A stretch of DNA of 64,000 nucleotides from Paralichthys olivaceus (taxonomy: Eukaryota > Chordata > Actinopteri > Pleuronectiformes > Paralichthyidae), in the NCBI RefSeq assembly GCF_024713975.1, contig NC_091111.1, forward strand, positions 2,851,001 to 2,915,000. Reading direction: 5' to 3'. Position numbers and translations under genes: made by a program. A model generated the notes under the pieces. That model searched no databases, was not told the DNA's origin, and saw nothing but the letters and a program-made list of their open reading frames with translations. Positions 1 to 64,000 of this stretch are shown in pieces; position 1 is the first letter of the stretch; each line of letters begins with the position of its first letter.

Positions 1-455
1 TTAATGCAAAGTATTTACACTGAGCAGTTTTTCTTGTTGGAGGCAGAGTCCTGCATTGAATTCAGTTTGCCATCATAAAGATGAAGGACTCACAGGAATC
101 ATTGCCTGTAATCTCCTCTCATCATGTTGTCATTTGATCCGATTGATATCAGCAGCTCTGTTTATTGTTCCCTCTCCTATACAGCCGCATCAGAGCTGGA
201 ATAAAACACTGGCTAATGCTAACCCAGTATTTTCTCCTGCTGTCGCCTCACTTTAAAAGCATTCAGCTGGAAAAACAGGTGCTGGCGAACACTATGAAGC
301 ACTCACAGAAAATAATGTTTCTGTCACCGAGGCTGATTGTGATCATTTATGCTAAAATGCATCTGCAAAACAAGACAATGGTCATTTTGAACTTTTTTTG
401 CTGGACACACTTCTCCTCCGCTCTGCTCCTCTTTGCACTGGCATCTGCTGTCGTA
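1..455. other. Non-coding sequence, no feature recognised
   Basis: Short open frames occur on the + strand (for example around 165-506), but they have no recognisable domain and run into a transposon at 464, so they are not supported as genes. Confidence 0.5.
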
Positions 456-463
456 GTTACTTC

Positions 464-728
464 GGTAACACTTTACATTAGGGAACACATATCAACCATT
501 AACTAGTTGCTTATTAGCATGGATATTAGAGGCATATTGGCTCTTTATTAGTCATTATAAAGCACTTATTAATGTTTTTATTCTTAATGACCTTATTCTG
601 CAACTACTACCCTTAATAACCTCCTTATTTCTGCTCATTGATGGTAAGTAAGGAAGTTGTTGTGCATTAATTACTATCAACTGCTTGGATATGTTCACTT
701 TGTGTGTTCCCCAATATAAAGTGTTACC
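464..728. mobile_element. hAT-type non-autonomous DNA transposon (MITE)
   Basis: The 265-bp element begins GGTAACACTTTA and ends with the near inverse complement, TATAAAGTGTTACC. It is flanked by a perfect 8-bp direct repeat, GTTACTTC, at 456-463 and 729-736. An 8-bp target duplication is the mark of the hAT superfamily. There is no transposase frame inside, so it must have been moved by an enzyme supplied in trans. The intact duplication and paired ends show a complete insertion. Confidence 0.85.
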
Positions 729-789
729 GTTACTTCACATGATGATGGAAACATGTCAGAGGATGTCGCACCATGTTAAGCCCCATATG

Positions 790-1010
790 AGGCATGCAGT
801 GTGATATGTGATGGGCTGATGGGTGAAACCAGACGAGCAGTATGAAGGACTAACCATTGACGTCATTGTATTGGATTCTGCTCGATCACTGTTCACCCCG
901 GAGACTCCAGAAGTGTTTTGTGGACTCTAACGCTTCACCCACCCCTCCATCAGCACGGTGGTGAGTAGATAATAAGTCAATTTTCACTTTTGGGTGAACT
1001 ATCCCGTTAA
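790..1010 (-). repeat. Dispersed teleost repeat, antisense copy
   Basis: Read on the minus strand it starts TTAACGGGATAGTTCACCC and continues through a stretch about a 'gatggaggggtgggtgaag' core and 'tccacaaaacactt'. I recognise this from memory as a very common interspersed sequence of percomorph fish; its class is not clear to me. The left edge is approximate. Confidence 0.5.
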
Positions 1011-2908
1011 CAATAACCATTCATAGAGACAAGTGACATGGCAACATATATCTAAAAAAGACAGGGATTTAATTTGTAAATATGTTTGTATATATGTGTG
1101 TATTGCAGGTCTGTAAACACATGCACAGCTAATCCTATATTTCTGACAAAGTAGCTGTTGAACGAGTGAGTGTTGCCAAGTCAACCAGGATTGATATCAC
1201 ACAAATTATTAGTTTCACAATTTTTTTTTCATGACACCTGCTTATTATGTTGTTTTTCAGAGACTGAGCGCTTCAAGTTGCTGCATTGCTCCAAGTTTAC
1301 TCAGAGCTGGGTTTAGTTGTCCTGCATGCATAATTAAGTTGATGGGAACATCATCACACTTTTTTTTATGATATAACAATGCCTGTAAATTGCTCTTACT
1401 GATGTTATTTTTTTTTTTTTGGATGAATGCTGCTATGGCTTTACTTGGCTTCTGCTGTTGTGGACTAATGGTTGTGGCCTGTTTGTTTTTTGCTGTCTCT
1501 TGTGTACACAGGAAAGCTTTGTTTTCTTGTGCAACCGCTTGTGTGTCTAGGAAGCCACTTTCACAGAGCTTCACAACACCTTGCTGAAAACAAGATAGGA
1601 GGTGGGAGTTGTAGCGGGCGAAGCATTTGTTTTTGTCCGAGATGCTGATGATTCAGTGTGACATCTACTAGCAGGGTATATGGTATAAATAACTTTTAGG
1701 AGGAAGCATCTTTGTCTCAACTTAACTCATCTTCTCTTTCCATGAATTATTTTATCCTTGCTGTTAAATTGGACGGTCCCGGCAATTGCTTGGCTTTGTT
1801 TTGGAGGCAATCTGCCAGGGATCAGTCACACATCCTTCAAAATTCAACTCCTCACAGCTTGACATGCTACATTTTGGTCACATTCAATACTTCTGTCTGG
1901 TGTCTGTCTGGATTCGAGAGGCCCCTGCAAGATGAATGCTGTTGATCCACTCTGATCAATAACTAAAGGCCCACAAGTAAAAACCACCCTCTCTTTCTCT
2001 CTGAATACTAATAATGAATAGATCAGCTCGAAGATCTTTTTTTTTTTACACCCAGTGCAATATTGCAGAAAACTTATTCAATCCCCAAACACAACTCCTC
2101 TTGTGCTGTGTGAGGCAGACTCCACAGCTTTGTTTGTATTTGTATTCTCTTTATATCCTGCTCCCCCCCTGCAGTCAGCATCATGTTGCTCAGACGTTGG
2201 TTTTGTCATGATGCAATTTATTCAACGATGACTTAACCTCCTCTGCTGCACACAGACAACGATTGAGACACGTCAGGTTGGAGTTACAGTGCAGCTCAAC
2301 TCTGAGGCTGAAGGCCGTGATCTCTGTTACTGTGTTCCTCTGTTTTAAATATTGAATGAGCCGTGTGGTGAAGAAGGGGCAGAGGTCTGACAGCTGTGCA
2401 GCGGGTGGGCTTTGTACTGATGAAGAAAGTTGTTTTGAAAGTCTAAATGTGAACGGATATCCGATGATCATGGAACAAAACTAATTTCTCAGTGGCTCCC
2501 AGGTGTTTGGTAAAAATGATATTATGTTGTCATTATAGTGAAACTTTAATGACACTTTAATAAGTGTAATGATACACAGACTTTTAAACATAATCTATAT
2601 TTAGGATTTTATGAGTTGCATCTTCAGGGATGCTCTAACAAGGTTTGAATCCAGATAGTAAATATTTTAATGTTTTATCTGATGGAGAGAAGTGGCAGTT
2701 GTTATAACATTACTGTGACTAGTGCAGTGGCTGTTAAAACCCTGCCTGTATGGAAAGGACTGTAATTCAGCTTGATATAAAGCTTTACAGCAAAAATCTA
2801 ACTATTGATAAAGAGGAAGTAATTCTCTGAATGATGTTGGCATAACACTCCAGTGAATGTCCGGGTCAGTCAGATATGGTGGAATAAGATAAATCAGATT
2901 ATTAAAAT
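1011..2908. other. Non-coding sequence, no feature recognised
   Basis: Mostly AT-rich sequence with T-runs near 1410 and 2038. Small open frames on both strands are short, overlap each other and carry no recognisable motif. Confidence 0.5.
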
Positions 2909-3490
2909 TGTCATGACTCTTGTGTTTTGTCCTCTTTTATTGTGGACTCCTTGTTTATTATAGCTGTGTCTGCCTGTGTGTTCCTTATGTTTGGATTTGT
3001 GTTCTGAGTTTTCAGTTTTATGTTGTAGTTTTGCTCCTGGTGTGTTTTCCTTGTCCCACTCTGTGTTTCTCTCTGTGTTCCACTCTGTTTCCTGTTTTAT
3101 TTTGTAGTTTCTGCTCCTTGTGTGTTTCCCACCTGGACCTCCTGCCTTCGTTAGTTTCAACAGTTTGTCCTGTGCTACATGTCTCTAGTTTGTCATTAGT
3201 TCGGTGTGTATTTAAGTCTCTGTCCTTCCCTTGGTCTTTGTCGGTTCGTTGTCTTATTGTGTCATCATATGTGCTTGTCTCACCACCCCGTTGTTGTTTA
3301 TCCTCCCTCAAGTAAGTTCTCCAGTGTCTCCTCGTGTCTACTCTGTTTTTGCTGTGAGCATTTTTGAGGTGACTGCCTTTTGGATTTTGTTTGACCTCTG
3401 TAAAGAGCCCTGTCTTTATTGAAGGACACTTTTGGTTAAAGCCTTTTGTTCTGCATTGTTGGGTCCATGTGCTCCTCATTCCCTCTAAAA
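2909..3490 (+). mobile_element. LTR-type retroelement fossil (partial LTR)
   Basis: This T-rich stretch starts TGTCATGACTC and shares blocks in the same order with the complete LTR at 5912-6600: a 'cctgttttattttgtag' block, then 'tcattagtt', then 'gtgtatttaagtct'. It looks like an older, incomplete copy of the same LTR family. No internal coding region is attached. Long open frames across it on both strands are side effects of the pyrimidine-rich composition and are not called as genes. The right edge is approximate. Confidence 0.55.
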
Positions 3491-3745
3491 TGATCTGGAG
3501 GGTCAGATATTATTGGCCAAAGACTGAGAAGAAGACTTGTCCAACTCAGTCCACAGATTGACTGTTAGCACGCTCCCACTTATACTGTCCATTTATTTAC
3601 AAGTTTTATCAATATTAACAAACTCTGCACTGCGTTCCACATACAAACAGACAGCAGGACGTCTGAGTAATTAGTAGGTAGATATAGTAGATGTAATATT
3701 CCCATGAAAGAGGACATCAGAAAGGGGTGTCCTCTCCCTCTCTGT

Positions 3746-3747
<2 letters not shown>
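3491..3747. other. Non-coding sequence, no feature recognised
   Basis: Short unique spacer between the LTR fossil and the CA microsatellite. Confidence 0.5.

Positions 3748-3792
<45 letters not shown>
3748..3792. repeat. (CA)n microsatellite
   Basis: About 22 uninterrupted CA units. Open frames encoding Cys-Val or His-Thr runs over it are artefacts of the repeat. Confidence 0.97.
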
Positions 3793-3794
<2 letters not shown>

Positions 3795-4690
3795 AAAGAC
3801 CAAAGCCGAAGCAGAAACAGCTTTTTGTAGACTGGGTGTTACGATGCACTCCATCACACAACACTTGATTAAATGGAAAACAACAGTTTCCATGAACCCC
3901 GAGCACTAATTATAACATAGTCGGATATGTATTTATTTGTTTTGCTCAGTGTGCTACAGTGCCATGCTCTCTGGCTGCCGTGTAAGCTTCATTATCCCAG
4001 CGCTTATAGAGAGGTTTTTGGAAGTGGGTTAGTTGTCAGGCAGCTCTGAAAATCCCCAGCTCTCGGCTGCTCTTGACACTCCAGTTGAACCCGTCTTATT
4101 AACGCTGGATTACTGTGGAGAGGCCGTGTTTCCTTGACACAGGGAAGGAGCGGAACATTTGAGCCGGGATGATTTCATCTTGCAGTTTTTAATTGCTCCA
4201 GCGTCTATTCATGTGCTTTCAAGATGCGCCAAGCAGCTTTGCAGATTCCCTGTAAAAAAAAAAAAAAAAGTCAAGGTACAGCAGAAATGGCTGATAACAA
4301 ATATTGAGGGTTTTTACAGCTCCGACATGAAAGTTTCATGGTCTCCAGATAAAAAACAAATCCCTCTCCAGCTATAATACAGACATTCTACAAACATCTG
4401 CCGAATCTCACACTTTCAGGGGAGCTTTGTTTGCATTTGCATACGCAGACAGTCAATATTAGCATCGGAGTTTAAATCTTTGCCTAAATGACCTTCTTTC
4501 TGGAGCACAGTGATGATCATGATCACTGAGCAGATACAACATTAGCTTCTCTGCTGGTGGCAACTCTAAGGAAAGAAAAAAAAAAAAGGATTTTTCAAAC
4601 ATTTGCTGCAGCTAACGTGGTGTTCATGGTGTGAATATTATTTATCATGGAAGACGTCATGTTGACCCGAGTGCAGCAGCTGATCTAATA
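3793..4690. other. Non-coding sequence, no feature recognised
   Basis: Mixed-composition sequence with A-runs at 4254-4269 and 4579-4587. The part around 3960-4140 is less AT-rich than its surroundings. I see no exon or repeat I can name. Confidence 0.45.
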
Positions 4691-4699
4691 TGTTGTAAT

Positions 4700-5020
4700 A
4701 CCCATGCGTGGGACATGGGGTGGTATGTCTTCCTCAAGCTCTGGTCCTTGACCAGAGGCCTGGGAGTTTGAGGACTCTGTGCTTAGCTGTTTCTAGGACT
4801 GCACTTTTCTGGACAGAGGCTTCAGCTGTTGTACCTGCCGGAACCATTAACTCTAGTTTGGGGGTCACAGCCCCTAATGCTCCTACTACCACGGGGATCA
4901 CATTGCATCTCACCTTCCACATCTGTTCTAGCTGTTCTTTCAGCCATAACTACTGCACATCTTCTCATACCTCTTTTTCCTGATGTTAGTGTCTGCTGGG
5001 ATTGTAACATCCATCCCTAA
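4700..5020 (-). mobile_element. LINE 3' end, restriction-like endonuclease type (remnant)
   Basis: On the minus strand, 4734-4922 reads MWKVRCNVIPVVVGALGAV followed by TPKLELMVPAGTT and SVQKSAVL, then LKLPGLW near its end. Just upstream, in another frame, is MDVTIPADTNIRKKRYEK. I recognise this order as the C-terminal part of a fish and cnidarian LINE open frame downstream of the reverse transcriptase, in a region that looks like a restriction-like endonuclease domain (R2/R4/Rex6-type lineages). Only the C-terminal end is present and the two matching stretches lie in different frames, so it is a dead 5'-truncated copy. The exact LINE clade is uncertain. Confidence 0.7.
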
Positions 5021-5906
5021 TCCCCTCTTCTGTTCTTTGCTGTTTGTCAGTCGCTCATCTAAAGTCCCAAAGGATGGTATGTCCCATCAGTACTTGGCTA
5101 CCTCAGGCAGGGCGCATGATGGATCCCCGTCCTCCTCCTCATACTGTATATACATATATATGGTCTTGTGTTTCCCCCCTGCTGGGGTAGCATTCAGCTG
5201 CAGTTTGCATTAGTCCTATAGGCTCCTTCGCAAAAGCTCCATCCTCCTTTCACTAACATAAGTCAGTATGTACTAACACGATCTGCTGTTGCTACATTGG
5301 AAAATCTATCACAGTGGATTTCATGCTCTTATGCGAGTATGAAAATTTGCATTATTTGATGCTGCTGGTTGTGGGCAAAACAGGCCAAGAGCAGATCACA
5401 GCTCCAGTGCCCTTTTGACGTGTCAGCTCCAGTCATTGCTGTCCGGTGAAAGAAAGTGTGAGTTATAGTGTGTTGATATTACAGGCTCGCAGGTTTGCAA
5501 CACATTCTACTCTATATTTGGACAGTTTCAAATGTTTTGTTCCTCAGGCTCAGAGCACATCCCGTGTTAAATAAAATAATGGACACTGCATTTAAGTCTC
5601 AGCTTCAATTTGAGTCATGTGCTGTTTCTTTTGTTCTCGCCACACTCTCCATCATGTTGATGGAGGTTGACTTTTGTTTCTTCAGGCCAGACAACTTTGT
5701 TCCAGGCCTCTCCTTTAAGGCCCACTGGGGGTTTTATCTTGTGGTGAATCCTCTGAGGTTCTGCTCGTGAAGTCTTCTCTTTGCTGCCGACAGGGAAACA
5801 TGTCCGCCCACATCCTGCAGAGTGTTCTAGACTTGACGTCAGGAGTTTTTCTTCATGCATATAGTTTGTACACCGATTGGTGGACTTTAGGGTTGTTTAT
5901 TTTTTA
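5021..5906. other. Non-coding sequence, possibly the outer edge of the LINE fragment
   Basis: The first 200 bp may still belong to the antisense LINE. The rest, to 5906, shows only short open frames without recognisable domains. Confidence 0.4.
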
Positions 5907-5911
5907 GTAGG

Positions 5912-6600
5912 TGTCACGGTTATGGTTTTATTTGGTCACGGTTATGTATTTTTCTACGTTCCTCTCATGTTCCCTCCTGTGTTCCTCTCATGTTCCCTTC
6001 TGCCTTCCTCTGTGCTCCACCCTGTGCTTCTCCTGTGTTGTTCTCTGTGTCCCTCTCCTGTGTTCCCCTCCTTGTCCCTCGCTATGTTTCACCCTGTGCC
6101 TCTCCCGTGTTCATCCCTGTCTTGGTTATTGTATTTTGTTCTCTTTGATAAGTTTGTTCAGTGTTTCCTGTTTTATTTTGTAGTCCTTGCTCCTGGTGTG
6201 TTTTCCTGCTTTGACTTCCTGCCCTCATCATGTTCACCTGTTTGTCTTGTACCACCTGTCCCCACTTACTCATTAGTTCAGTGTGTATTTAAGTCTTTGT
6301 GTTCCCCCATGTTTTGTTGGTACGTCCTCAATTCTTGTCATGTCCTGTTCGTCATCTATTCTAGTCATGTTCATGTGTCCCGTCAGCTCTCGTCACGTTT
6401 CCCCGTAAGTTGTTTCCTGTCCTTCCTTGTTCCACTCCTGTTTTTGAGTGCGATTTTTGTTTCTTGAAGATTTCTTTTGTTACGTTTACCTTTTAAATAA
6501 AAGACACTTTTTGTTAAACCATATTTAGTTTCTGCGTTTTGGTCCTTCCCTTTTTTTCCTACCACGTTCGTTCCCTCCCCACGCACCTCCATACCTGACA
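5912..6600 (+). mobile_element. Solo LTR of an LTR retrotransposon (fossil)
   Basis: The 689-bp element starts TGTCACGG and ends CCTGACA, giving the TG...CA ends with inverted TGTCA/TGACA tips typical of LTRs. A perfect 5-bp target duplication, GTAGG, lies at 5907-5911 and 6601-6605. A TATTTAAG motif near 6288 and an AATAAA at about 6496 sit where an LTR promoter and poly(A) signal would be. No internal region is attached, so it is a solo LTR left by recombination between two LTRs. The family is Gypsy-like by general resemblance only. The intact duplication suggests moderate age. Confidence 0.85.
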
Positions 6601-6605
6601 GTAGG

Positions 6606-7945
6606 TGTAGATTCAGGAGTGTGTATTTTACCACTGAAAGAAAGACAGATAGAAGTTCAAGGGTTTGGAGTTCAGTCAAAATACACAACAAAAGGTCAGA
6701 CGTGTCATTAGAACAGACGATTCTTAGATTTAACACATCACTGTAGAATAGTAACCTGTATGTAAAAAAAGCTGGTTGGTTGACAAAGACACACTGTATA
6801 CGATTTATTCTGATCTTTTCACTGAATGCTTATACAACGATGAACACGCTCCAGCCAAGCAAACAGCCTGGAATTAAACATTAAACAATAATAATGTGTA
6901 GTAGCTGCTGAGTTATTGTCACCTGTTATATAATGATGACACATGTGGTGTGTTCACTGACTACAAACTTCTGTATGGGGATTTGAAGACAGAATATTAA
7001 GAACTATGAAGGTCTAAATTGAACTGAATTAAACTATTACAATAAGCAACAAGGTTAGTGATTTTTGAAACTGTTATCTAATGCTTTCTCAAGATAGTCA
7101 ACTCACTGAATGGCCCCTCCTAGAAAAAAGTGCTGCCCACAGATGCATTATATGAATGAGCAGTGTACTGTATGAATGGGTGATTGAAAGCTCAAGACTA
7201 GAAAACAGCTCAAAAATACTCAAATAAGTCAAACTTTAAAGATGTTTTCCATTTCCATCCTGTCATTCAGTTGTCATTTCAACATGAGCATTGCATGATC
7301 CACCACCTCCACCACCTCAGCCCCGGATGCCTGCTTGTCTCCTATCAAACCCTCCGTCCAGGAGCGTCTCATGAGATGTCCCAACCTTGTGTTCCAGTCT
7401 TCCACATCACAACTAGTGTCTAGGCTCCAGGGGAAGTTTATATCTGAAGCGCCGTTTCCTATAGTGTTCCACTTCCTGCTGAGTACCAAAGTCTATTCCT
7501 GGATCTGGATAAATGTGCAGATCCAGGCTTATTTTTTTCTACTCATGCAATCTAGTGATAAAGTGGCCAGGCATCCCTCTCGTTTATAGCTGATTTGATG
7601 ACAATTGTTTGGTCTTACTTACAACACATCAGTAATCTGTTGATTGTATCAGAATATTACATAGTAGCAGACAAAAAAAACTGTAGCCTTCTCACTTCTG
7701 CTTCAAAGCATCAATAGAAGACAAAAAATGAACAGTAAAACTTCTTACAGAATCGCAGGTACATACATAGCTTCAGCAGGATCAAGGTAGAGGAGCAGAG
7801 AAGGTAACTGTGCATACACATTTATAAGAATGGCAAATAGAGATATTGAAAATTCCCAAAGAGTTTAACAACAGAAGAGTTATTGTATCTGTAAGCAACT
7901 ACATGTATTTTTGTTCAAAGCTATTGCAGGTCCCCACCATGTTGA
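6606..7945. other. Non-coding sequence, no feature recognised
   Basis: AT-rich sequence. A minus-strand frame at 7274-7489 and an overlapping plus-strand frame were inspected; neither has a recognisable motif or convincing splice sites. Confidence 0.45.
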
Positions 7946-8040
7946 GACATTAATAATAATATTAACTTTATTTTTGTGGCACTTTTCAATAGAAACAATG
8001 TACTTTACAGCAAGCAAAATAAAACAAACTTAAAAATGAG
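7946..8040 (-). repeat. Fragment of a dispersed LINE/SINE 3' tail
   Basis: The stretch 'taataataatattaactttattt' followed by 'ggcacttttcaatag' and 'tactttacag' is the reverse complement of the common fish retroposon 3' end (gtgctatataaataaag plus a short trinucleotide tail). Edges are approximate. Confidence 0.5.
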
Positions 8041-11000
8041 CAAACGCTCAGCTGTAGTTAAAATGAATAAAGTAGAGGGATAACAGCAATGAACGTCATG
8101 TAGCTCCAGTATTCCCTGCACTGATTCCCTGGTGTGACACTGTGATAATTCACCCTAATCCTCAAATCTCTCACACTCTGATGACTAAATATAACGACTC
8201 CAATTTGTGAAGGGCATTTATTTTTCCAATTGTCCTATAAACTCAGACTAACAACCACAGTGAGGCTGCAGGTTGATTATCACACATCACCAATAACAGT
8301 AATGACATAAAGTATGAGAGATTCAATTAAACTCCTCATGATTTATTTGTGGTTTAATGATTAAACAACAGCCTGTTTAAAAAACATTAAAGCTCATACC
8401 ACGAGCAATTATGAGGCGGCGCAATTTACCCCTGACGATTGGCCAAACTATCATTTCAGTTCTGTTCTGCTGAACCTCATACCAGCAATAATTGATATGA
8501 GTCTGACTCTAGCATCCTTGGAGCAGCAGTGATTATCTGATGTTTGTTTGCTCAGGCACGTTGTGCAATCGTGTATTCAATAATTTACCTTTTTATATCC
8601 CCAGGTAAGCGCTGCCTTTGCTTGTTAGAGTACCAGACAGAGGCATGCATCTTTTATTTTGTGCTCCACTCTGCTGCTGTGACATTGCAAGTTACTGCAC
8701 CCCTTCAACTTTTTATTTATTTTTTTACTTTCCTTTCCCCATATTCTGTATTATCATCATTTAAAGTCCCTGTTTGTTCAAAGTGAAAAGTCAGATCACA
8801 GCCCCAGAGGTGAGGCTGAGAGCAGCCCGACTATTTGTCATTTGACAGGAGATACAGTGCAACCTTGGCAAAGTGCAGTTACATGAGATACTGTTCAAGG
8901 GAGACTGTCACGACTGAGGTGCTCGGCTACAAATAAACTTTTTTTTTTTTTTTACTGTATCCAGCGACATAGAGCGACACTTTGAGCTGTGGTGTTCACT
9001 GAAGTGGAATGATGAGACACTTAAGTCAGGCTGTGTTTCATGTGCTCACACCTTGTAAACAGCGGCTAGACCAAGGCATATTTGATGGCAGTGTGGATCA
9101 GAGGTGTCTGTGGCCCCGGAGATCTCAGGATTTTCATGGCATTATGTGTGATTGCTTCTGTGGGCCCACTCATGCTGACTGTGCTCCTCCAATGTTACAG
9201 TAAAACTGCTCATTTTCCCTCTTATTCTCTCAGCATCGTCAAAATCCCACATCTCTTCCCTCATATAAACTCATACTGCAGGTTTGAAAAGAAACCAATC
9301 AATCAATGTAAATAGTGCACTAAGAAATGATAAAATATTTATATTGGAATCTAATTTTAGAGAAAGTGCAGGCGGCTGCAAATAGATGCTAATTTGGCGG
9401 TGTAAACTCAGGCTCGGACAACACACACACAGGTAGTATATAGTTAGTTATATAACAGTTAATAAACATAGACTGCGCAAACAACACAGGGCGCTTCACA
9501 ACCAGTGTGAGCACATCCTAATAATATACAGAGTGGAACTGAGAGCATACGCTACATGTTTGCTGTCGTTGGAGCTGTCCAAGTTTTTCTACCTCCAGTT
9601 TAGCCTTTAAAGAGGTTCATTTTGTTCTTCTTTTGTGGTTCGTTTTACATCTTCTATCAAATTGCTCTAATGAAGCATCTGAACTCTTCTTAGCACCAGA
9701 CAGTAAACACAGAAAGTAAAGACTTGAGATGGTGGACACCAAAAACTTCGCTAATAGGTGCATGAAGTTCAGGCTTACAAAAACAAACACATTACCAATT
9801 GATAACACATTTGCTATATCAACTATATAAGGTGGTAATAAGTACAATATGCTTTGTTTACAGTTCCATGCTCTTCCTGTGTGAGCAATAAGGATGAAAA
9901 CAACGAATAAGATAAGCCGTCACCACTGTATTACAGTTTAATAGGCTAATATGCTATAATACATTCGTCTCCATGAAGTCAAATGAAATGAAACAAGATA
10001 ATTGGCAGATTATGGCACCCTGGTTATTTAGCTTTTTTAAAACCTGTTATGTTCTTAAGATACTCACTGTTAACTACATGTACGCATACGCAAGATGGCT
10101 ACACCGCATATTTGATGTGTAGGTTGTGCACACCCCCAGATATAACTGTAGCATGAATGTAAGATGCAATACGAGAGAAGTAAACTTGCCATTTTCACAA
10201 CGTGTCTGATTTATGGGTCAGACATCCCACCTAAGAAATGTGTGAGCTACACTTTTTCTGTGTTGAGCTTAACATCAGCCCAATGTTGATCTCCTCGAGT
10301 GTCCCCATCTTTGTTTATGATTACCTCATACAAATCCAGAAGTGGCAGAGAGATCAGTCTGAGACAAAGATTGAAGAGCAGAGCCTTACTGTCCTGTCTT
10401 CAGGATGCATATGAATAAGGACCTCTGTGGCATTGTATTTCCCTCTTTTTAACTGTTTTCTGTAGCTTGATCTGTCCATTAATGCATGCATTGTAAAAAA
10501 TGCCTCAGCAATACTCGAGTAGTGTATCAGGCTCCCCATGCTGTGCTTTGATTCCACTTTGCTATGCATGTCTCTTTAAGATACTGTTTTGTTTTCTCCA
10601 AGTAATAATATATATTTTTTATATATTTTAGTAGCCAGCAGTTGCTGCCTTGCTTACCGCTGAGTGTTGCACCAAAGACCTACATCTTTGTTCTTAAAGA
10701 AGCACTCACTAATCTGCAAGCCTTCAGATCCTAATGGGGCTGTTAATTAGTTAGTGCTTTATTTATTACAGGCTAATTAACTGGGAAGTTTAGCTAATTA
10801 AGCCATTATACATTATGAAAAATATAGTCTGTGTCAGCGCTGATGGCATGACAAATTTACAAATAGAGCATAAACTGTCCACTGTCTTAAAGTGGCTGTG
10901 ATTGATATTTTTACAATGTTTTAATGATAATTTGTGTGAAAGTAAAGAGCTTTATAGAGAAACAAACAACAGACAAATGCAGTTGGCAACTAACTAGCTG

Positions 11001-11446
11001 GTGACATTTCTCTCAGGAGACCAACAAGCTAAATGAGAGGGATATTCAATTTACTTCATCAGATGGACTCACGCTTGTCTGCAGCTTTCATTTCATTGAT
11101 AATTTTAAATTGAAGTAAATCTGAACCGCTAACAGCTCTCTGTGCAGTTAAACAACCATCTTGAGTTTTTCTGATGATTTCACATCGTAAGAAATTGCAT
11201 AAGTCTTTAAAAAGTATTTAAATAAGAAACACTATTTTCCCCTTGACTGGGTTAAACTTATAAAGAAGGCTGCTCCATACTGCATGTTACCCTGTTAGAA
11301 TTGTTTTACAATTTACATTTGTTACATTAATAAAGTTATATTTAGTAATTTAAATGCCTGTTCACACAGATACCACACCACTGTACTGTGAATTATGCTC
11401 AAACAGAGAATCAGCAGCCACAGTAACAACGTGAAGCTGATTCTAG
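8041..11446. other. Long non-coding stretch
   Basis: No exon recognised. A T-run lies at 8939-8954. The segments about 8390-8600 and 10690-10870 are richer in TAATTA/ATTA-type motifs and look like candidate conserved non-coding elements, but this cannot be shown from one sequence. Confidence 0.4.
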
Positions 11447-11520
11447 GCCATGGAAAACATGAAACAGTCAAGTAAAGGACACAGCCATGGAAAACATGAA
11501 ACATTCAAGTAAAGGACACA
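11447..11520. repeat. 37-bp tandem duplication
   Basis: Two adjacent 37-bp copies (11447-11483 and 11484-11520), each starting gccatggaaaacatgaaaca, differ at about one position. Confidence 0.9.
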
Positions 11521-11725
11521 TCACTGATCAAAGACTGTTCAGTCAAAAAGCCTGATTTGCAAAGCTTTGAACATTCTGTTTGAAGATTCTTGTCCCGAGC
11601 CGAGTAACAATGTGATCCCATCCAAAGCCAGGTCCAGACACTGGACCAGACACACATTCACAACTTGAAAAACATGATTTAGAGACGTATCTGTGCTTCC
11701 AATATTTCAGATGTGTAACCTCATT

Positions 11726-12633
11726 GAGCACTTTATTAGGAACAACTGTACAGCTGCTTATTCATGCAAGTATCCAATCATCTTTATCAGCTTCAATTAA
11801 TGTTCACAGAACATCAGAATGGAAAAAATGTGAGTGATGTTGTCAGGTAGGCTGGTTTGTATTTCTCCACCAATCTCCTAAGATTTTCCCAAATAACAGA
11901 TCCTAGAGATTTTGAATGGAAAACAAAAAGACAGAAAAAAACCGATCCAGTGAGCAGCAGTTTTGTGTTGATAAGAAATGCTACGGTAAATGGAGCAACG
12001 CTTGCAAGTAGTTCAGGCAGCCAACTCGAGCTCCGCTGCTCCAATCATGTGAAATACCTCACTCTCCACAATCGACTTTATTACACACCCACCCTTTAAG
12101 CCAGTCTATTTAAGCGATGAAAATTTCCCATCACTCCCCTTGCTAGCCCCCACTCCTGTGTCTGAATTGCTACCCGTTGCTTCAGCCCCTCCACCACCCC
12201 ACCATCCACCTGTAGGTCCCGAGGGGGGGTTATAAATATTTGCTCATTACTCCCATCATATCTATGTAATCATATCTGGGGGGGGGGTGATTAAGTTGGA
12301 GCTTAATCACCTAAGCCTGGATGCATAAGACTAACATCTTCTACTGTTGCAATAAACATTTGAATGTGAGTTTTCTGACTGAACTCAGATAAACATTTTT
12401 TTACAACATTGCGAAAAAAAAATGAGAAAAGGGTCACATGACCACCTCATACCTTGAGGTGAATGGATGGCAACAGTAGAGACGTCAGGTTCCACTCAGC
12501 CAAGAACAGACATGTGAGGCTGCAGACTCACCAACAGTGAATGATTGAAAATGTAGCCCGGCAGGACAAATCTGTATTTCTGTCGAAGGTTGTACCCCTC
12601 CCTGAATAGGCAGGTGTTCCTAATAAAGTGCTC
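11726..12633 (+). mobile_element. Tc1/mariner transposon remnant
   Basis: An 18-bp inverted repeat marks the ends: GAGCACTTTATTAGGAAC at 11726-11743 and its exact complement at 12616-12633. Between them are pieces I recognise from a common vertebrate Tc1-like transposase gene, in order: 'cagaacatcagaatgg', 'aaaccgatccagtgagc', then 'gttccactcagccaagaac' and 'tgaggctgcagactcacca'. The downstream half of the transposase is missing and the remainder is heavily decayed, so it cannot move by itself. The body is split by an inserted segment at about 12074-12416. Confidence 0.7.
12074..12416. other. Unidentified insertion inside the Tc1/mariner remnant
   Basis: Sequence resembling the transposase gene stops near 12073 ('cactctccacaatcg') and resumes near 12417 ('tgagaaaagg'). 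The intervening 340 bp has no counterpart in the element as I remember it. It holds a 10-base G run near 12280 and ends in A/T-rich sequence with AATAAA at about 12351. It could be another mobile element, but I see no clear terminal repeats or target duplication. Confidence 0.45.
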
Positions 12634-13451
12634 TCCAGTACATAGTAGAGACAGATTTATTATGACAAGATGGAGCAGGAAATTCATGCCTGTGGCTGAT
12701 TGCTATTGAACAGCACAGTTGCCACCTCCCTGCCATGGTGTTGTTACAGGAGAAAAGTAATGCAACACAGTATCCAGGCATCCACACTCTGAATAATGTC
12801 AAACTGCTTCAGTCCACTTCTTAAACACACTGAAACATGCAAACATTTCATGATTGTTTTCATTTTGAAAAAATAATCCGCTTATCTCTGTCTGTCATAT
12901 CTGTCATCTCCCACTGTTGTATGCAGAAATCAAGCGGGGCCACCTCCAGTTAAGAAACAAGTAATCCGCTTACACCTTCTGCATGCAGACAGACGTAACG
13001 TGAGCATCACATTAGCCGAACAGCAGCTCCAGTAATCCATGTGTGTCTACACTGGAGCCGTTCAGGAACAGCAGGGAGCTGGAGGTCGCCCACATTTTGG
13101 GAGCACTCAGAGGCCATTACACAGTTTCTCTACTCACACAGGTGACACAGCAAAATAAACTTGAAGAGTATAAAAATGTATTGGGCTGCGTTTAAACAAG
13201 GCACAAACTGGCAGATCTTGACTAGACATCACTTCAGAATCCAGCTGACTGATCGTAGGAGGAAAAGTTAGCAGACGTTTAGGGATATGACAAGATTATT
13301 ACACAAGATCACAGCTGAAAAACAACAATATTTTATTTTTAAGATATTTTGAGCGATCAGCATGTCCCCTCCAAGTCTAACCTGCTTCAGGTCCAGTAGA
13401 ATGCTTGTCTAATCTGCCTTTTGTTTGTAAAGGGTGGTAGGTTGAATTTGC
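12634..13451. other. Non-coding sequence, no feature recognised
   Basis: No recognisable exon or repeat. This is the unique flank left of the MITE that borders the gene array. Confidence 0.45.
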
Positions 13452-13841
13452 TTAAAGGTTCAGTGTGTAGAATTTTGTGATATCTTGTGGTGAAGTGTCA
13501 TGTTGCAGCTGAACACCCCTCACCTCACCCTCCCCTCCCGAACATTAAAAATAACCTTTGGTAGCCTTCAGTTGTAATACAAACTCACTGGCTGTTTAGA
13601 TTGTCTAGTTTGGACAACTGTAAAAAACATGGTGGCCTCCGGAGAGAGGACACCCCCCGATGTAAATATAAAGTATTGAAATCTACTTTATTTAAATATA
13701 AAGGGCCTTTTTTGGGTAAAGAAAATTACAATTCAAACAATTTAGATGAAATGAACCAGTCCAAACATCATGAAGATTATTCTAGATTGAATTTCTGCCA
13801 ATAGATCCCTTTCACCTAAATCTTACACACTGGACCTTTAA
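13452..13841. mobile_element. TTAA-flanked non-autonomous DNA transposon (MITE)
   Basis: The left end reads TTAA-AGGTTCAGTGTGTAG and the right end is the near inverse complement, CTTACACACTGGACCT-TTAA, so inverted ends of about 25 bp are bounded on both sides by TTAA. TTAA target duplication is the hallmark of piggyBac-type transposons, so this is probably a piggyBac-like MITE. It has no transposase gene. Its right-hand TTAA overlaps the first base of array unit 1, and a fragment of the same family lies after every array gene. Confidence 0.75.
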
Positions 13842-14169
13842 CAGTAATTACAATAATAAATATACATTTATAAAAACATTGAATTAAATTTTTAAATTAT
13901 TATATACATTATCTCAACAATTCCCACAATGAACAGCTCTGACGACTCGGAAATGAAAAAAAAACACTGCTCATGAACTGGAAGAAAGAACCAAACTCAA
14001 CGTGAACGACATCTGCCTTGACCAGTCGGTGACTGGAGAAAAATGGGGGGGGAGGAGAGATGGATGGAAAAGACGAGAGAGAGAAAGAGAATAGTAGATG
14101 CAAATATGTTATTAATGACAGCAGCAAAAATGTATATAATAATTATGATGATGATGACATTATTGTTGT

Positions 14170-14265
14170 CTTTCATGTTTATTTTCTTGTTTTTATTTGG
14201 CCTCTTAGTGAAGGACTTTGTTACAACTGTTTTCAAAGGTGCTTTATGAATAAAGTGATTATATT
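14170..14265 (+). repeat. Retroposon 3'-tail relic within the array unit
   Basis: The sequence 'tttcatgtttattttcttg' leading to 'caaaggtgctttatgaataaag' matches the usual 3' end of fish LINE/SINE retroposons (gtgctatataaataaag). It recurs in every unit (about 17575-17671, 20955-21050, 24312-24407), so it predates the amplification. Confidence 0.5.
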
Positions 14266-14414
14266 TACATGTCAAATTCATGTTGCAGTCAACCCTACAT
14301 GTCTCTACACTTTGCAAAGAAACGCAATATCTTCCAACTGCTTTTGACAAAAGCACTTCATAGAGTGTGAACTTGTTTCAGTCCAGTTCAGATCAAAGCC
14401 AGAACAGATCATAG

Positions 14415-14436
14415 CCAATTAACTTCTATATAAAGG
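14415..14436 (+). promoter_or_regulatory. CCAAT box and TATA box, gene copy 1
   Basis: CCAAT at 14415-14419 is followed by TATATAAAGG at 14427-14436. Transcription would be expected to start about 25-30 bp downstream, near 14458-14465, giving a leader of about 140 nt before the ATG at 14603. Two upstream ATGs (14480 and 14491) open short frames of 9 and about 39 codons; the second overlaps the main start, so translation may be damped. Spacing of promoter, leader and exon is preserved in all four units. Confidence 0.6.
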
Positions 14437-14602
14437 AGAAACATTTCTCAGCAGAATCAGACTCCAGGACCATTAGTAGATGACAGCTGCATGCGAATCC
14501 TCTCTTTGACAACGTCCCAAAACCGCCAAAGACAACTGTCAGTAGACCAGCGCTTCACGGAAAAAATACTTTGTTACATTGGATCACCTGCGTTTATCCA
14601 AC

Positions 14603-15928
14603 ATGAATAAGAATTGCTCTAGAAACAAAGTAAGTTTTGTTTTCAGCTGGAGAGACTTCAGGTTAAACTGTACTTTTATACCTCATGAAGAAACAATTAT
14701 CTTTTATTTCTTCATCTTACTTTACAGTAGTTTTGCAGACTTTAAAAGCAGACATGTGTAAATGACTAAAATGTATTAATAATCTTTCTGAATATATCTG
14801 AACTGAGGATGGGAGTGTGTTTTTACCTGTTGCATGTTTATTTGTGTCTTTCAGTCAAAGGCTCAGCTGACTGCAGAAAACACTGCTCTGTATTCAGAAA
14901 ACACTGCACTGAAAGAGCAGGCTGCAGAAAATGCTGTTATGGCTGCAGAACACACTGCTCTGCAAAAGAAGGCTGCAAAGTTTGAAGAGAGAGCTGCAGT
15001 GTACAGTATTCTGAGAAGGAAGGTGGATGATAATAATGCAGCTCTGACTGAAGAAAACACAGCTCTGAGGAAGGAGGCAGCACAAAACACTGCTCTGGCT
15101 GCAGAAATCACTGCTCTGGCTGAAGAAATCACTGCTCTGGCTGAAGAAATCACTGCTCTGGCTGCAGAAAACACTGCACTGAAAGAGCAGGCTGCAGAAA
15201 ATGCTATACTGAAAGAGCAGGCTGCAGAAAATGCAGCTCTTCCTGCAGAAATCACTGCTCTGGTTGCAGAAAACACTGCTTTGGCTACAGAAAACTCTGC
15301 TCTGGCTGTAGAAAATACTGCACTGAAAGAGCAGGCTGCAGAAAGTGCTGCTTTAGCTGCAGAAAACACTGCTCTGGTTGCAGAAAACACTGCTCTGGAT
15401 AAAGAAAACACTGCTCTGGCTGCAGAAAACACTGCACTGAAAGAGCAGGCTGCAAAGTTTGAAGAGAGAGCTGCAGTGTACAGTATTGTGAATGATAATA
15501 ATGCAGCTCTGACTGAAGAAAACACAGCTCTGAGGAAGGAGGCAGCACAAAACACTTCTCTGGCTTCAGAAATCACTGCTCTGGCAGAAGAAAACACTGC
15601 ACTGAAAAAGCAGGCTGCAGAAAATGCTAGACTGAAAGAGCAGGCTGCAAAAAATGCAGCTCTACCTGCAGAAATCACTACTCTGGTTGCAGAAAACACT
15701 GCTTTGGCTTCAGAAATCAGTGCTCTGGCAGAAGAAAACACTGCACTGAAAGAGCAGGCTGCAGAAAATCTGACGAAGGAGGCAACACAAAAGGCTGCAC
15801 CGTTACAGCAGGAAAAACTACATAGAGAAAGCAGGCTGCAGAAAATGCTGCTCTGGCTGCAGAAAAAACTGCATAGAGATAGCAGGCTGCAGAAAATGCT
15901 GCTATGGCTGCAGAAAAAACTGCAGTAA
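14603..15928 (+). CDS. Array gene copy 1: heptad-repeat coiled-coil protein, unknown family (366 aa, two exons)
   Basis: Exon 1 (14603-14629) encodes MNKNCSRNK and stops at a strong GTAAGT donor. The intron (14630-14854) ends in 'tttgtgtctttcag', and exon 2 (14855-15928) continues in phase 0. I chose this start over the in-exon ATG at 14834 because that ATG lies in the acceptor tract; the ATG at 14603 has A at -3 and a TATA box upstream. The protein is mostly 7-residue repeats such as AENTALA and EITALAE, with Leu at one core position and often Asn three residues before it, as in a dimeric leucine-zipper coiled coil. Ten-residue spacers (LKEQAAENAA type) interrupt the register. A block with KFEERAAVYSI occurs twice, 477 bp apart. 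The last 36 residues or so (two SRLQKMLLWLQKKL repeats) read the repeat DNA in a shifted frame. No signal peptide or membrane segment is evident, so it is probably cytosolic or nuclear. Function unknown; expression not shown. Confidence 0.65.
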
Positions 15929-15953
15929 AAAAGCAGTTGTATTATTTTGCCTT

Positions 15954-16060
15954 TTAAAGGTCCAATGTGTAGTATTTAGTGATATCTAGTGGTAAATTGT
16001 CATGCTGCAGCTGAATACTCACCTCTTTCTATTACTCACCTCTTTCTATACCTTCTCTGT
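15954..16060 (+). mobile_element. Fragment of the TTAA-type MITE in the 3' untranslated region
   Basis: TTAAAGGTCCAATGTGTAG and the following 'gatatctagtggtaaattgtcatgctgcagctgaa' region match the left part of the MITE at 13452-13841; the right half is missing. It begins 26 bp after the stop codon. The same fragment follows each gene copy (about 19360, 22718 and 26075). Confidence 0.7.
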
Positions 16061-16229
16061 TTCTACTCACAGCAAATTGTTCTTTTTCTCTTCATGCAAA
16101 TTTATCTTTAATAGCTGAAGATACTTCTTTTAGTTTAGGTTATGGTTTGTGACATATTGAATAAGATATTTTCTGTCTAAACTGCTTATGTTTAATTTCA
16201 GTGGAAAAAATTATCCAACACTTAATACA

Positions 16230-16235
16230 AATAAA
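16230..16235 (+). terminator. Poly(A) signal AATAAA, gene copy 1
   Basis: A canonical AATAAA lies 302 bp after the stop codon and is kept at the same place in every unit. T-rich sequence (ttttgttttatt) follows about 30 bp downstream, as expected of a cleavage/polyadenylation site. Confidence 0.5.
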
Positions 16236-16259
16236 AAACATTAGAGCAGAAACATGACT

Positions 16260-17246
16260 GAGAGAAATTTTGTTTTATTACAAAGTTCATTCAGGAAACT
16301 GAACACCCTTTCAACTAGTAGAAAATCATTTGAGAAATCATGTAAATGATGCACAGACTATGGTGAAGAAGAGATTTCTAAGTCAGAGGACGTGACCAAA
16401 CGGATTTAAATCTAAAGACAAACAAATGACACCGTAAAATCAATTAAAACATTGAATGTGTATTTAATGGTGGTCGCAACATACACCTCTTTCCCACCAG
16501 CATTATATTAAGTCCCCTGCTGTGTCATTTTTAACATGTCAGAAATGGGCCGGGAACTAATTTATCAAAAACCAACGCATCAGGAACCTTGCTGTCTTGC
16601 CAGTGTTGCTTCTTGCACGATACGAAGAAAAAAACACTGTTGTTTCTTGTTTCCAAGATATATAAAACAATTACTACACAAGCATTCCTGGTTATTTATA
16701 ATGTAATGCCTGGAAGTTCAATACATGTCTTAACGTTGTGCTGGAAAAGGTGCAGCATCAGAAGCTAGAAAGTGAGCAGAAAATGTTCAGAGCCATAAAA
16801 ACTTGTGTCTGTGTTTATGGGTGTGAGCATAGACTGTATATAACGAGGGTGTGAGTGTGTTTTCTTGACCAGTGGAAAAGAGGCTAGAGAGAATCTGGTA
16901 AAAACTGTTTATATTTAGCTGTAGACTGTTGAAATGATTGTATACCAAGAGACTGGTAAAAGCTGCAAACTGGATGACCAAATAGTTTTGGGTTCTCCCT
17001 GTTCCTGTAACACAGACCATTGAGTTTATTTTTTACAATACGTTTTATTCCAGGGTTTGTCCACTGAGTTTGTGTTGACAGTGATTGATCAACGTGAAAT
17101 GAAGAAGTGATCTGTCAGTGCAGGAAACTCGCTGCTCAGCTGTAATTCATGAACTTAAGACAATCAAAAGGTAAAAGAGAAACAGGACATTACCCAAAGT
17201 CTCATTTATTGTCTATTGTATAAAGTGAAGTAAAGGACTATTCTTG
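16260..17246. other. Array spacer between poly(A) signal and next unit
   Basis: About 1 kb with no coding signal. Short minus-strand frames here (for example 16787-17020) persist in all units only because the units are near-identical, and their length changes with the 28-bp segment. Corresponding spacers are 19660-20624, 23020-23982 and 26395-27385. Confidence 0.6.
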
Positions 17247-17820
17247 ACAGTAATTACAATAATAAATATACATTTATAAAAACATTGAATTCAATTTTTA
17301 AATTATTATATACATTATCTCAACAATTCCCACAATGAACAGCTCTGACGACTCGGAAATGGAAAAAAAACACTTCTCATGAACTGGAAGAAAGAACCAA
17401 ACTCAACGTGAACGACATCTGCCTTGACCAGTCGGTGACTGGAGAAAAATGGGGGGGGAGGAGAGATGGATGGAAAAGACGAGAGAGAGAAAGAGAATAG
17501 TAGATGCAAATATGTTATTAATGACAGCAGCAAAAATGTATATAATAATTATGATGATGATGACATTATTGTTGTCTTTCATGTTTATTTTCTTGTTTTT
17601 ATTTGGCCTCTTAGTGAAGGACTTTGTTACAACTGTTTTCAAAGGTGCTTTATGAATAAAGTGATTATATTTACATGTCAAATTCATGTTGCAGTCAACC
17701 CTACATGTCTCTACACTTTGCAAAGAAACGCAATATCTTCCAACTGCTTTCGACAAAAGCACTTCATAGAGTGTGAACTTGTTTCAGTCCAGTTCAGATC
17801 AAAGCCAGAACAGATCATAG

Positions 17821-17842
17821 CCAATTAACTTCTATATAAAGG
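17821..17842 (+). promoter_or_regulatory. CCAAT box and TATA box, gene copy 2
   Basis: CCAAT at 17821-17825 and TATATAAAGG at 17833-17842, identical to copy 1 in sequence and in distance to the ATG at 18009. Confidence 0.6.
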
Positions 17843-18008
17843 AGAAACATTTCTCAGCAGAATCAGACTCCAGGACCATTAGTAGATGACAGCTGCATGC
17901 GAATCCTCTCTTTGACAACGTCCCCAAACCGCCAAAGACAACTGTCAGTAGACCAGCGCTTCACGGAAAAAATACTTTGTTACATTGGATCACCTGCGTT
18001 TATCCAAC

Positions 18009-19334
18009 ATGAATAAGAATTGCTCTAGAAACAAAGTAAGTTTTGTTTTCAGCTGGAGAGACTTCAGGTTAAACTGTACTTTTATACCTCATGAAGAAAC
18101 AATTATCTTTTATTTCTTCATCTTACTTTACAGTAGTTTTGCAGACTTTAAAAGCAGACATGTGTAAATGACTAAAGTGTATTAATAATCGTTCTGAATA
18201 TATCTGAACTGAGGATGGGAGTGTGTTTTTACCTGTTGCATGTTTATTTGTGTCTTTCAGTCAAAGGCTCAGCTGACTGCAGAAAACACTGCTCTGTATT
18301 CAGAAAACACTGCACTGAAAGAGCAGGCTGCAGAAAATGCTGCTATGGCTGCAGAACACACTGCTCTGCAAAAGAAGGCTGCAAAGTTTGAAGAGAGAGC
18401 TGCAGTGTACAGTATTCTGAGAAGGAAGGTGGATGATAATAATGCAGCTCTGACTGAAGAAAACACAGCTCTGAGGAAGGAGGCAGCACAAAACACTGCT
18501 CTGGCTGCAGAATTCACTGCTCTGGCTGAAGAAATCACTGCTCTGGCTGAAGAAATCACTGCTCTGGCTGCAGAAAACACTGCACTGAAAGAGCAGGCTG
18601 CAGAAAATGCTACACTGAAAGAGCAGGCTGCAGAAAATGCAGCTCTTCCTGCAGAAATCACTGCTCTGGTTGCAGAAAACACTGCTTTGGCTACAGAAAA
18701 CTCTGCTCTGGCTGTAGAAAATACTGCACTGAAAGAGCAGGCTGCAGAAAGTGCTGCTTTAGCTGCAGAAAACACTGCTCTGGTTGCAGAAAACACTGCT
18801 CTGGATAAAGAAAACACTGCTCTGGCTGCAGAAAACACTGCACTGAAAGAGCAGGCTGCAAAGTTTGAAGAGAGAGCTGCAGTGTACAGTATTGTGAATG
18901 ATAATAATGCAGCTCTGACTGAAGAAAACACAGCTCTGAGGAAGGAGGCAGCACAAAACACTTCTCTGGCTTCAGAAATCACTGCTCTGCCAGAAGAAAA
19001 CACTGCACTGAAAAAGCAGGCTGCAGAAAATGCTAGACTGAAAGAGCAGGCTGCAAAAAATGCAGCTCTACCTGCAGAAATCACTACTCTGGTTGCAGAA
19101 AACACTGCTTTGGCTTCAGAAATCAGTGCTCTGACTGAAGAAAACACTGCACTGAAAGAGCAGGCTGCAGAAAATCTGACGAAGGAGGCAACACAAAAGG
19201 CTGCACCGTTACAGCAGGAAAAACTACATAGAGAAAGCAGGCTGCAGAAAATGCTGCTCTGGCTGCAGAAAAAACTGCATAGAGATAGCAGGCTGCAGAA
19301 AATGCTGCTATGGCTGCAGAAAAAACTGCAGTAA
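18009..19334 (+). CDS. Array gene copy 2: heptad-repeat coiled-coil protein (366 aa, two exons)
   Basis: Exon 1 is 18009-18035, the intron is 18036-18260 (GTAAGT...TTTCAG) and exon 2 is 18261-19334. The protein has the same length and layout as copy 1 and differs at five positions in exon 2: Val to Ala before MAAEHTAL, Ile to Phe in EITALAE, Ile to Thr in ENAILKEQ, and Ala to Pro and Ala to Thr in two later heptads. All five changed codons alter the amino acid and I found no silent change against copy 1. The Ala-to-Pro change (residues LPEEN) would locally disturb a helix. Reading frame, splice sites and the shifted-frame C-terminal tail are intact. Function unknown. Confidence 0.65.
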
Positions 19335-19635
19335 AAAAGCAGTTGTATTATTTTGCCTTTTAAAGGTCCAATGTGTAGTATTTAGTGATATCTAGTGGTA
19401 AATTGTCATGCTGCAGCTGAATACTCACCTCTTTCTATTACTCACCTCTTTCTATACCTTCTCTGTTTCTACTCACAGCAAATTGTTCTTTTTCTCTTCA
19501 TGCAAATTTATCTTTAATAGCTGAAGATACTTCTTTTAGTTTAGGTTATGGTTTGTGACATATTGAATAAGATATTTTCTGTCTAAACTGCTTATGTTTA
19601 ATTTCAGTGGAAAAAATTATCCAACACTTGATACA

Positions 19636-19641
19636 AATAAA
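19636..19641 (+). terminator. Poly(A) signal AATAAA, gene copy 2
   Basis: AATAAA in the same position relative to the stop codon as in copy 1. Confidence 0.5.
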
Positions 19642-21199
19642 GAACATTAGAGCAGAAACATGACTAAGAGAAATTTTGTTTTATTACAAAGTTCATTCAG
19701 GAAACTGAACACCCTGTCAACTAGTAGAAAATCATTTGAGAAATCATGTAAATGATGCACAGACTATGGTGAAGAAGAGATTTCTGAGTCAGAGGACGTG
19801 ACCAAACGGATTTAAATCTAAAGACAAACAAATGACACCGTAAAATCAATTAAAACATTGAATGTGTATTTAATGGTGGTCGCAACATACACCTCTTTCC
19901 CACCAGCATTATATTAAGTCCCCTGCTGTGTCATTTTTAACATGTCAGAAATGGGCCGGGAACCAATTTATCAAAAACCAACGCATCAGGAACCTTGCTG
20001 TCTTGCCAGTGTTGCTTCTTGCACGATACGAAGAAAAAAACACTGTTGTTTCTTGTTTCCAAGATATATAAAACAATTAGTACACAAGCATTCCTGGTTA
20101 TTTATAACGCAATGCCTGGAAGTTCAATACATGTCTTGACGTTGTGCTGGAAAAGGTGCAGCATCAGAAGCTAGAAAGTGAGCAGAAAATGTTCAGAGCC
20201 ATAAAAACTTGTGTCTGTGTTTATGGGTGTGAGTGTGTTTTCTTGACCAGTGGAAAAGAGGCTAGAGAGAATCTGGTAAAAACTGTTTATATTTAGCTGT
20301 AGACTGTTGAAATGATTGTATACCAAGAGACTGGTAAAAGCTGCAAACTGGATGACCAAATAGTTTTGGGTTCTCCCTGTTCCTGTAACACAGACCATTG
20401 AGTTTATTTTTTACAATACGTTTTATTCCAGGGTTTGTCCACTGAGTTTGTGTTGACAGTGATTGATCAACGTGAAATGAAGAAGTGATCTGTCAGTGCA
20501 GGAAACTCGCTGCTCAGCTGTAATTCATGAACTTAAGACAATCAAAAGGTAAAAGAGAAACAGGACATTACCCAAAGTCTCATTTATTGTCTATTGTATA
20601 AAGTGAAGTAAAGGACTATTCTTGACAGTAATTACAATAATAAATATACATTTATAAAAACATTGAATTCAATTTTTAAATTATTATATACATTATCTCA
20701 ACAATTCCCACAATGAACAGCTCTGACGACTCGGAAATGAAAAAAAAACACTTCTCATGAACTGGAAGAAAGAACCAAACTCAACGTGGACGACATCTGC
20801 CTTGACCAGTCGGTGACTGGAGAAAAATGGGGGGGGGGGGAGAGATGGATAGAAAAGACGAGAGAGAGAAAGAGAATAATAGATGCAAATATGTTATTAA
20901 TGACAGCAGCAAAAATGTATATAATAATTATGATGATGATGACATTATTGTTGTCTTTCATGTTTATTGTCTTGTTTTTATTTGGCCTCTTAGTGAAGGA
21001 CTTTGTTACAACTGTTTTCAAAGGTGCTTTATGAATAAAGTGATTATATTTACATGTCAAATTCATGTTGCAGTCAACCCTACATGTCTCTACACTTTGC
21101 AAAGAAACGCAATATCTTCCAACTGCTTTTGACAAAAGCACTTCATAGAGTGTGAACTTGTTTCAGTCCAGTTCAGATCAAAGCCAGAACAGATCATAG

Positions 21200-21221
21200 C
21201 CAATTAACTTCTATATAAAGG
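21200..21221 (+). promoter_or_regulatory. CCAAT box and TATA box, gene copy 3
   Basis: CCAAT at 21200-21204 and TATATAAAGG at 21212-21221, unchanged from copy 1. Confidence 0.6.
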
Positions 21222-21387
21222 AGAAACATTTCTCAGCAGAATCAGACTCCAGGACCATTAGTAGATGACAGCTGCATGCGAATCCTCTCTTTGACAACGT
21301 CCCCAAACCGCCAAAGACAACTGTCAGTAGACCAGCGCTTCACGGAAAAAATACTTTGTTACATTGGATCACCTGCGTTTATCCAAC

Positions 21388-22692
21388 ATGAATAAGAATT
21401 GCTCTAGAAACAAAGTAAGTTTTGTTTTCAGCTGGAGAGACTTCAGGTTAAACTGTACTTTTATACCTCATGAAGAAACAATTATCTTTTATTTCTTCAT
21501 CTTACTTTACAGTAGTTTTGCAGACTTTAAAAGCAGACATGTGTAAATGACTAAAATGTATTAATAATCTTTCTGAATATATCTGAACTGAGGATGGGAG
21601 TGTGTTTTTACCTGTTGCATGTTTATTTGTGTCTTTCAGTCAAAGGCTCAGCTGACTGCAGAAAACACTGCTCTGTATTCAGAAAACACTGCACTGAAAG
21701 AGCAGGCTGCAGAAAATGCTGTTATGGCTGCAGAACACACTGCTCTGCAAAAGAAGGCTGCAAAGTTTGAAGAGAGAGCTGCAGTGTACAGTATTCTGAG
21801 AAGGAAGGTGGATGATAATAATGCAGCTCTGACTGAAGAAAACACAGCTCTGAGGAAGGAGGCAGCACAAAACACTGCTCTGGCTGCAGAATTCACTGCT
21901 CTGGCTGAAGAAATCACTGCTCTGGCTGAAGAAATCACTGCTCTGGCTGCAGAAAACACTGCACTGAAAGAGCAGGCTGCAGAAAATGCTACACTGAAAG
22001 AGCAGGCTGCAGAAATCACTGCTCTGGTTGCAGAAAACACTGCTTTGGCTACAGAAAACTCTGCTCTGGCTGTAGAAAATACTGCACTGAAAGAGCAGGC
22101 TGCAGAAAGTGCTGCTTTAGCTGCAGAAAACACTGCTCTGGTTGCAGAAAACACTGCTCTGGATAAAGAAAACACTGCTCTGGCTGCAGAAAACACTGCA
22201 CTGAAAGAGCAGGCTGCAAAGTTTGAAGAGAGAGCTGCAGTGTACAGTATTGTGAATGATAATAATGCAGCTCTGACTGAAGAAAACACAGCTCTGAGGA
22301 AGGAGGCAGCACAAAACACTTCTCTGGCTTCAGAAATCACTGCTCTGGCAGAAGAAAACACTGCACTGAAAAAGCAGGCTGCAGAAAATGCTAGACTGAA
22401 AGAGCAGGCTGCAAAAAATGCAGCTCTACCTGCAGAAATCACTACTCTGGTTGCAGAAAACACTGCTTTGGCTTCAGAAATCAGTGCTCTGGCAGAAGAA
22501 AACACTGCACTGAAAGAGCAGGCTGCAGAAAATCTGACGAAGGAGGCAACACAAAAGGCTGCACCGTTACAGCAGGAAAAACTACATAGAGAAAGCAGGC
22601 TGCAGAAAATGCTGCTCTGGCTGCAGAAAAAACTGCATAGAGATAGCAGGCTGCAGAAAATGCTGCTATGGCTGCAGAAAAAACTGCAGTAA
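21388..22692 (+). CDS. Array gene copy 3: heptad-repeat coiled-coil protein (359 aa, two exons)
   Basis: Exon 1 is 21388-21414, the intron is 21415-21639 and exon 2 is 21640-22692. It lacks one in-frame 21-bp repeat (seven residues, the ENAALPA heptad seen in copies 1 and 2), a loss that fits slippage between two neighbouring CTGCAGAA motifs. Otherwise it carries Phe and Thr at the positions where copy 2 also differs from copy 1, and Val before MAAEHTAL as in copy 1. Promoter, splice sites, stop and poly(A) signal are all present. The predicted protein is identical to that of copy 4. Function unknown. Confidence 0.65.
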
Positions 22693-22993
22693 AAAAGCAG
22701 TTGTATTATTTTGCCTTTTAAAGGTCCAATGTGTAGTATTTAGTGATATCTAGTGGTAAATTGTCATGCTGCAGCTGAATACTCACCTCTTTCTATTACT
22801 CACCTCTTTCTATACCTTCTCTGTTTCTACTCACAGCAAATTGTTCTTTTTCTCTTCATGCAAATTTATCTTTAATAGCTGAAGATACTTCTTTTAGTTT
22901 AGGTTATGGTTTGTGACATATTGAATAAGATATTTTCTGTCTAAACTGCTTATGTTTAATTTCAGTGGAAAAAATTATCCAACACTTGAAACA

Positions 22994-22999
22994 AATAAA
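22994..22999 (+). terminator. Poly(A) signal AATAAA, gene copy 3
   Basis: AATAAA in the conserved position, about 300 bp past the stop codon. Confidence 0.5.
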
Positions 23000-24556
23000 G
23001 AACATTAGAGCAGAAACATGACTAAGAGAAATTTTGTTTTATTACAAAGTTCATTCAGGAAACTGAACACCCTGTCAACTCGTAGAAAATCATTTGAGAA
23101 ATCATGTAAATGATGCACAGACTATGGTGAAGAAGAGATTTCTGAGTCAGAGGACGTGACCAAACGGATTTAAATCTAAAGACAAACAAATGACACCGTA
23201 AAATCAATTAAAACATTGAATGTGTATTTAATGGTGGTCGCAACATACACCTCTTTCCCACCAGCATTATATTAAGTCCCCTGCTGTGTCATTTTTAACA
23301 TGTCAGAAATGGGCCGGGAACTAATTTATCAAAAACCAACGCATCAGGAACCTTGCTGTCTTGCCAGTGTTGCTTCTTGCACGATACGAAGAAAAAAACA
23401 CTGTTGTTTCTTGTTTCCAAGATATATAAAACAATTAGTACACAAGCATTCCTGGTTATTTATAACGCAATGCCTGGAAGTTCAATACATGTCTTGACGT
23501 TGTGCTGGAAAAGGTGCAGCATCAGAAGCTAGAAAGTGAGCAGAAAATGTTCAGAGCCATAAAAACTTGTGTCTGTGTTTATGGGTGTGAGTGTGTTTTC
23601 TTGACCAGTGGAAAAGAGGCTAGAGAGAATCTGGTAAAAACTGTTTATATTTAGCTGTAGACTGTTGAAATGATTGTATACCAAGAGACTGGTAAAAGCT
23701 GCAAACTGGATGACCAAATAGTTTTGGGTTCTCCCTGTTCCTGTAACACAGACCATTGAGTTTATTTTTTACAATACGTTTTATTCCAGGGTTTGTCCAC
23801 TGAGTTTGTGTTGACAGTGATTGATCAACGTGAAATGAAGAAGTGATCTGTCAGTGCAGGAAACTCGCTGCTCAGCTGTAATTCAGGAACTTAAGACAAT
23901 CAAAAGGTAAAAGAGAAACAGGACATTACCCAAAGTCTCATTTATTGTCTATTGTATAAAGTGAAGTAAAGGACTATTCTTGACAGTAATTACAATAATA
24001 AATATACATTTATAAAAACATTGAATTCAATTTTTAAATTATTATATACATTATCTCAACAATTCCCACAATGAACAGCTCTGACGACTCGGAAATGAAA
24101 AAAAAACACTTCTCATGAACTGGAAGAAAGAACCAAACTCAACGTGGACGACATCTGCCTTGACCAGTCGGTGACTGGAGAAAAATGGGGGGGGGGGAGA
24201 GATGGATAGAAAAGACGAGAGAGAGAAAGAGAATAATAGATGCAAATATGTTAATAATGACAGTAGCAAAAATGTATATAATAATTATGATGATGATGAC
24301 ATTATTGTTGTCTTTCATGTTTATTGTCTTGTTTTTATTTGGCCTCTTAGTGAAGGACTTTGTTACAACTGTTTTCAAAGGTGCTTTATGAATAAAGTGA
24401 TTATATTTACATGTCAAATTCATGTTGCAGTCAACCCTACATGTCTCTACACTTTGCAAAGAAACGCAATATCTTCCAACTGCTTTTGACAAAAGCACTT
24501 CATAGAGTGTGAACTTGTTTCAGTCCAGTTCAGATCAAAGCCAGAACAGATCATAG

Positions 24557-24578
24557 CCAATTAACTTCTATATAAAGG
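24557..24578 (+). promoter_or_regulatory. CCAAT box and TATA box, gene copy 4
   Basis: CCAAT at 24557-24561 and TATATAAAGG at 24569-24578, unchanged from copy 1. Confidence 0.6.
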
Positions 24579-24744
24579 AGAAACATTTCTCAGCAGAATC
24601 AGACTCCAGGACCATTAGTAGATGACAGCTGCATGCGAATCCTCTCTTTGACAACGTCCCCAAACCGCCAAAGACAACTGTCAGTAGACCAGCGCTTCAC
24701 GGAAAAAATACTTTGTTACATTGGATCACCTGCGTTTATCCAAC

Positions 24745-26049
24745 ATGAATAAGAATTGCTCTAGAAACAAAGTAAGTTTTGTTTTCAGCTGGAGAGACTT
24801 CAGGTTAAACTGTACTTTTATACCTCATGAAGAAACAATTATCTTTTATTTCTTCATCTTACTTTACAGTAGTTTTGCAGACTTTAAAAGCAGACATGTG
24901 TAAATGACTAAAATGTATTAATAATCTTTCTGAATATATCTGAACTGAGGATGGGAGTGTGTTTTTACCTGTTGCATGTTTATTTGTGTCTTTCAGTCAA
25001 AGGCTCAGCTGACTGCAGAAAACACTGCTCTGTATTCAGAAAACACTGCACTGAAAGAGCAGGCTGCAGAAAATGCTGTTATGGCTGCAGAACACACTGC
25101 TCTGCAAAAGAAGGCTGCAAAGTTTGAAGAGAGAGCTGCAGTGTACAGTATTCTGAGAAGGAAGGTGGATGATAATAATGCAGCTCTGACTGAAGAAAAC
25201 ACAGCTCTGAGGAAGGAGGCAGCACAAAACACTGCTCTGGCTGCAGAATTCACTGCTCTGGCTGAAGAAATCACTGCTCTGGCTGAAGAAATCACTGCTC
25301 TGGCTGCAGAAAACACTGCACTGAAAGAGCAGGCTGCAGAAAATGCTACACTGAAAGAGCAGGCTGCAGAAATCACTGCTCTGGTTGCAGAAAACACTGC
25401 TTTGGCTACAGAAAACTCTGCTCTGGCTGTAGAAAATACTGCACTGAAAGAGCAGGCTGCAGAAAGTGCTGCTTTAGCTGCAGAAAACACTGCTCTGGTT
25501 GCAGAAAACACTGCTCTGGATAAAGAAAACACTGCTCTGGCTGCAGAAAACACTGCACTGAAAGAGCAGGCTGCAAAGTTTGAAGAGAGAGCTGCAGTGT
25601 ACAGTATTGTGAATGATAATAATGCAGCTCTGACTGAAGAAAACACAGCTCTGAGGAAGGAGGCAGCACAAAACACTTCTCTGGCTTCAGAAATCACTGC
25701 TCTGGCAGAAGAAAACACTGCACTGAAAAAGCAGGCTGCAGAAAATGCTAGACTGAAAGAGCAGGCTGCAAAAAATGCAGCTCTACCTGCAGAAATCACT
25801 ACTCTGGTTGCAGAAAACACTGCTTTGGCTTCAGAAATCAGTGCTCTGGCAGAAGAAAACACTGCACTGAAAGAGCAGGCTGCAGAAAATCTGACGAAGG
25901 AGGCAACACAAAAGGCTGCACCGTTACAGCAGGAAAAACTACATAGAGAAAGCAGGCTGCAGAAAATGCTGCTCTGGCTGCAGAAAAAACTGCATAGAGA
26001 TAGCAGGCTGCAGAAAATGCTGCTATGGCTGCAGAAAAAACTGCAGTAA
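24745..26049 (+). CDS. Array gene copy 4: heptad-repeat coiled-coil protein (359 aa, two exons)
   Basis: Exon 1 is 24745-24771, the intron is 24772-24996 and exon 2 is 24997-26049. By reading, the predicted protein is identical to copy 3, including the missing seven-residue repeat, which points to a very recent common origin for the 5' and coding parts of units 3 and 4. Downstream it has an extra 17-bp repeat and the 28-bp spacer segment, so its 3' side resembles copy 1. All gene signals appear intact. Function unknown; with four intact copies, dosage may matter, but that is inference. Confidence 0.65.
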
Positions 26050-26367
26050 AAAAGCAGTTGTATTATTTTGCCTTTTAAAGGTCCAATGTGTAGTATTTAG
26101 TGATATCTAGTGGTAAATTGTCATGCTGCAGCTGAATACTCACCTCTTTCTATTACTCACCTCTTTCTATTACTCACCTCTTTCTATACCTTCTCCGTTT
26201 CTACTCACAGCAAATTGTTCTTTTTCTCTTCATGCTAATTTATCTTTAATAGCTGAAGATACTTCTTTTAGTTTAAGTTATGGTTTGTGACATATTGAAT
26301 AAGATATTTTCTGTCTAAACTGCTTATGTTTAATTTCAGTGGAAAAAATGATCCAACACTTGATACA

Positions 26368-26373
26368 AATAAA
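26368..26373 (+). terminator. Poly(A) signal AATAAA, gene copy 4
   Basis: AATAAA in the conserved position. The stop-to-signal distance is longer because of the extra 17-bp repeat. Confidence 0.5.
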
Positions 26374-27449
26374 AACATTAGAGCAGAAACATGACTAAGA
26401 GAAATTTTGTTTTATTACAAAGTTCATTCAGGAAACTGAACCCCCTTTCAACTAGTAGAAAATCATTTGAGAAATCATGTAAATGATGCGCAGACTATGG
26501 TGAAGAAGAGATTTCTGAGTCAGAGGACGTGACCAAACGGATTTAAATCTAAAGACAAACAAATGACACCGTAAAATCAATTAAAACATTGAATGTGTAT
26601 TTAATGGTGGTCGCAACATACACCTCTTTCCCACCAGCATTATATTAAGTCCCCTGCTGTGTCATTTTTAACATGTCAGAAATGGGCCTGGAACTAATTT
26701 ATCAAAAACCAACGCATCAGGAACCTTGCTGTCTTGCCAGTGTTGCTTCTTGCACGATACGAAGAAAAAAACACTGTTGTTTCTTGTTTCCAAGATATAT
26801 AAAACAATTACTACACAAGCATTCCTGGTTATTTATAATGTAATGCCTGGAAATTCAATACATGTCTTAACGTTGTGCTGGAAAAGGTGCAGCATCAGAA
26901 GCTAGAAAGTGAGCAGAAAATGTTCAGAGCCATAAAAACTTGTGTCTGTGTTTATGGGTGTGAGCATAGACTGTATATAAAGAGGGTGTGAGTGTGTTTT
27001 CTTGACCAGTGGAAAAGAGGCTAGAGAGAATCTGGTAAAAACTGTTTATATTTAGCTGTAGACTGTTGAAATGATTGTATACCAAGAGACTGGTAAAAGC
27101 TGCAAACTGGATGACCAAATAGTTTTGGGTTCTCCCTGTTCCTGTAACACAGACCATTGAGTTTATTTTTTACAATACGTTTTATTCCAGGGTTTGTCCA
27201 CTGAGTTTGTGTTGACAGTGATTGATCAACGTGAAATGAAGAAGTGATCTGTCAGTGCAGGATACTCGCTGCTCAGCTGTAATTCAGGAACTTAAGACAA
27301 TCAAAAGGTAAAAGAGAAACAGGACATTACCCAAAGTCTCATTTATTGTCTATTGTATAAAGTGAAGTAAAGGACTATTCTTGACCGACCTGATGAACAA
27401 AGAGATAAGTGGGCTCTATAAAGAGTACGAAGATAATCATCTGCATCAT

Positions 27450-27823
27450 CTTACAAATACAACCTCTGTCATACTTCTGTCACTGTTTATTTAAGCCGTG
27501 ATACCTTTCCCCTCATTGCCACCAGACTTTCGTTCCCATTCAGTCACCTGTCTCACCACACTCCCTCACATGCCTGTTCCCATTTCCCTCATTAGCTCCC
27601 CTGCAGATATACCAGCCAGGTTTCACAAGCCATTTGCCAGATTGTCAAGTCCCAGAGTTTGAATCATTCATGTTCTGCACGTTTGGGACTAGGTGCTTGC
27701 CGTACTGCGACCTGTTTTGTTCCTGTTACTTGTGATGGGACCCGTCTGTATTCCTACATATCTGCCGTCTTGAAAGCTTTTGTTCTCCACTTTTCTTTGA
27801 CTTTGTTTGGGTCCTCCATGACA
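27450..27823 (+). mobile_element. LTR-type retroelement fossil (partial)
   Basis: The stretch has the make-up of a fish retrotransposon LTR: 'catttccctcattagctcccctgcagatatacc', then 'tgccagattgtcaag', ending 'tttgggtcctccatgaca'. The middle matches the LTR-like segment at 43015-43446. No clear left end or target duplication was found and no internal region is attached. It is an old fragment lying just outside the array. Confidence 0.45.
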
Positions 27824-30477
27824 GACAACAGACAACCCCCATCTCGGCCTGCCATCTTCCTCGGTTGGCTCTTCGAGATGCTCCCACTGTTGGGGCTAAC
27901 CTCCAGGCAGATTCCCAGCTGATTGGCATCAGGCCCACTAGCTGCCAGCCTTCAGCCCAGTCTGCTGCCTGATCCTGCCCCTCAGGATCCTCACTAGTTA
28001 TTAGCTTTGAATTGAATTTTGTATTACACCTATGTTCAGAAGATCTAATTGTTCGCACAAGGGTAAGTTGGCGTGACCTTGACTCTGAGTCAAGCTTTCA
28101 GTTAACCAATAAAACATTTTGCTCTTCTATATTAATGTAGGAGATTTATATTATCTTAATGGAGGGCCGTCATGGTGGCATTACTCACAGTGATTAGTGA
28201 CTAATGACTGACTGCCAACCTGTGTCGCTGAAATGCATTCCTCTGATTGATTGTGGTCAGCGCAGTCAGGAAAGTCAGCCAAAGAAAGAAAGTTTATTAG
28301 TAAAGCCATGTTAATTAACAAGTTACAGGAAATTAATCAAGGGAGGGGACAAGATCCACTAATCTCCTTAGCATGATCTCATTTACGTCAACTCAACCAA
28401 AACATAAAGCAGGTTTGTTGTCAGATGTTTCAGTTACATTCAGTCTGTGGGATTTTTCGATCTCAAAACAGAATTTGTTGTAAAATGTCTCTAAAAGGTG
28501 AGTTATCGTTAGCCTGCACAGTGGGTAAGTAGGGTAAGAGGAGGAGGGACTGGCTATCACCGGTTGCCTCTCCTCCCCTTGGACCAACGTTGGTTATTAC
28601 CTTTCTTTTCTGGGTGGATATACCATACGAGGGAACTGTCAGGGTGAGGAAAGTCTCCAATTTTAAAAGAATAATTTTATTCCCAGCTCAGTCTGAAGGC
28701 ATTTAGACACTGGATACTAGGTGATAGAAAGAACCCCAGACTGAGGGAAGCTGGGATATTACCTGTGAAGTCACTTAAGGCTATCATTTGGAGTGAATCA
28801 GCAGCCAATCTAGATGTTACACCAAACAGACTTAAAGAGAAATGTGGGGTTTAGATGTAGCTTTCTCCAGCCAGGTGGATTTGCACTAGCTCCACTTTAA
28901 TAAAAACACTTATTCCTGCAGAGAAACGTCTCTTGTCCTCAGATGCTTCCCTCTCTTCTGTGACACTGTGTCGCCTGGCTTCACACTGTGTGAATTTGTC
29001 GCAATCAGAAGGAAAAGCAACAGTCTTTGAGAAACAATTCATCGATGGAACAATGACTTCTACTGCCATCTTGAAGGCAGGCTGTATTAAACCAGCAATA
29101 TGAGACCATTTACTTCGTCACTCAGTTCAAAATTGCCTCAATCATGATTTCTAACACTTAACCGAGCAATAAGAGAGATCCTTATGACTCTATAACTCAA
29201 AATGTAATATATCTGCAGGACTTTGATGGAGTTTTAGATTAATTCCAGCGTCTCAGTGACCTGGCAAGATACTGACATTTCTGGTATGCGCATTCTGTTC
29301 TATACTTTATACTATACTGCCTTTCCATTGCTGTTATTTGTGATGTAACATGTTGAGTTCACTCTGTATGTTTACTTCATCTGTGCACTAAATAGCGAAT
29401 TTAACCTACAGCATTATGAAGATGTAATGGTTTGTGTCAAATGTGGGTCCTATTTAGTCAAACTTAGATATAGTCAAGTGCACCCTGCCCATTGCACTCT
29501 CAGTACGGGCGTGCCAAATGTACCTTGATGTTTTTGTTGGCAGCCGAACCAAGCATACCTGCAGATGTGAAAATGGCGTTGGATAAGAAAGAATTTATTA
29601 TCATACATTACAACAGCAGATAAAGGTTGTGACAGTCAGGGCCAATAAAATTCACTACTTTTTACACCTCTTTAAACACAGGACTCTCTCCATCATATCA
29701 CACTGACAGTTTGACAGGAATCCTATGGAGAGTTTGTTCTCAGAGGAAAATAATTTTTGTCTAGGATGTCATTTTAGAATATGAATGAAGCATATATGAC
29801 TTTATTTATATCATGCTTCTTAGTCTTAACTACCTATTGCAATGCTTTACATACATTCACATTCACCAATTCACACTTTAATAAAGTGCCTCCATATCTA
29901 CCATACCATGGCCTGGAATCAAACCACTCTATAACCACTCTACCTCTGACACATACCAGGGGTGGACTGGGACAATAATTCAAGCTGGGAATCTGAGTTC
30001 TCTCCAGGCCACTCTATTATTCAGAGTGCCAGACCTCTAATCTTGTAGGCTAACCCTATTTGTTGATTGACGGTTACCAGACTAGTAAACAACTAGGCGG
30101 TGCAGTAACTGACCGCCCTCTGCTCTGTCATCTTTGTCAAGTGCCGTAAGAATCTCCTTCTCTGTTGCCACAACCAAAACAGTCACAATAAGATATTTGC
30201 AAGAGCTTTTACTTTGGAATTCTATCAGATTGTTCTGATATTGTCCTGTCATTATAAAGTTGTTTACATAGTGGTAGTGAGAAGTCATTAATGTTTTACA
30301 TCTCAATTTCCTCTGAAATAGTTTCACATGCAGTCATGTTTTTTTATCATTAATTTAATTATTTATAATTACTTAATTCAGTTCAATTAACTTGTATTAA
30401 CTGTATTTTATTTGCTTAATTCATTAATTTGTAACTTAATTCTTAGAAACAATGTGCACTGTGAAATGATTGGAGGC

Positions 30478-30482
<5 letters not shown>
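27824..30482. other. Non-coding sequence, no feature recognised
   Basis: Scattered short open frames only. One on the minus strand at 27726-28058 overlaps the LTR-like fragment. Confidence 0.45.

Positions 30483-30516
<34 letters not shown>
30483..30516. repeat. (TA)n microsatellite
   Basis: About 17 uninterrupted TA units. Confidence 0.97.
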
Positions 30517-30521
<5 letters not shown>

Positions 30522-33500
30522 TGGATTACAATGAATTAAACAGGTAGTCAGATTATTTATGTTGCGTAAATATATTTCTTTGAATGGTTTTGAAACCCAA
30601 ACCCATTATATTGATAATCCGACTCATATCTACCTGTATTGTGAATAAACATACTCGTCACCAGCTGGACACATTTTCCTCAACAGTCTCCGTCGAGCCT
30701 CATCATTCCATTTATATCTGAGACATCTGGAGCAGCTGGTGCACATTCATTCTCTTCATTTAAGTGATTTCACAAACTCGTCCCTGCTCTGCTAAAGTGT
30801 AGTGTCGATGCCAACCAGCCCTCCAACAAAATACATAATTTGTAATTGCCCTCAACAATTACTTATTTTCTCATCTCCTGCCCGTTTCAGCAGCTCAACA
30901 TTGTTTGCCTTAAAAGTGCCTTAAATTTGATTATTGTAGGCATTCTTATACTAGTTTCCTCCCATTTTTTTGCAGCCTACTGTATGTTTGGCAATGTAAA
31001 GCCTGTGGCTGTGAACAAGCCTGTGGGGCCAGCAGGAGAAATACTTATGAGCGTGTGCATTGGACCACCTGGCACAGAGTCAAACCTGGAAGCTGGCCTG
31101 TGTGCTTGATGAGTAGCTTTTTTGTCTTTGAGCCCGGCATCCAGTTCTTACAACATATTCCCAGTCATCCACCCAGAAAACCCTTACTATGGACTCAGTG
31201 ACCCCTTAACAGCACATGGTCCTTTTCTCCAGTTATTGCTGAAAAAAGTATGACAGAGAAAGAACCATGATCATTCAGTTGTACAAATCTTTTAGATCAT
31301 ATAAAAGGTAAAATAAGAGGAGGACTCACACAAAAAACAAAAGAAGATTCTCACTGTAGTCTGGATATAAAATTCCTATTTTTCCTGCACTGATTAAAAT
31401 TCCCACATGGAACAATAGCACTTTTGCCGGCCTTTGTCAGTTCAGCCCTTCAAAATGTAAAATACAGCTAATTTGAAATCCATACTGACAGTCTGAATCT
31501 TCTTCTGTTCTGTGTGCAAGTCCTCCTCTGGTGCATTGTGACTCTCACAATTTTTCAAGGCACACCTCAACCCATGTCATGGCTGTTGTAAACATCCATC
31601 ACATGGTCACTTTAGTCTTATCTCCAAATAAAGGGCTTTAAACTGTTGTGTGATCGATGACAACTTGTTTCTCCTCCACTGAGACTTGTCTTAGTGTCTC
31701 TGTTTCTAGTTTTAGCAGAGACATGATGAGGAAAGCAAATAGATGCCTATGAAACTCTGGTGACCTCCACCCTCTGCCTCTAAAACACAGCAGCGCTCTT
31801 TGAAACCTTCTCTGCAACTCTCCAGTACATTCTCAGACATTATGTAGGAAAAAGGCAAGTCTTGTCAGTTTATTGACAGCGACTGTAATTTAATAAAGTG
31901 AGACACAGACCCAGGCAGACAGTGCATCAGCCGCAGCCGTCCCAACCAAATGCATGAGCGGCGTCCTCCCAAGGACAGAGGTGCTGCCTGTCAAGAAAGC
32001 CGCAGACCTGTCAAAGTCTACAAACTTTCCTGTTCTTAAAAGAACTCAACGCATCAGCAGTCCTCAGTTTGTCAGGGACGAGACAGCTCCATTAGCACCT
32101 CAGGCTACTTCTGAGTCTCAGACAAACACACCAGCATCTGGGAGCTTTGGTGTCCAAATGTTTTAGTCATGGACATTAAACTTAATGAGCCATATGGACA
32201 AGAGACATCTGATCAACAGGAGTATTATGATCATGAAACTGTAGAACTAAATCTCTCCTATCCTCATGTTTTAGGTTCCTGCAGAGGAAAGTCCCTCTCA
32301 GATTGTACATGGTTTTAGTGGTCTGTGTTCACTGGTGATTTGTGTCAGGGATGTTGTTGTCAGCATCACTTTGTTGTGATGTGTTGGTTCATAGATCACA
32401 CACATCATCGTGGTCGCCAAAAACCACAACTATTTGCTGTTTGCGAGTATGTGTGCATGTCGAACTGGGGTTTTAGTTACTCAACATTTGTTGCATGCAT
32501 AGTTCTCTGGCTCTGGGGACTGAAATAATCTCATTAGAGTTCATACTCAATGGGTGAAGCCAAAGAACAACACGTTCTCAAGGGTAAAAGGTTGAAGTTA
32601 GCAACACATTTTCCTCCAGCACCAATTTAAGACAACACATGCAAACAGACAAAACACAAGACATCCTCACCAGGTCGACCACACAGCACAAACACACTCA
32701 AATAACAAAAATAAGAACCACATGACAACAGCAGTGTTCACATGGAACACAAAATAAGTGATGAACACAGCTGGGACATGCACCCGAGTACCTCGGGTTA
32801 TTTTTACTTATGGTGCATTTTTCAAGCATGTGTTGTCTAAAGATATTCGCCTAATTTGCTCATGTTTTGTTAAACTGCAGGACTTTGAGCTCTCAGGGCC
32901 ACTGTGGAATGGCAGAGTATGAATCCTGAATAAAGTGAATACATTGAAAAGATTAATGACACTCAGTAGAGTGCTTTAAATTCAATCAAGCTGCACCAAA
33001 TTGTACACACTAAGAGTTTTCAGTTGCCTAAATATGCCTAATTCTTTCATCAAGATTCATGCTTCTTTGGGAAATTGGTTACCATGTCAAATAATGCCCT
33101 CTTTGACAATGTTAAAGAAAGTGGAAAAATAATTGGATCTACAATTCCCTTCCACCAAGTCACAAGAAAATGAGTTCAGTAGTTTTGGCATAATCATGCG
33201 GATAAACAGAATGTTGGCTGTTAGCTGCAACCAACTGCAATGAGAGCATAACCCCCTGGATTTTTTCAGAAGACAGACAGCATAAATACAGACAAAATGT
33301 ATACAGACAGAAAGCTCTGTTTCTGTATACATGTGGAACGTTGAGCTTTACACCACGTGTTCTGTAGATGGAGAACATAGTTCCTTCATGCTCTCGCAAA
33401 ACCTCAAAGATGTTAGTTTGAAATTCAACAAATTGTCAATCTGCCCACTCACCGTGACTTTCAATTAAAACCCCTTTCCTCACCTCTCTTCCCTTGTGAT

Positions 33501-35130
33501 AATGAGGGAGTAGGGGAAGGCAGAGTTCACTGCCCAGTCCAGCAGGGGAGGATTATTTATTTAAACTGGAAATTAATTTTTTCAATGAAGAGCCACAGTC
33601 ATGGAGCAAGAGTTGGAAGAAAGTTGGTTGGGTTGGATGATAGATCTATAAAACATGTGACCAGGGTTCTCATCCAGAATCATGGTTAATTGGATTTGGC
33701 AACAAAAGTCAGTTCACCTGTTCTCATGGTTTTCTCAAAAGTTAGATATTAGGAAGGTCTAAATGAAAAGCTGATTTTGACTGTGATCAGATAATGTTGT
33801 GAATGATATATAACGCATAGCTTATAAGAAAGAACTCTATATTTATGTAACATACAAACGATAATGTCGGCCCTGAGAGAGAGACAGCCCGTCGGGGAGG
33901 CTTTGTCTTTCCCCCCTGAGCTGCTGTTAATTTGCTCTGTGGTGCTGCACCCACATTGAGGGCCAAGGGCCAGGAGCTGCTCATTTACTGTTGTGCAAAA
34001 TGTCAATAAAATCAAAACAAAAGCTATGCCACTGCATGTCCAGCTCTGCAGGCACTCTAATTTGAACCAGAGCCCCTGCTCTGCGAAAATACAGGGAGAC
34101 TCCAGAACCAAAGTTTCACATCAATGTTATCAAACACACATTTTAACAGATAAAAAGTCTGCTCAGCCAGGAGGTCCAGGACCGGGTGTCCACACATGAT
34201 TTTAGTTCATCTGGAGGGACTTTAACTTCCAGATAATATATGTGTGCATAGATAGTGTTTTTTTTAGAATGAAAATTATAATAGTCTGAAGAAAATGTCT
34301 TTCCCGTCTTCTGCCCAATGTTAATCTCTCCTAAAAATTAACTTTGATTTTCACTCAGGGGTCACATTGTCTGCCTCCGGAGCGACAAAAGGCACCAATT
34401 AGCCATCACAGGAGCAGACAAAACTACCCATGATTGCCTCTTTTGAATCCTCTATTGTTAAAGTACTGTGTAAGCGGCATTATAGTACTTTAATGGGTAA
34501 AGGTAACGCACGTCAGACAATGTTCAAAGCCACACTTTGACAAAGGTTATGGGCATTAAGTGAACCGACTCGTGACGGAAACTGCAAATGAACACCAGAG
34601 TAAAAGGGCAGCACTTGAGAGCAGCTTTTATCTGTACACAGAGTGAACCATCAGCCTGTTTATCCATGCACTAAGATCCACGCTAACTTCCCTATATCTG
34701 CTTTGATGTCGCTGGGCCGGCAAAGGCGCTATCCCTCTTTGTGTGATTACGGCAGTGGATCTGATTTAGCCGATCTCTTGTGGGATTCTTCTCCTAACTA
34801 ATAGGTTTGCCATGTTTAATGATACAGGAAATTGTCCTGAATAGAAGTTATTCATCTCTATCAGCATCTTCAGAAGTGGCTTGTCAGTTGGAATCGCATG
34901 TGAAAAGCAATACAAAAGCCACTCATCACTGCAGAGATTTCAACCAAACCAATGCTACAAGGGAAAGTTAACTCATAATAAAATGTCATCACTGAAATAT
35001 ACATAAAATGTGTATTATATATTTAATATGAGAAACAATTATTATATTTACATAAAAAAATATAGATCAATTATTTTAAATTGAAATATGATGAAATTAT
35101 TATGTAAGGGTACATCGAATGGTGGACTGG
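30517..35130. other. Long non-coding stretch
   Basis: No exon I can support. An open frame at 31954-32166 (+) is Ser/Thr/Pro-rich and has an ordinary ATG, but no homologue comes to mind. The segment about 34680-34870 looks CNE-like. Confidence 0.4.
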
Positions 35131-35590
35131 CACATGTAACTTCACACCTAAGTTTTGGCTGAAATGCCTGTCCCTCTGGTAATTAAAACAATTCCTTTAG
35201 AGCTGTGGGAGGTGAAGGCAACACACCGACTCACACACACAACATACCAATCACATTGCTAACAAGCTAAGTAATCTATAAGAGTTTCCTGGCGGCCGAG
35301 TCCACGGTCATCCTGAGCCGTTTAAGCCACTGGTACAGATGGCCGGTGCCGAGACTGTCGGGGCCAAACTGTGACTGAGGAGCACAGGGGTCCTGAGTCT
35401 TTTGAATCACCATCACAGGCAACTGCATCACCCGGTGGTTTCAAAGCTGAGTGCCTCAGAGAGACAGCCAAGGGTCTCTCCCTCACAGGAGTGGTCGCTG
35501 GTGGTGGGGGGGCTGCTCACCTTAACCTTTTCAACTTTATATAAATGTCCTGATGTAGAATGGTTTACTCTACATAATTGGCCCTAGAAC
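35131..35590 (+). repeat. Dispersed repeat, diverged copy A
   Basis: It shares in order with 38750-39310 a 'cacaacataccaat' block, 'gtcggggccaaa', 'gtggtcgct' and 'aaccttttcaa' followed by 'tataaatgtc'. The two appear to be old copies of one interspersed element of unknown class. Confidence 0.4.
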
Positions 35591-35796
35591 GTTACAAGAT
35601 ATTTTGAGGCATTGGGTGGTGGATTTGTTTAACCCATAAATGGCAAATTTGGTATTAAATGTGAGATTAAAACCAGCAATAATGCATTTCATTAATTATC
35701 TTTTTAACACTGAGACTAAGGAGATGAGGAGGAGTAAGGGGATGGAGGTATGGTTGTTGGTTGAGGCTGCTGGTCTGGTATGAGAAGAAAATACTT

Positions 35797-36010
35797 TAAT
35801 AATAAAAATAATAATAATAGCTTGCATTTATACAGCACCTTTCAAGAGAACCGAGGATGCTTTGCATGTGTTCGCAAGGACAGAACAGAAAAAGTAATTA
35901 CACAAAACAGGATAGAAATAAACAGCAGGGTGGAGCATTAACTGAGGCCTTAGTGAGCAGGTGGTACTTGAAGCTGTCCAGAGATGCAGCGTTGCATATT
36001 TCGACAGGTT
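35797..36010 (-). repeat. Dispersed retroposon-type repeat
   Basis: It begins with an (ATA)n stretch, then 'gcatttatacagcacctttcaagag', the antisense form of a common fish retroposon 3' end. The sequence after it ('aactgaggccttagtgagcaggtggtacttgaag') also has a familiar repeat look. Right edge approximate. Confidence 0.5.
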
Positions 36011-38485
36011 AACCAGAGGAACAGGCAGACATAAATACTCTGTGATGTCATGAGAGGGAGTGTCTTCTAGGTGGGATACATCCTCTCCCAGTGGTTGCAG
36101 CAGAGACTACAACCAATCATGGCATCCGGTGAAGTGACTTCACTTCCCATTGTCAGCAGGGCTCAGCTGAAAGTGATCGCTCTGATTGCCCTGAAGAGAG
36201 AGGAGGACAGAGACAGACAGACAGAGAGGTTCAACTGAAAATACCTGTGTTTGGTTTTGTTTGGAATTAAGTTACGCCTTTGCTGAAAAATCTGGCCTCA
36301 TAAGCCGCTCCCAACCTCTCAAGACATCACAACTCATACAGTAAATTTCCATCCACCTATTTCTATGCATATTTTCACTTTTTAACACCAGGCAGAGGAA
36401 GGAACGTTGGTGCATTGATCACGCGCATGTGAAACATGGAACTGATTCCTCAACAAAGCTTCTGCTGAAGAAATGAAAGACGGCAGCAGACAAAAAATGT
36501 TCCCATCTGTGTGAAGCTGTGATGGCGATGGCAGACAGGCACCCAGGAGCAGAGAACACGCAGGCAAACAGGTGTCGCTAAATAAACGTCATCTTCGCTG
36601 AGGTTCAACCAGCTCATACACAAAACAGCAATCGAGATCAGACAAGATGCAGGCAAAAATCCAGGCACACTGGAGTAACACAGTGGGATGAACACGAGAC
36701 AACTTGCACATGGAGTAATGGACACAGTCTGGCAATTGAAGAGCACACTATAGAAAGGGTTCCCTGGCCACAAAAGCAGGGGCAGGAACTCAGCATGTAC
36801 AGGTGTGTAGTAAGGTTGTTTCAGTAACCAGTAACTGAAAAGACAGGAAGTGTTAAATGTCAAAATAAAACCACAAATGTATGGGAATAATATACATTTT
36901 AAATGGTGAATGATTAATGATAAAGATAAGTAAATAATGACATGTGGCTCTGTTTTCAAATGCTTGAATCAAAAAGGCTTTAAACACTGCAACCTTGAAT
37001 TTCAAATGTTTTGAATTTCAAGTTTCTTGCGATTAGGGAATCATCTGCAATTAATCAGATTTACTTTCAGACAACTTAATTGATGCCGAGGAGGGCAGTT
37101 CATTTGCAGCTTATCCCTTTCATGGTCTCACAAACAACAATATGATCCGTGTCAAAAGGCACAGGGCAACAAACAAAAAGAGGTTTGTGAAGGACCAGGA
37201 TAAACATTAAGGAGATAAAATAAAAAGCAATAAAAAATAAAATAATTAGATTATAATGTGGTGTGTCTGTCAAGCCTCGACCGGACTGCTCAGGTTGTGT
37301 CCAGGACGTTTGTTAATCTCAAATGGAACAAGGGTTCAGAATAGTATGAAATGCTCTCTCTCGATCATCTGCTCCACCATCATGTGTATATTACATTTAG
37401 GTGGCTCGCAGAACACAGGCAGTGTGATTTGTCCATTTTGCAAGGTATGCTAGTAACATTTTACTGTATGGATTATACAAGATTAACTGGATAGCCAGTG
37501 ACAGTTACTGTGCTCTAGAAACTTTCTCTTCCTTGCTTTTAGCCATAAACTACTACAGTGGTGCAGTGAGAAAAAAGGTGCTGAGTTTGGGGAATTGAGT
37601 TGCTGCTTCGTCTGTGTGAGAGGCTGACGACGGTCTGAGATGTCAGAAATTCATCCGAAAACCTGACAGTCAGAGAGGAGCAGTCGATTGCTCCTCCTGC
37701 CTGTACACTGCACAGTAAATGCCACGCAGCAAAGCTGGCTCGACTTAAAAATGAGTCACGCAGCTCAGAAATTGGGTCAGAAACTGATTCAAATCACAGA
37801 GTGAATGTCCTGCTTTAGCTACTGCTTTATTCCTAAAGATAACTAAAATAAACACAAATGTTGATTGGTAACATAATCAAACAAATTCAGATGCTTGAGT
37901 GCAAGTCTTCCATGACACTGGTCTGCTTTTTCTCCCTGACGGAATATAAAAAGAAATAATGTTGAGGTTTGGCACAGATGGAGGCAAAAATGCTGCAAGG
38001 TAGACCATGCAGTAAGATGAGACATTCCAGATCTAGCGGTCATTCGTTCTCACAAACCACAATGGTACGAATAACCAGATCAGACCAAATAAGCTTCACT
38101 TTGAAGCCCTAAAAATAACATTGCCTCCAAGCTGCATTGATGCCAACATTTATGTTCGGGGCGGTGTGTGGTAGGTTCACACCAGACGGTGCTCCAAGTT
38201 TTGGATTTCGAACTTTGAACTTTGTTTTGAAGCCAGCAGTGAATCCCCTCCAGCATTAGGGTGTTTTGGATTATCTTCAAGAGAAGCACACAGGAAGCAA
38301 CAGCAGCAGCAGTGGGAACACAGACAGTCTTCAACTGAACACCACTGGTGGGCACAGACATGGCGATCAGGGAGTGATTATCTGTTTCTGTTTTGTGCAC
38401 ATACAGGAACCTCTACCAAGACGTGTCGAAAGTGTTTCATACAGGGGGAAATTCCTCAATCAAAATTAAATTAATTTAATTCAGA
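36011..38485. other. Non-coding sequence, possible repeat relic at 36520-36800
   Basis: The 36520-36800 part, rich in 'caggca' and 'acacagg' words, resembles antisense LTR-element sequence seen in fish, but too weakly to classify. A 169-codon minus-strand frame (36450-36959) runs through it and is not supported as a gene. Confidence 0.35.
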
Positions 38486-38625
38486 ATCAGGGTTTATTGC
38501 CAAGTAGGCTTGAATATACAATGAATTTGCGATGGTGTGTTTTGTGAAAGCATGAATACAAAAAAATTGAAATATACACATATATACTAGGGAAGGTATT
38601 GTGCAATATGTAGTGAAGAAAGCAA
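38486..38625 (-). repeat. Dispersed retroposon 3'-tail
   Basis: 'tcagaatcagggtttattgccaagtaggc' is the antisense form of a frequent fish repeat ending 'cctacttggcaataaa'. Short and decayed. Confidence 0.45.
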
Positions 38626-38634
38626 CGTACAGTT

Positions 38635-38707
38635 ATGTGAAGTGCATGCTGCATGCCAGTGAATATTCCTCCTGCTGGGTAGTCCTCACACTTCCTTTAT
38701 AACAAGT
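38635..38707. repeat. Direct repeat, copy 1 (partner at 41735-41807)
   Basis: The 57 bp from 38651 match 41751-41807 at 56 positions, with weaker similarity for 16 bp further left. Confidence 0.9.
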
Positions 38708-38749
38708 ACAGTTATTGGCCACGGGAAGATGAAGTGTCACAGTCACAGG

Positions 38750-39310
38750 TGGGGACATTAACAATCAGAAAGATGAAGTGCGATAACTTGTGTTCCTAAG
38801 TTTGAGCTAATTTCGAAAGCACTAAACTTCACCCTTAAAGTGTTTAGCGAGGCTTAGATACTCCTACACCCCCCCACAAACACATACAGCATACCAATTA
38901 GTTTGATAAAGCTGAAATATCTAGTTTGTCTGGTCATCAGTAGCTGTTCACACAGTTTTGCAAGAGACATGAAGAAGAGGATTCTCTCCACCGGGGTTTT
39001 CCAGTCAAGTCAGTTTGTTTGAACAGCTGGCACAGGTTGTTGGTTGACAGTCGGGGCCAAAGCCACCCTGTCTGAGCAGTTCAGTTAACTATAACAAAAC
39101 AATGACAAAATGGTGTGTGTGTGTGTGTGTGTCCGAGACTGACGACCGATGGGTAGGGTAGGATGAGGGTCTCAGAATGGCAGACGGTGTTGGTTTAAGG
39201 ATTCCCAGATTTCTTCTTTAAGTGGTCGCTTGTGGCAGGATACTTAATCATTAGAGGGTGTTAACCTTTTCAAACATATATAAATGTCATGACGTAGAGA
39301 CAACCCATAC
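38750..39310 (+). repeat. Dispersed repeat, diverged copy B
   Basis: Partner of 35131-35590 (shared blocks listed there). It contains a (TG)n tract at about 39113-39133. Confidence 0.4.
39113..39133. repeat. (TG)n microsatellite
   Basis: About 10 TG units. Confidence 0.9.
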
Positions 39311-40100
39311 GGCATATCATTTATATATGAATGGTCCGAGATGGTTAGAAACATTAATGTAATTCAGTTTACATCACTGTGTGCAGTATGTCTGTAAATG
39401 CTAAACTCTCTAACCTGGATAAGTGGCTGCCTTATAAGAGCTGAAGTTAGGAAACAATCATCATTTGCATGAGGAATGTTGTGATAGACTCAATGATGCA
39501 GTACGACTGACTTTTCTATCTTTAAATCTGAGCACTCTCACCCCTCTGGCATCTGGATCCCTCACAGCTCCATTGATTGTACATGGAAATGAAGAAACAT
39601 TTCTTTCCCAGCATCTTTATCAGTCATCCACAGACTTCATCAGTTTCGCTCTAACAACCACATTTGGGCTTGTTTCAATGCACGCTAGTCGGAAATAGTT
39701 CCCTCTCATGTTTTTGATTTTAAAAAACGTCAATTCAATTTGTAGGCCTGTTGTGACCAATCTAAACATATGAAATTGTCTTGTGGGTTGGAGCTGGCAG
39801 CCTCATCTGGTAGTTTTGAGACGCCTGATCCCTCAATCACTCTAAAGTCTTGGCTTGAGAACGACATTTTTGTTCTCCAGCAACATTTTTGTCTCTGTCA
39901 GTGAGAACAACTCCAGGCAGACCCAGTGTGTCTCTGCCCTGTCAAACATTTTCACCTCAGACCAAACCCAGTATCAATGACAGCTGCGGTTGGCTGTGGT
40001 CACAACTGTGTCTTTATACTAAGTAAAACCACTGAGCTTCATGTTTGTAAAGATGGTTCATAGTTTTTTGTTCCCACATGAGATAATAAGAAAAGATTCA
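39311..40100. other. Non-coding sequence, no feature recognised
   Basis: One 77-codon + strand frame at 39465-39698 without recognisable motif. Confidence 0.4.
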
Positions 40101-40450
40101 ATAACCCTTTATTAGGCCCACAACAAGGACTTTCGCTGGGGTCCAGTAGCAAAGAAGACAGTCAAAAATAGATTTTAGTAAAGTGATAATAAAAACTAAT
40201 CTATTCAGTAAAACAGAAAATATGTGCACATTTACAATTACATTTAGCAGTCGCTGGCAATGAAATGCTTGGGTGCCTTTCAGACAAGCTCAAAATGTTA
40301 CACGAGCAAAAATAAAATAATTGAATATAAAAAATAAAATAAAATAAAACTTGTAAGTTTTGTAAGTAGGTTTTGAGGAATTATGGCAGATAGGAGGAGT
40401 TTAAAAGTCTTATAACCTGGGGGATGAAACTGTCCCTGAGCCTGGTGGGT
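40101..40450 (-). repeat. Dispersed repeat of retroposon type
   Basis: 'caataaccctttattaggccc' at one end and 'ataacctgggggatgaaactgtccctgagcctggtgg' at the other are parts of a widespread vertebrate repeat read in antisense. An A-rich stretch lies between (40316-40350). Confidence 0.45.
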
Positions 40451-41734
40451 TACGTCCGGATGCTGCTGCAATTAAGCCATTGAATTCCACAAACTGAGTT
40501 AATTATTAAGGCATTTCAGGCTTCATTTATAATTGACATACATTTTTTGATATAATAATAATAATGACATTTAGAGATAGAAACCTGACCAGTCAGAAAG
40601 ATGTATTACTTGTGCAGATGGATCCAGCCCTGCCCAATCAGACAAATTCTATCCATCCTGAAACTACTTGAGCCGATCGCAACCACTTATCTAAAATGTG
40701 GGCAGGTTTGATGCCATGACAGGGAAGCAGCCACTGAAGCATTAATATGAAAGATGGCTGCTGCTGATGTGGAGAGTTCTGATGAATCCTCTATGGAGAT
40801 AGTGACCAAAGTGTCTTGTATTTTACTACACTCAAAATAAGTTAGCTGCTTCCAACATAAGGTCAGGGTAAAATAAATCAGTATTAACATTAAAGTGGCA
40901 TCCTGTATAAGTATGTTTGATAACTGCTTTAACCTGTTTTCAGACATGACCTCTGGGTAAAATCCAGTGAAGTGGCTATAGCGTTTTCCCAGAGTATGCC
41001 TTTCACACATGCACATCTCCGCACAGACACGTTCACAACAGCATCAAATCCTCCGCAGTCAGGTGCAGCAGGCAGAGGCAGGAAGTGACGTACTATCTCC
41101 ACTGCATGGATCACGTGCTCATGTTAACAGCACCCTGACACCGTCAGCTCTTACTCTGTAGACATCGATGTTGGTGTCTTCTACGTGTTTTTTTTCATTT
41201 TTGCGTCTGTTGCTGGTTAGAAGCGTTTTCAACCCGCCCACTTGCTTGCGGTGAATCCAGCAGCTCTGTTCTGAAATAGACTTCCTGGATTCCTACGAAC
41301 TTTATACTAGGAGGCCAGGCCTTTATTGTTACAGGACCAGAAGATGCATGGTATCATGCAGTGGAGTCCTGGTATTTAAGTGAATACATAGGCCTACTTT
41401 AATGCAAGGAAATACAGTAGTCAGACCAGAAACCCATGTAGCAGCTCTGCGGTAGACATATATGTCATTGTCATATATTTATATTTAAGGATGCATGAAT
41501 GCATATTTAAGCAATTATATACTAAATACAGCACTACACCAGGCCAGCATGCACATGAGCTGAAAATCTTTTTGGCATAAGGTGGAACTCCGAGACCTTC
41601 AAAGTTCTCCAGGGTCTGTAAATAATTTCTTGAGGTAACTCTCTGATCTTACTACCCTTTGTGAAGCAAAGACAAGAACTGGTCTAATATTTTATGAAGA
41701 CCCTTGAAATCTCTTTTCGGCTTTTGTCTCAGAA
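40451..41734. other. Non-coding sequence, no feature recognised
   Basis: No exon or repeat I can name. Confidence 0.4.
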
Positions 41735-41807
41735 ATGTGAAGAGCGTGTTGCATGCCAGTGAAAATTCCTCCTGCTGGGTAGTCCTCACACTTCCTTTAT
41801 AACAAGT
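41735..41807. repeat. Direct repeat, copy 2 (partner at 38635-38707)
   Basis: Near-identical to the copy 3.1 kb upstream. The flanks differ on both sides beyond the repeat. Confidence 0.9.
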
Positions 41808-43014
41808 TGTTGGAGAGGTGCTGTTGTCACACTTGACACGAGCGCACACACTGAACCAATGAATTCCTCTGGCTACAGCTGCACATGAAACAACCCACTT
41901 ACCGCCTGTCGACATGCTCTGGGAGAAATTGTACTTTCAGACTTTTATCTGTTATACAGAGAGACACGATGAGTTGTGGCTAAATATGCATTGTTCCCCT
42001 TTCAAAACGCACGTCGAACTCCAAATGAAACCTAGATACGCCGTGAAGTTCTCATTTGTCACGCAAAAGACGTCGTCTGTTGGTGGGAGCCGAGTCTACA
42101 AGAGAAGACAGCTGTGTGATTAAAATTCTCACACACTCGCACAGTCTAAAATACTTTGGGGCTGACAGCTTATTATGGCATTCTCTTTCATGTCTTTGGA
42201 ATAAACTTATCACAGTAATGCTCTTCCCAAGATCTTGCATTGATTCACATCCCCTTCGGCGTGTCAGGAAACTTCAGATGGAGATGAAACGAGAAGGGGA
42301 ATAAATAGTCTTTCAGATATGCAAGTTTCTCTAATCAGCTGTGAGACAAACAGCGAGAGTTCAAAGAAAGGTCATCCATCAGCACAGCTGTTCTCCACTT
42401 ATCTGGACCAGCAGTTCCCAACCCCTTCTTTTCACACATACCCCCCACAGACCTGTCAGATAAGGTACCCCTTCATCGGCACCACCCATCCTGTTCCACA
42501 TGTGCTCGTCTCAACTGAGTTTCCACTGAATGTAAATGAGCACTATTAATTATACAGCAGTGACATTGTCAGACTACAATAGTGTTGTCAAGCAACTTGG
42601 GATGGCTAAAGCTGGAGATTTCAACCAGTTCTTTGTTATTTAGCATCTGTTTCTTTACCTTGTGTATCTGTTCTGTTCATTTCATGTTAAATCCTCTTCA
42701 TTGTACCTACCAGCCTTTATCATATTTGCATTTTTGTTCCTTAACCCTCAACAACTGTATGTTTCATCTGTTAATGTTTCACTTTTAGCTGGATTTTAAA
42801 ACTGTTTATCCATAATTCAGCATTTATCTATATTTTTGGACATCCGATACTTCTAGTTAACTTTGTAAAAGATTTTAAACAATTATCTGTTATATTTAGC
42901 TATCTTTTGACCACTTAACCATCACCTTTAGCTAACTGCATGCAAATTGTCAATTCCTTCGATTCTGTAACGTAGTTACACTAACTCTTAGTTTGTTTTT
43001 GTTTTTGTTGTTTG
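41808..43014. other. Non-coding sequence, no feature recognised
   Basis: Becomes T-rich toward the LTR-like segment. Only short open frames. Confidence 0.4.
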
Positions 43015-43446
43015 GTTCCATGTCTCATCACTAACTCTCCTGTCATTTCAGGGTCTGCCTTTCTTCCCTGCCATGCAATCATGTCATTTCCCTCACGTGG
43101 TTTTCCCCGCCCACCTCCTCACCTGCAGTCCATTTGCTCATTAGTTCCTCAGTATAAATACCAGTCATTTTCACTCGCTCCCTGCCAGATTGTCTAGTGT
43201 GTTCTTGCCTAGCTATCCCACGTTGTACTCTGTTTTCTTGCCTGCCTGTTCCTGACCTGACTGCTACCCCGCTTGGATTTTGGATTCCATTCTTGCCTGC
43301 CCCTTCGGATTTGTTTGCTGTACGGACTGATATCCTGGTTTTGACCTCTGCCTGTCTTTTCTCTGCCTGTCGGTGAATAAACCAAACTAAGACTGTCTGT
43401 TGGCGTGCTTTTGGGTTCTCCCTAGCCAGCACCAGTGTGCGTGACA
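43015..43446 (+). mobile_element. LTR-type retroelement fossil (partial or solo LTR)
   Basis: It contains a 'ctcattagttcctcagtataaatacc' promoter-like part, 'ccagattgtct', AATAAA near 43376, and ends TGACA at 43442-43446. It shares its middle with 27450-27823, so both belong to one LTR family. The left end is unclear and no target duplication was identified. Confidence 0.55.
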
Positions 43447-46088
43447 GATTCCCTCTATTTTAACTACCGATCCATTTTTTCAATTAGTTGAGCTACTCTA
43501 CAATACTTCTACAGAACCCCTGGCAAGGCTTTTTTTGAATAGGGGAGCAAACTTGAAAAGATACATAATTTGTGGGGGGTCTGGGGTAGGTTGCAGCTCG
43601 GTTGCCTGAAGCTGACTGAGCCCAAGAAACCCAACCAGGGCACCAGTCTAAATTAGTTAGACCAAGGCTGCTATGAAAACCACAAACAGTATATAACCGG
43701 GTGGATCAGGGATGGAAAAGATTGTTAGAAAAATTACATTTTAATAATTTAAACAATGTTCATACAAATATATTTAAGCCTAAAATATAGTAAGTTGTGA
43801 TCTACGATCACGATCTGTGGCAGTATCCCAATTCAAGGACTTTTTCGAGGTGAAACTCAGGAGGTGACAGAATGGTGATGTAATTCAAAGACTAGATCTC
43901 AGTGTGAAAACCAACCATTTCAGCAAAGTTGCACCGTTTACCCTGTATCAAATATTGAGACTATAATCAACACAATGAAAGCTCAGTGCAGAGTAGGCTG
44001 CTCAGATCAATCAGTGATCACAAAATGAATGGGTTTATCTCTTGTTTTTGTCAGGCAGTGAAAACAGAAAATGGTCATTAATGTGGGCTGATTAATATAA
44101 CATACTGACTGTGGGGTTTCATGATGACATATTTATTTTAATTCATATATTTATGACAAAATTATTGGAATATATTATTTAGGTGCCTCATTCATTATTT
44201 GCTATAACTTCCTCACGTACAAGTACCTTGAATGGGACTCACTGATTTAGAGTGTAAAGCTTCTTAGCTGTAAAAGAACTTATGACCAATCCATTTCATA
44301 TGGAAAACCCCGTACAAGCTACTCTCAACCCCAGAGAGACTTTAGGCCGATAAGGGCCAAGAGAAGGGTGATAAAAAGAATTCATCCATTACTTCTTTGG
44401 CAAAAGGCAGAGTAGCTGGTGTGTATTTACTTGTCAGCATGTGGTTGGCTTCATGTTAAGAGCAGGATTCTGTGAAGTCAAGGCCTGAACATAAGATGCC
44501 AGGAAGCAACTTCATGCTTTGATCTGTTTACCTGCTGTGTATATTTGATCTTATCCTCGCTTGATGAAGCCTGACTGCTGTCTGGCTCATATGTGGCAAA
44601 TAATGGGTTCATGCTGAAATAAACGTGATGGATGACTGACATGGAAAACAAGATTACCCCAATTTCCAGGGTTTTCCATTCAGGCGGTGTAATGTCATAA
44701 AGATTTCCAGTGTCAGAGTGATCTTTTGTAGGGTGTCACTGCCAGTTCCCTGCTATGCCCTTATGGCTATGCTAATTCCAGATGAGAAACAGCATGTTTG
44801 GCATTAATCCTTAAAACGGGGCCCTGTGGTCCTCTAGGTGGCCCCGCACTGGGAGTGTCCCTGAAGCAAACCAGTGAACCCAGTTACAGTTAAAATAAGG
44901 TACAACTTAAGTATTCAGGGCAGCACAGCAGCCTCACGTCTTGGGTTTTGGAGGTTCAGTGTACACCCGCTGACTATCAGCAGTATGGAATGTTATATTC
45001 CAGATAAGTTATGTATAAAAACTACAACTGATTAAAAGGGAGATGCAATGAAAAAGTTTTCAAAACTTCCTGGGATGAAGTTGTATGGTTTCAGGTCAAC
45101 ATTGCATCCTCTAATGTGCATTACATGGCACAGCATCCTACCTAACACATATATAATCATGAAAATACAATTAGGTACATTATTATGTATTGCTCACAAA
45201 TGTGAGCTTGCTTTCCTGAATTTCCAACATGTAAATACATTTAATTGAAAAAGTAAAGAGAACATAATGATGGAATAGTTACAATGATTTTCCTGATAAC
45301 TGTGATCCAAGAAAATGAAACACAAATCTAATGTAAAACTTTATTATTTACATATACTTAAAGAACTAAAATATAGCCTTAGAAAACCCAGGGAGTAAAC
45401 TTCCCCAAGCCAATAGTGCTACTGCTAATACGTGTGTATATCTTTGAATTTAAATACACATTTAAACTGAATTTTGTCACTTTTATTAATAACTCATATA
45501 TTTCTAATTTTTTTTATTTTTTTTGTATTAGTATTTTGAGGAGATCACCCCTTCGATGGATCTGAACATAATGTCTAAGTCAAGATTTACAAGTTACCAG
45601 AGCAGAGAATCTGATAAGCTACTATAACAGCTAACTGAAAATGTAAGACCAAACTACATTGTTGTGAGGAGAGAAGAGACAGAGGACGTCAGGATTATCT
45701 GAGAGAGCATTTAATACAGGATGAGATTCAGTGCATGTCTGAACGCAGCTTTGAACAGTCATCTTATGTATAAAGTACTGGACTGTGAGTAGACTTTGCC
45801 ATTTGCTTCAAAACTTTGTTTTTGTTCTTTGAATCTGAGTCTCTATGGATACTCCACCATTGTAACAACAACACTTGTCATATTTCAGAGATTTCCAGTT
45901 GTAAAGAATAGTCAAAGTTTTACTTTTGAAGAATTTAGAAGATTGAATTTGAAGACAAACACTTTCTTTCAATAGGCCCAATTAAATTCTGGCATCTCAA
46001 TTATCGTATTTTCCAAATAATTTTCACCTCGACTATGAGACAGATAAACAACTCAGAACATCAGCATTAGACACAGGTACTTTCTCAG
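43447..46088. other. Non-coding sequence, no feature recognised
   Basis: AT-rich, with short open frames only. Confidence 0.4.
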
Positions 46089-46430
46089 ATGTTGATTTAC
46101 TCCTTTATGAACTCAAACATCCAGACTCTGTCCCAGTGGGATACAGATGTCGGGGTTTCACGCACCTCTGCAGAGTGGGAGAGAATCTTTTATTCATCTT
46201 CAACTCAGTCAGATACTGAGTTTTACTATTCAAAACCCTTCATAGAGTTTATGTTACTCCCTCATATATGTTGGCATAGTTGTGGACTAACGCAAACATT
46301 GGATTTCATGAATCGTAATCCCTTTCTGTCGTGTGGTCGGCTTGTTAGGGGAGAGGGCTCCACAGCTAAGGTCAAGTTGATTTCCTGGAGACTAAACTTA
46401 ACCATCATGACTGATGTAGAATATTTTACC
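46089..46430 (+). mobile_element. Possible L1/Tx1-type LINE fragment
   Basis: The frame reads QWDTDVGVSRTSAEWERIF followed by a Ser-rich stretch, then CWHSCG. This is like the region after the reverse transcriptase in L1-type LINEs (W..DLG...W..I...SS, then a Cys-rich part). The similarity is weak and from memory. An AT-rich run follows at 46448-46475. Confidence 0.35.
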
Positions 46431-46998
46431 ATCCGCACACATTACTGTATATGTATATATATATACATATAATGTATATTACACATCATATCTGTACGCC
46501 ATTGAAAGAGTGGGGCCTGTCTCATTCCACACATACTCCCTTATCTCTCTTAGCAGTACCTAAGGTCAGGTTATAGATAAAGGACAAACCCACAGAACAT
46601 TGTAGTGTCTACGTTCAGGGACTTTCATATCTAACTCAGATGCCAGGACAGAGACAGCAGTGGCAAGATGTACGGACACAATGTGATTTAGGAATGCATA
46701 TTTAAACTTAACTATCCAAGAGGATGTTAACACCATGTAATATAGAGAGTGACAGCAATTCTAGTCATTCATGGATGTGCTGTTAGAATGGGTGATGCAT
46801 GTAGAGGAAGATATATGGGGAGGCTGTGGGAGACATCTTCAGACTTGGGGGGAAACAATTGCTCATGTTACTGTGTTAGCGTTTGTATATTGTTGCACCT
46901 TCTGGTTTCCTTGATGCATCAAGTCAAGACACCAGCTGCTGCCTGAGTTCTCCTTTCACCAGTTTCCAGAAAACTTCCTTAACAGTCACTGCCTGCCG
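46431..46998. other. Non-coding sequence, no feature recognised
   Basis: No supported feature. Confidence 0.4.
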
Positions 46999-46999
46999 A

Positions 47000-47180
47000 A
47001 CCCTTACCCTAACATTAACCTAAACCAAACCTTAACTAACCACTACCTTAATTCAACCTAAACCCAAACCTTACCTTAAAACATGTGTTAACATTAACAT
47101 TTAATGATTCACATGATGGGGACTTGCTTTTTGTTCCCATTAGGAAGACAAGTCCCCATAATGTTTGGGATGAGTAATAG
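47000..47180. repeat. Dispersed repeat with degenerate TAACCC-like words
   Basis: Irregular runs of 'cctaaac', 'ccttaac' and 'aacctaaac' are followed by 'ggggacttg' and 'gacaagtccccataatg'. This pairing is typical of a common fish interspersed repeat. It is not a true telomere tract. Confidence 0.55.
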
Positions 47181-47379
47181 CTGGACCACACACACAAACA
47201 GAATCAGCGTTTCTTCAGAGCTCGTTTTGTTTTTTCAACAAACTCTTTCAAAAATTAAAAGGTGATTTATTATCATTTTTGACCTTTAATTTTCAAATGA
47301 GTCATCTCCTACAACCTTACATTAAGTAGCCCTTTAAATTAAAAAATTTGTCAGAAGTTGGATGTGGCACATCTGTGCA

Positions 47380-47870
47380 ATGTTAAGCAGCACTGTCGCC
47401 TCGCAGCAAGAGGATTCTGTCAACCAACCAGGGAGATTGGATATTCTCCCTGTGTTTGTCTGGGTTTCCTCCAGGAACTCTAGCTTCCTCCCAAAGTCCA
47501 ACAACGTGCAGGTTAACCAGAAACTTTAAATAGTCCGTAAGTGTGAATGTGAGTATGGATAGCTGTTTGTCTAAATTCAAGTCAGGGGCCACATCCTTTG
47601 GAAGCTGCATTTTAAGACCTATTGAATCACAGTGGCATTATTAGACTGTCCCTTCCCTTCCGCTTCCCCACATGTAGCTGACAGAAGAGTCCTTCCATTC
47701 AGTAGACCCACAAAAACAAGGGACATTAAAACTTTCTCATCATGTTAAACTTTAGCTCTGTTGCTAGGCAACAGCAATAAGGGTGGGATAAGTCAGGTGT
47801 ACCCCGCCTCTCACCCAGTGTCAGCTCCAACACTGTGACCTTCAAAGGTGCATGGATGGATCATAAGTTG
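47380..47870 (+). repeat. Dispersed teleost repeat, copy 1 (interrupted)
   Basis: It begins 'agcactgtcgcctcgcagcaagagg', continues 'ctccctgtgtttgtctgggttt' and ends 'ggtgtaccccgcctctcacccagtgtcag' at about 47797-47826. The first and last parts belong to one very common repeat; some 180 bp between about 47610 and 47790 does not fit and may be an insertion or heavy divergence. Confidence 0.6.
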
Positions 47871-50800
47871 TTGAAAGAGGTTATAATTATCCCCCAACAG
47901 CTTCATATATTCCACTACTGACTTTAAAGTTGAATGCAGGCTAAAATGAATATCATTACCTTACACAGAACATTCATTTTAAAGTAGAGCACCATCTGTG
48001 TTTGAACAAGCACACTCATTTATAAGGTCAAATGCCCTTTTGATAAGTACAGCAGTTGTGTTAAACAGACCTCCCCTTTGTAACATGGCTTCTTCACCTC
48101 CTAAGCAGGCCAGCCAGGGGAAAATCTATATTCGGTTTATACACTCAGTGGAAATAAGGTGATGTGGTGCTCACTGCTTCCTGAATTGTATTTGCTATTG
48201 TCAAATTGGGGGCTGAGGGCCATTTTTGTCAGAAAAGCAATATTAACCTGCAAAGAACTGATTGTTTTCTATGAGAGTCATCAATTATAAGGGTTAGGTT
48301 AAAGTTTTACACACATTTGTCTTTGCAGTATTATTAATTTGCCGCTCTGGGCGAAGTCGCGTCTAGAAAGTCAATACTGCGCACAAAGGTTACAATTAGG
48401 TGGAAATTAATCAGAGCCACAGGCTTGTGCACCTAGGAAATAATCAAGGGACAAATCCTGCGGCCGCCTGGAAACCAAACAGGAGTTTAACACCTGAGTG
48501 TGGTGGAGCGACTCGCGGATCAATCAAAAGGCTTTTATGGAAATAGTTGGAAAAGAGATGGATTCTGAAATCGAGCTGTGATGAATACGCTGGTGGAGCA
48601 GAGTGTGCAGAAATCAATAGCAGATGATTCATTTCTGGCAGTGTATTGGTAGCAAGCTGAGTCCCCCAGGAAGTCTGAGCCATTTTCAACACACGCCTGC
48701 CTGTGTGCGTGTAGGAAGGTACGTACACTTGTAAAGGTCTGTGCATGCATCTCTTTTTTGCTTGAAGTATATTCTTATGCATATTCTGAATATTTGTGTG
48801 TTTGGATTTGGGCATTTCTGCATGTGTGCACTTTAACTGAATAGATGCTCTCAAAAAACCCTGGAAATTAGTAAGTAGATAAATCTGGTACCATGCAGCT
48901 TTCCTCCTTCTATAAGAGTAATGTTTTTTTTGCACGTGGTGCCTGACAAATAAGTGTAATAAAATAGACCTCATAATCAGCTCATCATGTGGCACAGAAG
49001 GTCCACATTGTGTATGTGATTCAAACCAGGTTGATCCTACCATTCATTACATCAACATGTGCATCCATGTTAAAACATTATGATTAAAAATTCACAGAAA
49101 AAAATCTATTACATTATTCACATTGCAATTACATTACAACAAGGTGCACTGATGCAAATTGTGACCAAAAGCAAGATTATGAATGGAAAGCTAAAAAAGA
49201 TAAATACATTAAAGGACAATATATAAAGTGAAGAATCCAGTGACGTCAACTTTACAAAATGAAAAGACACTCCTGTCAAGTGAAGCAAGTGTTGCTTTAC
49301 TTCAAATGAGCCTTATGACTTTCTGTCTCCCCTTTGCCCAAATATCAAAATATATATGAAATCAAAGTGTGCACCAAACCTCTCTAAAAACTCTTGATGT
49401 TACCGTGAGTGAAATCACTTTCAATAACCCAAAAGCACAGGACGTATGAGTTTGGCAGTGCACACCAGCACATTAATCCATTCAGATATTAAATTGTTCT
49501 GCAACTAAAATATGCATATCACTCAACATGTTCAAAAAATGGGGTGATCAAATTTGATTTAATGAGTTTGAAATGTCACCAGAAGGTTGATGGCTTCTTC
49601 CTGTCTTGCACTTGATGAACCTGCTGAAAATATGCTTGGGCACAGGTGGCGCCTGATTTGATGCAATAAATGTTTTCTGTTTTTTTGGGGGGGAAAATGA
49701 CAGGAATGGGATCCGTCGGCTAGTGACACATCTGCAGAGTTGTTCTCCTCTGCTTACTTCTGATGGAGAAAACGAAATAAAAGGGGTAATGATAGATTTG
49801 GGCGCAAATAAGTTTTATGCCTAGAATTTTTACTTTTAACAGAATGGACATAAAAAATGACTGCGCACACATGACAGATTGGGAAGTATGTTGGAAAAGG
49901 GGCAGAATAAAAAGGATAGTAACTGGAGACCAATCTAGTCGAACATTAACATAGAAGAACTATGTTCCTGCATCACATTAATCTATGGTAGTTAAGGCGT
50001 TAGTCATAGAAGGTATATAGTGGGACACAATTAAATCAAGCAACTTTAAAATGCATAGTCAAGAAGCACAGACTTAAAATGAAGCATGTATAGATTGCCC
50101 TATATCCTCTGTGGTTGTTTGTGTGTGTTGTTTTGTGTTTTGGATCATTGCTACTAAGAAACAGTTTGTAGCTGCTTCACTCTGACTTTCAATGCACAGC
50201 TTAACCGTCTGGGTGTCAGAGCATAAAACATTGCTTTTCTCAGTACTGTCAACTTTTAGATATGTCATCCATTTTTAGGTCTTATAGCTTTGTGTCAGTG
50301 TCGTTCCACCTTCACAAGAGGGAACTTTTACTGTGACATCCAATCCTCCTCTTTTCCAGAGGAACTAGAAATGTTTTTTTTTTCTGGTCGAGCGCCTCTC
50401 TCCATGGGAAATGGACGGAGACAATGCTAAGGACACTCTTGTCACAATAAAGATGATATATGCATGCTAAATTTTCAACCAAGACTCATTGAACGACTGA
50501 GCCTAAAATATATGTTATGAATTGGCGATGGTTATGACTCTATAATATATTCTGAGCTTGTGCCAGCTCCTCCTGGAGGAGCATGGGGCGAGCGTTCAAT
50601 ATATCTCACCACAGTGGTGATTTAAGCCTTACAGCAAGATTCTGTATCTGCAAACAGCTTTTACAAGGTTCTCCTCGTTTTCCTTGGCCCTGGACGTACT
50701 TTACCTGCTGTAAATGTTGCTGGGCCACCGACATCATGACTGCTGCTCTGAAAGCACACGTAGCCCCAGGACAAGTCAAAAATAAAGGGTACGAGGGTTG

Positions 50801-52530
50801 AATAAATCCTTATAGTCAAGGGCTGACGCTTGTGAGACAAACTGTCTATTAAAACAGTGTCAGTGTAATAGGTTTAGCATGCTACCCCACTGTGTTGTGG
50901 TAGGATGTTTCCATCTGGTTCCTGTTCCTTCAGGAAACATTGAAGCTTCCAGTTCCTTTCCAAGAACAGTCTAATGCTAAGTACTGTATATACGGCTGGA
51001 CCGTGGGAGGTCATTGTGCAGAATCGAAGATGTACTTGAAAACTGTGGAAGTAAACCGACTTTATAACATGAAGCTGGCAAAGAATGTCCATTTAAGTTT
51101 CAATTTTTGTGTTCTTAAATACAGCTCCTCCTGCTAATGTTTTCATTCATAAAGGGTTGTATTGCATGAGTAAAGCAGCCTTTGTGTGTCACATCATACA
51201 CAGTCTTCATGTGGGTCACAAATTATTGTTCCACCTCTCTGCCACTCACTAAACAAAGTAGCCCCAGTTTGAGCTATGCCTTTTGCGACTATAGCGACTA
51301 GCTTCAACGAAACTTTGAGGTTTGTCTAAAAGGGTGTTTAAAAGATCTTTGTGAAACTTGGTGGTAGGATGGGACTAAAGAAGAAGGATTTTGTTATATT
51401 GCAGCATATAATAATTATAATGTATACAAGTCTTGATTAAAAAAAATGGACATGTTAAGGAGACTGATTTATGATTGTGTGCAATTTGGTGCAGATCCAG
51501 ATACAAATCTAAATCTAGTGAATGTGAGTATACGGTCTGCTGAGTGCCCTTATATGTATTATATTGGTTTCTTGTCTGCTTGGAGGCACATGCACAGTTG
51601 ACATCTGCACAGTCTCATGTACAGTGATAATAAAATTGACATTGCGTTTAACCCTCACAGACCCTTGCGTACTTGAGCATGTGGAAAGTATAACATTAGC
51701 TTAAGCCTTATCACTCTTATCATAGTTGCTTCTCCTCCCAGAAAATCCCTACTCCACATTTTTGACATTTCAAAAACAGCATTGTTGCCAAAGATCTGCC
51801 TGTTTTCAGCTTGTACTTATTGAATTTGGAGGTTCAAAAGGTAAAGACAGGTATTGCAAGGGTATTAAAAAAAACTGCCTTTTCAGGGAAAATGTTGCAA
51901 TGTAGCTGTTGCAAGTGTTGAGAGCTAATCTTTAAGTCGAGCTACAGGCTAGAGGGCTTCACAGGGCCACAGACAAATACATAGGGTAGTAGATCTGTTC
52001 ATTCTTTGGAGATTCATTGCTCCTGCCATGTCATATTTATCTCCACTCTGTGGCTTGTCGGCCAACCATTTTACAAAACACTCATTTTACACTGTATCGT
52101 GTATGCTCTTTGTCTCTGTCACAATCCTCTCTCACCTCTTCCTGCTTTCTGTTTCTGTCTCTCTCCCTTTTTTATTCCTCCTTCTCCCCCTCTTCTCTCC
52201 TGAGTGTTGGAAGTGGTGCCACTTCTTTTCTGGTGGGCCCGAGCTATGTAAATGAACCACTCTGCTTCCCCACTTTCTTTTATAGATTGAGTGGGTGAAA
52301 TGTTGACAGAGTGACAGGACAATGAACAAGGGGATGCGGAGCACTGGTGACATTTCTGGTGAGACATGTCTATCCAGTCATTTTTGGACTTAAGTGAAAG
52401 TGAAGTAGGATGCTGCTGCAACAGATGTTCTCGTTCATACATGTGTGAATATCTCACACTGTAACCAGACTAAATTGAGATAAAGGATACATTAAGTTTG
52501 AAACAAGTTCACCACATGATTTTTCTTACA
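47871..52530. other. Long non-coding stretch
   Basis: No supported exon. A 199-codon minus-strand frame (48444-49043) lacks any recognisable motif. The segment about 48320-48530 looks CNE-like. A retroposon-tail relic may lie at 51555-51650. Confidence 0.4.
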
Positions 52531-52679
52531 TGGAGTTTAGCCAGACGCACATATGTAGAAGGGATTGTCATAAAGAATTGCCTTGGCTCCGAATTTTATC
52601 ATAACCACCTCGTCCGTCTCATCACAACATGCTATCATTTTACGGCCATTTCCTTCCACTGTTTTCATGGATATAACTA

Positions 52680-52980
52680 TTTTTGGTAGGCTCTGGCACA
52701 GACAGTCGAAGTATATAGCATATCTGTTCAACAGAAGAGGCCCCGGGATGCAGCCTTGAGGAACTCCACATGTCATTTTTTTCTACTTAGATGCAAAATT
52801 ATGCACCACAAAGTACTTCCTGTCTGTCTAGCAGGATTCAAATCAGTTTATCACTTTGCCAAAAGGTCCCGGGCTGTCTCGTCCTCGTGTTGTGGAGATC
52901 CAGTAATACTAAAGCTGAGATTCTGCTGATTAAGTGGATGTCATTGAAGAACAAATTAAAAAGATGGATTTAAAATTGTT
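52680..52980 (-). mobile_element. LINE reverse-transcriptase fragment
   Basis: The minus strand encodes MTCGVPQGCIPGPLLLNRY, which matches the conserved (T/S)CGVPQGS.LGP.LF motif of LINE reverse transcriptases of the L2/CR1/Rex1 kind. Weaker similarity ('LVLLDL') lies upstream toward 52900. The catalytic YADD box is not visible downstream. It is a decayed internal piece. Confidence 0.65.
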
Positions 52981-55079
52981 CATTAGTGATGCGGCATAAT
53001 AATGGCAAGTTTAAGCACCTGACCACTGATAATTTGGAGAAGAGAAGCAACCCATAAAACATTCCCCTTTCCAGTATTTGGATTGTTTTCATTGACAGTA
53101 TCTTAAGGCTGTAAAGCTGATGCAACAAATTAAAACTTAACATATTATTACACTGTGATAAATCGAAAAACAGCAGTCAGAGTAACATTACTGTTCATTT
53201 GAAGTTGTTGTATCTGACATATTCAAGTCCAGTATTCGCTGTGTTTCTAGGTTTCATTTTGAACATCAAATCCCAATACATGCTGCTCAGCTGGTAAGGA
53301 GCAGGTAGTGTACAGTGTGCTTATCAGAGTGTAAGCTTCTCCCTGCTGCTGTTAGACACAAGGCTGAAGAGGATTAAACCAGAGTAAGGAGGTTGTGGTA
53401 GGTAAAACCAATACAGTGAATTAAAATTATTTTCATTCAAGATCTGAGAGCGGAGGGAGACAGTCAGGTGATGATGCTTCACAGATTTGTCTCACAATGA
53501 GCAACACAGTCCTCACATACAATAAAAATAGCCATTCAATCGTTCATGTAAAAATATACAGCTTTAAACTTTAACAAAAAATCTGAGAGAGATTGGATTT
53601 TCATTAGCAAATAACACAGTCATCATACAGATAACCTTTTCTGTGATAAGCCTTGATTTGTCTGTGCCGGCTATAAGAGGATTTCTCTTTTCATTACCCC
53701 AATGATTTTTAACCCAGAGACACAGTGAAAACTCTGTGTATTGTAATATTACTGAGTACACATCTCATTCATTGTGCCAGACGCCTTCTGTCCTTGTTTG
53801 TGACGATTGACATTGGAGTTCAAATGGCTTTCTGTGTCGAGGGAGGTCCAATGGAATTCAATATCCCGACAAAACACTTGTCCTCTCTCTAGTGTCAAAA
53901 CTGATCTGACAGGCTTTAATGTAGCATTTCTGAAAACCTGAGTGGAGCCTGTGAATACAGATCCATTGCTACACCTCGTTTGTTTCATCCTGGTTTAGTC
54001 TGCTTGGCAAGCCTTGCTATCTGCTAAATCTGAGGAGCCAGAAGTTGTAAATTCAATAAAATATCCCCTCTACAAAAGTTGTTCTGCCATCTGCTGTTAT
54101 TATGACATTTGTACCTTGAAAATCTGGCGACACGAGAAAAAGTTTGCCTTCTGAAACGTCTCCATTTTAAATTTACAGTCGAAAGAACAAACCGCTGCCC
54201 TGCTTGTTTCTGCAGTGCAAGGACACAGTTGGATTTCTGCATGAGATTTGAATTTCGGTTCATTCATTTTGCACCTTACTTTGCCGTGAGAGTACTGTCT
54301 TTGCTCTCCAGTGGTTTTGCGGTTCAGCATCATTTCACCTGAGTAATGACTGTAGCTGGACGGAGCGGGCTTGTATCACGTTCGTGTCAGGGGTTGAGTC
54401 AAAGTGTGACTCTGCAGAAGTGACCCGCTGAACGTATAAAATGTCTCATTGGTACAACCTTCCTGCACTCAATTGTCCCCCCATTTAATCAATGGCAAAG
54501 ATCAATGCTGTTAGCTGGCTTCTTGTTTATAGATTTGGTGAGCTGCTCCAACTTTATTATGTGAGTCACTCAGACAACAGAGTGAAACTGTGGGCTGTTA
54601 CCCTGTAAACCAAGATGGTTTGTTAAAGAGACAGAGAATACATTACTGAACCATTGTCTTGTTTTGAAAAGCTAGAGAGGATTTTGTCTTTTTGCTGTTC
54701 AGAAAAGAAAAAACAGCAAAGTAATGATTCTTTCAACAAATACACAAGCTAGTATTGGCAAATGTGCTGTCTGTCATTTTTTACCAATGTAAATTAGCTG
54801 ACAAGAGCAATTGTAATCCTAATACTGATAATAATAATTTGACATATATAAATAATAGTAAAAGTTAGGTATAATCCCTGTTATAATGTACATATGCCTT
54901 TCAGACTGGACCCAATATGTGTCCTGAACCATATATACCGTATGTATCTAGTATTTCATCTTATAACATTCTATAAACAATGCACTTACTTTGGAAAGGG
55001 TTTTTCACAAATGAAAAATAACTAATCTGACAACATAAAATACAGCACAGCAGCACAAAACATATAAAACTAGTCAGTT
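52981..55079. other. Non-coding sequence, no feature recognised
   Basis: Overlapping short frames on both strands around 53750-54340 have no recognisable domain. Confidence 0.4.
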
Positions 55080-55570
55080 CATTGTTTCAAGATATTACTG
55101 ATCACCTATAAAACACTTCATGGTCCAGCCTTCAGTCACACTGCTGTGATACTGCTCCCCTATGAGCCAGGGCTAAGCCTCCTTGAGCAGGTCTCTGCTT
55201 CTGACTCAAGGTGACTGAGCTTTTACAGTCAAGGCCCCTCACCTCTGGAACTCTCCAATTCTGCATCTGAGGCTGCAGAGTCACTGACATCTTTTAAATC
55301 ACCTCTTCAATGATATAATTTAAAAATGGCCTTTTAATAACCCTAATCTAGCATGTTATCATCTGCATTCCTCATCTTTTATATTATTTTATTCAAATTG
55401 TTCTAATATCTTATTTTGATGTTTCTGTTTTTCCTGTATCATTTTATTCCCTGGTCCTAATTGCTTCAGTCCTGTTGAAATGTTGTAACCCTGTTTCAAC
55501 CAAGTCAAGCACTTCACAACAGTATTTTGAAAAGTGCTGCATTAATAAAGCTTATTATAATATAATATGG
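55080..55570 (+). mobile_element. LINE 3' end (L2/Rex1-like), 5'-truncated
   Basis: One frame reads YKTLHGPAFSHTAVILLPY, matching the usual 'YKALHGLAP.YL..LL.PY' C-terminal motif of these LINEs. It is followed by decayed coding sequence, then a 3' tail 'gaaaagtgctgcattaataaag' with AT-rich repeats. The copy is truncated and dead. Confidence 0.6.
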
Positions 55571-57865
55571 TATAACTTATACTCGTCAGAATGCTTTTGT
55601 TTTATTGATAATGCACACACAGCAGTCAACTATTCTGTAACACTGAAGCATCTCAAAATTACATATCTGCTTAAATGATGTGGCTTGTTCCCAAACTAGC
55701 CAGATGAATTGATAATATTTTTTCCAGCTAAACTTGAGAACAGTGCAGAGCAGACGTTTGTGTAGCAACAGTCACGGTGCTCTTTTAGAGTAGGACATGT
55801 GGAGGAAGAGAATCACATCCAGCATAGATAAAGTAGTTTAGTGTTCTTTTGTGCTCAAGGTTTTTCTGCTCTTTATTACTTTTCAGTCCATTCATCGATT
55901 CCTGTTTGCCTCTTTTCTTTTTCTTTTCCTTTTTTATAAGATATGTTTAGGCACTTTGACCTAAAATGACATGCAGGAAAGGGCCAGGAGGGAACCAGCA
56001 TTTACTGCCACCACAGATGACTTGATATCAGTGCATGGGAGTGCCGGATACCAGGTTAAGCTATCGGACATCTCCCTTTTCACATGCTGCCTGTTTTCCT
56101 GCAAGTCCTCTGACTCTCACACCCACCTGCTCACCCATTTCCCATCCATTCTGTCGTACCTAGTGACCTTGGATTGTCACACCTGCCTCCTGCTCTGGAC
56201 TCTCTGTCTGAAAGCACTTATTCAATGTGAAGGAAGTTCCATGCAGAAGAATATATCGAGAGTTCATCAGCTAAATGGTGAACAAACACCTTTGGACACT
56301 ATACTCGGGTCATTTTCTCTGCTCCTGTAAAAACGTCATCATTGCCTCACGATTAAAACGTGGTCAGTGCATATTGTACTGAATATATTTTCCCATATTA
56401 ATAAATAGAAATATTAATATTTACTACAACTTTTAATTCTCTTCAATTAAGGCTTTTCTGTTGCCTCTGCTGTTTATTAAGTCCCATCTGAGATGATATA
56501 TATTGCACGGTTAGTGAGCATCAGTTGTACACTACTTTTCACAATGCATTGTGGGATATTATGAGTCCTTTTGTAGGTCAGAATATCATTGCAACCTCCA
56601 CACTGTATGCAGCCAGCTGATTTCACAACATGGTCGTCTTGTTTCCGCAACAAATTGTTTCCCCTCAGTATTGTGGATTTAAGCAGGAGTAGTAATTTAG
56701 CTGTTAACACAAAATGCGAGCTGCACAAATTTCTTCTGATGAGTTTTCAAGTTATCTGCAGTCGATTTCATGCTAAACAAAGAGCGGCCATTTTCTCCCT
56801 GCACTGTTCATCTCACATGATTTTGAATGGTTCATTAGAAACTGTATTTGTGTTGCGTGAATGAAAACAAATGAAGTAAATATGTATTTAAAAAATACTT
56901 TTTTTCATATTTTCTTCAGACGCAACAAAGTAGAAAGCTTTCATAGAACTGCTGATGGTCTTGTCTTAGAGGACACACTGACCATTTAGAAAAGGATCTA
57001 GATGCACATTTGTTCCCATCCCAGGGTACCCTGATGTTTGATGATGCCCCGTTCCCCTCTTTAGTATTCCTCACCACTATCTAGACTCATAAGCGTGATG
57101 GCCTTGGGTGGAGGTGAAGACCTCTCTGCTCTGCTCTTGTGACACAGCGTTACCCCAGATGCTCTGGATAGCAGGTCGTCCCCCCCCAAGTCACATTGCA
57201 ACAGCAGGAAGGAGACTTTCCCCACTGAGGACGCACGTATCCACCAGTGACGGCACGACAGCTGGTGCCTCCAGAGCTACAGTGCTGCCAGCCTGTCAAG
57301 CTGCTAAATCACAGCCCCTTGATGTTGGGCTTGATTGGTGTAGTACTCTAAATGAACAAAGAGCGAGCAGAGATCATAAAATTTTGGAAACAAAGCGTCT
57401 GCGCTTTTGATGAGGGATGTTTACTCCACAAGCACATGCTGTTGGGGTTTATTTGATGCATGGGCAGGCTAATTGTGGAGATAACACAACTGTGATAATT
57501 GCAAGTGATCTCTGGTGAAATATAATAGCGAGGCACCGCGGCCCAGCCGTTTCAGAGCAAATCCGGCGTGGCTGTGAGTCGGCCGCTGGCGCCGCAGCAA
57601 TGATCTTAATAAGGGAGCATTAAACAAATGACCTGTGAAAATGGACAGTCATCTCTGTGCCCCAGGCAGCCATTTTGTCACCTGATTAGACTGCAGTCAT
57701 TAATCTGAGCAGGGGCTGTTCTTCAGCAGCTGCACAGTCAGAGTGGCTTTTCAGGAATCACATTGTTTATTCACAGTGTCGTGTTGGAAAATTACAGGGC
57801 TACAAGTCCAGGCCGGACACAGATGTATATAATTTAAAACCTGGAGGGGCTGAGCTCTCCCCTGT
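55571..57865. other. Non-coding sequence with a candidate conserved element
   Basis: No supported gene. The part at about 57520-57760 is more GC-rich, low in simple repeats and carries several homeodomain-type words (ttaataag, cattaaac, cattaatc). Confidence 0.4.
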
Positions 57866-57890
57866 TCACACACACACACACACACACACA
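57866..57890. repeat. (CA)n microsatellite
   Basis: About 12 CA units. Confidence 0.95.
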
Positions 57891-60044
57891 GACGCCTAAC
57901 AGTGGACTGTCAGGCAACATTGAACAATGTGGACCTCTATTAATCATTTTGAAATAATAAATCATATTTATTTTTTATTCCAGGTTTTAATTCTTGTACA
58001 TTTTCATTTGGGGACTCTGAATATCTATCAAAAGCCATTTTCACAAACTGTGCATGTGAGAAACATTCACTTACTTTAAATCTTCTGTTGGGTGATGCCG
58101 AGGTAGAGTGTGCAGGGCACCGGATAGAAACGTCAGCAACTCGCTCACTCACTCTGGACCACGACCTGCTCGCTTCACACATCGGCTCAGTCTATCATCA
58201 CGCTGCGGGAGCTGGCAGCATAAAGTCGGACATTTTGTCTTTTCACATTTGGCCCCTCCTGGTTATGTCTGGAGATGGACGAAGTTATAGAAGCTTTACA
58301 ACAACAAGCACTGCAGGGGGTTAAAAATGAACAAAGTTTTTGAAATATACCTTTTTGACATCACTGATATTGAGTGAAGAGACCAAAGTGAGATCCAGAA
58401 TTATATCTGATGTATCAGGAGAAATGGTTCCATTATCATGTTTGCCAGATCTGCTTGGTGTTTGGTGGGAGTGTGGATATTCACTGGAACTATGAGAATA
58501 AACTGCCTTAGTGATGCAGAGATAGATAAATAAGTTTTTGTGCCATTTAAAAGACAAGATACTTAATGAATATGGCCTCATTGTTGGGCAAGTTCCTTGA
58601 AAAAGCAATTACAATAATTACTTCATCATAAACGCAGACAATTAAATGGCTTTTATTGCTCCTTTCTTGGTGAAAGGTGACATTGAAGAACATAGCAGCC
58701 ACACAACTCTACATCACAGCTGACAAGTTGCAACGTCTGTATTTTACATGTGCAGAAACAGGAAACAACACACTGTGGTAACAAGCAACCAGACTATAGT
58801 TTGACGGGAGTTACTGACATACTTCTCCACACTGAGAGTGAAGCCACAGTCAAACGTCCTCCAACTCTAAACTCTTAACATGTCAGACTCAATGAAGCCA
58901 GGAAACAAAAAGACAATCTGGGTATGTTGAACTCTCTCTGTAGTCCCAGCCTCCTCCCTGTCTCCCTCTGAGTGTTTGTTTCCTTCTCTAGACATGTGGA
59001 TCTTGTATAGTTATTTGCCTCTTGTGTTGTTTGTATACTCGACTTTTTCAGGTCTCCATGGGGGAGAGGAAGTTCAGATCCTACCTATCTTTTCATGGCA
59101 CCATGTCTTCATGGATCATATTCTGCAATACCGCTACTTATCAACCTGTGCCCTATGTGAATAAATGTTGGTGTGTATATGTAGGTATTTTCAAAATCAG
59201 TTTGAATTGGTTCAGTAGACTGCCTTTGACAGCAGTGGCTATAATGTAATCTTTGTATTTCCTTTATTCCCACTCGGAGTCCCGGTTGAAAAAAACAGAA
59301 TTTCACTTTAATGACTATGTTTATTAATGTGGGCGTATAAATGAATGGTACTTACAAAAGCTTTTGGAATTTTCTCTGCTGGCAGTGACATGACAGCATT
59401 GGCTACAATGTAGTTGCCTCATCAAACAAGTAGGGATGGCCATCGAAGTCCAATGCGTCATCAACATTATTCATATCAGGAAATTATTAAACAGTTTGTC
59501 TCAGTAAAAGTCAAACTTCTTTTTGAAGCTCTCACTCTCACTGACGTTTCTGTCTCCATCTTTCTTCAACAACTCAAGACTCTCGAAACTTGAAATTTTG
59601 TGGACGGACAATGCCGCTGTGTTGCGGCTTCCAGCAGAGGCGATCTACTGGACGGATTCCAAAAGGTTTTTTCCACCACTCACTCACTAACTTACACACA
59701 CACACACATTTGTGAACAGAGGTAGCAGGCTGAAAAATACAAGAATTCCCCTTTAAAGTTTGAATCTACACCCAAACTGTCCATACTGTCAATCAATTCT
59801 GCTGCTGTACTCTATAAGAATGACATATTGCTCAAAGACTTTCAAAATTGTTAACTTGCAGAGGACATACAGAATTAGAAATCAATAATCTGGATATCTG
59901 AGCTACATAATCGAGACATAACCTTGAGATGTAGCAGGTGTAATGGACTGAATGCTGAACTGATGGGCTAAATTATTAACTTGAATGATCAATCAAACCA
60001 GCAGGTTAATAATTTCTTGAATTTGTCATTTCTTTCCTGCAGTT
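57891..60044. other. Non-coding sequence, possible repeat at 59600-59760
   Basis: The end of the 59600-59760 part, 'acaagaattcccctttaaag' after a short CA run, looks like the edge of a dispersed repeat. No gene supported. Confidence 0.4.
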
Positions 60045-60310
60045 CAACCTTGGTCTTTCTGTGCAGAGTTTGCATGTTCTCCCCGTGTCTGTGTGGGTTT
60101 TCTCCGGGTGATCCTCCAACAGTCCAAAGAAATGCCGACTGGGGTTAGGTTGAGTGGAGGCAAAGTTGAGAGTAGGTGTGAATGGTTGTTTGTTTCTGGA
60201 TGTTGCTCCTGTGATATGCTACAGACCTGTCCTGGGTGTGCCGCCAGGTGAGATTGGCCTAGCAATAATGTGGAGTGATGAAGCCAGTTCAATAGTTGAG
60301 GTCAGGGCTC
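60045..60310 (+). repeat. Dispersed teleost repeat, copy 2
   Basis: 'tgcatgttctccccgtgtctgtgtgggttttctccggg' and 'gtgtgaatggttgtttgtttc' mark the same repeat family as 47380-47870. It is better conserved at the left. Confidence 0.7.
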
Positions 60311-63300
60311 TGTGGCCATATCCTGTATACAGAACACACACAAGCAGGACAGCATATATTGTGACCTGTACATCAATATAAAGAAAACAATCCACATAGA
60401 AACACAGTGACCCCTGCCATCCGCTTTACCTCCTCTGGTAAATCAAGTAAGGGGATGTGGCCTGGTGCACACTGCACCTCGGACTGTGAGTGTCAACCAG
60501 CAGAGAGGTGAGTGTGAACCCACAGAGGCAGAGTTTGACTTGTGTGTACTGTCGTCCTCTTTAATCTCACAGCTCTGTTGTTTAACTTCTTCTGATTTTG
60601 CTTGTTCACAGTGCGCCCCCCATAGGGAAGCGGCTGAACTGCAGCGACTAATCTGCAGCAAATAAAATCATTGTCAAAACTTTATTTTTCTTGAAAATAT
60701 AAGTGGTTTTTGAAATTATAGGTTTTGAAAGTGCAAGCTTGAGATTGGTTTAAAACCTTAGAAAGCATGAGGAGGGACTCACTGTGAAGAATTATATTAT
60801 TTTATGAGAGCAGGGACGACTCAATGTGGAATCATATCAGCCTTATATAGTGGAGACTGCACACTATTCTCAATTTAAGTGCAGCAATGATTTCATCATA
60901 TTACAGGTAAGTGCTTTCAAATATCACAACAGAGAATGATGCAAATTATGTGACTGGATTATATAACGAGATGGAAATCACAATATCGTCAGTGTCATTG
61001 AATGAAAACCGTGGGTCGGTCTTCAGACACACAATAACTAAAAGACCGAAGAGAAAAAAAGAAAGAGAAGAAAAAACCTTTGCCTACCCAGCAAGGGCCT
61101 GAACATTTGACAATATCATTTCTTTATTCATTATTTATTTATTTGCCTTCTTTTGCAGAGGTGGAAATAACGAGACGTGTCCTGTGAGAACAGTGCCGGC
61201 TCTCCCCGGTGTAATTGGTGCTGGCTTCATTCTGATGTGTCAGTCACCCGCTGCAGTCGACTTATAACTTCATCTGGTGTGGGTGAAACCTCGCAACGGC
61301 ACTTCCCCCTGACAGCCTCTGTTTCACAGCGTTACAGTGGTTCCCTCATCACCAGCAAGGGAGCCACTGTTCACAGCACATACACACCTGCATGTGTCAG
61401 GAGGTAGCCTGCAATGGTCAGTAATGGTTTAAACTATTTAAAAGCAATTACATTTTTCTGCCTTATATTCTATAAAAAAAAGTTAGTTGCGCTTATATAT
61501 TGCACTTACATGGAGCACTTGTAGTTTGAAGCTAATAGATTTACATGATTCTTGCTGTTCTGCATTTGTACTCTATGGTTGAATGCACTTATTGTTTAAT
61601 CACTTTGGATAAAAGTGTCAGCTAAATGATATTTAATGTAATGAAAGTATTCTAAAGGAATAATTCATCATTCTCAAATTAGTTTGAATATGCAAGTTGC
61701 TTTAATATGTGTACTTATATGGGATATTTAAAGATTATACCCCTTCAGCATTTAAAATTAGACTCCCATTTTCCTTGAGTCCCAAGTAGCCACAGGAACA
61801 CTGATTGTTCAAATATAGCCAATAAAGGTAATTTATTTCACATTGAAACAGATTAAAGGATTAAGCTTAAAAATAATAATGTCAGGGGGGACAAAGGCCA
61901 ACATAACAAACAAAACTAAATGGAAAGTGGCTGCCACAGAAAATAAAGAAAACAAACAACAGCTTACCTCCCGCACTAAATCTAACAAGAGTGAACAATT
62001 TAAAAAAAGGGGCAGTACACCCTTATATTAACAAAATGACAAACTCCAGGTTTAACTATGGTTTTGTTATGTGTGGCTGGTTATCGGTTGAAGAGATATT
62101 GATCCTGGTTTGTTACAGACACCATATACACACAGAGAACAAAATATTTCAACAACTGCATCCGTTGAAAAAGTTGAAAAAATGAGACAGTGGATAATAT
62201 CAAAGCCATTGAACAGTTTGAGACTTTGCGTGACAATGCTGATTCCCATAAGTCTCACACACCTCCATGTTAGTTCCACTTTGTTCTCCCACTGACCAGC
62301 TCCATCCTTCACTCCAACACTTGAGGATTAGAAGATTTGCTTACATATTCCCTCTCCCACCCAGACGCTACTAAACAGAGCGTGCAACCTTTCAGTCACA
62401 GGTCTGTCTCTCTAAACCTTACACCACTGCTGCCTGATGGGCTCCTCGTGAGATTCTCTCACAACCCACTCGAACGTCAGTTTTTTGTATGTGTTTTATC
62501 TATATATGTTCATTCATGTTCTCAAGGTGCATAGATCAATTTTGGGAGGGCAATTTAAATGCAGTAGTATCTGTGCCAGAATGTAGACGAACATTAGTGC
62601 CCCTGTAACACTGAGTGACATGCAGGATACGTGGAAAAGTTATGAGAAGGAGACACTTGTTTTGATGAATGATGTGATAGAATTACTTTGAGGTGCTTTA
62701 CTAAGCCTCAGAAGTGCTATCTGGAGTGCATTCCTCAGACAAGTAGTCCATATGGAGCTTTCTTCGGCAGGATACTTCACATTATGACTCCTCAAACATC
62801 AAATTCATCATTTAGTCCGTTTAAGCATACATCAGTTCCACAGAGTGTTAAACATTGGCGAGGTAAAAAGTGTGGAAACCATTGTGCACAGAACATTAAA
62901 CATAACACTAATACAGTGTCATTGGGTGTTCCTGATGAGCTGTAGATAACATTTGGCTGGGCAGATTCTTGGCTTTAGGCCCTTGTTAAGATGAAATATG
63001 TTATATACATAAGAGAGCATATGCCCCAATGAGATTCTCGCTTTTGTCAATTTCTCTTCTCCGGGCAGCTGCTGTGCCCATGCAGTCAAGATTCCCCTTT
63101 CAATTATCACCAGTGTGGACAAAGTATGGTGTGAACAACCTGAACCTGAACGGATAGAATAGCTGCAGCAGTCTCCACAAGCTCTTTGACAAGGTCGCAG
63201 CGTAATCCGTTATTAATTTGTCCCCCTGACAGTAACGTCCTGCGGTCTTACCCCACGATCTCTCATTGGAACAACTCAGTCTCTTGCCAGTCGTGTTTAC

Positions 63301-63614
63301 AGAAATCAGTAGCCAGCAGACAGAGCTGCATGTTAAATCCCCTTATTACAACCTGGAACTTTTGGAGACTGAAAATCCAAAGTACATTTAATTCAAGTGT
63401 GTAGAGGTGAGAAAGTATTGGCGAGGTTCCAACTTCTCTCTTTCCCCTCTTAACTTCTTTCGAGGCCTTAGTTTCTGTATAAATCATCACCAAGTGAAGC
63501 TCTTCTGAGGTAAAGTTTTGTTAACATGTGCTGGGGACTTGTGGCCTGAAGATCGCTGACCTTTATTGTGAAAAGTTCAGTGTGACTTTGTCACAAATTG
63601 TAAGCAGGTGGGTA
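60311..63614. other. Non-coding sequence, no feature recognised
   Basis: Short frames only. No recognisable exon. Confidence 0.4.
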
Positions 63615-64000
63615 AAGCTTATTTGTATTGCACCTTTCACTGATACAAAAAAGTGTTTGAAATAGACAAACATAAACTTTTGACAAACCATCTAAAAAAT
63701 TGCAGGTTAAAATCACAATAACAAATGACGCAGGCACAAAAAGTTCCTAACACAGACAAATGCCAGTAATAAGCAATAAATAAAACAAAGGAGGCCGAAC
63801 AAAAGTCAGTCTGAATAAAAACTTATTCAGCTGCTCCATAAAGACGTCACAGGAGTCTGGAGATAGTGGTAAAGGGAGACCATTCCATAAATTGGGTGCA
63901 ACAGCTTGAAGGGCACAGTCACCTCAGGTTTTATAGTAAGTTCGAGGAACAGCCAGTAATTTTTGTTCACGAGACCTAAGAGCCCCATTGGTCGTATGAG
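63615..64000 (-). repeat. Dispersed repeat running off the window end
   Basis: 'gcttatttgtattgcacctttcac' begins the antisense copy, and 'gaccattccataaattggg' followed by 'gaagggcacagtcacctc' belongs to a common fish interspersed repeat. It continues past 64000. Confidence 0.55.

Follow-up and report, generated by a model that had tools for sequence, protein, structure and literature searches.

A recent four-copy array of a predicted coiled-coil gene in Paralichthys olivaceus and its relation to a large family of similar loci

Golgins (GOLGA) are a lineage-amplified primate family in segmental duplications, and both GOLGA and POTE have coiled-coil parts together with ankyrin or Golgi-targeting parts. 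Excerpts from published work describe POTE as a lineage-amplified primate family in segmental duplications (PMC7073761), finTRIM as a large teleost family that was expanded by duplication and diversified (PMC2657112), and the antifreeze genes of flounders as standing in tandem (PMC9122973). Here we describe a four-copy array on chromosome C19 of Paralichthys olivaceus, lying in an analysed stretch of 64,000 nucleotides (the window), and compare its predicted product with these systems. The window type resembles finTRIM in belonging to a large, duplication-expanded fish gene family with diversification; however, RING and B-box need many Cys/His, whereas window-type proteins have 1–2 Cys each, and no TRIM or RING family was present among the 15 Pfam families matched by the window protein, so that TRIM membership was rejected. 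Amplification and coiled-coil parts are shared with POTE and GOLGA, but the Pfam and PDB searches showed no relation, and ankyrin or Golgi-targeting parts were not seen in the window type.

Of the 15 Pfam families found at E up to 1, five scored above their cut-offs (bZIP_1, TSC22, ZapB, Shugoshin_N and HALZ), all of them unrelated coiled-coil models. The leucine-zipper heptads of bZIP (PF00170, E 2e-12) are also present in the window protein, but the basic DNA-binding region, judged by the PROSITE motif, was absent in 14/14 gene models, and bZIP membership was rejected. A PDB sequence search with the window protein and the sister C-terminus (see below) gave 0 matches, NCBIfam gave no match at cut-off (best 37.9 bits against a cut-off of 70), and viral contigs searched with the sister protein contained no relative. 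No paper describing this coiled-coil family was found in the open-licence PMC literature, and the term "unrecognised", used for the protein in a first-pass annotation of this DNA, fits the Pfam, PDB, NCBIfam and PMC searches. A known RNA family or tRNA in the window was also rejected (0 Rfam matches at gathering score, 0 tRNAs).

Comparison of the four direct copies (Table 1) revealed 17–31 substitutions per pair over 3,356–3,384 aligned bases (0.5–0.9%), with 8, 9, 2 and 11 private substitutions in units 1, 2, 3 and 4, respectively. The units are further set apart by indels of 17, 21 and 28 bp, and one 21-bp repeat unit is missing from copies 3 and 4. Since every unit carries private substitutions in addition to these indels, an exact assembly duplicate was rejected. 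The first-pass annotation had described four near-identical units of about 3.4 kb, in agreement with the lengths (3,358–3,406 bp) and divergence found here, and its proposals of a recent tandem amplification, of a heptad coiled coil and of the splicing pattern were all borne out at the sequence level. Its "young family" holds for this array, which was recently amplified, but not for the family itself, which is older and large, with relatives on C5, C17 and C3 and a sister type; the data did not establish an "undescribed system" or dosage selection.

Table 1. Coordinates of the array, its predicted genes and the flanking element (positions in the window).
Feature	Position	Strand	Remarks
Tandem unit 1	13842-17247	+	3,406 bp
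Tandem unit 2	17248-20625	+	3,378 bp
Tandem unit 3	20626-23983	+	3,358 bp
Tandem unit 4	23984-27385	+	3,402 bp
TTAA element, inverted ends TTAAAGGTYCAGTGTGTA	13452-13841	.	390 bp; 95.9% identical to C5:8.63 Mb intergenic element
Block corresponding to a single C5-type array unit, circularly permuted	13452-16467	+	TTAA at both breakpoints
Part of unit 1, ~780 bp	16468-17247	+	no homologous DNA at the loci compared (C5, C17, C3, C11)
CCAAT of genes 1/2/3/4	14415/17821/21200/24557	+	
TATA of genes 1/2/3/4	14427/17833/21212/24569	+	
CCAAT + TATA module, gene 1	14415-14434	+	
Poly(A)-type signal, four units	16230/19636/22994/26368	+	
Gene 1 exon 1	14603-14629	+	27 nt, MNKNCSRNK
Gene 1 intron	14630-14854	+	225 bp, GTAAGT...TTTCAG
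Gene 1 exon 2, heptad coiled coil	14855-15928	+	gene 1 product 366 aa
C-terminal 37 codons, cationic amphipathic tail (gene 1)	15815-15925	+	heptad repeat DNA read in another frame
Gene 2	18009-19334 (exons 18009-18035, 18261-19334)	+	366 aa
Gene 3	21388-22692 (exons 21388-21414, 21640-22692)	+	359 aa
Gene 4	24745-26049 (exons 24745-24771, 24997-26049)	+	359 aa

The CCAAT and TATA boxes, the 9-codon exon ending at GTAAGT, the 225-bp intron and the second exon of more than 1 kb (1,053–1,074 nt), all named in the earlier annotation, were recovered in each of the four units, and the spliced frames are open in phase 0 in 4/4 genes, again as described (366, 366, 359 and 359 aa). Because one antisense frame of exon 2 is nearly open as well (1 stop), ORF length by itself counts for little here. 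In the window copies the two remaining sense frames of this exon contain 17–19 stops; openness is therefore more than an effect of the 21-bp repeat. The sense frame of exon 2 had 0 stops, and each other sense frame 6–24, in 14/14 spliced models, a set that omits the broken copies C5_8.6c and C9_21, the intronless C12 loci, truncated second readings in L009 and L012 (each of the two genes was read completely at another locus), the fragments or diverged loci L015–L017, L019, L020, L022 and L050, and the later sister loci L053–L059. A simple open-repeat artefact was rejected by these frame controls. All window-type models read whole are open (10/10; 244–424 aa), and in-phase indels are expected since the repeat units measure 21 and 30 bp.

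Analysis of the heptads, with the register fitted to such residues, placed Leu at d in 33/44 cases and Asn or Ile at a in 24/47 and 7/47, respectively, with a Leu autocorrelation of 0.60 at lag 7; this is the pattern of a parallel dimeric coiled coil, in which d is hydrophobic and a is either Asn or hydrophobic. The product is probably a rod-like, parallel dimeric coiled coil with a predicted length of about 45 nm, the rise per residue in a coiled coil being 0.15 nm. The window-type models contain 24–30% Ala, far below the content of type I antifreeze proteins, and 0–1 Gly. In all ten the charge of the tail (+7 to +10) is opposite to that of the body (-7 to -24). The tail window tested was the 18-mer of highest moment in each protein, and 18–61 of 2,000 shuffles reached its value; the 12 tail codons compared gave a pooled pN of 0.091 and pS of 0.124, with no clear constraint. 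Where the window type has this tail, the sister type carries polybasic sequence and a hydrophobic end that contains cysteine; the putative cationic amphipathic end helix could dock the rod to membranes or other acidic surfaces.

Genes of the window type occur at four further places, namely C5 (4.6 and 8.6 Mb), C17 and C3. Matches to the C-terminal domain of a longer sister type numbered at least 72 in 2.3 Mb of C5 and at least 11 on other chromosomes, these being lower bounds from hand counts among the matches listed, with 150/224 candidates scored; stops were present in 5 of the 83 matches listed. Sister genes are located in the array at C5:25.0–27.4 Mb and on C1, C8, C9, C12, C16 and C17.

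The window and sister types share 77–78% DNA identity from the TATA region to the intron, and have in common 5′ UTR homology, a short exon 1, the intron, heptads, ATG, GTAAGT and TTTCAG/TCA; the CCAAT/TATA module is common to the sister array copies read. Sister genes possess the N-terminal motif SFEQMQSHDTAQNNGCSVTKMLKALRQALLDSKREN, and their C-terminal domain closes with FSFLFPCWRSS; a tblastn search of the window (E up to 0.01) found neither the sister N-terminal NGCSVTKMLKALRQALLDSKREN motif nor the C-terminal FPCWRSS domain. The window type is accordingly filed as a putative derived branch of the sister family by DNA homology, not by the N- or C-terminal domains. The two sister copies on C12 lack the intron; a genomic deletion fits them better, because the CCAAT/TATA promoter is kept and the exon edges are also deleted, and an origin as processed retrocopies was rejected. 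Many recent tandem and dispersed copies with frames kept, as in a lineage-amplified coiled-coil family, were found, and some copies are broken. The four-copy array is a minor part of this family; more surprising is the sister array of 2.3 Mb.

Of 24 members aligned, at DNA divergences reaching about 22%, 20 retain both the start codon and the 5′ splice site. ATG and the GTAAG 5′ site were present in 14/16 members of the first alignment and 6/8 later sister loci (located by alignment in L054, L056 and L057), the acceptor TTTCAG/TC in 16/16 and 6/8, and the equally spaced CCAAT/TATA module in 12/16 and, intact, in just 1/8. Judged by their DNA, a number of the single sister loci are in decay, with defects that do not coincide, and CCAAT/TATA is altered or absent in most. 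In L053, L055 and L056 the ATG, GTAAGT and acceptor are all present and the exon-2 frame is open; L054 has no long frame; C17:13.44 Mb (L059) keeps ATG and both splice sites with a broken frame, C1:10.22 Mb (L057) has lost the acceptor and C9:6.09 Mb (L058) the 5′ end, exon 2 being still open in both. The broken copy at C5:8.63 Mb (C5_8.6c) has lost ATG, 5′ splice site and frame, the copy at C9:21.15 Mb has lost ATG and frame, and at C9:9.95 Mb the frame stays open only with an altered C-terminus.

The arrival of the window branch on C19 seems to have involved a single permuted unit of a C5-type array, bounded by TTAA. We infer that this unit would first have entered C19 at a TTAA site and would afterwards, with some local DNA, have been amplified four-fold through a 2-bp microhomology join. 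The terminal part of unit 1 showed only partial repeat matches in the rest of the genome.

We favour, with a probability of about 0.58, the reading that this is a recent four-copy array of a real, intron-bearing protein-coding gene and a small branch of a large coiled-coil family, as supported by the common start and splice sites, the open frame, and heptads in which d is Leu and a is mostly Asn. Core a/d residues were changed in 25/242 cases versus 142/606 elsewhere (Fisher p 9e-6), third positions were changed more at the core (35/242 versus 54/606), and the core test with C17 as reference gave 44/193 versus 145/495 (p 0.088); the pairs in the core test are not independent. Median dN/dS was 0.34 for the sister C-terminal domain (42/45 pairs; the other three without synonymous change) and 0.58 for the sister N-terminal motif. 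The decaying sister loci and the window branch speak against the coding reading, the values for this branch being 0.56–0.86 in inter-locus pairs and 1.19 by codon model, indistinguishable from 1. Our best guess for the putative role is a fast-evolving scaffold, with a surface free to change and the core kept.

It is less probable, though the strongest of the alternatives, that the four copies are non-functional recent passengers of repeat or transposon activity, by-products of a functional sister family, with frames that in these four are open just because the copies are young and the repeat is stop-poor. The window-branch dN/dS near 1, the failure to find the N- and C-terminal sister domains in the window, the TTAA element directly behind the stop codon, and the exon-2 frames still open in single sister loci without acceptor or 5′ end are consistent with such passengers. 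However, open frames persist across loci with 9–23% coding-DNA difference, the start codon and splice sites are retained, and changes are rarer among core residues. About 180 substitutions (tree length 0.36 x 498 sites, from 166 shared codon columns with the broken C5_8.6c left out), with ~3.1% of random changes giving a stop, lead to 5–6 expected stops, but 0 were seen among ten intact copies.

Diversifying selection in an arms race, with an antiviral, gamete-recognition or meiotic-drive role, appears more doubtful again. A non-repeat anchor segment gave pooled pN 0.111 versus pS 0.052 and an omega of 2.89 (2 delta lnL 4.3 versus omega 1), the latter from a codon model fitted to five sequences of 45 codons, in which parameters outnumbered sites (IQ-TREE warning). 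Copy number is very high, and between loci exon 2 has changed more quickly than the intron and the promoter, the gene 1 intron being more conserved than exon 2; but the 166-column alignment is indistinguishable from omega 1, and the two anchor copies per gene may swap sequence by gene conversion. The fullest version, an undescribed vertebrate coiled-coil family of conflict (defence or drive) scaffolds that numbers at least 90 loci, most of them within a single 2.3-Mb array together with a similar number of antisense PH-domain exons, is improbable as a whole; TTAA-bounded array units would pass between chromosomes, the derived branch would have swapped a membrane-type C-terminus for a repeat-coded, other-frame cationic amphipathic tail, and the surface would diversify rapidly with the coiled-coil core kept. 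An Ala-rich helical antifreeze-like protein, dosage-amplified as in flounders, is largely contradicted and very improbable: fish genome, Ala-rich helix, low Gly and tandem units with promoters resemble the flounder type I genes, which stand in tandem (PMC9122973), but the period is a heptad (Thr 0.35 and Leu 0.60 at lag 7), the 11-residue Thr/Ala repeat was not found (Thr 0.02 at lag 11), the body is negatively charged, and membership was rejected.

If the favoured protein-coding array and its relatives are expressed, they would constitute a large, apparently unnamed fish gene family whose amplification history is readable in the DNA. They would then also clearly illustrate how a protein encoded by a repeat can acquire a new C-terminus when that repeat is read in a different frame, and how TTAA sites can serve the transfer of an array unit from one chromosome to another.

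In the window, C19:2851001-2915000, comparison of the four tandem units revealed pairwise divergences of 0.5–0.9% and bore out the gene anatomy proposed in the first-pass annotation: in every unit, a CCAAT box and a TATA box lie 188 bp and 176 bp upstream of the ATG, respectively, a 27-nt exon 1 is followed by a 225-bp intron (GTAAGT...CAG), and exon 2 is open up to a common stop, yielding predictions of 366, 366, 359 and 359 aa. DNA and protein searches of the species' own genome (588 Mb, 25 contigs) located window-type genes on C5, C17 and C3, together with a longer sister type that has the 5' region in common (77–78% DNA identity) but carries its own C-terminal domain. Among the matches listed, which set a lower bound, this domain was found at least 72 times at C5:25.04–27.38 Mb and at least 11 times elsewhere (C1, four; C12, two; C16, two; C8, C9 and C17), and a stop lay inside 5 of the 83. 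Counting broken copies, the family thus has at least 90 loci, of which the window array forms a small branch. POTE (PMC7073761) and finTRIM (PMC2657112) served as comparison families; PMC9122973, on tandem flounder antifreeze genes, and PMC13431229 were also consulted.

Locations of the array, its relatives and associated elements
Feature	Location	Strand	Copies or size	Basis or remark
Four tandem units	13842-27385		3,406, 3,378, 3,358, 3,402 bp	sequence comparison
Complete TTAA element	13452-13841		390 bp, inverted ends	95.9% identical to C5:8.63 Mb element
Window-type gene	C5:4.62-4.63 Mb		2 copies	genome DNA/protein search
Window-type gene	C5:8.63 Mb		2 intact, at least 1 broken	genome DNA/protein search
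Window-type gene	C17:15.01 Mb			genome DNA/protein search
Window-type gene	C3:17.54 Mb			genome DNA/protein search
Antisense PH-domain exon	L061:180-509	minus		co-amplified with sister genes

In the first alignment of 16 family members, the acceptor TTTCAG/TC (exon boundary after CAG) was kept in all, the ATG and GTAAG in 14, and equally spaced CCAAT and TATA boxes in 12; promoter exceptions were C5_4.6 (CCAGT), C3 (CCCAT) and C9_21 (without TATA). Copies of the sister array had an equal module followed by extra bases. Among eight further sister loci, six kept the ATG and GTAAGT, six the acceptor, and only L060 an intact CCAAT/TATA pair. The broken C5:8.63 Mb copy has lost its ATG and 5' splice site and contains stops, and the C9:21.15 Mb copy has lost its ATG and also contains stops. 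At C17:13.44 Mb the sites are present and the frame is broken, and at C1:10.22 Mb and C9:6.09 Mb exon-2 frames are open without an acceptor or 5' end; frame decay and site decay are therefore not always coupled, and an open exon 2 is no proof of a working gene.

Exon 2 was free of in-frame stops in all 14 spliced models (10 window-type and 4 sister-type, one of the latter with a changed C-terminus); the other two sense frames contained 6–24 stops each, and one antisense frame merely 0–6. Median dN/dS was 0.34 in the sister C-terminal domain (ten sequences, 42 of 45 pairs) and 0.58 in the 34-codon N-terminal motif (39 pairs). Inter-locus pairs of the window branch gave 0.56–0.86, and a codon model over 166 shared columns gave 1.19, indistinguishable from 1 (lnL -1253.57 vs -1254.07); the 45-codon non-repeat anchor gave 2.89 (2 delta lnL 4.3), with a program warning of too few sites. 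Between C19 and C5, intron and promoter differ by 3–4%, and exon 2 by dS 0.08–0.16 and dN 0.06–0.11, a gap that may stem partly from repeat misalignment and partly from either gene conversion or constraint acting on the 5' region. The window intron (14630-14854) and its relatives are more strongly conserved than exon 2 across the family, particularly near TTTCTTCATCTTACTTTAC.GTAGTTTT.CAGACTTTAAAAGCAGAC. An Rfam search of the window, this intron included, returned no match; the intron may hold a regulatory element.

The body of the window-type protein is a series of heptads with ~28% Ala, in which Leu occupies 33 of 44 d positions, and the 47 a positions include 24 Asn and 7 Ile. Asn at position a is a mark of parallel dimeric coiled coils. 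With window gene 1 as reference, a/d residues were changed in 25/242 cases vs 142/606 at other positions (p 9e-6), and changes at third codon positions were more frequent at a/d than elsewhere; the corresponding counts were 27/188 vs 128/501 (p 0.0015) with C3 and 44/193 vs 145/495 (p 0.088) with C17 as reference, all from pairs of common ancestry that are non-independent. The last 37 residues, KLHRESRLQKMLLWLQKKLHRDSRLQKMLLWLQKKLQ, are encoded by the body's repeat DNA (GCTGCAGAAAATGCTGCT...) in another reading frame. In all 10 window-type models this tail has a net charge of +7 to +10, whereas the body is negative, and the tail contains the 18-mer of highest moment, a moment reached by 18–61 of 2,000 shuffles; the C17 and C3 models keep the cationic tail in varied form. 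In the sister type, the C-terminus is instead made up of a polybasic stretch and FSFLFPCWRSS. Judged from sequence, either C-terminus may bind membranes.

Matches in the 2.3-Mb sister array (L018, L047–L049, L061) were frequently paired, ~5.2–5.6 kb apart. Its genes apparently occur in two forms, one with the heptad exon continuous with the C-terminus and a split form in which, as spacing suggests, an N-terminal motif pairs with a 185–187-aa frame ~7.5 kb downstream. An exon with a PH domain (PF00169 in Pfam, E 4e-9) lies behind sister genes on the opposite strand; it has 74 matches, 72 on C5 and two behind the C12 copies, and 18 of the 74 contain one in-frame TAA. By position, the gap to the sister gene was 192–382 bp in seven of eight pairs and 2.3 kb in the other. 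tblastn found no such exon in the window; the exon may belong to a working gene or be a passenger. Two sister copies, L046 (C12:6.658 Mb) and L060 (C12:6.652 Mb), are intronless with the promoter kept, the intron and both exon edges being deleted in frame (frames of 446 and 401 aa). Minus-strand ORFs beside the sister gene in L018 presumably resemble a hAT/ZMYM-like transposase; the single 1.2-kb stretch scanned there had no Pfam match.

At C5:8.63 Mb, a TTAA element comes directly after the gene, and the following unit starts behind it; the same order was found behind one of two genes at C5:4.63 Mb, and the element behind the other, at 4.62 Mb, is incomplete. The window element passes directly into unit 1, whose homology to C5 ends on the right at GTGTATTTAA, the exact point at which the C5 copy passes into its element; units 2–4 bear identical letters there. 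By these edges, 13452-16467 matches a single C5 unit in circular permutation and is bounded on either side by TTAA. This suggests that one C5-type unit, possibly a circle, was inserted at a TTAA target on C19. Alternatively, a block between two elements could have been inserted, with the right element later lost by precise excision. On C3, the site behind the gene is without an element, CCTTTTAA being joined to CAATAATTACAAT. A composite element, made up of the 390-bp element and the sequence that elsewhere follows the gene, is present without a gene at C11:387 kb (L015). Insertion of a single unit would have been followed by four-fold amplification that included ~780 bp of local DNA, with a join, to go by the junction sequences, via a 2-bp AC microhomology; we infer this order of insertion and amplification at C19 from the sequence comparisons.

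The gene structure, as read from these alignments and models, is real and ordinary-looking, known in kind and new in sequence, and the window genes belong to a large, apparently unnamed family.
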